DNA from: Tilletia caries
Lineage: Eukaryota > Basidiomycota > Exobasidiomycetes > Tilletiales > Tilletiaceae
Direction of reading: 5' to 3'
Assembly: GCA_032718865.1 (NCBI GenBank)
Contig: JALUTQ010000032.1
Coordinates: 930,001 to 994,000, forward strand
Length of the DNA stretch: 64,000 nt
Both the position numbers and the translations under genes were made by a program. The number at the start of each line of letters is the position of its first letter. Within the stretch, counting starts at the first letter, position 1. Positions 1 through 64,000 of this stretch are shown one piece after another. The notes under the pieces are model-generated. The model saw only the letters and a program-made list of their open reading frames with translations. It had not been told where the DNA came from and did not search any database.

Positions 1-886
1 AATCCGTCGAAGCGGCCAAGGACATCGAGCAGTGGTTCCTCGAGCACGGCTCCGTCGCACCGGGCGAACTCGCTGTCGAAGGTTTCGGCTGCGACGTCTC
101 CAACGAGGACGATGTCATTCGCGTGATGGACGATGTGAAGAAGCGCTTTGGCCGGATTGACGTCGTCGTCAACTCTGCGGGTATCGTAGAGAACTTCCCG
201 GCGACGCAGTACCCGACTCACAAGATGAAGAAGCTCTTTGATATCAATATCAATGGGTCGTACTACGTCGCACGCGAGGCTGGCAAGCACATGCTTGCTG
301 ATAACATCAAGGGATCCATCATTCTCATCGCGTCCATGAGTGCAGGTGTGGTCAACGTTCCCCAGCCCCAGGCTCCCTACAACGCTTCCAAGGGTAAGTT
401 TCTCTCCTTCTCCTCAACTTTGTTCTGATTCGATGTGTGAATCCTGGAACTTAACGACGCGTCTCCGATCACACACAGCCGCCGTCCGACACCTGGCGTC
501 CTCCATGGCAGTAGAATGGGCCAAGGCCGGCATCCGAGTGAACTCCCTCTCGCCCGGCTACATGCTCACCTCCCTCACCCGTACCATCCTCGAGGCCAGT
601 CCGGCCGGCAAGGAGCTCAAGGCGACCTGGGAGAACTTGACACCGATGGGTCGGATGGGCGAGCCGGAGGACCTGAAGGGCGCGGCGATCTATCTCGCCT
701 CGGACGCGTCGAGCTTTACGACGGGCACGGATCTGCTTGTTGACGGTGGTTATGTGAGTATCAGGGATCTCCCTTCCGTTCCTCGCCCCGGAGGCGCGGG
801 GGGTGAGCCACTTCCGAGTTGGCGCAAGCCGCTGACCTACCATTGTCCTCCTCCCCCATATTTTCACAAAACAGACCGCGACGTAA
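1..886 (+). CDS. Short-chain dehydrogenase/reductase, 5' end outside window
   Basis: C-terminal three exons of a classical NAD(P)-dependent SDR: 1-393, 479-753 and 875-886 (introns 394-478 GTAAGT..CACAG and 754-874 GTGAGT..AACAG); the last exon adds only three codons and the stop. Seen: a VVNSAG segment after the central beta strand, the catalytic Ser region (IASMSAG), the YNASK active site whose Tyr-x3-Lys ends at the first intron, the RVNSLSPGYM segment and a C-terminal DGGY. Reading starts in frame at base 3. The family oxidises or reduces sugars and polyols or other carbonyls in the cytosol. The tone of the sequence (DVSN, NINGSYYVAREAGKHM) resembles fungal arabinitol/sorbose/mannitol-type SDRs, but the substrate is inference. 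The N-terminal cofactor glycine motif lies upstream of the window. Confidence 0.9.
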
Positions 887-1239
887 ATTTCGGACACGTC
901 GTTCACAAGCCCGCATACACGGACAACACGGACAAGTCGCGTCACAATTCATTCTCTCCTTACGAAATCTTCCATATCTTTCTGGGCTCAAGGGCACCCC
1001 TATTTCCTTTCATCCCGATTCGACCCAGCACAGAAAACGTCAGCATGATGTGGGGAGGGAAACTGGGAAACACGCGTTTGCCTTCGGCCCATGTCTCGGA
1101 AAGGGCTGTCCTTTCCTCATCTAGACACGCGTGTGCTCGCACTTCCGCTTGACTCCTGTTTCTGGCCGTCTCCTGCTACTCGTATTTCATCATCTCTCCT
1201 TTTGAATCCATCTTAACGAGTCTCTTCGCAACTTCGCAG
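887..1239. other. Intergenic; may hold first exon of CNOT11
   Basis: Between the SDR stop and the first supported CNOT11 exon. Two adjacent ATGs at 1044-1049 and the splice-acceptor-like TTCGCAG ending at 1239 suggest that a short 5' coding exon of the next gene lies here, but I could not fix its donor site. Confidence 0.3.
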
Positions 1240-3497
1240 CGTCGCGACTCGCGGGCGCTCACGTTTGGGACAGCAACCAGAAGGTGCCGAGCAGGGAGCC
1301 GAGATGGCGTGCGAAACTCGCCAAAAAGATCTTCTCGCCTGGAAATTTTGAGGACCATATTTACGTAAGCACCTTTTGAGAACTCGCCGCATGGACGAGG
1401 TCCCAGCCAACCCAGGCTCAACCTGACTTGACAACAATTCCAACCCTCTAGGGTCACAAGTCGATGCGTGCCCCATACGACATCCATCCGGCGGTCCGGG
1501 ACGTGGACGACGACGAGGAGCTCCAGGATCTAGTCAGCCTCGCCGCCCATGCGCTGTCGAGCTTGTACAGCAAGGACGAGCACTTGCTGTCTTTCTCCTC
1601 CCCCCCCTCCTCCTCGACATCAACATCGATCAGCCGGACTGGGACATTGGCAGCGTTCTTGCTGAGCCCTTACATCTTACTCTCGTACTCGCTCCAGTCG
1701 ATCATCCTCACTTTCTACGCCTTCGTGCCCCATGAAGAACAGTTTTCCGCCCGGCTCGATATCTTGGTTCCCATCTTCCTTTCCAATGTTAAAATCCTCA
1801 CGAGCCCGTCTTCGTCTCCAGCTCCTTCCCCGGATACCACCACTTCTGCTGCCACGACTACGACGGTCCACTTTGCTCAAGCTCGCGTCGCTGTTATCCT
1901 GGCCGCATTGCAACTGCCTTACCTCGGAGCCCACTTCGCCGCCCAGCCGTTCTGCAACCTGATCAACGTCACCCTCGACCATTCCCGCACGCACACGCCT
2001 TCCGACTCGACCCTTCCCGAAAAATCAATAGGCCCTCTCCGGCTGCTTCTGGAAGCAATCGCTCCCCCCTCCGGGAACGGTCAGATCCGAAGTTTGTCGA
2101 CTGCCACGCCCTTTCAGATCGTCCTTCATGGACGGGTCATCAGTCATTCGCAAGAACTCGATCCGCACGAGTTTCAGACGCTGCATGAGTCTAGGGTCCG
2201 GACTGCGCTGAGGATCCTTGCCGATGCGACTACCCAGCCTGTCGGGCTACGAGACTCAAGAGTGAGTGAAATCTTGAGTCAACTTCTTTCTCTCGCTCAG
2301 ATTACCATCTTGCGCTGACTTCAGTGTCTTTGAAAATACATTTCCTCGCTGCTCGGGTCTTTGTCTCTCTTGTCCGGTATCAAAAACCTGCAAAGACGAT
2401 CAACGAAGTCCTCGCAGAACTCCACTTGCACGAAATCCGCTTCAGCCCAGCCTGTCTCGCCTTCCCCGCCCTGGCTGCTCGAAATCCGAATACAGCAATA
2501 CAAATCCTGACACGACTATGCGACCTTTCGTCCGCGGCCGAGGGCTCGACTATCCCTTCCAACGCGCCACATTCTGACGTCGATAACTCCATCCTACCGG
2601 ACCTCCTCGACGAACTTGCTCACACTCTCGACCCGTCCTCCTTACGTTCGCTCGACCTCGTCGTCCGGCTCGTCCGGGATCAGACACCGGCCTCATACTC
2701 ACTTCCCCTACACGACATTCAACCTCCTTCATCAACACCGGCGGCGCTCGTTCACTCCGCACTGGGCTTGCTCACGCAGATCGTCCTACTCGGCACGTTT
2801 TCACATCGATGTATGGACCGTCTGACGAAGGCGTCTAACGAGGAGCGTGCCCGGTCGGAGGGTCGCCGACGGGCGGGGGACCATTCGCAAGAGACGGTCT
2901 CCGGCGAGCGAGAAGACGGGGATGCGCGGAGCGTGCTCATCGGACGGGCTGTTCAAGATGCTATGGCGAACCTCTGGTCAGGCACCAGTGTGCTCGACGC
3001 TTGTATCACGGAGGGCGCTGTTCCGGTGCTCATGAAGGACTCAAACCTGAACAGCAGCAAGGGCAAGGGCAGGCTCGGGTCCGGGATCGACGATGGTGGA
3101 AAGGCTACCCTTCCGTACAGATTGGATCCTAGTCCGCAAATAGCAGACGAAATCGCCTGGGAACGGGAACTGCGCAATGTAAGTGCCTCCCACGAAGGGG
3201 GGTAAAGCACGATCTACTCAAAAATGCTCATCCCATCCTCTCTCTCTGCTCCCCATCTTCACACACCAGTTCTGCCAATTCGTCCGAGCCCTCCTCACAT
3301 CCGACACCATCCTCGCCTCCACCCGTCCGCCGACGCTGACACTGACGAGCGACGGTCACCCAACGGAGGCCCTATACGCGCATTCCCGATCCATCGCTGA
3401 GGCTGTGAGGATCGAGCTGCGGCAGTTCATGCTCGAGTATGGACGGTACAAGGCTGCGAATGAGATTCAGAAGCTTCTGTTCGATACCGAGGCTTGA
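1240..3497 (+). CDS. CNOT11: CCR4-NOT complex subunit 11 (CNOT11-like)
   Basis: Exons supported: (1240?)-1364, 1452-2262, 2325-3178 and 3270-3497; introns are short with GTAAGC, GTGAGT and GTAAGT donors, and phases agree across each junction. The exon at 2325 completes an ATG codon split by the intron. The C-terminal third matches the CNOT11 family: a segment LHEIRFSPACLAFPALAARN followed by a run on neighbours-in-isolation helices and the final block in which FCQFVRALL and AANEIQKLL correspond to the conserved end of CNOT11. In animals CNOT11 binds CNOT10 and the CNOT1 N-terminus, so a scaffold role in mRNA deadenylation in the cytoplasm is expected. The first coding exon is not resolved: a stop at 1203 closes the frame upstream and no in-frame ATG follows until 1464, so either an upstream exon splices to about 1240 or translation begins at 1464. 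Confidence 0.72.
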
Positions 3498-3808
3498 GGC
3501 TGTGGAGCTCCCGGGGGTTCCCTTGGGCGATTCGACGCGTGATGAACCTGGATTCATTCCCATCCCTCGACTGGGCACTTCTCCCTCGACGTCGTGCGTT
3601 TCGCTGCCTTCTTTCCCATGTCCTTATCACATACATACACGATTCTTTGCAAACATGAATTTATTTGGTCGACGCTGGGACGAGTGAGTGCTCAGAAGAT
3701 CTGCGTACAGAGCGCTGAGCAGAAGGGAGGGGAAGAAAAACTACAAAGCAGCTTCGAACGTGGGCCGTCGACCTGAAGCCTGAACGCCTGACGTCGAGGT
3801 GTTGAGGG
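3498..3808. other. Intergenic, 3' flank of CNOT11 and left flank of retroelement
   Basis: No gene seen. It ends at the left border of the tyrosine-recombinase element. Confidence 0.5.
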
Positions 3809-3963
3809 GGTGTCGGCCGTAGCCAGAACGGAGTTCGAATTTGCTCGGTCTATCTCTCGCCCAGAGAGGAGCGTGGCGGGAAGAAGCGCACCACCACATC
3901 GCGCACTCACCTTCCCGCACCGCCCTCACCCGCGCCCTCTCGAGTGTGCCTTCTTTTTTCTCC
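3809..3963 (+). repeat. Split direct repeat A1
   Basis: 155 bases identical to 8391-8545; begins GGTGTCGGCC and ends just upstream of the gag start. It forms the 5' terminus of the element. Confidence 0.9.
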
Positions 3964-3979
3964 ATCATTCATTTCTTCA

Positions 3980-5404
3980 ATGTCATCACCTTCTTTGCCC
4001 TTATCCTCCTCCTCGGGTCCTCCGCCTCGTCGCCGAAACTCGGACCCGACCTCTGTCCCATCCGCCGAATCCACGGCCCAGTATGGGATTACGCGCCTCC
4101 TCACGGAGAAGCCTGCTGTGGCACAGCTTGCCATGAAGCTTATGCGCCAGGGCTTCAGCGCACCCGATGCTCTTCGGGCAGCGCACATCCTGGACGAGGG
4201 ATCCAAGGACACCCCAGCGTGCGCCCCCACCGGATCAGCTCCGCCGCCGCCCAGCACCCCAGCAGCTATTCCCGCTCGGCAGCGTGCTGGATCGGTCCCG
4301 GCCAGCCCATCGCCCGAGAAGTCAAAGCGACGCCGTCAGGTCTACGACTCGGACGAAGACACACCCAGGGCACGACAGCGACTTCGCGCGCACTCGCCGC
4401 TGGAGTCAGATGCCTTGCCGTTCAAGATCAATCCGGAGGCCACCAACACCGCCGACATCAACGAGCTCTGGCCGGCGGCCTCAGCGGTCCGCAAGGTCAA
4501 GCGGTACGAGTACGTGGACCTCTGGTTCTTCACGGCCGAGGGATGCAAGGAAGCCCAGAAATCCCGCGACGACGGAAGGGAGGACGCCATGGTGGTCATG
4601 GCAGACGGCAGCTTGAAGCGAGCCAACACCGCGAGCGGCAGCCGTCTCGATTGGCATCTGACGACGCACGAGTTTTCATCGGCGGTCACGACATGGGTCA
4701 GAGTCGCCAAGCGGCTCAACCTCGACAGCGGCATCATTGCCTCGATGAAGTCGCTCAACGAGCAGATCCTGGAGCACCCGGACTGGGCTACCTCCCCGCA
4801 CGACCTCATGGAGTGGCACAGCCATCAGCGCAAGGCCTGGCCAAACCTGAGGGCCGATGGGAAACGCTTCCCGCTGGACAAGCTCGAACTAGTGCACTAT
4901 TTCAAGATTCAGATGCGTACCTCGCTAAACGCCAGTTCTACAGCTCTTCGACAGTCACAGGCGAGAGCGCACGGTCCCCCAGCAGCAGCTCCAGCGACTC
5001 TTCCCCCGCCCCAACCCACCCCGCGGTTCCAGCCACCCAGCCGCCCGCCCACGCAGCCCAGGGTGCCCATTCAGTCTGCTCCCACACAGGGATCGTCTCG
5101 GGACCATTCAGCACGGCCCTCGAACGGCGGACTCACACCGTGTCTACGTTGTGGCTCCCGCAAGCGGCACACCGTTTTGCAGTGCGCGCCGGAAAAGCGC
5201 TGCGACGGGTCAGCAATGTTGGTCGAAGCGAACCCTCGGTCCAAGACAGGAACAGGCATCCGCTTCCGGGACACCAAGGAATCAGTCTGCACGGCCTACA
5301 ACACCAGAGCCTGCCGGGAGGCATGCAGAGCCTCCCATCGCTGCACAGGTTGCGGAGGATCTGGGCACGGTCATATCGACTGCACGAGCGCGCCCCGAGA
5401 TTGA
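3980..5404 (+). CDS. Gag-like protein of Ngaro-type element
   Basis: About 474 residues if read from the ATG at 3980, the first one outside repeat A1; an in-frame ATG at 3944 inside A1 would add 12. The N-terminal third is Ser/Pro/Arg-rich, the middle is helical without recognisable domain, followed by a Pro/Gln-rich linker. The C-terminus has two Cys-rich modules, one beginning CLRCGSRKRH and one ending CTGCGGSGHGHIDC, suited to nucleic-acid binding as in DIRS/Ngaro Gag. The frame overlaps the start of the reverse-transcriptase frame by about 250 bases, with a +1 relation between them. Confidence 0.75.
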   Translation: MSSPSLPLSSSSGPPPRRRNSDPTSVPSAESTAQYGITRLLTEKPAVAQLAMKLMRQGFSAPDALRAAHILDEGSKDTPACAPTGSAPPPPSTPAAIPARQRAGSVPASPSPEKSKRRRQVYDSDEDTPRARQRLRAHSPLESDALPFKINPEATNTADINELWPAASAVRKVKRYEYVDLWFFTAEGCKEAQKSRDDGREDAMVVMADGSLKRANTASGSRLDWHLTTHEFSSAVTTWVRVAKRLNLDSGIIASMKSLNEQILEHPDWATSPHDLMEWHSHQRKAWPNLRADGKRFPLDKLELVHYFKIQMRTSLNASSTALRQSQARAHGPPAAAPATLPPPQPTPRFQPPSRPPTQPRVPIQSAPTQGSSRDHSARPSNGGLTPCLRCGSRKRHTVLQCAPEKRCDGSAMLVEANPRSKTGTGIRFRDTKESVCTAYNTRACREACRASHRCTGCGGSGHGHIDCTSAPRD

Positions 5405-6967
5405 GCTGCGATCGCTCGGACCCACACCTCTGCTCGCTGACGGATGGGAAGACGCCTTGCGCACCACCCACCTCACCTCCACGTACCCCACAATCGTGGA
5501 TGGCATTCGCCATGGCTTCCGGGTGGGCATGCCCACGATCGAACACACCTTCGCCCCCCCCAATCACGGGTCAGCGGAGAAGGATCCAGCGACAGTGGAG
5601 GAGAAGATTGGGAAAGAGGTGGCAGCGGGCAGATACGTTGGACCACTCACCCGTGACGAGTGCACGCCTCTGGTGGGGGGTCCCTTCCAGTCTTCCCCAA
5701 TCGCACTCGTCCCCAAAGCTGGTGCCGACGGGTGGAGGTTCATACAGGACTGCAGCTTCCCACAAAACGATCCCAAGCAGCCATCGATCAATGCACGAAT
5801 CGACGCCGACGACTGGCCATGCGTTTACTCCGGAATCAGAGCCGCCATCTGGCAGCTTCCGTGACGCCTCCCAGTACCCTTCCCATGCTTCCTATGCCCC
5901 CCCCCCCCCCCTTCCTCTGCGCCTCCGGCATTCAAGCTACGTATCTTCTCATTGCCTTACCCATCGAATGAACTGGCTGACGTCGCTTTCATCCCTGTCC
6001 CGCTCCTACAGATCCTCAGTCTCCCACCGTCGGCACACTGGCGGCAGCTCCCTCAGCCGCAGGCCCTGACGACTGGGCTTACACCCTCGCCGACGTGGAC
6101 CAAGTGTGCAGCCCCTTGGGGGTGCCGTGGTCACCGGAGAAAGAACAAGGTTTTTCGGGCACAGTCACCTTTGCCGGCATTCAGTTCGACATTGCGGCCC
6201 GAGAGATGTCCCTCTCCCCCACCCGCACCAGCGCATACCTCTCAGACTGCCAGGCATGGCTGGGACGATCGCGGCACACCAAGTCGCAAGCCGAGCGCCT
6301 GCTTGGCCGGCTGCAGTTCGCGTGTTGCGTGGTTCCCTGCGGCCGCCCATACCTCACCGGTCTCATCGACTTTGTCGCACTGCATAGCCGCTCGGGCCAG
6401 CACCGCAACTCCGACCTGGTTGCCCGCTTCCCCAATGCTCGCGTTCGGAAAGACGTACGGTGGTGGGCGGAAGAACTCGGACAGCCGCGCGTGGCCCGTC
6501 TTTTCCACAACGACCTGTCGCTCGCCAATCCCGGCCTCTACACTGATGCGTGCGATTTTGGCGCTGGGGTTGTGCTGGGCGAGCTGGAAGCAGCCTATGT
6601 GTTCACGCGTGGGTGGCGTGCAGAGGGACGGGACATCATGTGGGCAGAGGCGGTGGGCGCAGAGTTGGGACTGCTGCACCTTATCGCTGCCGGCTTCCAC
6701 GACCAGCGTGTGGTGTTATACATCGACAACACCTCCGTGGAGGGCGGCCTCAGACGCGGCCGAATCCGCAATGAGGCAGCTAACCTCTGCATTGAGCGCT
6801 TCTTACACGCCGGAGCAAGGCACAACCTGGAGCTCGTCCCACTCCGAGTCGTCACCGACGAGAATCCGGCCGACGGCCCATCGCGCGGCGCAGCGTCCGT
6901 CTTCGGCCCGCTCCCCAGCATTCCCCTACCAGCAGCGCTTGCAGCTCACGTTCGGCGCGTACGTTGA
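5151..6967 (+). pseudogene. Reverse transcriptase-RNase H, RT palm missing
   Basis: The first open stretch (to 5864) carries the RT fingers: LLADGWEDAL, SPIALVPKAG and a WRFIQDCSFPQ motif. It stops right after IWQLP. A second stretch in another frame (about 6013-6967) resumes with a segment typical of the RT thumb/connection (VCSPLGVPWSPEK, VTFAGIQFD) and then RNase H, with YTDACDFGAG, a WAEAVGAELGLL glutamate, VLYIDNTSV and a C-terminal ENPADGPSRG. The 150 or so bases between hold a C15 run and no polymerase motif in any frame; the Y/F-x-D-D catalytic block that belongs there is absent. An intron-like GTGACG..CTACAG (5862-6012) could join the halves but would not restore the palm. Deletion is the simplest reading. 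Confidence 0.75.
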
Positions 6968-6968
6968 T

Positions 6969-8156
6969 CCGTACCGCTGCCACCATCACATCGGCAGCTC
7001 TTCTCCCTCCTCCCGTTCTCAGCAAGCCCAGCCTCGGCCTCACGCTGGCTCCAGCACAGGCGCAACGGCGAACCGGCGCCGGTTTCCACGTCCGCCGCCC
7101 TCTTCCCCCCTCCTCATCACACCGCTCCCAGCAGCAGCCGGCCTCTCAGCTGCGCGTCTCGACGCTCCACTGCTCTTTGCCGGCCTGGAGGACGCTCGGC
7201 TGGCGTGGCTGTTCGAGAGCGCCTTCGCGCCGAAGACCTTGGAGGGATACGGCTGCGGGGTGAACCGCTTCGTCTCCTGGTGCGTTGCGCGTGGCGTTCC
7301 CGAGCGCGAGCGACGCCCGGCCTCGGAGGATCTGCTCTGTCGCTTCATCGCCAGCCTCGCTGGGACCGTCACTGGGCAATACATCGGCAAAATTATTTCA
7401 GCAATTGGCGCGTGGCACAAAATGCACGGAGCGCCGTGGACTTTCCAGCCTGGGTCTCGTCTTTCTCTCGTGCTACGAGGTGCCGTCAATGTCACGCCCG
7501 CATCCCTTCGTCGCCCCCGTCGCGCCCCATATACCCCCGAACATTTGCGCGCGCTCTTCGCCCATTTGGATCTCAACGAGCCGAAGGACGCCGCCGTCTG
7601 GGCGTGTGCGCTGACGGCGTTTTGGGCCCTTGCGCGCATCGGCGAAGTGACTACGCCCACGCAGAAGGACTTCAACACGGCCGTGCACGTCACCCGTGCC
7701 GGCTTTGTGGACGGCGGCGAGGGTCCCGGCGCGCTTTCCCTTCCCTGGACCAAAACTACCCGCTCTGCGGGCGCAACCATCTCGCTTCACCGCCATGCGC
7801 ACGATCTGTGCCCGGTCGCCGCCGTAAGGGCACATTTCCTGGTCAACCCTGCTCCCTCCCACGCGGCACTGTTCGCTTACCGGCAGCGTGGGCGCATTGT
7901 CCCACTCAGTCGGTCGGTGCTACTGACGCGGCTCAGCGTCGCCGCTAAGGCAGCGGGCGTCCCGGTCCTCCACGGCCACTCCTTCCGCATCGGCGGCTGC
8001 ACGGAGCTGCTCCTCCGCGGCACCGCGATTGAGGATGTGAAGGCACACGGCCGATGGCGGTCGGACGCGTGGACCACATACGTGCGCAACCACCGCCTGG
8101 TGTTCGGTGCCCGCCTAGCCCCGCTGCCCGAGATTCGTTCCGCGCTGGGGGCTTAG
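6969..8156 (+). CDS. Tyrosine recombinase of Ngaro-type element
   Basis: Recognisable from about 7140 (an SAM-like N-terminal domain, FAPKTLEGYGCGVNRF) to the stop. Catalytic residues seen in order: Arg in ALARIGEV, the H-x-x-R box in HGHSFRIGG, GRW, and the nucleophilic Tyr in WTTYVRN. These belong to the DIRS/Crypton branch of tyrosine recombinases, which recombine circular DNA into the genome without a staggered-cut duplication. No ATG exists in frame between the RNase H stop and the domain, and the frame is open far upstream, so expression by splicing, reinitiation at a non-AUG codon or frameshift from the RNase H frame is implied. The ORF itself is intact. Confidence 0.85.
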   Translation, partial: PYRCHHHIGSSSPSSRSQQAQPRPHAGSSTGATANRRRFPRPPPSSPLLITPLPAAAGLSAARLDAPLLFAGLEDARLAWLFESAFAPKTLEGYGCGVNRFVSWCVARGVPERERRPASEDLLCRFIASLAGTVTGQYIGKIISAIGAWHKMHGAPWTFQPGSRLSLVLRGAVNVTPASLRRPRRAPYTPEHLRALFAHLDLNEPKDAAVWACALTAFWALARIGEVTTPTQKDFNTAVHVTRAGFVDGGEGPGALSLPWTKTTRSAGATISLHRHAHDLCPVAAVRAHFLVNPAPSHAALFAYRQRGRIVPLSRSVLLTRLSVAAKAAGVPVLHGHSFRIGGCTELLLRGTAIEDVKAHGRWRSDAWTTYVRNHRLVFGARLAPLPEIRSALGA

Positions 8157-8280
8157 TCCCCTTCTGCCCCACACCCGAAGGTGTACACACAACGTCGGGC
8201 TCGGCAACCGCCTACTCTTCCACAATGGCGACTCGACTCCTCACGCGGCGTTCCCCTTGCCCGCCTAGATACCTCGGGGA

Positions 8281-8391
8281 GCTCGGTCGTCGAGCCGTTT
8301 TTCACCCAGACTCATCGCGAGTCTCAGCCCCAATTTCATGCATCATCATCATCATCCATTGCAGACCACGAGACAAGCGCGGGTGCGAGAG
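8281..8391 (+). repeat. Split direct repeat B1
   Basis: 111 bases repeated at 8736-8846 with one C/T difference; abuts A2 directly. Confidence 0.9.
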
Positions 8392-8545
8392 GTGTCGGCC
8401 GTAGCCAGAACGGAGTTCGAATTTGCTCGGTCTATCTCTCGCCCAGAGAGGAGCGTGGCGGGAAGAAGCGCACCACCACATCGCGCACTCACCTTCCCGC
8501 ACCGCCCTCACCCGCGCCCTCTCGAGTGTGCCTTCTTTTTTCTCC
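8391..8545 (+). repeat. Split direct repeat A2
   Basis: Identical to A1; overlaps the last base of B1. Confidence 0.9.
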
Positions 8546-8735
8546 CACCCTCCCACCCTTCATCGTTGACCGGTACCACACACGGTGCGATCGGCTCTCG
8601 GATTCCACGACTCTGCTTCTCCTTCCCTCGCCCTTCTCGGCTCTCTCCTATTCTCTTGTCCGATTCCCTGTTTCCCCTTTTCTTGTACCTTGCTGGAGTC
8701 CTGGAACGACGACCGCCGGGTGGTCCCACCCACCC

Positions 8736-8846
8736 GCTCGGTCGTCGAGCCGTTTTTCACCCAGACTCATCGCGAGTCTTAGCCCCAATTTCATGCATCA
8801 TCATCATCATCCATTGCAGACCACGAGACAAGCGCGGGTGCGAGAG
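8736..8846 (+). repeat. Split direct repeat B2, 3' end of element
   Basis: Second copy of B1, 190 bases after A2. The shared sequence ends GGGTGCGAGAG. Confidence 0.9.
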
Positions 8847-9018
8847 ATACAAGCAGCGAGTAGAGAGAGGCATCGAAAGGCAAATTTGACTATCAAAGGG
8901 CAGATGCAGAATCTGAGAGGAAGGAGAAACAGGACGAAGAATGGAAGCAGTTAAGCAGCGAGGAAGGTAAGGTGGGAATATGTTGAAATGCAAGGGGCGG
9001 AAAGCGGGAGGTCCCACG

Positions 9019-9774
9019 TCAGCAGTACGCTTGCAAGTCGTCATGGATCTCCGAGCAGCACTCCTTGCCCTTGCCACCTTCGTCTCCACAACTGCATGGA
9101 GGAACCCGACAATCTGTACCCTTGCGGACGTCGTCGCCTTCTTCTTCGAGCTTGACCCTCGTCGCCGTTGAAAGCTCCTCACCGCATTTGCCGCTGCCGC
9201 TGCCGCTGTCGCTGCCAGTCGCAGGGACGGCGACGTCTGATCGCACGTCGGCGGGAGCAACACGTCGGGCGGGAGCATCACGCCGGTAGATGACCTTGAT
9301 AATCGGCGTGTGGATGGACTCGTGATAGCCCTTGGGCCAGAAAAGGCGCAGGAAACCATTGACATCCTTGTCTGCGCAATTGAATGGGTAAGAATGTTGA
9401 AATTTGAAAGTTCAAAGTGACCAAAAAAAAAAAGAAAAGAACAGAAACGTACCTGTTCGCAAGTACATCTCCCGCCCTTCCAACGCGCTGGCACTGCTGG
9501 GGTCTAAGCCCAACGCCTGCCCCGAACCGGCCGGGATCGTCCAGGACATGGTCGTCCGGCGCGACTCCGGCCAATCCTCGCCGTACAGTTCCGCCGCTCG
9601 CTCGTCGCCGACATCCTCCACGACCTGCTCGAATTGATTAAAGGTCAGGGTGGCGTCCGGGTCAGGAATTCGGGGCCGACGGATGTCCTCGTCGTTCTTG
9701 GGGTCGGTATGATGAGCCGCTCCCTTTGGGGACGAGCTGGTCTTGGAGCTCAGCCATCCGGTGGCGATACTCAT
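9019..9774 (-). CDS. Hypothetical protein with Cys-rich tail
   Basis: Two exons, 9453-9774 and 9019-9371, separated by an 81-base intron with GTACGT donor and GCGCAG acceptor; joined length 224 residues. The core around the junction (DATLTFNQFEQVVEDV, DVNGFLRLFWPKGYHES, PIIKVIYRR) looks conserved but I do not recognise the family. The tail is acidic and Ser/Gly-rich and ends with several Cys (RVPPCSCGDE, KECCSEIHDD). The frame stays open upstream, so ATGs at 9876 or farther are possible starts; 9774 was chosen because the residues before it are low-complexity. It lies head-to-tail with exportin-4. Confidence 0.55.
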
Positions 9775-10529
9775 CGGGGCCGAGGACGAGTTCGGGTGGA
9801 AGGGAAGCGGGAACAGGTCGAGGAGACTGAAGACCCGGAGCTCCCTGTCGTACTTCCCGCCGCCCGTGTGGACCATATCGAAGAAGATGATTGGGTACAG
9901 CATGCTGTTGTTGTTGAGGAGGAGTAATGGATCTGTTACTAGGAGGTGAGAGGTGGGGGAGATGGGTGTAGAAAGGAGAAGGGGGGGGGGGGGGGAAAGG
10001 TGAGAGTGAAGGAGGGAACGTTGAGGAAAGGAAGACGGTGGTGAGGATTCAGACTGGTCATCGCAATCAAGCAAGTCAGGGGTCCACTTTTTCACACGGT
10101 GAGGCGACCATGATGAGATCTTGCTTGCTGATTGCCGCTGTCTCTCACTCAGTCTCGCGCGCCGCGATGAAGCGTAATTCCCTCCGACGGTACTCTTTGG
10201 GAGCTGGGAGCTGGGAGAAGTGTGAAAGCGTTGCCATTCTACTGAAGGTGGGAAACGTCCAGGTGGGGTATGATGCTGTAGCACGAGGGAGCATTTTGGG
10301 TCGGGGAATTAACGACAACAAACTTGGACTGCAAGTTCGTGGGTGGAGAGGGCACCTGAAGTGGGGAAGGAGACGCAGACCCTGTGTGGTGTGAGGTCAG
10401 GCGCGGTATTAAAAGAGTCGAGTAGTTGAGGGGGAAAGCCGACCTTTTGAAGTATACCGCATAGAGGTGTGTCAGTCTGGGGGATGAGATGGTAGAAGAG
10501 ATGGTGTTGAACAGATGTTCAGTTGTCCT
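9775..10529. other. Intergenic between hypothetical gene and exportin-4
   Basis: Holds a G-run near 9981-9995 and purine-rich stretches on the plus strand. No convincing gene; it should contain the promoter of the minus-strand gene to its left and the 3' end of exportin-4. Confidence 0.5.
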
Positions 10530-13500
10530 TCATCGAATCCGAAGCGCCCGACGGGCCCGAAGAAGTCCATGAGCCTTGACCATCTGACAGAAAGCAGCCT
10601 CAGCCTTGCGCTCCTCCTTCTGCCTCATCATCGCCTCCTTGACGTTCTGCGGTCGAGCGCGATCCGACTCGTCCACGCCATCGGTGACGGAAGCAAAGCA
10701 GGCCTGCGCGATGGAAGCGACAATGTTCGACAGCAGCTCACGACGCCGTCTTTCCTCGGCGGGAGAAAGACTGGGAGGTCCGTCGAGAGAGCCAGAAAGA
10801 CCTTGAGGTGCCGACGACATGGTGAGCCCGTGTTCCCGGAGTGAGTGTAGAGCCGTGTTGGCGCAGAACGACTGTAGGCTGGCGTACAGGCCTTGTTGAC
10901 CGCCGAGAGCGGGAGATGCCCGTGCTAGGAAAAGCGGTCGAAGGGCGATAACTTGGCCATCGAGATCTTCGGAGGGCTCGAGGAGAATGGAGCGAAGAAG
11001 CACCAAGATGAGTTGATCCAGCGCGGTCGGGAGGATCTCGGAGCACAATGCTCTGGCGCGTTCTAGAAAACATGAACGAAGATGTGTCAGCCCCCCAGAA
11101 CCTGGGAAACAAGGTCCACGAGAAATGAAGCCACTCACCATCTCGAGCTAGTTTTGTAATCGCCTTCGCAAGCGGTCGGATCGGCTCAAGAGCTTCCGAG
11201 ACGTGCTGAACCTCATCCGCAGACAGCAGCCTGACAAGAACCTCGATCAGCCCGTTCGCCAACTGGCCGGGCTTCGTCTCCGCGCGTGCAACGGAGAAAA
11301 CTCGACCGGGGAAGAAGAGCCAGACGGTGCAAGTCACCCGGCTCAGCTTCTCCCGAACCCGAGGATCCGAGAAGGAATCCGAAGTCAGGGAAGGGAACAG
11401 GACCGAGAAGCCGAACATGCCGACGTCTTCTGCGTGTAATGGCGATAATGGCCCAAACAACCGATCCGCACCCGGTGTCTGCGTGATATCGCCAGTGTCG
11501 GTAAGTTCCAGCACGCCCGAGAGAGTCTCGAGCGCAAGACAGAGTGCCTCGTACGGGTTGTCATCGTCTGCGGCGCCAAACTCCGTCGAGCCAATGATGT
11601 TCGGTTTCCGGCTGATCGCGACGAACAGGGCCCACACCGCTTCGTTCAGTTGTTTCTGCGCCGAGTCGTCCTCCGAAATGGCCCACGACGTGGAGACTGC
11701 CAAGGTACGGAACACCTTCAGCACCAGTACGGTGATTTCCGAGCGTTCCGAGTAGGTCTCAACGATCTGGATGAGCGTGGGGAAAAAGCGGGCGATGAAG
11801 TTGTAGATACCTGCGGCAAGATTGAGTTGTATCGTCAACGCAAGACCTTCTAGCATGTCGAGGGCGGTCTGCACTGCTTGGATGATGTTCGGTTCCTGGG
11901 CGACGGCGGCAAAGTCAGGTCGATGGACCGCCGAGCTCAACCGCTGTTCCAGTGTCTGAGTTATGGTATTAGTGTAAAATGTCGTTCGTTCGCTGATATA
12001 TCTGGCCTGTTCTTTTTCTCCTGCCGACGTCGCTGGACCTTCGGCGGCACTCCTTGACCAACGCGAAGCGGTGTGGGTCGTCCCGACGATTGCTGAGATG
12101 AATGCGCCATGGGTGTCGACTGGAAGAGCGTCCAGCGACGACAGCACCGCAGACACCACCTCCATAAAATCTGGAATGGCGATTAATCCAGCTGCTGCGT
12201 GCTGACAGCGTGAGAACCCAGCAATCAGTGCAGCAGTTTGCTTGAGAACGTCCGCCTCGGACAGCCACAGCCTGATCAGCTCTGCCGAGTGTTTCGAAAA
12301 GAACGCAATGATGTGTGAACGGCTCGGGCCGGAGAATGCGGCATTGATGCTGGCATTCGTTGTCAAGCCACCTTCGCCGGCCTCGTTCATCAGTGGTAAG
12401 AGGTACGACGCCAGCCACCGATTTGTGAACCACAGCAAGCTCTCCATAACCTGGGGGCTACTCAGCTCGTTCGTGACCGCCAATTCGGAGCTCAAGGAGT
12501 CGAACAGCGTCAGGCTGAGTTGACGGATTAGGCGCACCGCCGGGTGGCTCTCGCTCGCTGGCTGATCGGCACCAAGTTGCTCGACCGCCTCGGGAATGGC
12601 GGGCAGCTCGCCAGTTATGTCGTCCGCCAGGATATACCCGGCCATCAGCAACAGCCAGTGTGCCTCCTCCCAGCGCGCTTCCAGCGCACGCATGCTTCTC
12701 GGATCCGTCGGTCGAGACGAGCCAGACTGAACAGCGCCGACCAGGACCGAGCTGACCTCTTCTGCTAGCTCGCTCATGTCCACCAGCACCGGCCCGAGGA
12801 TGGCGGGTCGCAGGCGCGCGAGTTCGGCAAGTGTGCGAAGTTGTTCCGCAAACCGATCACGATCCTTCTCAGCTGTTGATCCGATTTCCGATTCCACGTC
12901 TAAATCATCTTCGCCCGTTTCTGGTTGGGCTGAGGAACCGCGAGCCGCTTGGTGGCGGCCTCTGACGTACCGACGGACTACATCGTCGCGTACCGCGGCA
13001 CAGAATGCATCACCAGCTTGAGAGTGCGACGAAGGGATGGCTTGGAGCAATCCGCGCGCCAAGATCATCCAGCTGCTGATGAGCTGATCGACACAAGACT
13101 CGGCGAGATCCGCCATCTCGTCACCGTCCATGGCGTCTCCACCGCTGGAGCCCGTGAACGCAAAGTCGTAGCAGATGGCCGCTAAGCGCGTGCACATCTG
13201 AAGGAAGTGACCAAATGGAGCAGGTGGTGGCGAATCGTTCGACGTGCTGGCGAGCCCCAGACACTGTGATAGCCTTTCTGGCTCCGCCTCCACCACAGCT
13301 GCAAAAGTGCCCAGAAGCTGCACAACGAACAGCAAGCTTTGTCCTCGGTGCATGCTGCCCAAGATTGTCTGAGAATCGTGCCCCGAAGAATTCGTCTCGT
13401 CGCTGAGATTCTGAACCAGCGCTGCGATCAGTTCCAGCATGCCTTCGGTATGTTGACGCTGCAGGTCCAAGTCTTGCTGAGTACGGCCGACGTTCTTGGT

Positions 13501-15055
13501 TGCTATGACAGGATGACCGCTACCGGAGGCCGCAGAGGCGGACTCGGGAAGGACAGAGCTGGCTTCAAAGCGAGCCACCGATAGAATGCAGCTTCTGAGA
13601 CGATGCAAGGCAGTGCTTGCCTCTCGACTTGCATCGATGGAGGCCCGTGAGCTGGAGCCAGCAGTTTGCGATACGAGGCTTGCTACGGCATCAGCACTGC
13701 GGTTCGTCTGCGCCGCGTTGTAGGATGCTGAGAGCAGGCGGAGCAAATCTTGTGAAAGCAGTATAGAACTGATTGGAGAAGGAATGGTTCGAGTTCCCGC
13801 CGCTCCTGGGCTGAAAGATGCATCGTGTTCGTGATCGTTGTCTTCTTCACCGTTGCCTCCTGATATTGAGGAAGCGTCGGTGAGAAAACCTCGAGCATTG
13901 GAAGTGAGTGCAGGGGCCAGGACGAAGGACCACCCGAGAAGCTTTTCGAGCGTCGAGACGAGCTGAAAGAAGAGAAGATGAGGGTAGACATGCCGTTGTT
14001 CTGCCGGTCTCTGCAGTTCTATCACGAGCATATGAAGGACAGCTGAGAGCAGGTCCGGCAGAAGTTCCTCCTGAACGCAGCACCGCACCGAGACTTGCCT
14101 TCAGTTCTTGAGATCTGGCAAAGCGTAATACCACAACGGAACAAATGCTGCTTACCTGCGCGGCCAGTTTACAAAGTAGGTGTTCCCGACCCGTAAGTCC
14201 TACACTAGAGCCGCTATCCCTCTGCTTCGATCTTGATGCTCCCGACCCACGCCCTGCTGCCTCATCGGAGACGCTGCTGGTGCCGCGCCGAGTCACCCCC
14301 AAGCTAGTGAGGCCGTCACCGGAGCCAGCAGCGGCCCCTGCCGGTGTCAAAACGAACTCGTCCAGACATGCGCGATATATACCGAGACCTGTTATGGCTC
14401 GGATAAATGCGCGCGCATCTTCGACAGGCTGCCCGGTTGGCCATCCGGGTTGCAGGGAGATGAGCGATAGGATCTGGCCTTTGAGACCGTCTAGCTGGGG
14501 CTTGATGATATTCGCGTAGGAGCTTGGTGGGTGGCTGCCGAGCTCCGTCCCCAGCATTCGTTTCGATACGGCAGCGATGAGCTGGTGTGCTCTTGTCCGG
14601 ACGTACTGAGGCCATTGCCGCGCTGCCTGTGCGGTGGTGTCCTGGTGCAGACGAGCGAGTTCGGCCGCCTCCGCCCGAGAAACGACAAAGTGGAGGAGGA
14701 AGTCCCGGAGATGCTGCAGCGACGGAATAGCTGCGCTAAAAGCCGCTCCACCCTGAGCCTGCGCCGTCGCCCCGTCGCCGGGAAGCATCGGCAGTCGCTG
14801 TAAGATAAGCCCGAGCATCTGGAACAGGACAAAGCTGTCCTGCGAGTGCTGGAGCGCAAAGCACGCATACTCAAGGGCAGCCTCGGAGTCGCGCAGGCTG
14901 AGGAAGGTCGCCTCTCCGCGCTTGCGCACCGCTGTGTCCGGGCTGTTGAAGTCGCGAGAAGCGGCCTCGATGGTCTGGAGGGCCTGGACGAGGTGATCTG
15001 AGGAGGCGACGAGGACTGCGGGACCTTCCGCGCTGGACCAAGAAGAGCGTTCCAT
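10530..15055 (-). CDS. XPO4: Exportin-4-like karyopherin
   Basis: Three exons: 14156-15055, 11139-14070 and 10530-11062, introns of 85 and 76 bases; the joined reading frame is exactly 1,454 codons. The N-terminus has the importin-beta type start with RKRGEATFLSLRDSE and SFVLFQMLGLILQRL, then RQWPQYVRTRAHQLIAAVSKR, all matching the exportin-4 family, followed by a long run of HEAT-like helices to the C-terminus. Exportin-4 carries proteins such as hypusinated eIF5A and Smad3 out of the nucleus in animals; the cargo in this fungus is not known. It is longer than the animal protein (about 1,150) through Ser/Gly-rich inserts. The first acceptor (CGTTCAG at 14071) was chosen because nearer AGs break the frame. 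Assignment to XPO4 rather than XPO7 rests on overall look, not a search. Confidence 0.72.
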
Positions 15056-16306
15056 CCTGGACCGCGCCGACTTGCAATCCTGGAGCGTCCGAGGGGGAGT
15101 CGGCGGTGGGAGTGGTGGGCGAACGCAGCTTGCGTCCTGTCACAGTTTGCTCGAGCTGTCGCGAGGACGCAGGAAGAATCAAATGCTGAGCTTCCCGCTT
15201 CTGGCGCCGCCCTTGTGCTGTGTGCAGTGGGCAGCAGTGAGGCGAGCTTGGTCACGTGAGCATCGCTCTCCTTATCGTAGCAAACCTAGCTCTTATCGTG
15301 ACCGCTGTCAGGTCGAAGGTACAAGGGTTAGGGTTTCGTCAGTTCCGCTTTATCTACATAGTACGATGAGTTACTGGTAAACTTTTTCCTGCGAAATGAA
15401 ACCCCCCGACATCTTCCACGTCTTTCTGGAAGAAGCGATGTGGGATATGAGATGATGGGAAAGGCCAGATGAGATGATGGGATTACGATGAGGATGCAGG
15501 AGAAAGGGGGTTAGGATTGTTTAGAGCAATAGCTATACAACAGCTATGCTATTGGGGGGGGTCCAATAGCCTTGTCATTGAGAGATACGCCTGACAAGCT
15601 GTTGTAAAATCCCAATCCCTTTAAATTGAAACTGGTTTTTGACGCTAAAAAGTTTCAGAGTCTCAATCCCAACCCGCTACCCTTTTTCTGGAGGCGATCT
15701 GGATGGGTGGCGGTCGTCTGGACACCTGCCCCGGCTCGCGGAGGATGCTGACGCTGGGAGCGTGGCCACACGATGAGTGCGCCACCCCCCGCCCTGCCAT
15801 TCCGCGAGGAGAGTATATCAGGCAAGCGTAATTCAATGGGCCTATGCCCGCGGTGATCCTGCCGCGTTTGGGCCCGAGCATCTGTAAGGTCAGGACTGAG
15901 CACGTGACTTGACGCGTCGTCGCGTCGAAGATACTCCAAACACGGGTGAGGTGAGACTCGTCTGGTGGTCTTCTGCGCTAAAATAGGTCCAAAATCCCTG
16001 AACCTGCAATAGGTACGACAATACCCTTAAGGTATTGACAAATCCCAATCTTGCCCAATAGCTGTACCTATTCGGAGGATTGACAAAGAGATTGGGAGGG
16101 CCATTTCTCCTGTGATGAAGTGAGCCAAAAAGGTGCACCTGAGCACGTTTTTGCATTTCCGACAACGATATCGTACTCAATTGAGGGAAACACCGAATCG
16201 CCGTGTCGTACTTCATCTGGTGAGATATCGTGGAAGTACGATTTAGCACTACAAGATCTGACGAAACCCCTTAGTAGCTGCCCAGCTGCTCCTCGAATCT
16301 CGAAGG
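15056..16306. other. Intergenic, AT-rich with palindromes
   Basis: Between exportin-4 start and the tRNA. It contains a GGGTTAGGGTTTC stretch near 15326, repeated GATGAGATGATGGG words near 15450, AGCTATACAACAGCTAT near 15530, and a palindrome AATACCCTTAAGGTATT near 16020 beside scattered copies of AATCCCAATC. This looks like decayed repeat sequence; no gene seen. Confidence 0.5.
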
Positions 16307-16404
16307 GTCGTTGTACCGAAGTGGTTAACGGGATGGTCTCGAATCTGCAAGTCTTCGCCAACCATTGGACTCTGTCCGCGTAGGTTCGAATCCTATCGGC
16401 GACG
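16307..16404 (+). tRNA. tRNA-Ser(CGA) with 16-base intron
   Basis: Folds as a class II tRNA: acceptor stem GTCGTTG pairs with CGGCGAC; anticodon stem ATGGT/ACCAT; loop carries anticodon CGA at 16340-16342; a 16-base intron (16344-16359) begins one base 3' of the anticodon, the usual position; long variable arm with stem GGAC/GTCC; T arm GTAGG-TTCGAAT-CCTAT containing a perfect B box. Discriminator base is G, as in serine tRNAs. The long variable arm and G73 separate Ser from other CGA-like readings. Confidence 0.9.
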
Positions 16405-16409
16405 CAATC

Positions 16410-16414
16410 TTTTT
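16410..16414 (+). terminator. RNA polymerase III terminator of tRNA-Ser
   Basis: Run of five T a few bases after the mature 3' end. Confidence 0.8.
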
Positions 16415-16837
16415 GCTGCGAGGTTAGGTGCTCGGAGCTGTGGCCGGGTCGGGCGGTCTTCTCGATCCGGCTGTGGCCAACGCTCCGCCCGTGCGCCCAG
16501 CTCTGCTGCCTTTTTTTTTGCTGGTGGTGGGAAGCGACTTCCCATGCCATCAGTGGGGATTGGCGACGAAGGGCAACAAAGCATCATGTATGCGTGTGCA
16601 AGAGCAGGAGGTCCAGAAAATCAACTACAACAGATACAGGGAGAGAAAGAGAGAGTGTGTGAATGAGGAGGGTTAGGAAGTAAAGAAGATAAAGGAGTGT
16701 GTGCAGGAGGGAAAAAAAAGAGCTCCAGAAAGCATTGAGAAAGGGGATAGTCCGTCTCCATCCGGTCCAGCCAGCCAACAGAGCACGAGCCAACTGGGGG
16801 CCCTGCCAGCCACGTTGCAAGGGGCCCCCAGAATTCC
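16415..16837. other. tRNA to phosphatase 3' region
   Basis: No gene. Purine-rich plus strand with a GAGAGAAAGAGAGAG tract; presumed 3' UTR of the phosphatase gene, including the hairpin listed separately. Confidence 0.5.
16794..16831. repeat. 10-bp GC inverted repeat beside phosphatase stop
   Basis: CTGGGGGCCC and GGGCCCCCAG separated by 18 bases, ending 6 bases from the phosphatase stop codon; in the transcript it would form a strong stem at the very start of the 3' UTR. Confidence 0.7.
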
Positions 16838-19800
16838 TTAGCCCAGCAGAGAAGGCAGCGAAGCCGCAAGCCCACCGCGGTCGACAGAGATCGGCTCCGT
16901 CGGACTGGGCACAGGCGTCGCCGATCCGCACGAACCCGCCGTCGTGTCCGCCGAGCTTGGCCCTTCCTCATTCTCGCCCCGGTCGGCTCTCGATGCCACA
17001 CGCTCAGGCTGAGCACCATTCTTGGAGTGGACAGTGTCGACGGCGGTGGTGGCTGAGCCCGGTGCCAGTGTCGTCCTTGGCAGAACCACAGCCGGGCACG
17101 GCACCTCCGAGGACCGAAGGACGTCGACATTTCCACCGCCACCGCCACCGCCTTCATTCCCATCAATCACGAAGTCACTAAAGCTCGGCACCCCTTCTGC
17201 CGCCGCCGCCGCTGACTTGCCCCGATGATACGCCTGGAACGCCGAAGAAGAGAAAACCGAACCACCGCACGAGTCCTGTGAGGAGAGCGAATTGCTCCGC
17301 ACGCTCCGGAGGGACCACCGTCCGCTCCCCGCCCGACTGACGCTCGCCGTCGATCCCGTGTCGGCGGTACTGCTCGCTCCGCTGCTTCCGCCGCCGCCAA
17401 CGGCAGCGTCAATGGGAAGTAGGCCCGAACCTGACGAATCCGTCCGCAAGGTGACCTTGTCAACATTCGTCCTAAGCTCTTCAAGTTGGTCCTCACTCCT
17501 CTCGGGGCCACTGGTCGTCATGTCGGCATCCACCTGCGCACTCTGCGAATGCGCATCCAGGCTATCCACCGTTAACCGCGGCAGTCGCAGATTCTGCATC
17601 ACAGACCACCCACCACCAGTACCACCCAAACCAGCCTGCATCTCAACTGGCGAAAGGCTCATCTCCCGCTCCGCCGAGACCGGCTCCTCCTCCGCCTCCC
17701 CCTTGTTCCCCGATGTGCTTGAAGGAATAACCGCAGAAGAGATAGCCACCTTCCGGCCCGGCTCCGGTAATCTGCCCTCGACCCGCTCCACCTCACAAAG
17801 CGTCTCCCACCGCCTCAACTCAGCTACAAAGCCAATATTGGGCGCAAAGTTGGTGGCATGGTACGAGTGAGCAGCCAGCGCCGACAGACTCGCTGCAGAC
17901 CAAGCCCACGAGGCCTGCTCCGGCGGTGGTGGTCGTGACGATGCACTTGATAAGGACGGTGACGACGGGCTGCGAGCGGGAGGATCACGCGGTGGAGACA
18001 ATGAGGAAGAGGGCGAGCCATGGAGCCGGTCGGTCTCCCGGGAGGTGGAAGATGACGACGCTATCGTGCCTGACACGTGCGTCTCATGTCCGTGCTCCAA
18101 CACCGACGCCGAGACAGGCGCCGAGCGCGTAAACATCCCTACCACCCCTCCCTCCCCATCCTTCCCTTCTTGATCCACCCCTTCGTTCACTTTGACAGCA
18201 ACGAGCTCCTGCTCTCCCTCATCGCCGCCACTGCTGCTAAAAGCAGCAATCGCCCCACCGCCGCGCAACTCGCGCACGAAGCCGTACGCCCGATCGAAAG
18301 ACCAGGCGCGGTAGCGGATCAGATACGCGATGATCGCCGTCGGACTGCGCGACCGGCCCGCGAGACAGTGGACGTAGATCGGTTCTTGAGCGTCGATGCT
18401 CTCATCTGCGGAAGAAAAAGGAATGGGAAGATGAGTGGTTGCCGCAGAGCGTCACGATGGTAGGGTGGTGGCAACTTACTGAGGAACTCAGATCCCTGCC
18501 GGAGCATATCCTCCACACGCTGTTCCTCCACATAATCCTGAATGCCAACCTTCTTATACATGATCTCGGCTTCCGCTTCCGCTTCCCCTGCCGTGCCTGC
18601 ACCACCGCGCCATCCCTTTCCAGGATGGACAGTCGGAACATCGAGATCAACCTCCTCCGCCACATTCAACACCCTCCTCACGCCCAGCGCCCTCAGCTCG
18701 GCCCAGTGCGCCGGATGCGAGGGCGCGGGCCCGAGGAAGAGCAACGATGGGATGATGGGGGTTGGGTTTAGTGCAGGCGGAGCCGAGCTCGTCGCAATCG
18801 GCGGTCTTCGCGGGATGAACATTGAGGACGATGCCCATGAGCCCTGTTGTGGCGACACGTTCGAAGCATGCTGTTGTGCGCCCCAACTCTCATAGTCCGC
18901 GGTCGACTTGCGTCTCCGAGCCGAGTCTACCCCGTACCGGTCATCCTCCCCCTCCCCAGTAGAGGACGATGATGGCGAGGAGATAAAGGGACGGGATGAT
19001 CGGTCTAGATGGCCAGGAACCACAAAGGCGGACCGATTCGACGAACCGAAGCTACGCGTCGATCCTTGCCATCTCGCGTCGCGAGATGATACGGCATCGG
19101 GTTCTTCGAGCGCTCTCGTGCCTGGCGAGCCACCACAATGCGCGGATGCGACACTCCACGGACTCTGGATCTCCATCGCCGAGGGCATAGGGGAGAAAGA
19201 AGGAGAACAGAACTCTCTGGAGGGCGACACGGACGCGTTTCGGTTGTACATGGCTGTGTCAAGGGTGATGCCACGCATGTTTGGTCTCCGCCGCTGTCCG
19301 GAGGGCGAGACAGTTGAGAATGAGTTCGGGCGGTAGGGTCGATGTCCTCCCTCCCCTCTTGCACCATCGGAGTCTTCTAGGGCGTACTCGCGTAGGGAGT
19401 AGTATGAGCGGGCACGCGACGGGTGATCGTGATGCGATGGCTCTCCGAAAATTTGGCGTTGATCCAGGCCCGCAGGTGCAGGCGGACGATCGTCATTGTC
19501 TGTATTCGCAGTGGCCCCCGGTACTGTTGGCGACAAGGAGAGAGGACTAGTATTGACGCGCTTGGCGTTCCCAGGTCCTGTCCGCGGTGGACTGAGAGAT
19601 CGAACAGGCGCGACAGGGCTGAGAGTCAGCGTAGGTCGTCGCGAGGGTGCCGGAGACAACAAAGGGGGTTTGATCGACAGACTGAGAGTCCGATTGGATC
19701 CCACGCTGGACGACAGATCAGAGGGCGGGCGTAGACTGGAGGGCGAGGAAGCGGTCGAGCTGCTATTGGAGGACGAAGCGAGTGAAGCTGCGGCGAATAT

Positions 19801-20760
19801 GGACGCCGTCGTGGCGCAAAACCCACCGCCACCTCCTCCTCCCGCTGCTGATGCTCTCAGAGAGGGATTGGAGCGACGCGCGATAGGGTTGGCTGAGAAT
19901 TCGGGCGCGTAGGCTGAGGTCGGGTGGAGCATATCGATGGCAGGATCCCTTCGCTCGGTCTGGATGTTCAGGGGCGAGGGTGGGCCGGAGCGATTGCGGG
20001 ACGATGGACGGGATGTCTCGAGCGCACCGTCGTCGGTCGCGCCGCGATCGGGAACTTTTGGGGTTCCCAATTGGAAGGGCAGGTTGGAGGAGCTTTGAAT
20101 GCGCTGGAGCGTGGGTACCTTGTCGCCTGTATCTAGACGTGGTAGCTTGGGCCGCCCGGGGGAGCTTCTTGTGATGAGCGAAGGGGCGAACTGGGGACTC
20201 CCTATGGGCGAAGCAGGGTGCGCTAAGTGGGACGGCGGATGCGGGATAGCAATCATCTGGCCTGGTTCGGACACAGTCTCTTCGACTGATGCTGTATGTT
20301 GAGTGTCGGAGAAACGGCTGAGAGGCGAGTCCGCATGGATCGATGGTTGAACCTTGGAGTGCCAGTGCCTGAAGGAGATCGGAGAGTCGGCTCCAAGAGA
20401 GGCGAGCGTTGTGGCTGGCGAGTGTGAAGCTGACTGTCTTGTTGAAGGAGAGGAAGCGCTTGAGAAGATGGAGGGGGCGATGGATTGATATGTTCCCGTT
20501 GATGATGCTGCTGAGGGGAGAGTCGGACTTGGTGCGGCGCTCGCTCCAGCTGTTGCTGTTGCTGCTGCTGCCACTGCGGGATGGGATGGGGATGTGATCC
20601 AGATAAGCGGGCGAGCTGCTTTGGCCTTTGGCAGAGGATCGACAGGAGGATCGAGAGTGATGGTGTCTGAAGACTCTCTGTGTTCGACCCTTTGTTCAGG
20701 CCGACGCTGGGATTGATCCTGAGCGGGGGCAGAGTGGGAGGTGGGAAGATGGTCAGCCAT
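16838..20760 (-). CDS. Dual-specificity protein phosphatase with long disordered flanks
   Basis: Two exons, 18480-20760 and 16838-18405, with a 74-base intron (GTAAGT..CGCAG) inside the catalytic domain; 1,282 residues. The N-terminal 660 residues are Ser/Pro-rich and low in complexity. The DSP domain follows: IIPSLLFLGPAP, GVRRVLNVAEEVD, the intron after SEFL, then the signature VHCLAGRSRSPT, which fits HCx5RS/T with Cys nucleophile and Arg; AYLIRYRAWSFDRAYGFVRE closes it. The C-terminal 430 residues are again Ser-rich. MAPK phosphatases of fungi (Msg5/Pmp1/Cpp1 type) share this layout, so dephosphorylation of a MAP kinase in cytoplasm or nucleus is a fair inference. A conserved block near EQASWAWSAASL..FVAELRRWET after a Ser-rich insert suggests that the catalytic domain is split by an insertion. 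Confidence 0.85.
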
Positions 20761-20810
20761 TATGGTAGGGAAGAGACAGTCGCTCAGAAGTCAGAAGTCA
20801 GAAGTCAGAA

Positions 20811-20835
20811 CGTCGTCGTCGTCGTCGTCGTCGTC
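20811..20835 (+). repeat. (CGT)8 microsatellite upstream of phosphatase
   Basis: Eight and a third CGT units, preceded by three copies of AGAAGTC; 50-75 bases 5' of the phosphatase ATG, so in its 5' UTR or promoter. Confidence 0.85.
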
Positions 20836-23129
20836 TTCGCTGCCGTTGTCGTGGTCCTCCGCCTCGACAATGCAATCCTGTCAGCGGGAGCGGAGAGGGA
20901 GCAGCTGTGGCCTGTGAGCTGTGCATGTTTACATACATAGGCGAGCTGGATTATCACTTGGCCCGATTAGCCGTCGGCCTCGGACCGCCTCCTGGTCTGC
21001 GGGTGTGCGACGCCAGACACGCTCCGCTCCGCTCACGAATCCCTTCATCCTGGCGTCCCCACTCCCCGACTCCCGTCGCGTTCACATCGCGAGCGCGGGT
21101 CCCAGCTTCTCTCTCTCTGTGGAGACCGGAAGACGGGCGCAGGCTCTCATTCAATGGCCACCCGGCTCCAGCCAATCGACGATGGATCATGGATGATGCA
21201 TGATGGTTACAAGGTCGAGGGATCTCCACGTACGACCGTCCAAAACCTGACATGCCTGCACTCCTGCACCGGGGCGTGCAGGCGCGTGCAGGCAGCAGGG
21301 TCGAGCTGGGCAATTATTCGTGCCCGTCTGCCAAAGCAAGGCGCGGGCGACAAAGCAAGGCGCAAGGTGGCAGGTGGATCAAACAGTTCAAGAGCAGTGA
21401 TATGCATGCAGTATGGGAGTCCAATGGGTGCATTGCGGAAGAGGAAGAATCACATGAACATGGAACATCCCTGGAGAGGATCCAGCCCGGGAGCGACCAG
21501 AACCCGGACTCGTTGGTGGCGAAGGCGTAGAGGAAACAAGCCAGTTTCTTCTCGAGGTCGACGGTGTCCGACTGACCTGCGACGGAACAAGCACCCAGAA
21601 CAAAAGTCAGTCCCACTCCAAAAAGGTATGGTGTTCGACTCGATGTGGAATGTGCTGTCGTGCGCATCAGGGTGTCAAAGGGCTCAGATGGTGCTGCATG
21701 GCCAGAGAGGAGAGATGACAGTCAGCATCAAGGCAAGGCACAATCGCAAAAGTCGCTCGAAGAGAATATGAACTCACGTGCATAGTGAGCGAGGCACATT
21801 GCCCAAGGCCTCCCGCCCAACAAGGGCAGGAGACCCATACAGGCTCGCCCGGGCTCGAAATAAAAATTTGTATGGGATATACGATCGATCATCGCCCACT
21901 CTGTACGCGTGTCGACGTCGAGGTTTCCTTGGAAGGGGTGCAAGGCAAGATGCCTGGAACTGGATGCAACTTACCCTGCCATCCAACGGTAGAACTTGCC
22001 GACCTAGAGCCGAGAGTTTCGGTGCCTGCTTGCAAAAGCAGTCGTGGTCCCCGAACAACAGATGTCAGTCACGTTAGACAAACATGGCAGAGGATCGAGG
22101 GTTTGGGACAGGTCGCTTGGCCAACACCGCGCAATCATAGAGAAGATTATATGGCGTCAACGCAGAAACTCGCCACTTCCGAACCAGCGTCTCCACTACC
22201 AACCACGCTCTGACCCGGCCGTCCAAGATGCTCCAGGCGCCCAAAACACTCGAGGGACAGCATAGCCCTGATGGGAAAGGGGACAAACAGTCAACCTCCC
22301 GAAGGGGTCGAACTCTTTGAACCCCCGCCCAGGCTCGCTATCCACCCAAGGGAGCGCACAGGAGCAAACAGGGAAAGCCTAAAGCCAGATCAATGGAGGG
22401 CAGAATTGAGACAAGGAAGGAAACGACGAGAACCCATAGCCCACTCTGTGTTCTTCCCACACCGCTCAACACCTCTCAATCGAGCCGAAGCTCGAGACAG
22501 GCGGAGAAGGTGGTCAAAACGGCGAGCAGGTGTAGGTTTTTGAAGGGCTCGGCGAATGGATTATCTGAGGTGTAATCACGGACGTGGTGCTGGCGGGCGA
22601 CGGATGAGAAGATGGAGAAGGAGGAGACGTACCTGGTAGCGAAGCGGAACGATGGCATGTCCGAAGCGGGATTTCTGCATCGAGTATGACGGCACAGTCC
22701 TAGGGTAATTCAAAGCGTCAGTTTTTCGAAACAGGAAAATGGGATAGTAGGAGGGATGGTGAGAGAGGGGTGTCATACAAAGGTAAGCTTGGTATGAGAT
22801 ATCCGCACTAGGCCGAAGCCTTACAGTAGCAGAACTGATTGTATCTATAGTCCTAATCATTCGAGTGGTAGAAGGGGAGGGATATGGGGAAGGGGAAGGG
22901 GAAAGGCAGGAATGGAAGTTGGAGGCTCACCTTCCTTTTAGAAGTAGACGAAGGAACGCCGCTTCTGTTTCTAATGCACCATGCAGAAATGCACTGCACA
23001 TGACAACGGCGTGACCGAAGTACCTAAGATCCTTGAGTCCAATCATGCATCATGTCGAACCATTCGGCGTGCGTCAAGGTAGTGCGTCCTGAGGGGTAGA
23101 GTTGCCTTCTCGTATGAAATTGTAGGCAA
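20836..23129. other. Gene-poor stretch with spliced-transcript signals on the minus strand
   Basis: No known protein recognised. The minus strand holds several GT..AG-bounded pieces with open frames, for example an ATG-started piece at about 23049-22932 reading MIGLKDLRYFGHAVVMCS before a GTGAGC donor, a piece at about 22707-22642 before GTACGT, a piece near 22587-22478, and pieces near 22010-21970, 21908-21782 and 21694 to about 21390 that can be chained in frame (SSTVGWQ, EWAMIDRISHTNFYFEPG, GRPWAMCLAHYA). They may be one multi-exon gene, two genes or a spliced noncoding RNA. I could not chain all of them without a stop, so no CDS is called. Confidence 0.3.
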
Positions 23130-23669
23130 CTACCTAGGCGTAGTACTGATCGGGTTGGGGAAGTCGTCACTCTCATGCTCCGGGTCGACAACATGCCCAT
23201 CAGGCGTGAAGCGGAACGTCCAGACGTCCTCCGTTGTTTGCTTGCTCATCCGTTTCCGAGCGGCCATCTCAGCCCGTCGCTGGATCCAGGCCCGGTACTT
23301 CTCGTCCGGATCGAGGCCGCGGAGACTGAGGCAAGCCTTCCAGTCGTCTACCTTGTCCTCGCAGCTGGAGAAGCTGCCGTGACGGTAGATGGCATTAAGT
23401 TGCGGGAAGAGTGCTGTCAGAGGAGCGAAGAAGCAGGGCTAGAATGAGTACTGTTATCACTCTGGAGTAGTACCTCTGAGCTGCATTGACTTACCGAAGC
23501 ACGAAAGACAGCGGTCGAACAGGGTGGTGCAAGACGGCATCTCATCCTTGGACATGGCCGCCGACTGGATGGCGAGCTCCTGCTTCAGAAGCCGCTCGAA
23601 GCGCTCGCGAGTAGACCGAGTCTCATCGCGTGCCGCAGCCGCCTGCGCTGCGGCATCTGAGGTGCTCAT
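23130..23669 (-). CDS. EMI1: EMI1-like twin CX9C protein (DUF3128)
   Basis: Exons 23495-23669 and 23130-23413 with an 81-base intron (GTAAGT..TGACAG); 152 residues. After a charged helical N-terminus comes SCTTLFDRCLSCF, in which the outer Cys are 10 apart (CX9C), then YRHGSFSSCEDKVDDWKACL with a second CX9C. This pattern and the YR-G-S-x-S-C core are those of the EMI1/DUF3128 family, whose yeast member is mitochondrial and was named for early meiotic induction. Oxidative folding in the intermembrane space by Mia40 is expected for the twin CX9C fold. It is divergently arranged with MMS22. Confidence 0.85.
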
Positions 23670-23955
23670 CTTTGGGGAGAGAGCAAGTTGTGTATGTAGG
23701 TGGTGGGCAGGAAGAAGGCGGCAGGAAGTCGAAGTCTTGGAGCGCACCACAAAGGAGGAAAAATGTTTCGAGAGCCGAGAAGGAAACGAGAAGCCGAGGC
23801 ACGTGATTTGAAACTCCGCTCGTGACCGACATCCGGAAACGCGTCGCGCTCAACGCGTCTCGAGCCCGGCGCGTGTCTGCCAAAAGGTGTTGGATCGCGA
23901 AGAGCAACACCTGTGACAGGACTGTCAGCACCCGCCATACAGACCAGCCAGAGTC
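23670..23955. promoter_or_regulatory. Bidirectional promoter region EMI1/MMS22
   Basis: 286 bases separate the two divergent start codons, so both core promoters must lie here or overlap the 5' ends. No TATA box stands out. Confidence 0.6.
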
Positions 23956-26900
23956 ATGAGCCGGGAAGCGAAGTCCTACGCCTTCGCTGGACGGAGCGAC
24001 GAGGTCGTCGCCACCTCGGACCAGGAGGACTTCGACGAGGTCGATGACTTCGATGTCAACGATGACCTTTTCCGGTGGAACGCGTCAGGCAGCACGAGCA
24101 TTGGCGGTCGCGTGCGCGATGCGGAGCACGTCGGGAACGAGACGCAGGAGGAAGCGCTACCCAGGGCGCAGTATCATACCGAACGCGTTCTCTCAATTGC
24201 GGCCGTGAACGATGGACCCGAGGCAGCTGGGCCTGAATCACAACCGGCGGCGGCGGCGGAGGAGGAGGAGCAGGGAGAACAGTCGGAGCCACTCAAGTTG
24301 GAAACGCAGGGCGAATCAATAGCACCCAGCAGTCCAGCCTCTACCATACCTTTTCCCTCCAGCCCGCCGCCCGCTCATTCTGCGCCGCCCTCAAACCGGT
24401 CTGATGCCGGTGTCGATTCGGACGATGACATCGACATGCTCAGCACACGGCGGCGGCGGCGCGTCTTTGAGGAGACCCAGGAAATCGAGGCGTCTCCTGA
24501 ACCGGGGCGACCGTTTACGCCGACTCGTCAGATGCGCGCAGGATCTTTGCCGCCCGTCTGGCCGTCCCCAGAGCCTGCTGATCTTGAACCAGAAAACGTT
24601 GCGCCGGTACACGCGGGGGAAATGGACCTAGAACTGGCAGGGCCTGCAACAGTATCAGAGAATCCACATGAGGTGAGTATCACCGTCGCATACTTGCTCA
24701 AGCTGTTGCTGACAAAATCTTCCAATTTCCAGCCTCCTGACCTTCAGGTCAAGGCTGCTGCCACGGAGCCTCCCTTGCCTCGGAGGAGTTCGGCTCATGC
24801 TGCGCTTGCGCCAGAACGCTCGAACGTCGAGCGAAGTCAAGATGCGCTGGACGAAGGAAACTCTGAACAAGCGCCAGAGGTTGAACGCTTGGCACAGGTA
24901 GTCGAGCAGGGCGACGGCCAAGTGGACGCGGACGAAGGCAATTCTTACAATTCGGCAGAAATTGAGCGCTTTGCGCAAGTAGTCGAGCATGGCGACGTAC
25001 AAGTGGACGTGTTGCCCTCTGCGGATGCGGTACCTGAAGCCGAAGCCGACCCAATTGGCGGCGCGCCACTATCGCAACGAGCGGTACTTGGAGCCGAGGC
25101 CGACCCAATTGGTGGCGCGTCAGTATCACAACGAAGGAATTCTGCTGAACCACAAGATCTCGAACATGCCGGCTTGAACGTTCCATCACCTCTGCCAGAT
25201 ATTGCATCCTTCCAGACCACAGCCGCGTCGCAGTCTCGACCTTCACCCGAACCGGTCCAACAATTCGATGCTGACCCAACTGATGCATTCCTCGTAGCCC
25301 GGGGAGACTCTCCAGAGATTCTGATACCCGCCCGGCCAACCTTCTCGCGGTCATTCAGCCAAATGTCTACAACGTCCAGTTCTCTTTCCGACGCACCGGA
25401 ATCCCTACACCCACCTGTCAGAACGGAACCAGGTCCGTCTTTACAAAGGAACGGAGCAGCTGGCGCACCGCCCTCGCCACGGACGGCGGCAGCACTCGAA
25501 GAGGCTCGACGAGAGCACCAGGCACAGCAAAGCCGTTCCTTACGCAACCGCAATCCGTCACAACTCAACCCGTACCAGATCGAGGCCCAACGATACGCTG
25601 CCGCCCTGCTTCGAAACGACTGGGAGGACGCATTGGTGGGCCAGCGGTCGGTGCGGGCTCAAGAGATGCGACGCTTGGCTGACGAGGATCGAGCAGCGAA
25701 GAAATCTCGATCGAAGGACGCGATAGACGGCGGAGATTCCGATAACGAGAGCCCGGACTGGCTGATTGACGACATGGCTTACAGCGACGACAGTGCCTAC
25801 ACCGAAGTTTCGGACGGCCACGGTGGGAAGAAGCGACAGAGTCGGCCGAGGCGTATGTCGGTGGAGAGTTTAGACAAGGAGAATATGTCGCCAACCAAAC
25901 GGAAGTTTGCAAAGGAACGAAAGGAACGGAAGGAAGCGTCGGATAAGAGGCGGCAGGAGAAGATGCCAGCCATCGAGCGTCCACCGCCGGCGACCGTTCA
26001 TCACCCGGGGATCAAACGTGCTCGTCCCGTTGCGCCGCCAATACGAGCTCGTTCTCCTCCACGACGTCCCACCGAAGATCTCTCGTATCTGTTGCCCCGG
26101 AGTGACGATGAGGTGGACTTTGGCTCCAACGACATGCTGAACCAGAGGGATTTGCCTGCCTTCATGCGCGGTCGGCGAAGAGATGGCAATGGGTCAGACA
26201 GCGACTCATCATCAGCACCGGTGCTGACGGGAATCAAACGCAAACGTATCATTGCGGCCGACGATGACGATAGTTCGAACTCGCTCACCTCGGACAACGA
26301 CCTTGGCGCAACGTCTGGAATACAACCGACCGGCCTGTTCGACGACTTTTCAGTTGATGAAGCACGTATGGAAGCCATGCGACGAGGCGGCTCCTCGCAC
26401 GCTCAAAAGAAGAAGACGCAAGGTCGCAACAACGACAACGACGAAAGCGACAGTGACTCTGGGTATCGTCATCTGTTCAAGGATCTGCGCAGGATGATGC
26501 CCTTCCATATGGCGAAGAAGTACATCCAGGACGTCAAGAACATGCGCAAGGGCAAGGCCTATCACTCCGACGGGCATGTCTCAAGTACGCCCGAACCCAG
26601 CAGCGGGGATGAAGCTGGACGAGCGTCCTCTGGCGTCGATCGGAATCAACGTTCGACTCCGGCAACCAGTCCGCTGCCCGAGTCTGAGGAGGTTCGACCA
26701 GGGGAGGCTAGGAAGCGGACTGGGCCACGTAACGACCAGAGCCCTAGTTCCTCTCGATTTGCATTAGTCGGCGACCCCGACGCCTCGTCCTCGGATGAGC
26801 ACTCTGTGATCTCGGTCAGCAGTAACTCGTCCGTGGGGCGTGGTCGGCGGGCAGGACCTCGTGACAGCGACACCGACGTTTCGGATCGAGACAACAGTTG

Positions 26901-29900
26901 GTGGACTCGTCCGAACGCTGGGAAATCATTTCGACCGCGAAAACCGAAGGATTCGATCGACTTGTTGCTCTCCCGAGCCGGAGGGCAGAAGAAGGCGAAA
27001 CGGAAGCGGGCTGGTGCTGTTCAGCGAGGTCATGGAACCATGCGCCAGAGCAGATTGGACAGTACGAACATTCGGCGAATGCCTGCAGGCTTTGGCAAGG
27101 TCGCTCCAGACAATCGGGGAGGCAACAGACCTCAACAAGGCCCGTCGAAGTCACACAAGCGTTTTCGCCAGTCAAGGCTCGATGTTGTTCGGGAACAACG
27201 ACCTGCGATAGACCTTCTTGACGACGACACGCTCTTCGAGTTCGATATGCCCGCCCAGCGAGATGACGAGTTTGCTTTCCTGAGCCCGGCCAAAGATGCG
27301 GAGGTATCGAGTGACGGACGAGATGCTCCAGCTGCTGGAGTTTCGACGTCAGATGCGCTACCACCTTTGCATGCTCCCTCCATGCCTGGACCGCTGCATG
27401 ATTACATGCAACGACCCGTCGGTCCGCTGACACCTGCGACCACAGCGGCAGGCTCGTTTGCCTCCGTTGAGCTGGACAGACGCAATGTCCCGCAACCTAT
27501 CCGAATCATTCCGCCGGGGCTCGATCAAAGCAATATGGACAGTCGACGCTTTGCTGACTCTGCTGGCAGTCACGTCACACCTGCTCGGGTTCAGGCTTCA
27601 GGGTCTTCGGGCCCAATCGAAGGTGTCATGTCCTCTCCTGCCATTCAGCAGCAACAGCACATGGACGCGGAGACCTGGGCCAGCTATCGTCGTCTTCGGG
27701 TCGACTTTGGCATTCGACCTTTGCCGTTTGGCCTTACTTTTGCTGCCTCTAGCTATCTGGGCCGAGGTCGGCTAGCCAAAGTTCTTCAGGTATCAGAATC
27801 GGAGCCATCAGCTCAGGCTCAAGAAGGTCAAAATTCGACTCTGCCCCAGAGTGTCTTCGCCATGGGAATGGAGCTGAGGCTTGATGCCAATGTCGATGAT
27901 TTCATGGAGCTCCTGCCCTCGCTTTTCGATGCAATGTGCGTTGCGATCCTTCCGGAGGCTGGTGATGCAGCCACCTCATCGCTCGGCCTACGTTCCTCGG
28001 TGGAAGCGTCACTGTCGTTCATTGGGCAATACCTCACGGAATCTTCCCAAACCGTAAACGGCGAGCAGTTCGGGGGCCTCTTCCAAGCCGTCAAGACGCA
28101 TCTCTATCGAATCTGCGATCGTTTACAAGTCATGTCGAAGCTCGGCTCGGATGCTCATGCTACCGCCTCCCTGGCTTTGCGATGGTTTGCAGTCGAATAT
28201 GCCTGGCGCGCGTTGGTCCAGCGGAGCAATACTCCAGAAGGCGCGTTCTCACAAGCCGACTATGCAGCGGAGCTGTCCATTGCCGCACAACACTTGATGC
28301 TCTACCTTTGCAAGCATGGGCTTCACCGGACGTTCGGAACCATCCGGGGAGCACTGTCAACGACCAACGAAGGTCACGTCCTCGCAGACCTTTCCGCGGA
28401 GCTTTGGATCTGCCTGATTCATTTACTCCGCCGTGTGGGCGCAGTCGCACCGGAAGCCGAGCGACTCTGCTCGTTCTGGTCCGTCTTTGAAGCTACCAAT
28501 AAGGTGCTGGTACAGAGGGGCGTGGGACGTCATCGTTTCGGCGCAAGTGAACGAACTTGGTACAGCATCTTCGTCATCTGTGCCCTCTCACAATTCGGTC
28601 CGGCGGGTGGGATGACTGGCGAAACTCCGGCTTTGACGCAGCACTGGCCACTCGTCACGTTTGCGCTCTCCCTGATTCGCTTTCGGTTCGATGAGAAGAC
28701 GGAGAAGACGATGTCGAGCACCTCGGTCCAAAGAAGGGACGCCTACATTCGAGTCGTCCTGCAACGGTGCCTTACCCTGGCGACAAAGTGGGGTTGGCGA
28801 TTGGACAATGCCGACATTACGATGTCGAAACTTTTCGACATCTTCAACAGTCACAAGCTCTGCAATCTTCCTTCGGAAATCGAGAGAACGCACGACTATC
28901 CTGCGTTCTTGTGCAAGTACGACGAAAGTTGTCTGAAGGATCTGACGCCCGAGGATCTCGGCGAAGGACACGGAAGCGGGCGTCCGCTTGTCTTCCATGT
29001 CTTCGTCAAGCTGCTGGCCAGAGCTGCATACGACTTGCGGGCAGCCGCTGCGAACGCTGCCGAAGCAGAACGCAAAGTGTCGAGGCTATTCTCACGGATG
29101 TCTCCAGTGAGAACGATGCCTTTCACCAAGACGTCACCTCCGACATCGCTCGAGCGATCGATTCTGTTCAATCACTACACGATGGTGCTGTTGTACCTCC
29201 TCTTTGTTCCCAGTGCAGCCAGCCAACGACTCCGACAGATACGGAGTTTCCTGCCATTCCCTGGAGCAGACATTGCGTCGCAGATGACATGTATCCGAGC
29301 GATGCTCTACATTGGCGTCCTGTTCCGCCATCACGACCTGCCCCTTCAGCCAGTAACCACATGGTTCTCTGAAGCCCTACCAATGCTGGTGCAGCAGCAT
29401 GAGGCCTTGGAACGACAACGGCTGAGTGGCAGCAAGACAGGACCTTACAAAGACTGGACGGCAACGGCGATCTATCGCGAGTTACGTTCCACTTCAACAT
29501 TGCTGATCGCGGCACTGCGTGCTATTCAGCACGTCCTCAAACATCCTTCACTTAATGCCGCTGACAGTGCCGGGCCGCTTGGCTTTCCTGATCTGCAATT
29601 GCTACAAGCTGGTGAGTGTTCGTGATGGCTGCAGCGAATGATGTTCAGGTTTTGACGTCTTCTTCGCCTCAAACAGACTGGATCAAGACGGTACTTGAGG
29701 GTCAAGTCGCCATCGATCCGGCGATTGGACGTGAAGCGATGAACACAATTCAAGAGTTCTTGAAGCAACGCAACCAAGTCATTGCTGCGAGTCAGTCACC
29801 GAAAGCTCGGTCGGCTCCTGCGGCCCATGGCGGCGAGCCTAACGAGGAAAGTCAGGACAGCTTTGCGGGCATGTTTGACGACGACGACATGCTGATGGAT

Positions 29901-31052
29901 GACCCTTTGCTGGCAAGCATGCTAGGCGAGGTTTCGTCGGGTGCTGGACCAAGTGCGGCTCAAACCACCTTGAACGCAAAGGACGCCGACTTCGCGGTGC
30001 TGATCAAGGGGACGATCTCCCCTGCGTTGTTTCGACTACTCTCGAACGTTTATCACCCTGACCGAGCTAAAGCGGGCAAGCGCATCTCGCTCTCTTTCGA
30101 TAATCGCTTGTCGCTGTCGTTCTTGGGACGACCGCTCCGAGAGCAACGAATGCTCCTGGAACAGCAGCGCAACCGGCAGCGGTATGTCGAGCTCATTGTT
30201 GACTGCTGGGCCGGTTGTGCGGACGTGCTCGTCCGCAACGGGCTGCGCGACTGGGACAAATACTTCTCTGCCTTCGGAGACGAGTCATGGAAACGCATCA
30301 GTGACCCGATCGGACGACGAGACGTTGGACTTCGGTTTCTCAACACCGCCTTACTGCGAGACCCGGCAGCCTACGAGATGTACGAGGCCGAATTCGTCTC
30401 GATGTGGTACCAAGCCACAGTGTCAAGGCTCCTGTCCATCCAGGACAAATTCACGAAGACAGTGCTGGAAACCGATGGGGACGGTCCCTTTTTCCGTAAC
30501 ATGCCGTGGGCGAGAGATCCAGAAACCGACGCCGTCTCAAGGCTGAGGGACACGGACTTTGTCAAGCACCGCCTTGCTGCTCTTCTACAAGGCTTCGACA
30601 ACATGAGTCAAGAGTTTGCTCGTCCCGCTGCAGCCGGCTCCAACACCCATCGCAAACCGATGATCTTCGCGTGCATGAGTGCCACGGTGGCTGCGATGCG
30701 GCAAAACGTCGAGGACACGCCGGTCAATCACCCCGATCGGCAAGAGTACCTGCGATTTTGCCTGAAGGTGGTGAAGGGCATGAAGGAGCGCCTCGGACCG
30801 GGCATCTTGCGCGGAGCGGGGGCGGAGATCAACGCATTTGAGACGAACTTGCTCTCCCTTGGTGCAAAGCTCCTCTCTACGGCCGAAGAAGCGGCAGCAA
30901 GAAAGGCTCAGGAGGTGGATGCAGCGCTAAGTGCTGGGCCGGCCCCTACGCAACCGGAAGGACGACAGAACGAGAACGAGCATGGCCCTGGGACGATCCT
31001 ACCAGCAGTGGAAGCAGGCCCACAACAATCAGCAACCACAAATTGTACATAA
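23956..31052 (+). CDS. MMS22: Mms22/Mus7-like replication-repair scaffold
   Basis: Exons 23956-24672, 24733-29611 and 29677-31052; the first intron is 60 bases and in frame, the second 65. Joined length 2,323 residues. Residues 1 to about 1150 are acidic, Ser/Pro-rich and probably disordered, with nuclear-localisation-like KRK clusters and imperfect internal repeats. From about residue 1220 the sequence is helical and ordered; the last 400 residues (DWDKYFSAFGDESWKRISD, RDVGLRFLNTALL, YEAEFVSMWYQATVSRLLSI) fit the Mus7/MMS22 family. In yeasts this protein works with Rtt101-Rtt107 or Ctf4 in replication-coupled repair of damaged forks. The S. pombe protein is of similar size. Assignment is from pattern, not from a search. 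Confidence 0.75.
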
Positions 31053-31322
31053 AATTTTACCACCTATGTACATAACACTCTTCATCTTCACAATCCTTGC
31101 AACGTTCTCATGTTCCTGGCACTGCGCAATGATTTCTGGTGACAAGGGTATTGGCTCGTAGATAGGTCATCTGAATAGAAGAGAGGTAGGGAGAGACCAC
31201 TGGAGCGTCGGCAGTTGTGACAGTACTCGACGCTGCCAAAAAGGGGATCGAGGTCTCACCATGAGCGACAGAAGGCGGAACGACGGGGATGGGTCAAAGG
31301 CGATGTTCTGAGCGTATGTGCT
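31053..31322. other. Convergent 3' region
   Basis: AT-richer stretch shared by the 3' ends of MMS22 and the small secreted protein; no gene. Confidence 0.5.
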
Positions 31323-31577
31323 CTAAGCATCTGCGACCATGAGCGCACGCTTGGGCGGGTGACCGGTTCCTGAAGCACCTCCCTGCCCACCGTCGTGATT
31401 CCACCCACCACCGCCTTCCAGCGGCGGTCCGGGCGGCTGAAGACGAACAGGGTGGCGAGTCTCCAGGACATCTTCGACGAACGTGTTGGGCTTGTCCAGG
31501 GTAGTGAACGGCGCGGGCGCGGCGGAGACGGCCGCAATTCCGAGAAGGAGAAGGAGAACGAGGTTGATTGACTTCAT
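31323..31577 (-). CDS. Small secreted protein
   Basis: 84 residues, no intron. The first 20 residues are a clear signal peptide (MKSINL, Leu run, AAVSA with cleavage before APAP). The mature part is about 64 residues, Pro- and Gly-rich with a GGGGWNHDGGQGG centre and a PPKRALM near the end, in which KR would be a Kex2-type site. No Cys. Such proteins can be cell-wall peptides, Kex2-processed repeats or effectors; nothing decides between them. It sits convergent to MMS22. Confidence 0.55.
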   Translation of the reverse strand: MKSINLVLLLLLGIAAVSAAPAPFTTLDKPNTFVEDVLETRHPVRLQPPGPPLEGGGGWNHDGGQGGASGTGHPPKRALMVADA

Positions 31578-32301
31578 GAGTGTTGGGTTGGTAGTGTGAG
31601 GGATTGGATGACGGAGGTTGGAGAGAAGGGAAGGGAAGAAAAGTCAGAGGGGGTACGACCTCGACATCACCCTCCGGTGCCCAGAGCCTCCCCCTTGGTG
31701 CCGGTCACCTCATGTAACATTCCGACCTCCCCCTCGGCGACCGTCACTTCATGTAACATTCCAATCTCCCTCCAGACGGTGCAAGGCGCGTTTGCTTCGG
31801 GGCGGGGACGCTGGGCGTCCTGGCCCTCGGAGCCCTTGATGATGATTTGGGGTTGTTCCGATGGCCGTATGGGCGGTTAAAAAGTTTGGAACCGGTCCGA
31901 TCATCAGATGGGACAACCTTGGAAGGGAGTTTGCCGATGCTGCTTCTGCAAGTTCAGGAGAACAGAAACGACTGATGAGTGCAGAAGTCAGTGAGTCATC
32001 GGCAGAGAGAGAGCTGGAAAGATGCAAGAAGACTGATGTCAGGAAAGCAAAAGATGAAGGTCAGATGCCAAAACAAAAAAGCCAAGGTGGAAGAAAGAGG
32101 AGGCAAAAAAAAAGAGGAGACGCCCGTGTATGCAAAATCGTTTCCTGCTCGCAGTATTTAGTTTCCGGGAACACAGTGTGTTATATGAGTTGAACGGACC
32201 TGTTCACGTGCAAAATGGGTGAGATTGCGAGGTTTGCTCAGGAATGCTGCTGCATGTTGCTGAACCTGAGATGTGACTGGGTCGGGCCGGTGGCGAGCTC
32301 A
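31578..32301. other. Intergenic with short tandem repeat
   Basis: Contains two adjacent copies of a roughly 43-base word around CATGTAACATTCC (about 31703-31785), then an A-rich stretch. No gene seen. Confidence 0.5.
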
Positions 32302-32710
32302 TCACTTCCGCAGCAGGTCGCCAATGAAGCTGACGACGTGAGGCGAGAAGAAGAGGGCCGTTGCGAGGATGGCAGTGCTCTTGAGCGTCTCTCGAGCCTG
32401 AGAGGATGCAGAGATGAGTTAAAATGACTCGTCAACATCGTCTGCCTTCCTTCGTCAGAGCATCAAAGACATACCTGGAGCTGGGCAGCGGCGGCCTGCT
32501 GCTCGGTCGGTGGTGGGGGAGCTCCTGATTCGGACACGCCGTATTGCAATGGAGGGTCGCATTGGAAGGACAGAACGTTGCAAAGTCGGATCGCAAGTTG
32601 GTGAAGAAGCGCAAATCATGAAAAGGAGGCAATCGGTCAGATCTTTGAGCTACGGTCGTACGATCCCCATCAGAAAACCCCAAGATTCCCTGGTACGTAC
32701 CGAACATCAT
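32302..32710 (-). CDS. TOM5: Tom5, small subunit of the mitochondrial TOM complex
   Basis: Three exons: 32701-32710 (only ATGATGTTCG), 32475-32524 and 32302-32397; introns of 176 and 77 bases with GTACGT and GTATGT donors and CAG acceptors; total 51 residues. The start MMFG, the Pro-rich then Gln/Ala-rich cytosolic stretch, and the tail ARETLKSTAILATALFFSPH followed by a short basic end match yeast Tom5, which starts MFG and has a single C-terminal membrane helix with SP in the middle. It would sit in the outer membrane as part of the import pore. The call depends on the splice model; the tail exon alone is already Tom5-like. Confidence 0.78.
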
Positions 32711-33251
32711 GTTGTGCTGAAGAGACTTAGTAGAGAGGGAAGAGTTCGAGATGGATGTCAAGTCCAAGGATTCCAAGGGCAAGCTGATGGTGGATCCCTT
32801 CGCGAGTCGCGACAGGGAGTGGTCTCAGGGTCTGAAACGGGTCTTGCAGTTGTCGGCCGACAAGGTCCCCAAACCAACACTCACTCGCTCGAGACGGACG
32901 GCCCTCCTCCATGACCTCGACATTCGAACGCATCGCAAGCTGCTCCCAACCTCGGTCGCTCACGGCAAGAACCCTGCTACGACCCGCGTACGCCCAAGGC
33001 AAAGAAGATTGTCGTTGTCGCTATCAGCACTTGCTTTTCCAGGTCAGTGAGTCGGCGCGGAGAGTCCCAGTCGCCGCTCATCGCGCCTGGACCTCTGTTC
33101 CGCCACGTCGCGATGGCGGACCTCGCCGAGCAGCGGCTGGGTGGCGAGGCGGGGTCGGGCTGTAGAAGCTTGAAAGTAACACGTCCTGACGAAGTTTCTT
33201 CCCACTATGCCACTGTCCAATCCCGCGCTTCTGTTCTGCTAGTCGTTCATC
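32711..33251. promoter_or_regulatory. Divergent intergenic region TOM5/E2
   Basis: 541 bases between two divergent start codons. No element or ORF of note; presumed promoters of both genes. Confidence 0.5.
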
Positions 33252-34413
33252 ATGGTCTCAAACACCGCCAACATACTGCTGAAGCGGCAGCTCGACTTGC
33301 TCCGAAAGAGTGAGTTGGCGTGCTGCATCTTTGCCAAATAGTATGACGGACTGATCTTGTTTACTGTTTTGATTCTGTGCTTAGATCCCGTTGAGGGCTT
33401 CAGTGCTGGATTAAAAGACGAGAGTAACCTGTACGAGGTAAGCAAGGCGCTATAACTCTGCCGCGCTGCGCGCAATATCTGGAGCGCTGAACACATTCTT
33501 TGCGCTTCGCGCGGTGCAGTGGGAAATTATGATCATCGGTCCGAATGGTGAGCTCGAGCTGATGTTAGCATTATAGGCCCAAGACTCGAAAGCTCACATG
33601 CCGTTATGACATCATGCAGACACACTCTACGAGGGCGCCTTCTTGCGAGCCGAGCTTGTCTTCCCACCAGTAAGTTGCTGACGGCATGGTATTCGTCCCT
33701 TGATTCGGGGCTGACTTTCTGGTTCTGCAGGAGTACCCACTGCTGCCGCCGAAAATGAAGTTCCTGACCGAGATGTGGCACCCCAATGGTGAGCTATACT
33801 GGATCCGCGCTGTAAGACGTATGTGCTCATGCTCCTCTGCCAATTGCGTATCCAGTCTACAAGGACGGCGGTGTCTGCATCTCCATCTTGGTGGGTTCTC
33901 GCCATCACACTGTGCCTCAGGCCGTCTACATGCAGCGCTCCTAACGCATTTCTTCTTATATCCATCAGCATGCTCCCGGCCAGGACGAGTGGGGCTACGA
34001 GGATGCCAGCGAGCGGTGGCTACCTGTCCACACGGTAGAATCGATTGTGAGACCGGTCCGCACCGTCGTCAACGCGCATATAGCCATCATTCTGACCGGA
34101 ATCATGTATCTGTCCCACAGCTTATCTCGGTCATCAGCTTGCTTTCTTCCGACACGCCAAACACAGACTCTCCCGCCAACATCGATGCTGCAAAGCAAGT
34201 TCGAGGTGAGAGAGCAGGTCGTTTCATGCGCATAATTCAGGGCTGTTGACTGATGTGCTCGCCATCTCTCAATCTTCAGAGGACATCGTAGCATACCGGA
34301 AGAGAGTGAGTGCGATGCATGTGCCACCAGATGAGTCTCAAATGCTGACTTCCACTACTTTGCATCAGGTGCGACGACTGGTACGGCAATCAGCAGACGA
34401 GGGGTTCCTATGA
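33252..34413 (+). CDS. UBE2G1: Ubiquitin-conjugating enzyme E2, UBE2G1 type
   Basis: Ten exons: 33252-33309, 33385-33437, 33520-33547, 33620-33669, 33731-33788, 33856-33890, 33969-34046, 34121-34205, 34280-34305 and 34369-34413; all junctions are GT..AG and the frame closes at 171 residues. Seen: the HPN motif at 80-82, catalytic Cys90 in DGGVCISIL, the acidic-loop insert after it (HAPGQDEWGYEDASERW) that marks the G-type E2s (yeast Ubc7, human UBE2G1/G2), and a C-terminal DSPANIDAAKQVRED that is closer to UBE2G1 than to UBE2G2. These enzymes pass ubiquitin to substrates, often K48-linked and in ER-associated degradation. Nine introns in 516 coding bases is dense even here. Confidence 0.92.
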
Positions 34414-34968
34414 GCCTTGGATCTCCTGGTGAAGGGACCCTCTTTACTAGCTGTTTCGACCCAGAGGTGGCCTACATACGCGAGAGATACGCGCATCTCT
34501 CGCGCCCAGCATACATGCCCTTCTATCAAGGTATCCTTCGACTCCCCTCTCTCTCGCCTTCATCGTCCGTACTTCTCGCATCACCATTCCCCAAATCTCG
34601 ACCGTGCGCCACAACCCCGGACCCGCTCGCCTGTCACCATTCCTCAACATGACAATCCGATTCTTCAAACTCCTTCCCTTCACACGTCCAGAATTTGATA
34701 TCTGCTCCCGCTGTCAACGCACTCATGTACTCTATCACTTCCTCTCTCCCACCTCTCCCGCAATCTGCGAAACGTGAAGCTCGCATTCTGTTCTTCTGTG
34801 CATGTTGGTGTGCTGTGAGAGTGAGACGCGACGCGACGCGGTGTTGTGGAAAGTGCTGTTGTTGCTATGCGGCGGACTGCACGGCTCCTCATTGGCTGGC
34901 AGTCGGTGCCTGATTCATATGGAACTCACTCACCTCACTCACCCCCTCCCACTCAACCTCCCCAGCTA
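34414..34968. other. Intergenic downstream of E2 gene
   Basis: CT-rich plus strand, no gene seen. Confidence 0.5.
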
Positions 34969-35401
34969 CCTCTCAAAAAAACTAGGGTGCAACACCGTGT
35001 CGCGAAAATCGGCTGGGGGGGCCAGCCCCCCCAGACCCCCCAACCTAACTCTTCACTAAGTTACGTATCTCAACATATTCCCTAAGTTTTCTAACGGGTG
35101 CTCACGCACCCACTAACCCTAACTGTACTCGCTACGCGCTAACCCAGCGACCAAGTTCTCTAACCCAGCGACGGTGGGCAAAACAAGAAAAAAAAAGAAT
35201 GAATGAAAAGAGTGGGAATCGATCCGACGACCTGCGCAGATTTGACCTGCATATCAGACCGCTGAACTATAGTGGCGGTTTGATGATGACAACCTTTCTG
35301 CTCTGCCTTTATGATCACAAAGATTAGAGCTCGCGCGAAAGAAAGAAAGATCAATCAATGATCAAGATCTTGATCATCGTCACCCTAGTTTTTTTGAGAG
35401 G
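34969..35401. mobile_element. 433-base element with perfect 21-bp terminal inverted repeats
   Basis: Ends CCTCTCAAAAAAACTAGGGTG at 34969-34989 and its exact complement at 35381-35401. Inside are a GGGGGGCCAGCCCCCC foldback near 35023, CTAACCCTAAC near 35113, two CTAACCCAGCGAC words, and a tRNA-like stretch. No ORF of substance, so a non-autonomous MITE-like element. No target duplication is obvious next to the ends. Confidence 0.7.
35208..35282 (-). other. Degenerate tRNA-like sequence inside the MITE-like element
   Basis: On the minus strand CACTATAGTTCAGCGGTCTG resembles acceptor/D-arm sequence, TGCAG-GTCAAAT-CTGCG makes a perfect anticodon-type hairpin, and GGATCGATTCC resembles a B box with one change. 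The acceptor ends do not pair and the T stem has a mismatch, so it is a tRNA fossil or tRNA-derived promoter rather than a working gene. Confidence 0.4.
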
Positions 35402-36373
35402 GAGCTGGATCCTTCCTCCCACTCACTCACTCGCTCGCTCACTCACTCACCTCTCCCACATACGGACCCCACTCGTCAAGTCATAGCAGTAGTACTACTC
35501 ACATAGACAGAAGCACCAGCACCAGCACGAAAGCTCATCTTCCTCGCAAGACTTTCCCACCCGAACGTGAGTACACCGCCCGTGGCTTCTACCCCTTTCT
35601 CTGCGCGTGCTGCGGTGGTGCGCGTGTCGTGGGCAGTGGTGTGCTCCTCATCTTGGGACGTGTCGAGCCCATCCACAGCGAAGCTCAGACCCAACAGAAA
35701 CGCGTGCAAGAAGACGCGTCGCGTCCCGAACCCAACACCTCCACCGCAACTCACACCACCACCACTGCAATGGGCAGCAACAACAACAACAACAGCATCA
35801 CCATCGATGCACACAACCTCAACATTTGGGACATGGGCACAATATGGCACTCGCGCCATGGTGCAATGGCACACGCTCGCTCATGGTGCTGCAGTCACTT
35901 CCCTTCTAAGACGGGCTTCACATCAAACACGCTCGCCGTGTCGTGGGAGAACGTATCAGCTCGTCATCGCGTCGTGGGTTGCGCGGCCATCCTTCCACCC
36001 CTCCACCCCTCCACCCCATCCCCCTCACCCCCCTGAGAATTTTTTTGCCGCCGTTTCCGCGGAACATGCCGAGCATTGGCACGCACCTATCCACCCACAC
36101 ACCTTCCTTCCACCGCAGCAGCGCGTCAACACGCGTCATGCGCGTTGCTTTGGCGCAGGTTGGGCTTTGCTCTGCTTCCTTATCGCGTTCCAGCCCCTTG
36201 CCTTGGTCTGACTGATACTCAGACCTATATGCTGATCATTTGCTCCCTTTTTGCTCCTGCATATGCCGTGCCTGTGTTCTTCGAATGCCGCTCGCCTCTT
36301 TGCCGGCATCCCTCCTTCCGTTCGTTCGTTCGTTCGTTCGTTCGCTCTCCCTCGTCAGGTCAATCCTTACACA
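35402..36373. other. Upstream region of HMG-box gene
   Basis: Contains CACTCACTCACTCGCTCG repeats near 35425, CAA/ACC repeats near 35780 and a (TTCG)6 run at 36321-36344. A donor-like GTGAGTACAC near 35568 and an acceptor CTCGTCAG at about 36358, 16 bases before the HMG ATG, would allow a 5' UTR intron. No separate gene is supported. Confidence 0.45.
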
Positions 36374-37001
36374 ATGGCCAAGTCTAAGTCATCATCCAAC
36401 GCATCAGCGTCCGCCGCCAAGGAGGAGAAGAAGGCCAAGCGACCCCGCAAGGACAAGAACGCGCCCAAGAAGGCAAAGTCTGCATACATCATTTTCTGCT
36501 CGGAATACCGTGATCGCGTAAAAGAGGAGAACCCGACGGCTGGCTTCGGTGAGTCTTTCTGCTAGAATAAGTTCGACTTGCTATGTCATACGATTCTGAT
36601 CATTCACGTATCTTACGCGTTTCCGCCGGATCATGCAGGCGATATTGGCCGTATCCTTGGTGCCAAGTGGAAGGACATGAGCGAGAAGGACAAGGCGGTG
36701 AGTCACGACACGACTCGAATGAACTCGTGTCTCTTTCCCTTGACTGAACGCGTACCCATCCGTTCTGTGCCATTTTTCCAGCCCTTCGTCAAGGCGCAGG
36801 AGAAGGACAAGATTCGTGCCGCACGGGAAGACGCAGAGTACAAGGTAAGGATCACACAATTCCCAGCTGTCGTGTCGATGCTCTCGATTGGCTTAAATGC
36901 TAGAAGCTGACCTGTTTTCTTTCTTTGTCTCCTGCCCAAATCAGGCGGGCAAGGAGGCCGCAGCTGACGAGGATGACGACGAGGAGGAAGACGACGAATG
37001 A
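36374..37001 (+). CDS. NHP6: HMG-box DNA-bending protein, NHP6-like
   Basis: Four exons: 36374-36548, 36639-36697, 36782-36844 and 36945-37001; 117 residues. A basic Lys-rich N-terminus leads into one HMG box (about residues 29-97): NAPKKAKSAYIIFCSEYRD, then ENPTAGFGDIGRILGAKWKD and EKDKAPFVKAQEKDK. This order matches Nhp6, the nonhistone chromatin protein that bends DNA and assists FACT and RNA polymerase III genes. Unlike yeast Nhp6 it has a short acidic tail (DEDDDEEEDDE), as in animal HMGB proteins. The whole box is cut by three introns. Confidence 0.92.
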
Positions 37002-37679
37002 GCATCTCAATTTCCGATGACCGACGATAGTTGTCGTAAGATTCTCCGACTGCACCGTCGGTGGTATTCCGGACGTGTTGTCCGCAGCGACAGTATTTTC
37101 AGAGCTTGATTCGGCCAGCCTTCTCTGCGCTTCCCCTTCCTGGCCTCAAGAACCTCCCGGACCGGTTTCCCGCCTCTCAACGCTGCTGCCAACGCTTTCG
37201 ATGGTCGAAATGCTTTTCCTCCCTCGAAAATTCTCGCTGACTCGCTCCCACTCGCCATGCTCCCGTTCCCCCAACCCTTTTCGTTCTGGTCACCCCGAGT
37301 CGTATAAGGATGGTGTTCCGCAACCACATCCGTTTCAATTCCGCCCTCGGCCTTCCTCTCAGAGGCTTCATCCTGGCTTGATTCCACCCCCTCCTCCTTT
37401 GTATACTGAATACCACAAAAATTGCTGTTCGTCCTCTTCCTACCTTATGGCTTTGCAATTGGGAGAGTCAGAGACGCTTGGACTGAAGCCTTTGGCCGCG
37501 AAGAAGAGAGGAGAGGAGAGGAGATCGTTTCAAAGGTTGCCTTCGAGCTGCAACCGACTGACTCGCTGATGAGGCAAAAACCCGAACGGGCTGCCGGCTT
37601 ATGCACCCAGCATGTTCACCCCTTCACGACCTTTTCTTACACTCCCCGTCCAACTCCCCGTAGCACGCCTCACGCCCCA
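37002..37679. other. 3' flank of NHP6 gene
   Basis: C/T-rich stretch on the plus strand with no convincing gene on either strand; leads into the transposon island. Confidence 0.5.
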
Positions 37680-37880
37680 AGCCTCAAGCTCAGTGGAAAA
37701 CGAAATGGACGAAAAATGGATGTAAAGCTCAGAAATGAATCTCAGGAAAAATTAATGCGCTGTTGAGACGCTGTTGGAGCTGCCGAGACGCTGTTGAGAC
37801 GCTGTTGAGACGCTGTCGAAAGCAGGGTGGTCTGAGCGGCGCACTGAGACGCTTTTGAGACGCTGTCGACACCCTGTCGC
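37680..37880 (+). repeat. Left inverted repeat block with GAGACGCTGTT units
   Basis: At least five GAGACGCTGT(T) or close variants between about 37752 and 37880, preceded by ATGAATCTCAGGAAAAA. The same features occur in opposite orientation at 49690-49990 (CAACAGCGTC.., TTTTTCCTGAGAATGAAT). Overall similarity is moderate; the two blocks look like old terminal repeats of one element or two members of a family. Confidence 0.5.
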
Positions 37881-37930
37881 TTCCGCGCTCTCATTTCCGC
37901 ATTTTCCATCAACCTGCCTCCACCCCATGC

Positions 37931-38690
37931 ACAGGGGTTTGGGGGTCGTTATTCCATAGAGGTAATAACGATGAATAACGATCGTTATTCAGGCCCGAAT
38001 ACACGAAAACTTGCGACACCTGTTCACCGCTGTTCATCTCCGTGAATAACGATCGTTATTCACCGTTATTCACCGTTATTCACGCCGTGACCAAGTGTGA
38101 ACAGGGGAGGAACCAGCTAGCAAATTTAAGGCTCTCTCCAATAGATAAACTCTCCACCAGCGCACCATGGCAGCATTAAGCATTACATACGCATCACGTA
38201 TTACGCATCGTCCATCACGTCTCATCATGACCCGACGCGGTAGTCCACACTCTGGTCTGCCACGCACTCGTCCTGGTCAATCGAGCATGCCTGGTGCGGG
38301 GGAGTACATCCCTCTCCATCATACATACGTGTAGCAATACTGAAAAAAACGAGGTTTTTGTGTCTTCAAAAAAAAGCAACATCGTTTGGGCCAAAAGGTA
38401 TGAATTTTTTTCAGATCCAGTGAAGACGCGTGGAGACCCTCGAAACCCACAAGATGGGCCGAAAACCGAGGAGTCTGGGCTGCCTCCGGAATACTAGTAC
38501 GGAACAGCGACGAACAGCGACGAACAGCTGTGGTTGTTACGGGAGAAGTACTAACTATGAATAAGTACGAACAGCGGCGAACAGCGACGAACAGCTGTCG
38601 TTATTCCGGGAGAAGTACTAACTCTGAACAGCGGGCGCAATTACATGTATTCACGTGTATTCACCAGTGAATAACACCCCTCAACCTCCA
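37931..38690. mobile_element. Small inverted-repeat element with subterminal repeats
   Basis: Left end AGGGGTTTGGGGGTCGTTATTC and right end GAATAACACCCCTCAACCTCC are imperfect inverted repeats of about 21 bases. Between them lie GTTATTCACC and AATAACGATCGTTATT words on the left and repeated GAACAGCGACGAACAG plus GGGAGAAGTACTAACT on the right. No protein coding potential. A MITE-like element is the best description. Confidence 0.5.
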
Positions 38691-38694
38691 GTGA

Positions 38695-39034
38695 TGTGCG
38701 AACACTTGGTTCGGAAAGAGAGTCTTACCTGTTGCCGAGAGCAGACAGAAGAAAAGTAGAACAATGCAAGGACGGATTAATTCTAAGCGAGGGAGGAAAT
38801 GAGGCGCAGCGGCTTAAATACAAATGAGGTGCGAGTGAGTGAGGCCGCTGCGGCGAGTGAAGGAAAAAGAGGAAGGAAAAAGTGGAGCGTTGCGTAACGA
38901 TTCTGAAGCAGTGAGCGGAAAAAGTGTTCAGTGAGGAAAAGTGTTGAGAGAAATCGGGAATCGGATCGGAGCGGAACGGAATCACAGAGAAGGATTAAGG
39001 AAGCTGTTATACTCAGGAGCTGGTTGCCAGCACA
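38695..39034 (-). repeat. 3' LTR of Gypsy element
   Basis: 340 bases, ends TGTGC..GCACA. The pol stop codon lies inside it at 39013-39015. Confidence 0.9.
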
Positions 39035-42000
39035 TCCCCACCCTCAGAAGCAGACCGTCCCTGGTCTGCAACTGGGAGGCGAGAAAGGGCGTCTGCGTTC
39101 GTGTGGCGGGCCCCGGGGCGATACAGGAATCGAAGGTTGGCCAGATGCGGCATGATCTCTGCGCGGCAACGTGTGATGGTAGGCCCGTAAGGAATGTTGG
39201 TCGTCGACCGAAGCACGCGCTCCATCGGAGAATGGTCTGTAATCACGGTCGTGAAGGCCCCTTCGAGTAGATGCGCAAGCTTCCGATGGGCCCACGTGAA
39301 ACAGACCAGTTCCAGCTCAGCGGCCACGAGTTTGGACTCCGCTGGGGAAGTGAGCCGGGAAAGAAATGCGACCGGACGTTCGGTGAGGAGAAGCCGGTCG
39401 TTCCCATCCTGAAAGAGACGGGGCCGGGGAAGCGGGCCGCGAAGCAGATCGTCGAGTTCGTCGGCTGCCGAGGACCGGACGGTGCCCAAGACGAAGTCCC
39501 CATGAGCAGCAGGGTGACGACGAACGCGCGGTGGGAGGGCAGGATCAGCGTCCCCGATCACCTCCGCGGCTTCGTCCATCGTCAACGAGTCCGAAAGCCC
39601 TGCCGAGTCCACCGTATCCTCAACCCGGGGGTCTACAGGGAGCTCAGTCCGGTCGGCAACGAAGGGGTCGTCGGCAGTCGTGTCGATATCGATCTGCTCG
39701 ATGTTGAAGACCGGGTCGATGCCTAGGTGCGGAGGAAGAGTGAGGCGAACGCGATGGGCCGACAGGACTTCTTCAACTGGGAACGGCCCGAGCTTTCGAG
39801 CGTCCAACTGATCCGAAACGGCGCCCGCAACTGGACGATCCCGGAGACGAATCCAAGCGGACATCCCCGGCGCCACCAGAGCCGGAGCAGCACGCCGTGA
39901 GTCGTATCTGCGCTTCTGTTCAACGCGAGCGGCGACGATGTGTTGACGAGCTTCGTCCAGGCGATTTTGAGCCGCCGACAGACGTTCCTCGAAGGAGCCC
40001 ACGCCGAGATGTTCCTCCGAGTCGAAGATGGCATGGACTATGGTCGGGTGGCTGATGAAGATCAGGTCGAAGGGCCGATGACCGGTGACAGACGACGGGC
40101 TACTGTTGATCGCCAATTCGACCGAAGGGAGAAGACGGCGATCCCAGTGCGACTTCGACGGCAGGGCCATGACTTGAAGGACACGGTGGACAGTCTGTAC
40201 CACGCGTTCCACGCTATTGGCTTGCTGATGGTACGGACTGGAGGGCGTGCTGATTGCGCCCAGAGACTCGCAGAGGGCCGACATGACCGAACCAGAGACC
40301 CGTGCTTCAGAGTCCGAGACGATACGGCGAGGCCGCCAGCCGAAGCGGAGCACGCGGTTGCTCACGATGGCAGCGACTCCGTCCGCGGTAATCTCCTTTG
40401 CGCAAGGCTCGAGGATGACCATGCGCGAAAAGAGGTCCTGGATCACCAGAGCGGCGTCGTTCCCCGCCCTTGATCGTGGGAACCCGTAGATGAGGTCGAG
40501 CGAGATGTGATCGAAGGGAAGCGTCGGGTCCGTCGAAATGTCCAACATGCCGGTCTTTGGGGAGGACTTCGTGCGTCGGCATGAGTCGCAGTGTTTGACC
40601 CAAGCACGAACCGCGGTGGAAAGCTGGGGACGCCAGAAGTGCTTTCGAACAGCAAGGAACGTCTTCCAAAACCCGAAGTGTCCGCCCTGATCGTGAGCAT
40701 GTCGCAGAACGACGGAAAGGCCCGCGGCAGGGAGAGCGATCCGGTCATCGCTGCGACGGACGAGGACAGAGTCCCGAAGCACCCATTCGTTGTCGGATGT
40801 TGGCCGGTCTTGGGCGCGACGCAAGATCGGCGCGAAGAACTTGTCTTCGGACAACCACATCGTCCACCGATCGCGTGCAATGCCCGAAGGCAATTGAGAT
40901 ACGGACAGCGTGTTCAGGTGAGCACCGACGGGATCGATGGGGACAGGGGCGGGTGTGGTCGTCACCTGATGAAGGATGGCCGCAAGAGCTCCCTTGGACG
41001 CATCAGTGTAGAGGATGTAGGGCCGGGACGGATCGGGGTGGGCGAGAACGGGTGGATTTGCGATGGCCGCCCGTAGAGCCTCGAAACTGGCCTGCTGTTC
41101 GGGGCCCCAAGACAACGGAACCTTAGCCGCGGATACCGCCCGTCCCTCAGTGTTCACGAGTCTGGTGTTGCCGTCGGCAGATTCGTATCGCCAGCCCTTG
41201 AGTAGCCTTGTAAGCGGAGCCGCGATCTCGGCGAAGTTCGGAATAAAAGCACGATAGTACCCAAACAAGCCGAGAGTGTGGTATAGCTCCTGCAGCGTAT
41301 GAGGGCGTGCCAGAGTTTGGACCGCCTTCGCTCGATCTTGCCAGACGGCGACGCCAGCCCCAGACACTTTCCGGCCGAGCAAGGTGAGGCTGGGCACCGC
41401 AAACGTGCATTTGGCCGGACTGAATCGAAGTCCGATGGCCTCAGCATTCCGCAGTAGCGTGTCCAGCGCACGAAGATGCTCATCGAGGTCATCTGTCGCA
41501 ATGACGGAGTCGTCGATATATACCACCGCTTGTTGCCAGCGGAGATTGCCGAGGACCTTATCCATCATCCTTTGGAAAAGCGCCGGAGCATTTCGCAACC
41601 CGAAGGGGACTCGCTTGTATTGGTAGAGTCCCCTGTGGCAGACGAAGGCCGTTTTTCCATCGGTCGTCGGGGGCCACGCCGAGTTGGTGGTAGCCGCGGA
41701 TGGCGTCTAACGAACTGAACCATTTCTTTCCGCAGAGGGTTTGAAAAATGGCGTCGATCGTCGGGAGAGGATATCGGTCGGGCACGGTGCTGGAGTTCAG
41801 TTGGCGGTAGTCGACGCAGAACCTCCACTTCCCGTTCTGTTTGACCATCACAACGGGGAAGGAGACCGGGCTTTGTGACGGCTCGATCACATCCCAATCC
41901 AACAACTGTTCGATGGCCACATCCATGGCTGCCCGTTTCTCCGGGCTCGCGCGCCTAAGGGGTTCCGGTGGCAGATTGGTGTTGGGCTCGAGATGGATGT

Positions 42001-43258
42001 CCATATCGTGGCCCTCAATTCGCCCCGGGCGGCCATCTAGGGCGAAAGCAGCCGAATGGGCTCGCAACAACTCCACGACGGATGCATGGGCGTTCCCGAC
42101 GGCGTCCACTCCAACCCGATAAGCGCCGTCCACGAGAGTGGTATCCGCGTCCTGTGTCAACGAGTTAACTGGAGAGTCGATCTCGTCGAACACGTCGAGC
42201 GGAAGACCAGCTTCGTCTGGCTCAGGGACAGCCGGAGATCGGACGGTGAAGGGATCGGGTTGGGACGGAGCGCCGAGATGGAACAGCTCCCCATCGTCGG
42301 AGATGCGGTCGCCTATCCGCGCGGCGGTGGCATCGGCGATCACAGTGCCTTTCTCCAGCTCGAATGGCGCCGACCCGTAATTGCCGACCAAGATATGGCG
42401 GACAGCCCCGTTATGAAGGAGACCAACGGGACCCGTCAATCGGACGGACTCGTCGGGCGTGATGGAGAGGCGGGGCGCGACGGTGTAGTCGACACCGGGG
42501 GCCAGACAAGCAGCGTTGACGGAGACCCACGTCTGAAAGCCTGGCGGTAGCAAGATGGACGAGGAGGAAACGAGCTCGGCCTCCACTGCGAAGGGACCGG
42601 GGACACGTTCGCGGACTTGGAACGTGTATCGGTCGATCCGGCCTCGACCACGAGTTGGAGAGATCGAGACGTCGTAGGCGGTGATGAAATCGAGACCAAG
42701 GCAGAGTCCCGGAGGAAACGCGGGCAGGATGTGAAAGTCCTGTTCGAATTCCAGGTGAACGTGCTTGCCGTGAGGATCCGTTGCATGGAGGAACACGGGT
42801 AGGGTCGCCCACCCAAGCGTCATCGAGTCGCCAATCCCCTTTACGTGCATCGGGGAGCCAGACGCCGAGCCACCCATTTTCTCGAGCAACGAGGCGTCGA
42901 TGCACGACAGCGAAGCTCCGGTGTCCATGAGGGTGGAAAGCGCCCGACCGTCCGTGTCGTTGATACGAACGTGGGCAGTCAGAGGAACGTGAGCCCGGTA
43001 CCCTTGACCCGTGCCAGTGGCAGGTTGCTTCGGTAGTACCACCACATTTCCGAACGCCCGCTTCGGCTGTGCCAGAGGAGGGACGGCCTCGTTGGGACGG
43101 ATCGGACGCGGCGTGGAGAATACCGGTCGATCCATCAAGAACAACGTCCCCGCAGGTATGGAAGCCGACGGGAGGGTGTCTTCGGACCGGATCAGACTTG
43201 GCTCTCGAGGAGCAGAGCAGGAAGAATCATCGTGATTCGTGTGGATCTGATTGGACAT
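39013..43258 (-). pseudogene. Gypsy Pol: protease, RT, split RNase H and integrase, one-base shift
   Basis: Protease: LMDTGASLSCID near the start. RT: KQNGKWRFCVDYRQLN, FSSLDAIRGYHQ, then the frame shifts at an A5 run (T5 at 41652-41656 on the plus strand) and continues with LRNAPALFQRMM and catalytic VVYIDDSV. RNase H first strand: YILYTDASKGALAAILHQ. Directly after comes a linker and the integrase: zinc finger H-H-C-C (HAHDQGGHFGF.. HCDSC) and D,D-35-E core in SLDLIYG, IVSDSEAR and NSVERVVQT. The rest of RNase H (PVAFLSRLTSPAESKLVAAE, FTTVITDHSPMERVL, NADALSRLP) then follows, at the C-terminus beside the LTR. No chromodomain seen. Single frame from 41598 to the stop, so both odd junctions are in frame. 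Confidence 0.85.
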
Positions 43259-43288
43259 GGAGGGCGCGAAGCCATTCTCCGTGGGGAT

Positions 43289-43371
43289 CTACAATGACAA
43301 GGGGGAGAAACACAAATGAGAACGGAACGAATGATGAACACAGCTTCGGGATGCCTTTATGCACGACTCAC
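43289..43371 (-). other. Candidate intron bridging gag and pol
   Basis: GTGAGT donor at 43371, a pyrimidine-rich tract and CATTGTAG acceptor ending at 43289; 83 bases, like other introns here. The gag stop (TAA, 43357-43359) lies inside it, as does the TAG that closes the pol frame upstream. Both ends fall between codons, so removal joins gag and pol in one frame. Confidence 0.6.
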
Positions 43372-46173
43372 GGAGGAGGATGTGGACTCCTGAGTGCCCC
43401 GAATTTCCTCCTTCCCAACCCCTTGACTCTCCTCGGTGTAGTAGCTGGAAGCCCCTTGATGAACCACTTCCTCTTCGAATGGGTAGTCGTCGTCCTCGTC
43501 AACGATCATGGACCGGACTTGAGGAACGAGATGCGCATGTTCGAAGTTGAAGTGATCCCCTCCGCACTTCCCACAAGGTCGATTGAGGCGCATCGGTGTG
43601 GTGCGACCCTCGACTCGATACTTGCGGGGCTCTCCGTTTTGAGCGGGAATGACGCGGGAGGGGTCGTAGGAGGCTGTCATGGCGGACACACCGTAGGGAG
43701 TAGGTGGAGCCGCGGCTGGGGCTGACGCAGTCTGGACCGTGGCAGGAGTCTTGTAAGATTTCCTAGTTATAAGGTCGTTGCAAACACAATAGAATTGGTG
43801 TTGGACAGTCGGACGCGTAGTACCGCTCGTTGTATAGAGACAGAAGTGACGCGCTGCTGAACTTTGGCCTATGCTACTATGTTTAGATAACTAACCAGTA
43901 TACCAGTGGTCCTACAGGTGTGTGGGTGAAAGTGGCTCTCTCAATCACTTGATGAAACTTTATGAGACTCAGACTTCACACAGTAGACTTTAACTCTGCA
44001 ATGATCTGTGATTGCTAAGTTAGTTGTCTGGGAGTGTGAGAGGAAAGAGCTGGGGGGACCAGAAGGGAAGAAGGGCGGCGAGGGCGCTCCTTTTTATACC
44101 TTTCATGGTGCCCCCTGATGCGCAGCGCATTGTGTGGTGTGCGCTGCGCTGAGGTGTGGTGATGTGGATGCGTCGGTGTGCTGGTGAGTCACAAGAGTCA
44201 CAGCCACGTGACAACTGACGCGTCAGATAGTAGTCATCCAACAGTCACCATAAATCACCCAGCAGTCAATACACAGTCATCCTTTGACACGGGCTAAATA
44301 CATACACAGTCATACAGTCATCATGGGAGCAGGGACGAGTCAAAGGGGAAGTGTGAGTGTGGCGAGGTGAGGTGAGAGGAAGCGGTGGTGAGTGGTGCGC
44401 GCGGTGCGCATGGTGAGCGTTGGTTCACCACGCGAAAATGTGTTTCGATGGTAAATTCGCGTGAACCAACACTTCACCAAAATTGTAAACAACACGCACC
44501 ATATGTGGCACGTGACGCGCACCACGCGTCGCACACCACACGCGCCACGTGACAATTGTCGACGCGCGGCGCGTCTCAGGTGAGAAAATAAAAACAACGC
44601 GCACCACATATCGCGCGCGCAGAGAAAAACAACCCGCACCACGTGTCGGTCACCACGCGTCGGTACGGGTGAGAGGATAGAAATGTTAACTTGTGAGGTG
44701 CTGAATAATGTACGCGTGGCACCTACATATGTCAGACACCTTACAAGTCTGGACCGCGATAGCCGGCGCGGAAGCTGAGCGCACCATGGCCTGCTGAGCA
44801 AGGCGTCCTAACGCCGACGACGAACCTTGGGTAGGAGCAGGAGAGGACGATGTGTTGATGAAAATCTTGTACATGTCCCTCCACGAGAACTCGCATCGGC
44901 CGAGCTCGTGCTGAAGTTCGTCGAGCGTGGCATGCTCGCGAGGAATGCGAAGCATGATGCTAAAGCTGGTAGGGAGGCCGTCCGTGATGTCGATGACGAG
45001 AGAATCGTCAGGCTGACCGAAACCGAATGCTTGACGGAGTTGGCGGACTTTGTGGAAGTAATAAGCCAGCGCTGTCTCTGTCGTAGGCGTCCATCGTCGT
45101 TCTCGGGCCTCGCGGCGTTGTTGAGCCGTGTTGACGGGGAATGCCTTCCGCATCGTCGCCGCCCAGGCCTCGTACGTCGTCAGGGTCGCTGCGGTGGAGT
45201 CCGGAAGACCCTCGTGCCAGACGGCAGCCTCATTGGTCAACGCAATGGGCAGCGCGCGAAGGACAGACGCCACCCAGACGGAAGAGCTGTTAGACCGAAA
45301 GACGTCGCGGACTCGGCTAAGGAAAGCTTCGAGTCGTGACGGATCGCCGGAGAAATGCCCCAGAAACTCCTGTTTACAGGGGATGGGGTGGCTGGATCGT
45401 ATATCAGGGGCCGGTGGCATTGGTACGGGTGGGACCACCTCCGGTGGAATCGCGGGGCGCAAAGGGCTCTCGTTGGAGGTGTCCTCTTGATCCTCAGCTG
45501 TATCGTCTTGAGTGGATTCTTGCTCGTCGACCGTGCTGGATAGCGCCGGGACGGGGATGCCCAGCTTGTTCATGGCGCGGCGAATCTTGCGGCGCTCGGC
45601 GGAGTTGAGGGCCTTGAACCGGTCCAACGGGGATGCGCCGGTCGGAGACGGAGTGGTGAGCAGCTGCGAAGAGAGAGCTGATGGTGTGAGGTGTGGAGGG
45701 AGGTCGCGGTTGCGACGGATGACGAAGGGAGGAGTATCCTGACCGAGAGTGGTGCGGACCGGGGAGTAGGAGCCGGGCTGACGCGATGGCGTCCAAGGTT
45801 GCTGGTTGGTCCCATCGGCGACTTCGTCGTCGTCCTCGTCGTCCTCGGGCTCGCCGCGCTGCCACTGTTCCACCTCACCGAGCCGTATGTTGAAGCCGTC
45901 CAATCGATTCGCGAGTTCATCGCGCATAGCGCGGACTTCAGCGATCATCGACATGTTGTAGAAGTCAGCGGCGACAGCGGTGAGGTCGGGGTGTGTGATG
46001 GTCGAGGCGGGGACGAGCGGAACTTGAGGGGACGAGGCAGAGACGAGCGGGTCGGAAACGGACGAGACGGGAACGAGTGGGTCTTGAAGAGCGGCCGATT
46101 GCGATCCTCCGCGAGCGCCACGACCTCGGCGTCGTCCGCGACTGGATGTCGCCGATGCTGGAGACGAGTTCAT
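43357..46173 (-). pseudogene. Gypsy Gag, interrupted by a transposon insertion
   Basis: Part one (44747-46173): a Gly/Arg-rich start, a coiled segment FNIRLGEVEQW and a retrotransposon Gag capsid-like domain (FLGHFSGDPSRLEAFLSRVR, AAVWHEGLPDS, FHKVRQLRQAFG). Part two (43357-43750): a Pro/Ala linker and a zinc knuckle variant CGKCGGDHFNFEH (C-x2-C-x3-H-x4-H). The 996-base insertion plus its 3-base duplication equals 999, and the frame before and after agrees. As it stands the first part ends at a stop inside the insertion after about 495 codons, so nucleocapsid and pol are cut off from it. Confidence 0.8.
43751..44746. mobile_element. 996-base inverted-repeat insertion in Gypsy gag
   Basis: Ends TTGTAAG(A)T(T)TC and, inverted, TTGTAAG(G)T(G)TC; flanked by a 3-base direct repeat GTC. 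No ORF for a transposase; the right third is full of ACGCGT, CACGTG and CACC words. Excision with one GTC leaves an uninterrupted gag frame, which marks the borders. A non-autonomous DNA transposon is likely; superfamily not clear. Confidence 0.75.
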
Positions 46174-46478
46174 CGCGTGTAGGTCGAGAAGGTGTAGGTG
46201 TTGATGGTGAAGTCGTGAAGAGGAGAAGAGATGTGCTGTGTAGACACGGACCCAGGGAAACCGAGGAGATGCCTCGACTCAAGGACCTACTGGGTGGTCG
46301 ACGCAGGGAGGGAAGAGAGAGCAGAAAGAGAAGGGAGAGGCCACTGGAGATTCGAAGTCTCGACGAGGCCGTCTTGAAGTTGGGAGAGGCCGCTGGAACT
46401 GTTGAGTTCGTCGGTGCCGTCTGTGGGTTTCGCTGTAGGTGGTCGGTGCACGTCAGCGAGAGAACCCTCTCATCACCA

Positions 46479-46817
46479 TGTGCGAACACTTGGTTCGGAA
46501 AGAGAGTCTTACCTGTTGCCGAGAGCAGACAGAAGAAAAGTAGAACAATGCAAGGACGGATTAATTCTAAGCGAGGGAGGAAATGAGGCGCAGCGGCTTA
46601 AATACAAATGAGGTGCGAGTGAGTGAGGCCGCTGCGGCGAGTGAAGGAAAAAGAGGAAGGAAAAGTGGAGCGTTGCGTAACGATTCTGAAGCAGTGAGCG
46701 GAAAAAGTGTTCAGTGAGGAAAAGTGTTGAGAGAAATCGGGAATCGGATCGGAGCGGAACGGAATCACAGAGAAGGATTAAGGAAGCTGTTATACTCAGG
46801 AGCTGGTTGCCAGCACA
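46479..46817 (-). repeat. 5' LTR of Gypsy element
   Basis: 339 bases; differs from the other LTR only by one missing A in an A-run. Confidence 0.9.
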
Positions 46818-46899
46818 CCCCAACAGCGTCCCAAGACGCGATCCAAGCGCGGTCGATACGCCATCTTCAAGACTGCAATTTTCATCGCACACAACACCG

Positions 46900-47200
46900 T
46901 CGACAGCATCGGGACGGGCACAGCTCGCGGACGACCGACTGACGCTCGAACACTTTCTGCTGCGGACACGCTCCTCGCGCTCTACCGCTCCATCGTGCGC
47001 ACGACCCGCGACATTCCCAACCCACACGCGCGCCGCGACACCCTCGCCTGGTACCGTGCCGACTTGTTCCCTCCTTCCCTCAAGCTCGAGACGGACCTGG
47101 TCAATCTGAAGGAGGCCCTTGCCCAAGGCTACCGACAGCTCAAGCAGATCCAGGGCCAGTTCACTCTTCTCGGCGCCGGCGGGATCAAGACCGCAAGAAT
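46900..47200 (+). pseudogene. Fragment of an LYR-motif mitochondrial protein
   Basis: One open frame reads AADTLLALYRSIVRTTRD then RRDTLAWYRADLF and KLETDLVNLKEALAQGYRQL. The LYR triplet, following basic helices and spacing fit the Complex1_LYR family of small mitochondrial assembly factors; which member I cannot tell. It starts just inside the right LTR flank (acceptor-like GCACAG near 46920) and is followed without a stop by an unrelated piece, so it looks like a truncated copy. Confidence 0.55.
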
Positions 47201-47219
47201 GGACTCGGACGTCAGTGGA

Positions 47220-47938
47220 AGAGTGGACGCGCTTCAGGCTATACCGCCTTTCTCAACACCCTTCTCGAGCGCGACGTCGACGATCGCCTCGAACTCGATC
47301 TCAGACCAGCACAGGACTTCGCAGCTCGACATCTCCAGAATGCGACCCATCTCTCAGGCGGATGGACGGAGCTCAAGAGTCGCCTCAGTACCCATCTGCC
47401 TTCTAGCGGGACGCCCTTCCTGGTCCTGTGTCTCGCCTTGGACGAGACCGATGTCCGAAGGAGCCTCGGCGAACGGGATGGCCTGATCGGTATCATTGTC
47501 TGTCGGTCAGGCGAGGCAGGACCATCTCCAAGCGGACCTAGTGCAACAGAGGATGATGCCTTGCTCGACCCCTTGGGCGCCTCGGAGTCTTCCCTTTGGG
47601 CAGCGGCTGAACGCAACGGCGTACTCCGCTCCTCCGTCCCATCGGCTTCGGGCGGATCAGCAGCGGGAACCCCTCAAGGCTCTCCCTTCAGCTCACCTGG
47701 AGGCTCCAAGCGAGGTGCTCATACCTTGGCTTCTGCCCAGCCTGGACCTTCGAGCTCGACTTCACTCTTCAGCCGCATTTCAGATGACACCCCACACCTA
47801 ATGGGTCAGCCCTCGCCTGCCCTTGCGCGCATGTACAAGTCCCACATCCGACCTGCTTTCCTCGGGCGTCGTACTTCTGCACGCGCACTCGATCTTGGCT
47901 GTGGCGCGGGACGAGATTTGGCATGGCTGAGCTCGACG
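47220..47938 (+). pseudogene. Fragment of rhodanese-methyltransferase fusion protein
   Basis: Frame reads ELDLRPAQDFAARHLQNATH, which is the start of a rhodanese-like domain, a Ser/Gly linker, then ARALDLGCGAGRDLAWLSS, motif I of a class I SAM-dependent methyltransferase. The frame meets a perfect donor GTAAGT after this motif and the rest of the methyltransferase is missing; SEC24 sequence follows instead. No start codon of its own. A truncated copy of a host gene is the best reading. Confidence 0.6.
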
Positions 47939-48019
47939 GTAAGTGGATCCTGCATCTCTTCAGCGCGAACAACTTGTCATCGATACTGACTGGGCTCGAC
48001 CGCGACGACAGTGACAATC

Positions 48020-49232
48020 TACTGCGACGGGCACGCCATCATCAGAGTCGACACCAGTCTACACTTCTTTTGCTTGCCGGTATGTGTATCTGTCCCTCCC
48101 CTTTTTCCCATGTAAGAAGTGGGGCCTCCGGAAACTGAACTTGATTTTTTTATGTTCACACACAGCCCGGCAACACGGACGCGGAGATGCTCGTCGTCAG
48201 CGACCTCGACGACGTCTTTCTCCCCAAGCCCAACGACCTCCTCGTAAACCTAGCCGAGGCACGCGCAGGCCTCGAGTCCCTCCTCACCCGCTTCGCCGAC
48301 ATGTTCAAATAGAGCGCCGTGCTAGCCTCTGCCATGGGTTCGGCCCTCCAAGCGGCTTTTAAGATGATCAGCCCCATCGGCGGGAAAATCATCTGTCTCA
48401 CTGCCTCCCTGCCCTCGCTTGGCTCGGGCGCGCTGAAGAATCGGGAGGACCCGAAGTTGTTGGGTACGCCGAAGGAGAGCAGTCTGCTTACCTCCGCCTC
48501 GCAGTTCTACAAGACGTTCCCAATCGACTGTAGCCGCTCCCAAGTCTCGGTGGACATGTTCCTCTTCTCCGCCTCGTACACGGACGTGGCGACGCTGAGC
48601 TGTCTGCCACGGTATACCGGTGGGCAGACGTACTTCTACCCGGCCTTCCATGCGAGCCGGAGCGAGGACGCGACCAAATTCTCGCACGAGTTCGCGGAGG
48701 TGCTCGCGTCTCCGGTCAGCTATGAGGCCGTGCTGCGCTTGCGGGCCACGAAAGGGTAGAGGGCGACTGCGTTCCATGGGAACTTCTTCGTGCGCTCGAC
48801 GGACCTGCTCGCGTTGGCTGCGGTGCCCCTCGACCAGAGTTACGCGATCGAGTGCGAGATCGAGGAGACGATCAGTGCGCCCTTCGTCGTCTTCCAAGCA
48901 GTCGTCCTGCACTCGACCTCGTACGGCGAGCGTCGGATCCGGGTCGTCAACCTGGCGGTGCCGACGACGAGCAGCATGAGCGAGGTGTACTCGTCCGCGG
49001 ACCAGGGTGCGATTGCGACTCTCCTTGCGAACAAGGCTGCTGAGCGCTCGATTCATCATCGGTTGGAGGACGTCCGGGACGCGTTGATGAACAAGTTCGT
49101 GGACGTGTTCACGACGTACAAGAACACGATGACGTCCGCGGGGAGCGGCGCCTCTGCCCAGCTGAGCATCGCCTCGAACCTCTCGCTGCTTCCGCTCCTC
49201 GTGCTCGCGCTGCTGAAGCACGTCGGCCTCCG
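48020..49232 (+). pseudogene. SEC24 (COPII coat) gene fragment with two stops
   Basis: A degenerate start, then VDTSLHFFCLP, an 86-base intron (48080-48165, GTATGT..CACAG) and [79 protein letters not shown] and [19 protein letters not shown]. This is the trunk to beta-sandwich and helical part of Sec24. In-frame TAG codons stand at 48310 and 48757, and the match ends abruptly after KHVGLR. The intron is kept, so the copy came from DNA, not mRNA. Apart from the two stops divergence seems slight, so it is recent. Confidence 0.85.
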
Positions 49233-49689
49233 CGCGAGAGCATCAAGACGAACAAGCCTAAGGCCTCAGGACGGTGACGGGTGAAGTGACCAAGTGAGTG
49301 GTCTCCATTTCTTCATTCTGCAACGAGATGGTTTATCTGATTGCTGTTCACTAATCACTATCACTGCTTACAGATCCCTCTCTTGTAAAGGTGAGCACTC
49401 GTTTCGTGAGCTAACGGAAAACGGTATTAACTACCATGCATGCTGTATCCTGCTGCCTGCTGCCTGCATATCCTGATCACCCTTCCTCGTATACAGATTA
49501 CAGACAACACACACCACCAACTACTTGCTGAAGAACACGAGGATACTGGAGAGTGGAGACAGGAGACGGCACGGACGACGACGGAGAGCACGAGATCCAT
49601 TGATAGGACCTATCTGTATGCTGGGGAATAGGGACTGCAATGGGCAAAAAAGGAGCGTAAATGATTATGATGGCGTAAAGAGAGCGTCT
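49233..49689. other. Unassigned sequence after SEC24 fragment
   Basis: No gene or repeat recognised; includes AT-rich stretches. Confidence 0.5.
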
Positions 49690-49990
49690 GAGCATCGTCT
49701 GATCAGTGTCTGAGCAGCGTATGAGAAGCGTATGAGAAGCGTATCGTAGAGCGTCCTGAGCGTGTCAGGGCAGCGTATCAGAAGCGTTCCGGCAGCGTTC
49801 TGATTGGCAGCAGCGTTCCGACAGCGCTTGGAAGTCAGCTGGCAGAGGCAAACTTTCCCACTTGAGACGCTATCGAGACGCTGTTGAGACGCTGCGTTTC
49901 AACAGCGTCTGGGAAGCGTCCAACAGCGTCCCACTTTTTCCTGAGAATGAATGTGTGTGCAGTTTTGGCAATTTATTCTCCATTTCCCAG
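49690..49990 (-). repeat. Right inverted repeat block with AACAGCGTCTC-type units
   Basis: Many imperfect AGCGTnTGAG / AGCGTTC words, then GAGACGCTGTTGAGACGCTG and CAACAGCGTC words, ending CACTTTTTCCTGAGAATGAAT. It mirrors the block at 37680-37880. Confidence 0.5.
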
Positions 49991-50204
49991 CTTTCGAAAT
50001 CGGGCTTGAAACGAGGGTAGGATCAGGCTGGGAGCTACCGGCCGAGAAAAGTAAGAGAGCAAAAGACCATATCGATTCCAGTGTCTAACATAACATATCT
50101 AACAGACCAACGAGAGGGGGAAGTAATTGATGGAATGTCGTCGCCCGTCGGCACGTCGACATGTTGTCGCGTAATGTGTCCTGTGAGACTGCTGTCAGGG
50201 AACC

Positions 50205-50620
50205 GAATCGCAGACAGGGAGGGGGGCAGAAGAGAGGCAGACGGGCAAAGCAGCAGACGGGGAAGAGAAGCAGACGGGGAAGGAAAGCATACGAGGGAAG
50301 GGAGAAGCAAAAAGGGGGAAAGCAGAAAGAAGGAAAGCAGGAAAGACCAAAGGGGAGGGAAGCAGACGGGAGAAGCAGAAAAGGGGAGGCAGCAGACGGG
50401 GAGGGTGGCAGACGGGGAGGGTGCAAAGCTGGGAGGGCAGAAGACGTGGGAAAGCAGAAGGAGGGAGGGGGCAGCAGACGGGGGGAAGTAGAGGGAGAGA
50501 GGGCATCAAAGGGGGGGGGGGTGACATCAGACGGAGTGAGGGCAGCAGACGGGGAGGGCCGGAGGGGTCAGCAGAAGGAGGGTTAGCATCAGAAGGAGGG
50601 CAGCGGAGGGGAGCGGCAGA
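50205..50620. repeat. Polypurine minisatellite (GCAGACGGGGAGGG-like)
   Basis: Roughly 400 bases almost free of pyrimidines on the plus strand, built from variants of GCAGACGGGGAGGG and AGAAGCAGACGGG. All long ORFs here are low-complexity artefacts. Confidence 0.8.
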
Positions 50621-51160
50621 CCGAGGTTGGAAGTGGCGGAAGGGTCGTCCAGGTTGGTGTCGAAGTCGGCCTCGTCGTCGAGACCGAGTGCGTCTGTGGT
50701 GCGGACGTGTGGTGCGTGTGGTGGAAGAGAAGAAAATTTTCACTGTCTTGAGCTTCGCTGTGTTGTATTGGGATCGGGAGCTTTGTAAGCCCGGCTAATG
50801 ACTACAAATTCAATGACGCGATGCCGCTCAGTTGAAATTCCCACATGGGAAACAGTGGATCGGGACGAAATGAACCAAAACCCTAATTTGGAAATAAGGT
50901 TGGCGTTAAAGCTCCGGGATTGAAATTGGCCATATTCATATCCGGCCCATTTTCGGACCATTTCCACCTTTTTATCCATTTTTCATCCATATATCGTCCA
51001 TTTCGTTTTCCACTGAGCCTCAAGCACCGGGGAAGACGGGGTCATTGGGAGGCGAAAAATGGGTCCCAATGATACCATTTATCGACCCATTTGAATTTTT
51101 TAGCCAAATGCGAGCATTTCTCAGAGCATTTCAAAGCCGTCCATTTGCATGCCGCTGGTT
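50621..51160. other. Unassigned region before satellite
   Basis: Includes CCATTTGCATGC and CCAAATGCGAGCATTT near 51100, words that recur inverted near 59630. No gene. Confidence 0.45.
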
Positions 51161-54100
51161 ACCGGCTGTCTACCGTCCCTGGTTGGCAACAGCCGTTTCT
51201 CCCCGCGAATGGTTAGTGAAGCCCACGTGGAATTTTTTTATGTTAAGTCCGAACCGTCCCTGCAGCAAAATGGAGCAAGGTGTAAGGAAGAGCACGGAGT
51301 GCCCCGGAATTTCCGCACTCCGGGGAGGACCTCCGCAGCAATTCCGGGGCCTCTCAGGGCATTCCGCATTCCGGTTAAATTACTCTTCTTTCGGGCGCAG
51401 AGCTCCGTATTCCGGGGAAAGATTCAAATTCGTACATCTGGAATTCCGGCTTCCGTCAAAATTTAGGCTTTGATCAATTTTCGATTCCGCATTCCGCAGC
51501 TCCCGGAATGCGGAATTTCGCCGGATTCCGGGACTCTCCTCCGCAGTCGCAAGATCATATGAAAACGAGTCGACCCCTTTCTAAATCGGCTTTGTACTCG
51601 TCCACAGTCTACATTGAAGCTCTGCATTGGCCATTTGATGCCTCACTCGCGTCCATTTGCTCCTCTTCAAGCCTCATGTGTCCTGTTGAGACCACAAGAC
51701 TGGGTCTCCTCATATGTGAAACTCGCCGGAGAGTCTCATTGATAAATGAAACCCCGAATGAGACCCCACATCACGTGACCCCCCGGAATCTCCCGGAATC
51801 CGGCGGAATTTCGGGAGAATGAGCTTGTCTGACCACAGATTCCGCATTCCGCAAGAAAAGTTACGGCCAAAGCAAGATCTATTCCGCATTCCGGCTGAGC
51901 GGTACCAGGAAATTCCGGCTTCCTGCTTAAAAGGACTAAACTGACAAAAATTGAAAATTAGCATTCCGGGTTCCGGGTACCGCCGGAACTCTGCCCGGAG
52001 TGCCCCGGAATTCCTGCAAACCCATTCCGGGGTCTACTCCGTGCTCTTCCTTAGCAAGGTGATCGTGAAAAAAGACGCAACAACGTCGTTTAACGCGATT
52101 TCTACGTAGGAGTGACGAGAATGGATGACAAGCTGAGGATGTAGTCACCCGTGTGCAGGCTGGCAGAGTGTAGGGACAGGCGCTGCAACCTGAGGACACC
52201 AGGACGGACGGGTGTCCGCACAGACGGACAAACGGGTGACGCCGCCAGGAACGGTGAGGCGGTGAGGCTCAGCAAAAATCCGTTTTTGCTACGGCGGGTT
52301 AGCGGCGGTCCACCTGCGGTTACCCAGCGGCCTTCCAGCCAGGTTGTGGTGAGCCGCTGACCACCGTCTGTATATCGGCGGCAACCGGCGCCTTGCCGTG
52401 GCGTTGTCACGGCAACCTGCAAAATGGATGACATCATGACACTCATTCACCGGCTGTCAACCGCCCCTGGTTGGCAACAGCCGTTTCTCCCCGCGAATGG
52501 TTAGCGAAGCCCACGTGGAATTTTTTTTATGTTAAGTCCGAACCGTCCCTGCAGCAAAAATGGAGCAAGGTGTAAGGAAGAGCACGGAGTGCCCCGGAAT
52601 TTCCGCACTCCGGGGAGGACCTCCGCAGCAATTCCGGGGCCTCTCAGGGCATTCCGCATTCCGGTTAAATTACTCTTCTTTCGGGCGCAGAGCTCCGTAT
52701 TCCGGGGAAAGATTCAAATTCGTACATCTGGAATTCCGGCTTCCGTCAAAATTTAGGCTTTGATCAATTTTCGATTCCGCATTCCGCAGCTCCCGGAATG
52801 CGGAATTTCGCCGGATTCCGGGACTCTCCTCCGCAGTCGCAAGATCATATGAAAACGAGTCGACCCCTTTCTAAATCGGCTTTGTACTCGTCCACAGTCT
52901 ACATTGAAGCTCTGCATTGGCCATTTGATGCCTCACTCGCGTCCATTTGCTCCTCTTCAAGCCTCATGTGTCCTGTTGAGACCACAAGACTGGGTCTCCT
53001 CATATGTGAAACTCGCCGGAGAGTCTCATTGATAAATGAAACCCCGAATGAGACCCCACATCACGTGACCCCCCGGAATCTCCCGGAATCCGGCGGAATT
53101 TCGGGAGAATGAGCTTGTCTGACCACAGATTCCGCATTCCGCAAGAAAAAGTTACGGCCAAAGCAAGATCTATTCCGCATTCCGGCTGAGCGGTACCAGG
53201 AAATTCCGGCTTCCTGCTTAAAAGGACTAAACTGACAAAAATTGAAAATTAGCATTCCGGGTTCCGGGTACCGCCGGAACTCTGCCCGGAGTGCCCCGGA
53301 ATTCCTGCAAACCCATTCCGGGGTCTACTCCGTGCTCTTCCTTAGCAAGGTGATCGTGAAAAAAAGACGCAACAACGTCGTTTAACGCGATTTCTACGTA
53401 GGAGTGACGAGAATGGATGACAAGCTGAGGATGTAGTCACCCGTGTGCAGGCTGGCAGAGTGTAGGGACAGGCGCTGCAACCTGAGGACACCAGGACGGA
53501 CGGGTGTCCGCACAGACGGACAAACGGGTGACGCCGCCAGGAACGGTGAGGCGGTGAGGCTCAGCAAAAAATCCGTTTTGCTACGGCGGGTTAGCGGCGG
53601 TCCACCTGCGGTTACCCAGCGGCCTTCCAGCCAGGTTGTGGTGAGCCGCTGACCACCGTCTGTATATCGGCGGCAACCGGCGCCTTGCCGTGGCGTTGTC
53701 ACGGCAACCTGCAAAATGGATGACATCATGACACTCATTCACCGGCTGTCAACCGCCCCTGGTTGGCAACAGCCGTTTCTCCCCGCGAATGGTTAGCGAA
53801 GCCCACGTGGAATTTTTTTTATGTTAAGTCCGAACCGTCCCTGCAGCAAAATGGAGCAAGGTGTAAGGAAGAGCACGGAGTGCCCCGGAATTTCCGCACT
53901 CCGGGGAGGACCTCCGCAGCAATTCCGGGGCCTCTCAGGGCATTCCGCATTCCGGTTAAATTACTCTTCTTTCGGGCGCAGAGCTCCGTATTCCGGGGAA
54001 AGATTCAAATTCGTACATCTGGAATTCCGGCTTCCGTCAAAATTTAGGCTTTGATCAATTTTCGATTCCGCATTCCGCAGCTCCCGGAATGCGGAATTTC

Positions 54101-54846
54101 GCCGGATTCCGGGACTCTCCTCCGCAGTCGCAAGATCATATGAAAACGAGTCGACCCCTTTCTAAATCGGCTTTGTACTCGTCCACAGTCTACATTGAAG
54201 CTCTGCATTGGCCATTTGATGCCTCACTCGCGTCCATTTGCTCCTCTTCAAGCCTCATGTGTCCTGTTGAGACCACAAGACTGGGTCTCCTCATATGTGA
54301 AACTCGCCGGAGAGTCTCATTGATAAATGAAACCCCGAATGAGACCCCACATCACGTGACCCCCCGGAATCTCCCGGAATCCGGCGGAATTTCGGGAGAA
54401 TGAGCTTGTCTGACCACAGATTCCGCATTCCGCAAGAAAAGTTACGGCCAAAGCAAGATCTATTCCGCATTCCGGCTGAGCGGTACCAGGAAATTCCGGC
54501 TTCCTGCTTAAAAGGACTAAACTGACAAAAATTGAAAATTAGCATTCCGGGTTCCGGGTACCGCCGGAACTCTGCCCGGAGTGCCCCGGAATTCCTGCAA
54601 ACCCATTCCGGGGTCTACTCCGTGCTCTTCCTTAGCAAGGTGATCGTGAAAAAAAAGACGCAACAACGTCGTTTAACGCGATTTCTACACAGGAGTGACG
54701 AGAACAGATGGCACGCTGAGGATGTAGTCACCCGTGTGCAGGCTGGCAGAGTGTAGGGACAGGCGCTGCAACCTGAGGCAGGACGGACGGGTGTCCGCAC
54801 AGACGGACAAATGGGTGACGCCGCCAGGAACGGTGAGGCGGTGAGG
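51161..54846 (+). repeat. 1.29-kb tandem satellite, 2.9 copies
   Basis: Units at 51161-52448, 52449-53740 and 53741-54846 (third cut short). They are nearly identical and differ mainly by lengths of A/T runs. Each is packed with ATTCCGG / CCGGAAT and ATTCCGCATTCC words on both strands and ends with a GC-rich part (CGGCGGCAACCGGCG). A 104-codon ORF recurs at 51508, 52798 and 54089 because of the repeat; nothing marks it as coding. Confidence 0.92.
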
Positions 54847-56127
54847 ATGGGGTAGCGGCATAGCCGCTGAGCTGCCGCCGAGAACCGCCGGGTGTAGAAA
54901 CGAGTCTTATTCGCTCAGATGGTGACCAGCGGCCAACCGGACAGAGTGAGCAAAAACCAGCGGCGATCCAGCGATAAAGTCGGAGGCTAACCACCGGCGT
55001 TACAGAGGCATGGATACAGCCGACGGTATACCTCTGGTTGTTCCGACCGTCAGTCCACAGAAATGAGTGAAAAATTCGGACTCAGTCCGTCCAGTCCGTC
55101 CCACTCAAAACGGACTCGCCGTCCTCGATAACCAGCTACCAGGACCAAAACCAGACGACAATTCGAATTATCAACACACCTCGCGATGGATGGCAGGGCG
55201 ATTACAACTGAAGCATTAGGAGTCTTGATGATTACGCAAGCAGCTGGCTCTGCTAACCTTCTCGTCCCCTCTGTCTGACTGCTCATCCTCTTCCTCCTAT
55301 GCTTTGCCCCAACAGAATCGGGTTCCCATTCACTTCCTCGGGTGCTCTGCCGACACAGCAGCAAGGTGAGCATATGCGCGCGCGGCACACCGTTTGCCAT
55401 CATCTATCACTGATCCTCTTCATTCCTTCGCACGTCAGATACCTCAAGAGGCAAGATTGAGGCAAGACTCACAAGCTCGCTGTCGCTGTCCTCGTTTGCC
55501 CGGCTCCTTTCGTCCACGCCTCCCCCACACCTCTCCCTCTCGGACTTCCGCCTGCGCGTGCGCGCGCGCGTGCGCTGAGAAGAGGACTAGACTCTGTTGT
55601 CGAAGGCCAAGCGAGTCCAGCGTCGAGTCGGTAAGTCTGTTCTGTCAAGCCAGACCACCGTGTCATCACGATACCGTGTACTGACAGCTGCACTCTCTTC
55701 TATTTATTCTTCAGCTGCAAATACAAGTCCGGAAGGCCGCTGCGACAGAACAGTGTGAGTGGGGCGGACTCTGGCTTCCGGCCTTCAGCCTCTCTCACTC
55801 TCCATCTAAACCTTTGCTGATCTCAATCTCCCACCCACCTTCTTTGCCCTCCTCTTTTTCTCCTCTCTGCTCCGCGCATTATCAACACCCAGACCCAGAA
55901 GATCCTTCAGCAATCCAAAAACCTTTCTTTCCTCCATCTACTTCTCGTGACTCGGTCCCGCTGTCGCTGCTTTCTGAACTGCCACGGGAGATGGGCGATC
56001 GCACTGAGGGCTTCGCGACATCGAATACACAGACCAGAGGCAGACCAGAGGAGCTCCAATATACACATTCCGATTGATTGATACACATAGGTGATAGATA
56101 CATGCCTACATGGCGAGGAAACAAAGA
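54847..56127. other. Gene-poor region between satellite and Crypton
   Basis: First 200 bases resemble diverged satellite (CCAGCGGC, CCACCGGCG). From 55300 there are donor/acceptor-like sites (CAGCAAG-GTGAGC, CACGTCAG, GTCG-GTAAGT, TCTTCAG) spaced as in genes here, but the pieces do not yield a recognisable protein. A CGCGTGCGCGCGCGCGTGCGC tract sits near 55555. Confidence 0.4.
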
Positions 56128-59100
56128 CTATGGAAGGTTGAGAGCTAGATCTGGATAGGTGAAGTCTGCATCAGACTGGATGAGCTCAGAAAGCTTGGAA
56201 AGGGACTTGTTCTTCAACTGCAATCGAGCATGCTCCAGCATCACGACTGCTACCGACTCTGCAACCTTCTTCTCGCCAGCAAGACTGCGCACCTTGGAGA
56301 CGATGCGCATCCTCCTCTCGTAGTGCTTCCTGTCCTTCTCGCCCTTGCGCCATTCGTTGCCCCAGTGTTGATCCATTTCCTCCACAGAAGGCATTCCTCT
56401 GAGACCCTCCTTGTATTCTCGCCACAGGTCTGTCACGGTAGTGAGGCCACGGTCCTGCGACATGGGAGGCATTCGTCGAGGACCGGGCCGAGCACCGTGC
56501 CGCATCTGCAGTCCTTTTGCCTGAGCTTGCGAAGGAGATGGTGTGCGAGAGGTAGTTGAGGAGGAGGAGGGAGAAGCTGGGGCTGCGCTGAACGGTGCTG
56601 AGGGCGACAAGGTTGAGGAGGAGGAGAACACTGCAGCGACTAGCGAGTGAGTGAGGAAAGAGAAGAGGTGGGGTTGAAGCGTCAGCGCAGCGCGGGAAGG
56701 AAATGAAGTGGGGTGAACGTGGAGGGGGAGGGGGAGCTGATGCACTTACGATCGAGACTGTTGCTGGTGGTGCCGGTGACCGCACCGCCTGCAGCCGAGG
56801 CAACCAAAAACCCAAAAATACCCTTGAGCGCATTCTGCAGCGCAAAGAGCTGCTGCGCCTGCTGCTGTCGCTGTGCCTCATACATCTCCATCATCACCTT
56901 CATCGAGCTTTGAACGTCCATCTGTATCGTCCGAGTGCGCTGATCGAAGTAGCTCTGTGTAGCCGCCGCGTACGTCTGGATTTGCTCCGCAATGAGAGGC
57001 GCCATCGTGCGCAAGCGATCCTCGCTGGTCGTGTCCGGCGCGGCAAGGACCTCCAGGAGCTCCTTCTCGTACTGAAGGAAGGCGGGGGATGCGAAGAGAG
57101 AATGGGACCACAAGTAGTAGTGCGGGTGCTGTCGCTTCCAGAGCACGGCGTCTTGGAGGAGAACCGGACGAAGACGGATGAGCAGACGCACAAAGGCGCG
57201 TGCTGCGATGTTGACCTCCACCGGCTCTCCCCGAGTCGTCTTGCCCATCTCGATGGCAGTGTCCCTGGACCAAATGCATCGCAACACAACTTAGAGAAGT
57301 GTCAGCAATAGAACAACGCGATGACGTGGTCTGTTGCGCACGAGTTGAGCACTCCAACCAACACAACCGGCCACTGCTACTGCGGTTGGCCAACGCCCAG
57401 GGCTGAACGGGAGGGAGGCGCAAGGGAGAAGGAGGGAGGAAGACACCGCTCGCTGCCGCGTAGAGGGAAGCAGCAAGGGCAAGGAGGGAAGGAGAAGGGA
57501 AGGGGGAAGATGGGGGAAGAGGAACTACTCACCAGGCATCAGCTTGAGGAAAGATTTGTGAGAGCAGCTCTTGAGGGGGTTCGACGTCACGTCGGAGGAA
57601 GTAGGTACCGCCATCCGGGTGGAACCCGGCATGAACCCGTAGCACAGGGCGGGGGAGTCGAGTCAGGTAACATGTTTCCATGGTGGTCTGGTTCCACCTT
57701 CCCGCTCGTCGGACGGAGGCCTCACTCGCTCCTCCGGACTCGGCCAGCTGAGCCCCAGACTTGCGAGCGGCGTGGGTTTTGGCGGTGGTCGTCACATGGC
57801 AGGCCTTGAATGCCCGATCGAGCGCTTTTTGAGTGCGCATCGTCAGAGATTGGGGCGGTCAAGCTGGTGGGCGACTTCACGACCTTCGTGTCATACCAGA
57901 GCGACGACTTTGACAAGTCCGGGAACGGCTCAGCGGAGTGGTGGAACCTAGGACGCAAAATTCATTCATCAATTCTCACGCTGCGCAACATCGCAATGTC
58001 TCCGCATCCATCCATCCACACCATCCACACATCACGCAAATGCACACATACCTTGAGAAGAGATACAAGGCTAGACAGCCGACTGGGCATACACGCACGT
58101 CTCGGTTCCGCAGGAAGGAGCCGTATTCAACACGTCCAGCTTGATTCGTCTTGCCGTTGGCGAGGAGAAGCACCACGGCAAAGCAAGGAGAGGGACCTTC
58201 GCCCGCCAGGTCGAGGTGGTGGAGGTCAGCGAGCTCGAGTTTGCGCGCGTTGTCACCACGCAGAAGTGCGTAATGGGAGATCAAAAAGGCAAGTCGGTCA
58301 CGGAGGCCGGTCTCGCTGTCGCGTTGAATGAAGAATGCACAGATGTCCTCGAGCTGAGCCTGAGTGTAGCCGTCCAGAGAGGTGCCTGTTGAGTATCAAT
58401 GAGAAGAAACACGAGAGAAGCAGGGGACCATGATCAGAGATCAAATGACATATCACACATCCGTCAGACTTCCGGAGAAGCGCTGACCGCACACGCGCAA
58501 TACACAGCCAGCCAAGCAACTCACCAATGCCACGGTCGACGTACTCCCGCCTCTTTCTCGAGTGCTCTTGTACCTTCCGGGTACTGAGCAAGATGCGGAC
58601 AGGACCGTGGCGAGGATGAGGTGCTGAGTTCACGCCACGTGCTTGCTGCTGGACGTAGAGGTCGACCAGAGCGGCAACGTAGCTCTTGACCGAGCTTTCG
58701 GACAGGGTGCCGGGCGCGTCTCCGTTCTTCTTCGCCCGCTTGGAGGGTCGGTGAAGGACCTGCTCTTCCAGAAAGAGATGAAGCTTCTCGGCAGTGACTT
58801 GGTAGCTGTTGGGATCACGTAAAGATGGCATTGCAGAGGCCAGAGCGGGAGTCAGTCATCAGTGCGAAGCAGCAACGTTGAGCACAGCCTCGATCCCTGT
58901 TCCCCAGACCCCAATGCACTCCACTTCAAGCCCCGGTCCGGGCTCCAGCATGCTGCATGCCAGCATGCTGCATGGTCATTCCGATCCTCATTCTCGACCA
59001 GTAGAAAGCTCCAATATAAGCACTGGAAGCAACCAAAAGCCACAATCTACTCACCGCGACATCTCCTCGTAGCCCTTGCCGTCGCACCAGGATTTGAACT

Positions 59101-59290
59101 CCTTCTGTTTGGGTACATAGTTTCGCGTCGTGTTTGCAGGCCGGACGTCGCTCGCCGTTGCGAGCGTGCGCAAGACGGATTCGCGCTCTTGCATCACTAG
59201 ATCAGCTGTAGAAACAGCCGTGGACGCAGCTGATGTAGCCACCATCGCTGTGGAAGAGGCCACTGCTGCCGGGTTGCGATTGCGGGCCAT
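56128..59290 (-). pseudogene. Crypton tyrosine recombinase with GCR1_C domain, one-base shift
   Basis: Six exons: 59055-59290, 58525-58805, 58052-58385, 57533-57947, 56750-57264 and 56128-56630; all phases agree apart from one extra base in an A5 run (T5 at 57826-57830). About 760 residues. Seen: N-terminal SAM-like fold (NYVPKQKEFKSWCDGKGYEE, TAEKLHLFLEEQVLH), catalytic Arg in YALLRGDNARKLEL, SLWYDTKVV, the H-x-x-R box THAARKSGAQ, RAGRWNQ, and Tyr in CYLTRLPRPV; then helices and a C-terminal GCR1_C domain (TDLWREYKEGLRGMPSVEEM, HYERRMRIVSKV). This is the layout of fungal Cryptons and of Ndc10-type proteins. The 258-base first intron is long for the window. If the extra A is an assembly error the gene is intact. 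Confidence 0.82.
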
Positions 59291-59717
59291 CTTGAAGGGC
59301 TTCCGGTGATGGTCGCTGCAGAGATTGGGAGCAGGCAGGCGAGCAGCTAGCCAGCTGGCTTGATCGGGAGTCCAAGTATACAAATTCACTTAGAAAAAGT
59401 TCTCTGCTGAATTACAAACGTTTGTAGCTTCGCTGCGCGGCCGCGTTATTAGACTTCTGACAGGACTGTAATCTGGACTTGGTCCGGACTCCATACAACT
59501 GCCTCATTTGATATTCTCATGTTAACCGCCGCAACTTTTTGCTGAGGGTGAGGATGGAGCGGCAGTGACCCGATGCACACACAGGGCGGTCATTTGCGCG
59601 ACCATTTTTTGAGCTTGACAAATGCTCGCATTTGTGGAAGCATTCGAAAAAAAAGCATTGGAAAGCAGGACGGAAAAGCATTTGGCTGGGGGCCCCAAAT
59701 GACCCCATTTGTTACTA
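59291..59717. other. 5' flank of Crypton gene
   Basis: Holds repeated GCATTTG/AAAGCATT words (59620-59690) and GACCCCATTTGTTAC before the mariner-type element. No gene. Cryptons lack inverted repeats, so the element's border cannot be set from this copy. Confidence 0.5.
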
Positions 59718-59738
59718 GAGCGGTTTGCATATTGATTG
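59718..59738 (+). repeat. Left terminal inverted repeat
   Basis: 21 bases identical to the complement of the right end. Confidence 0.9.
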
Positions 59739-59969
59739 CAGCGAATTAATTAATTTTTTTGCCAATTTGGCTGAGGGGGGTGGGAGTCTCAGAAGGTCTC
59801 ACCTATCATCACAGTCACTGAGCCACCAGCCCACCACTGAGCCACCACTCACCACTCACACACCTGATACCAGTCAGCACTCTGCTCACGTCGAACGTCC
59901 CACACCCTGCAGCACTTCTGGTTGTCGCTCATACTCCTTTCCTGCTCTTCACTTACTTTCCATTCCAGA

Positions 59970-61031
59970 ATGGTCAAACGTAGGATCTCTCCGGACAAGA
60001 TGGAGCTCATTTTTCAACTCGTCGAAGCAAACGTGGTCAGCCCGACGTGGCTGCAGCGCCATGGCATAGTGTCCACAGCAACATACTACCGGCATCGACG
60101 ACGCGACAGACCAAATCGCAATTCCCCTGGACGACCTCGAATGCTGCCTCGCGGAGCAGCTGATTTCGCGCGCGAACTGGTTCTTCGGCGTCCCGACCTC
60201 TACCTTGCGGAGGTCAGGGATATCCTCTTCAACGTCACGGGCCACCTACTTTCAGAGAGCACTATACATCGTTATCTCGATCGCGGCGGCATCTCCCGAA
60301 AGCGCGCACACAAGATTGCACAAGAGCAGTGCCCAATCAAGCGCGCCGAGTATGAGCTACAAATCGGACAATATCACCCCTCTCAGCTCGTCTTCGTGGA
60401 CGAGACCTCTTATGACGCACGCACCTCGGTCCGAGTCCACGCAAGAAGCCAGCGGAACCACAACGCTCCTCTTCGTCGCCCTTTCAACCGCGGACAACGG
60501 CTTTCATGCATCGCGGGTCTCACAATCGACGGCGGCGTGGCTCCTTGGGCGGTCAAGGGCTCCTTTGACGAACAGCGAATGCTGGCGTACCTTGAGCATG
60601 AGCTGCTCCCTCACATGCAACCTTATCCAGGCCGTCGGTCGGTTCTCGTCATGGACAACGCTTCAATTCACAAGACAGACGCCGTTCGAGAACTTGTGGT
60701 GGATCAGTTTGGTGAGTATTTCATTTTTTCATGCCTTCATGATCTATGCGCTTGCTTTCATTTACATTCTCCGTTCTGCTGGCCCGTGATTTGGTATCTG
60801 ACCTCCTTGCGTTGTTTTTTATACTTGATACTACAAGGTTGCAAGCTGGAATTCCTCGCTCCGTACAGTCCGGACTTCAATCCGATTGAACGCGCCTTTG
60901 CGAACATCAAGGCAGCGTTACGCCGCGAATCCTCGTACAGAGTTGACGCCAACGCATTCTTCAGAGCCGTCGGGGCAATTCCAGCAGAGTACTGCCGCAG
61001 CTGGTTTCAATTGGCCGGTTACATTCGATAG
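59970..61031 (+). CDS. DDE transposase, IS630/Tc1/mariner superfamily
   Basis: Exons 59970-60711 and 60838-61031; the intron is 126 bases and in frame, with GTGAGT donor and CTACAAG acceptor; 311 residues. N-terminal helix-turn-helix (KMELIFQLVEANVVSPTWLQ, STATYYRHRRR) for binding the terminal repeats. Catalytic residues: first Asp in LVFVDETSYD, second in VLVMDNASIHK, Glu in YSPDFNPIERAF. With the intron removed the second Asp and the Glu are 35 residues apart, as in the superfamily; unspliced they would be 77 apart, which supports the intron. ORF intact, so possibly active. Confidence 0.9.
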   Translation: MVKRRISPDKMELIFQLVEANVVSPTWLQRHGIVSTATYYRHRRRDRPNRNSPGRPRMLPRGAADFARELVLRRPDLYLAEVRDILFNVTGHLLSESTIHRYLDRGGISRKRAHKIAQEQCPIKRAEYELQIGQYHPSQLVFVDETSYDARTSVRVHARSQRNHNAPLRRPFNRGQRLSCIAGLTIDGGVAPWAVKGSFDEQRMLAYLEHELLPHMQPYPGRRSVLVMDNASIHKTDAVRELVVDQFGEYFIFSCLHDLCACFHLHSPFCWPVIWYLTSLRCFLYLILQGCKLEFLAPYSPDFNPIERAFANIKAALRRESSYRVDANAFFRAVGAIPAEYCRSWFQLAGYIR

Positions 61032-61584
61032 AAAATCGAAGAGGACTGTGCGAGCTGGAAATTGGGCGATTGGAGGATAGGGATTAGGGTCATAGGGATA
61101 CAGTCATACAGAGAATCAAATCCTGCCGATCTGACTACATGCTTTGAGGGTGAAGATTGAAGGACGATCCTGATTGGACATATTGATTCTTGGCCCTTGG
61201 GTAAAAATGAGAATTGGTTTTACTAGCATCTGAGTTTTGAGCTTTGACTGTTGAGGTCAGAAAGGTAGTACTTCTTGTCGCTGGTTTGCAGCGGATGGGA
61301 TATGAGTGTTTGCACTTTGACGCTTGCGGCTTGACTGTTGAAGTCAAAGCTCAGGGAGAGTTTGAATCTGTGGGAGCGTGGGGCAGTGGGGGTCTAGAGC
61401 CGACGTTTGAAAATCTCGAAGGCTCGTCTCGACTTGAGTCTCGATTCTCGAAGCCTAGCGAGTAGCAGCTGTATGGAATGATGATAATGAGTGATGGAGT
61501 GAAGTATCTACATTCAGTTTCACGTCTAGTACAGCAATGTGTGAATACAGAAGGTTCTACTCACATTCTTGAGCTGTCTTGTCC
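61032..61584. other. Spacer between convergent genes of the transposon
   Basis: Non-coding; two GACTGTTGA(A/G)GTCA words near 61245 and 61330 in a T/G-rich background. Presumed 3' ends of both genes. Confidence 0.5.
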
Positions 61585-63280
61585 CTATTCGGCTTGACTT
61601 GCCGGGGCGGAGCTGTCTTCAAGGACAATGGCATCCTCGCGACCAACAACGACTGGCGTCCGAGGCCGAGCAAAGGGAAGGTCCAAATCGTCCTGTTCTT
61701 GCTTCACGTTGCGAGAAAGATCATTGAGGTCTGCTTCATCTTCATTGGGACCAAAGTTGAAGGGGTTGTGGTTCTCCTTTGCAAACTCCTTGCCATCTCG
61801 AGAGCCCCAGTAAAGGAGTAGATCCTCCAAATCCGACAATGCCGCCGCCGTGAGCGTCGCGTCCTGAACCAGCGCATTGAAATTGTGCTCGTACGAACGA
61901 GCAAGCTGGGAGAGCCGCATGTAACCAGCTTGCTTGAGGCAATCAACCGTGGCCTTATGCATGCGAACGCGAGGAGCTAGGTCGTCAAGCATAACGCCCA
62001 ATGCTCCATGCGTAAGGGGCAGCTTGAGCGTGCGGTTGAGGAGGTTCGAAGTCGAAGAAGCAGTTGAAGACGAGCCTGGCTTCCGAGCTGTCAGACGACG
62101 CGTGAGTGAGCGGGAAGGAGAAAACTCTGTTGATGAGAGTGGCGAAGAGAACAGGAAGGTTACGTCCGAGGTGCTCTTGCCCTTTCCTTTGCCTTGCGGA
62201 GTGCGACCTTGACCGGAGTGAGGACCGCTGCGACCTCTGACCTTGTCTGGAGCGTCGAACAAAAACTCGGGAGGTTTTTCGACTGTTCCTACGCGCGCCT
62301 CACAAACGCTTCGAACAAAGCGCTCCTTCAAAGTTTTGGTGAGGGGATAGTGCTTGCCGTTTACGTCTTGAAGGCAGTGACCACCGAGATTGCAATCCTC
62401 TTCGCCGCATTTCCACTGCTCGTTGATAGCAACCATCGTCTTGATTTTGTCGTTCTTCAGCTTCTCCTCGATCTCCGCTTTGCTGAGCGTAGATTTCGTG
62501 CCTTTACGCTTTCGCTTCTTGCTGCTGCGCGCCGCATCAAGGGTATCGTCGGAGTCACTGAACTCGTCGTCAGAATCCTGGTCGATAATGCTGTCGGACT
62601 CGGCCAGCTCGATGCTGCATTCAGAGAACCGATCACTTGCTTTGAATATGTGCTGCTTGTAGTCCTTGTATGCGGTAGCGCTGTCAACGGGAAGTCTCCC
62701 TTTCTACTCCGGACCGCCCTTGGGAACCTTTGCTTCGAGGTCCAGGGCTTCGTATTTGAGATCGTTGATTATGCAGCCTTCCTTCTTCAGGATGTCTTCA
62801 ATTGCCTGGAGGACGTTGATCTGAAAGACCTTGAAGGAATCTCCTGGCTTGACATCGACAATGCGGCGATGCGGCTTTGACTTGCGCACGGGGGCACCAG
62901 CTCCGGTCTTCGCCTGCCTAGGCTTGTGATATTGAACGAGCGCGGTGACAGCCAACTTTGCCGGCTTTTGAGCCTCTTGAACCAGAGTTTCGTCGACGTC
63001 AAGGTCCTCTTCTTCTGCGCTGGGAGCACCTGGCACATCTGCGTTGCCCTCGACGCCAGCATGACCGGCTACAGGTTCAAGCGGAAGCTGGCGTCAGTCT
63101 CGTTACTCGAATCACTCTGCAATTGGCATACATTGATATTCAAGACTCACCTTCTGTCTGCACAGCAGTTGCAACTACGGAGGCACCAACATCGGTCGCG
63201 CCTTTGGTCGCACGCGCACCTGAAGAAGCAGTCGCAGCAGCTTGGTTTGTCTTTGCTGACTTTGCTCTCTTGGTCGCCAT
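61585..63280 (-). pseudogene. Second gene of the mariner-type element, single in-frame stop
   Basis: Exons 63151-63280 and 61585-63068 with an 82-base intron (GTGAGT..CTGTAG); 538 codons, of which codon 165 is TAG (62704-62706). The frame is open on both sides of it. Features: an Ala/Lys-rich start, a segment KPHRRIVDVKPGDSFKVFQI, a basic KKRKRKGTKS stretch, a Cys/His cluster CGEEDCNLGGHC, a helical block (GYMRLSQLARSYEHNFNALV) and an acidic C-terminus. I do not recognise the family. Position inside the TIRs and convergence with the transposase say it belongs to the element. The stop may be a real nonsense change, a sequencing error, or removed by an intron I could not identify. Confidence 0.6.
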
Positions 63281-63518
63281 GATGATCCCTTGCCGTGCTT
63301 TGCTGCTGAGAACCGAAGAGGGAGCCGACTTTGGGGATGGAGCGGCTGTGGGACGTGCGTCGGTGATGGAAGATTTGAGTGTCGAGTGAGTGTTGTCTGT
63401 TGAGTAGGTGATGACTGAGTAGTCAGGATTGATGACTGGTGAGGGCGTGAGGCGTCTCAGAGTCTGAGACAGCAGAGTTTTTGGGAGTTTCCGCGGCAAA
63501 ATAATTAATTGTCATTCT

Positions 63519-63539
63519 CAATCAATATGCAAACCGCTC
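63519..63539 (-). repeat. Right terminal inverted repeat
   Basis: Exact complement of the left end, followed by TA. Confidence 0.9.
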
Positions 63540-64000
63540 TAATAAGAAATGGTCGACAAATGAATGCGGTATCCGCGGTGAAGCTTCGAAGTTCCATGCT
63601 TTCGGCCTGTGGGCAGCATCAGACTGGCAACGGGGCCCCACCCTAATACGCGCTGACGAGTCCCAGGCTCAAATCCCAGATCTCAGACCATGGTCCGTGT
63701 ACGAGGGTCGAGGAAGAGACAGGAGCCAACAAAGAGGTATCAAGCCTTCCGCTTCCACACGCCTCACGAGACACAAGTCGCAACACAGAAGCCTGTATGT
63801 CAGGTAAGCTGGCCGCGAGGTCGAGAAAGCTGGGGCCTGGGAGACGGCGGATGCCGGACAGGTGGCACGCGCTCAACATCTTATCTCGGGATCGACGTCG
63901 GCTCAGCTGCGTATACATGATACATGCGATCCAGAATCCAGATGGGTTTTATGCAGAAGGCTAATCCGCCTCCTCTGACTTCTGATCTGCTTTGCCTTCC
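63540..64000. other. Right flank, no gene called
   Basis: Short ORFs on both strands only; nothing recognised up to the window end. Confidence 0.4.

Follow-up and report, generated by a model that had tools for sequence, protein, structure and literature searches.

In the Pol polyproteins of LTR retrotransposons, integrase is usually the last domain; it lies between protease and reverse transcriptase (RT) in Copia, and the order varies among families (PMC3248453). Classification of these elements uses the order of Pol domains and treats RNase H as a single block. In Ty3 of yeast this block is contiguous and stands ahead of the integrase, and its catalytic residues are D358, E401, D426 and D469 (PMC5371799). 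Among known departures, Tat/Athila and Odin elements, as well as retroviruses with dual RNase H, have two RNase H domains in Pol (PMC9040795, PMC8775202). We describe here an element that resembles them in the unusual place of its RNase H, and differs from them in having one divided domain with nothing duplicated: in the proteins scanned there was no second complete RNase H, the best matches covering each part of the RNase H profile once. No earlier description of an integrase lying within RNase H was found in the literature searched, in which few subscription journals were covered, so that an earlier sighting is possible.

The element lies in a 64,000-nucleotide stretch of Tilletia caries DNA, hereafter the window. 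Its RT and integrase are of Ty3 type (best PDB matches: Ty3 Gag-Pol 7q5b, E 3.6e-53, and Ty3 RT 4ol8, E 3.8e-28), RT precedes integrase, unlike in Copia, and the LTRs come with a primer binding site and a polypurine tract read by eye. It departs from Ty3/Gypsy elements in its RNase H, which in those is complete before integrase begins: here RNase H starts before the integrase and ends after it. The parts are as follows, in the direction of transcription.

46479-46817 (-), 5' LTR, TG...CA, 339 bp
46461-46478 (-), putative primer binding site, read by eye, starting with TGG directly after the 5' LTR
44686-46278 (-), open frame of 530 residues, probably Gag, assigned by position
42734-43003 (-), aspartic protease (DTGAS), inside the frame 41558-43288; Pfam match below the curated cut-off
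41633-41878 (-), first half of RT, in a frame other than that of the remainder of Pol
41167-41664 (-), second RT half, with YIDD, and thumb, opening the 897-residue frame
40951-41109 (-), RNase H part 1 (RHn), beta1-beta2, with catalytic Asp235 at 41002-41004
40561-40710 (-), integrase zinc-binding domain, with H338, H343, C373 and C376
40051-40518 (-), integrase core, with D404, D465 and E500
39691-39849 (-), integrase C-terminal SH3-like domain; Pfam match below the curated cut-off
39475-39618 (-), linker from integrase to RNase H part 2, pLDDT under 50
39076-39420 (-), RNase H part 2 (RHc), beta3-alphaA-beta4-alphaB-alphaD-beta5
39310-39312, 39235-39237 and 39091-39093 (-), RHc catalytic residues Glu799, Asp824 and Asp872
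39035-39045 (-), putative polypurine tract, read by eye, adjoining the 3' LTR and within the Pol frame
38695-39034 (-), 3' LTR, TG...CA, 340 bp, including the last Pol codons and the stop
39013-39015 (-), Pol stop TGA, within the 3' LTR

A single open frame of 897 residues (39013-41706, minus strand) carries Pol from the second half of RT to the end of RNase H. On this frame, Pfam detected RVT_1 at residues 18-111, covering its C-terminal half, RT_RNaseH_2 (PF17919) at 200-250, which is profile 1-51 of 100, the Integrase_H2C2 zinc finger at 333-382, rve at 397-493 and SH3 at 620-672 (both below curated cut-offs), and RT_RNaseH (PF17917) at 766-836, which is profile 23-90 of 105. This is the order that the sequence-only reading had proposed, namely RT, the start of RNase H with its Asp, an integrase with an HHCC zinc finger, and then the remainder of RNase H with Glu, Asp and Asp. 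Each RNase H half exceeds its Pfam cut-off by itself, and such elements can therefore pass as ordinary Gypsy in annotation pipelines. Compared with Ty3 RT (4ol8), residues 199-249 correspond to positions 324-374 of the chain and residues 779-876 to positions 383-475, so that the two pieces are complementary, neither being duplicated; adjoining in Ty3, they stand 529 residues apart in the window protein. D235, E799, D824 and D872 align with Ty3 D358, E401, D426 and D469 (4ol8 chain numbering +2), i.e. the same four catalytic residues. Since these short matches to 4ol8 are not significant alone in a single-sequence search (i-E 0.49 and 580), the RNase H assignment rests on the Pfam scores.

Several details were refined. 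The break had been placed after the first RNase H strand; the predicted model of the window protein has strands 230-236 and 240-252 upstream of the integrase and strands 763-767 and 770-785 downstream, and thus puts the interruption after strand two, with the integrase within the beta2-beta3 loop. The integrase spacing, read as D,D-35-E, has 34 residues between D465 and E500. The frame, said to be uninterrupted, is so from the second half of RT through RHc; the earlier part of RT belongs to a different frame (41558-43288), and the Pol of the window copy is therefore broken inside RT, at 41558-41706. The one-base difference between the LTRs proved to be a single 1-bp indel, and the Pol stop does lie inside the 3' LTR, as had been noted. 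Pol extending into the 3' LTR is known from plant CRM group A elements (PMC3059260), so this feature on its own is nothing unusual. No matching target-site duplication flanks the element at 38694-38695 / 46817-46818 despite the near-identical LTRs; its ends may stem from recombination between copies.

We searched the assembly of the same genome (38,104,258 bases, 40 contigs) with the C-terminal piece of the window protein. Among 150 scored matches of 207 candidates, 137 had at least 48% identity, some being two fragments of one copy, and 13 had 32-36% identity and lay within contiguous elements. With PF17919 (150 scored matches of 322 candidates), 78 matches go no further than profile position 68, and 72 extend to position 91 or beyond. 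In lists of 150 scored places each, a split-type C-terminal piece lies at most 4.5 kb downstream of 74 of the 78 half-domain matches, and an integrase zinc finger is listed for 61 of the 78; where both later parts are listed, the order is RHn-integrase-RHc in 60 out of 60 and reversed in none. No second RNase H part was found directly beside a half-domain match among those listed. This count leaves aside 55 of the 137 C-terminal matches, for which no first part is listed upstream; 34 of these 55 have an integrase zinc finger upstream. None of the 72 full-length PF17919 matches has a split-type piece downstream, which is partly so by construction because the 13 weak C-terminal matches were dropped beforehand. 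The distance from the start of RNase H to the start of integrase is 360-399 nt in 61 split copies versus 594-1972 nt in 46 contiguous ones, a difference that would follow from the absence of part 2 at that place in the split copies.

Twenty copies, picked from the C-terminal matches mostly for their long open frames, were fetched with their flanks. All have the order RT-RHn-integrase-RHc; protease was detected in 19 (copy L051 being the exception), and in 14 a single open frame runs from protease through RHc. Neither among the 20 fetched copies nor among the listed half-domain matches did this element show an undivided RNase H, which would have pointed to a unique rearrangement: contiguous RNase H in this genome belongs to other Gypsy elements. 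In one contiguous Gypsy lineage, copies L005 and L007 have RNase H and integrase separated by a long run of charged, low-complexity sequence (283 and 274 residues, respectively).

The split order is also present in other species. Protein sequences were searched three times, with 1086, 245 and 168 matches; the best 120 of each amounted to 221 different proteins, with database names such as "hypothetical protein", "unnamed protein product" or of the "RNA-directed DNA polymerase" type. Their domain order is split in 143, contiguous in 45, and contiguous with several RTs in 4; RHn without detected RHc was found in 23, and RHn went undetected in 6, many of these being partial gene models. A Tilletia laevis protein is 100% identical to one T. 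caries copy (L041) over 82% of the query. Split proteins with a named organism come from Tilletia, Jaminaea, Parajaminaea, Pseudozyma flocculosa, Ustilago trichophora, Ustilago sp. and Melanopsichium, that is from two classes, Exobasidiomycetes and Ustilaginomycetes. The Melanopsichium protein (P0140), although counted as split, is a doubtful member, as its first part was missed by Pfam and its first Asp is lost. The split order thus marks a lineage, not one odd copy, and this lineage has so far been seen in Ustilaginomycotina. The median distance from the end of RHn to the start of RHc is 505 residues. In Jaminaea pallidilutea, one frame of 2176 residues (P0039) contains two successive split-type Pols, the second of which stops before RHc.

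The closest relatives by content are the Ty3/Gypsy chromoviruses (Metaviridae), which share with the split lineage the LTRs, a PBS-like site by the 5' LTR, RT, RNase H and a Ty3-type HHCC/DDE integrase, whereas in the split lineage the integrase, with or without a chromodomain, lies between RNase H beta2 and beta3. A chromodomain between integrase and RHc was found in 26 of 27 non-Tilletia split proteins (10/10 organism-named, 16/17 unnamed), below the Pfam cut-off in several split proteins. By contrast, none was detected in 116 Tilletia split proteins, and none was seen in the window protein; judging from these sequences, the Tilletia branch seems to have lost the chromodomain or to have diverged beyond detection. 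Gmr1-like elements also show a changed domain order within a Gypsy lineage, but there the whole integrase is ahead of RT, which is not the case in the window element, and RNase H is contiguous. An integrase-before-RT order with contiguous RNase H, which we take to be that of Gmr1, was found in fish and unnamed proteins.

We then asked how well the divided domain is conserved. Catalytic residues were scored, with gapped rows left out, in 136 split proteins taken from the first and second searches. The first Asp is present in 135/136 (the exception is the Melanopsichium protein), the Glu in 136/136, the second Asp in 133/134 and the last Asp in 127/130. Nei-Gojobori dN/dS was computed on the C-terminal half for 27 non-independent pairs with dS of 0.05-1.0, drawn from 34 distinct natural frames and involving 23 copies. 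Median values were 0.054 for RHc, 0.052 for SH3 and 0.26 for the linker between them; constraint on RHc is therefore about that on integrase and clearly stronger than on the preceding linker, and the relocated RNase H piece is under purifying selection. In the full-length set, kept small by the saturation of most pairs (4-5 usable ones per segment), dN/dS was 0.017 for RT, 0.080 for RHn, 0.065 for the RHn-integrase linker, 0.043 for the integrase core, 0.50 for the linker after SH3 and 0.061 for RHc.

Structures of two single chains were predicted with AlphaFold, the window protein (pTM 0.48) and an Ustilago sp. protein that has a gap in its integrase core (pTM 0.32). In both models the two parts come together as a single RNase H fold; confidence in how the domains are placed is low. 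In the window model, pLDDT is under 50 on both flanks of the integrase (residues 257-274 and 697-744), and Asp872 is within a tail of pLDDT under 50. The RNase H position beside RT is left unconfirmed by the Ustilago model, in which whole RT chains superpose only at an rmsd of 14-21 A. AlphaFold may also close a familiar fold irrespective of events in the cell.

Taken with the near-invariant catalytic residues and the purifying selection on RHc, the two models favour the first of the two possibilities raised by the sequence-only reading, that the two parts fold together. We consider it probable that this is a chromovirus-related Ty3/Gypsy lineage in which the beta2-beta3 loop of RNase H holds the integrase and the two parts refold in cis. 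The Pol chain would read protease, RT, RNase H beta1-beta2, integrase, RNase H remainder, the nested module comprising zinc finger, DDE core and SH3, joined in most non-Tilletia members by a chromodomain. RHc would pack onto the first two strands of its own chain; a single RNase H, catalytically complete, would thereby adjoin RT as in Ty3, with the integrase looped out on two linkers. The split protein would then have RNase H activity, and RNA degradation during cDNA synthesis would proceed as in other Ty3-like elements. One enzyme is here inserted in another, across two fungal classes and with the catalytic residues kept: a natural test of modular-enzyme rearrangement, and of the tolerance of the RNase H fold to an insertion of about 500 residues.

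These elements are also a natural test of whether RT and integrase need to be separated by cleavage. Being nested inside RNase H, the integrase could be set free only if the RNase H chain were cut. RT, RNase H and integrase might therefore form an obligate, uncut single-chain machine in which proteolytic release has been given up, a proposal to which we give slightly less than even chances. Each enzyme making cDNA would then come with an integrase of its own, accompanied outside Tilletia by a chromodomain. A reading that overlaps with cis folding, and that we regard as a serious though lesser possibility, has the protease cut both flanks of the integrase, RT-RHn and RHc then holding together non-covalently as a two-piece RNase H, and the integrase being free as in Ty3. 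Integrase is indeed released from the Ty3 polyprotein by cleavage (PMC5371799), and the low-pLDDT stretches flanking the integrase could be accessible to protease; the RHc fragment so produced, however, would be a small piece.

It is unlikely that RHc of one Pol completes RHn of another in a swapped dimer, which would restrict RNase H to Pol dimers, although the long linkers are compatible with such an exchange and Ty3 RT is an asymmetric homodimer (PMC5371799). We find it very improbable that the split parts are vestigial and that RNase H is provided in trans by contiguous Gypsy elements or by the host. Contiguous Gypsy RNase H is common in the genome, as the 72 of 150 scored PF17919 matches reaching profile position 91 or beyond indicate, but vestigial parts would hardly have nearly invariant catalytic residues, a dN/dS of 0.054 in RHc against 0.26 in the linker, or an order common to two fungal classes. 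Supply of RNase H by another copy, the second possibility first raised, is thus unneeded, and we found no support for it. Finally, a rearrangement of one copy, a chimera, a misassembly or chance, for which the missing target-site duplication of the window copy might speak, was rejected as next to impossible, since the same order recurs in 20/20 fetched copies and in proteins of other species.

As to the origin of the split arrangement, midpoint-rooted trees were built. The RT tree (81 rows) and the integrase tree (76 rows), made by a quick method on selected rows, each require one change between contiguous and split order, with SH-aLRT supports of 95 and 99, and in a combined RT and integrase tree of 56 rows the split rows are all on one side of a branch supported at 100/100. 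A 70-row RT tree requires one change without 4 ambiguous rows, and three if those form a group of their own. That the split rows are one clade is likely, though unproven given the midpoint rooting. On these alignments, the split order most likely arose once, and it was most likely kept by selection.

The contiguous rows nearest to the split ones in the midpoint-rooted RT and integrase tree are P0152 and Phanerochaete sordida P0153. The length of the beta2-beta3 loop, determined by text pattern, was measurable in 40 of 49 contiguous proteins: it is 61 residues in P0153 and its relative P0154, and 3-13 residues in the other 38, the median over all 40 being 7. P0153 and P0154 thus have an expansion at the site occupied by integrase in the split lineage, in an RNase H that is otherwise contiguous and followed by integrase, which indicates that this loop can tolerate insertions. 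A tandem copy of the [RHc-integrase] segment would suffice to generate the split order if the first RHc and the last integrase were then lost. The corresponding intermediate, in which integrase would follow a complete RNase H and precede a second RHc, was not found among the 221 best-matching proteins. Four candidates, P0150, P0188, P0189 and P0196, were rejected as multi-RT chains, all from Cordylochernes scorpioides.

Three further observations concern the window. A 98-base Rfam tRNA match at 16307-16404 (+), unreported by ARAGORN (bacterial code), is probably an intron-bearing tRNA gene. Just beyond the 3' LTR, at 38502-38628, two 60-base copies, 92% alike, are 67 bases apart. Between Gag and Pol, at 43531-43575 (-), we noticed a knuckle-like motif, CxxCxxxHFxFEHxH, whose residues suggest the usual CCHC knuckle in a CCHH version; the same motif is present at residues 425-439 of a Ustilago trichophora protein (P0138).
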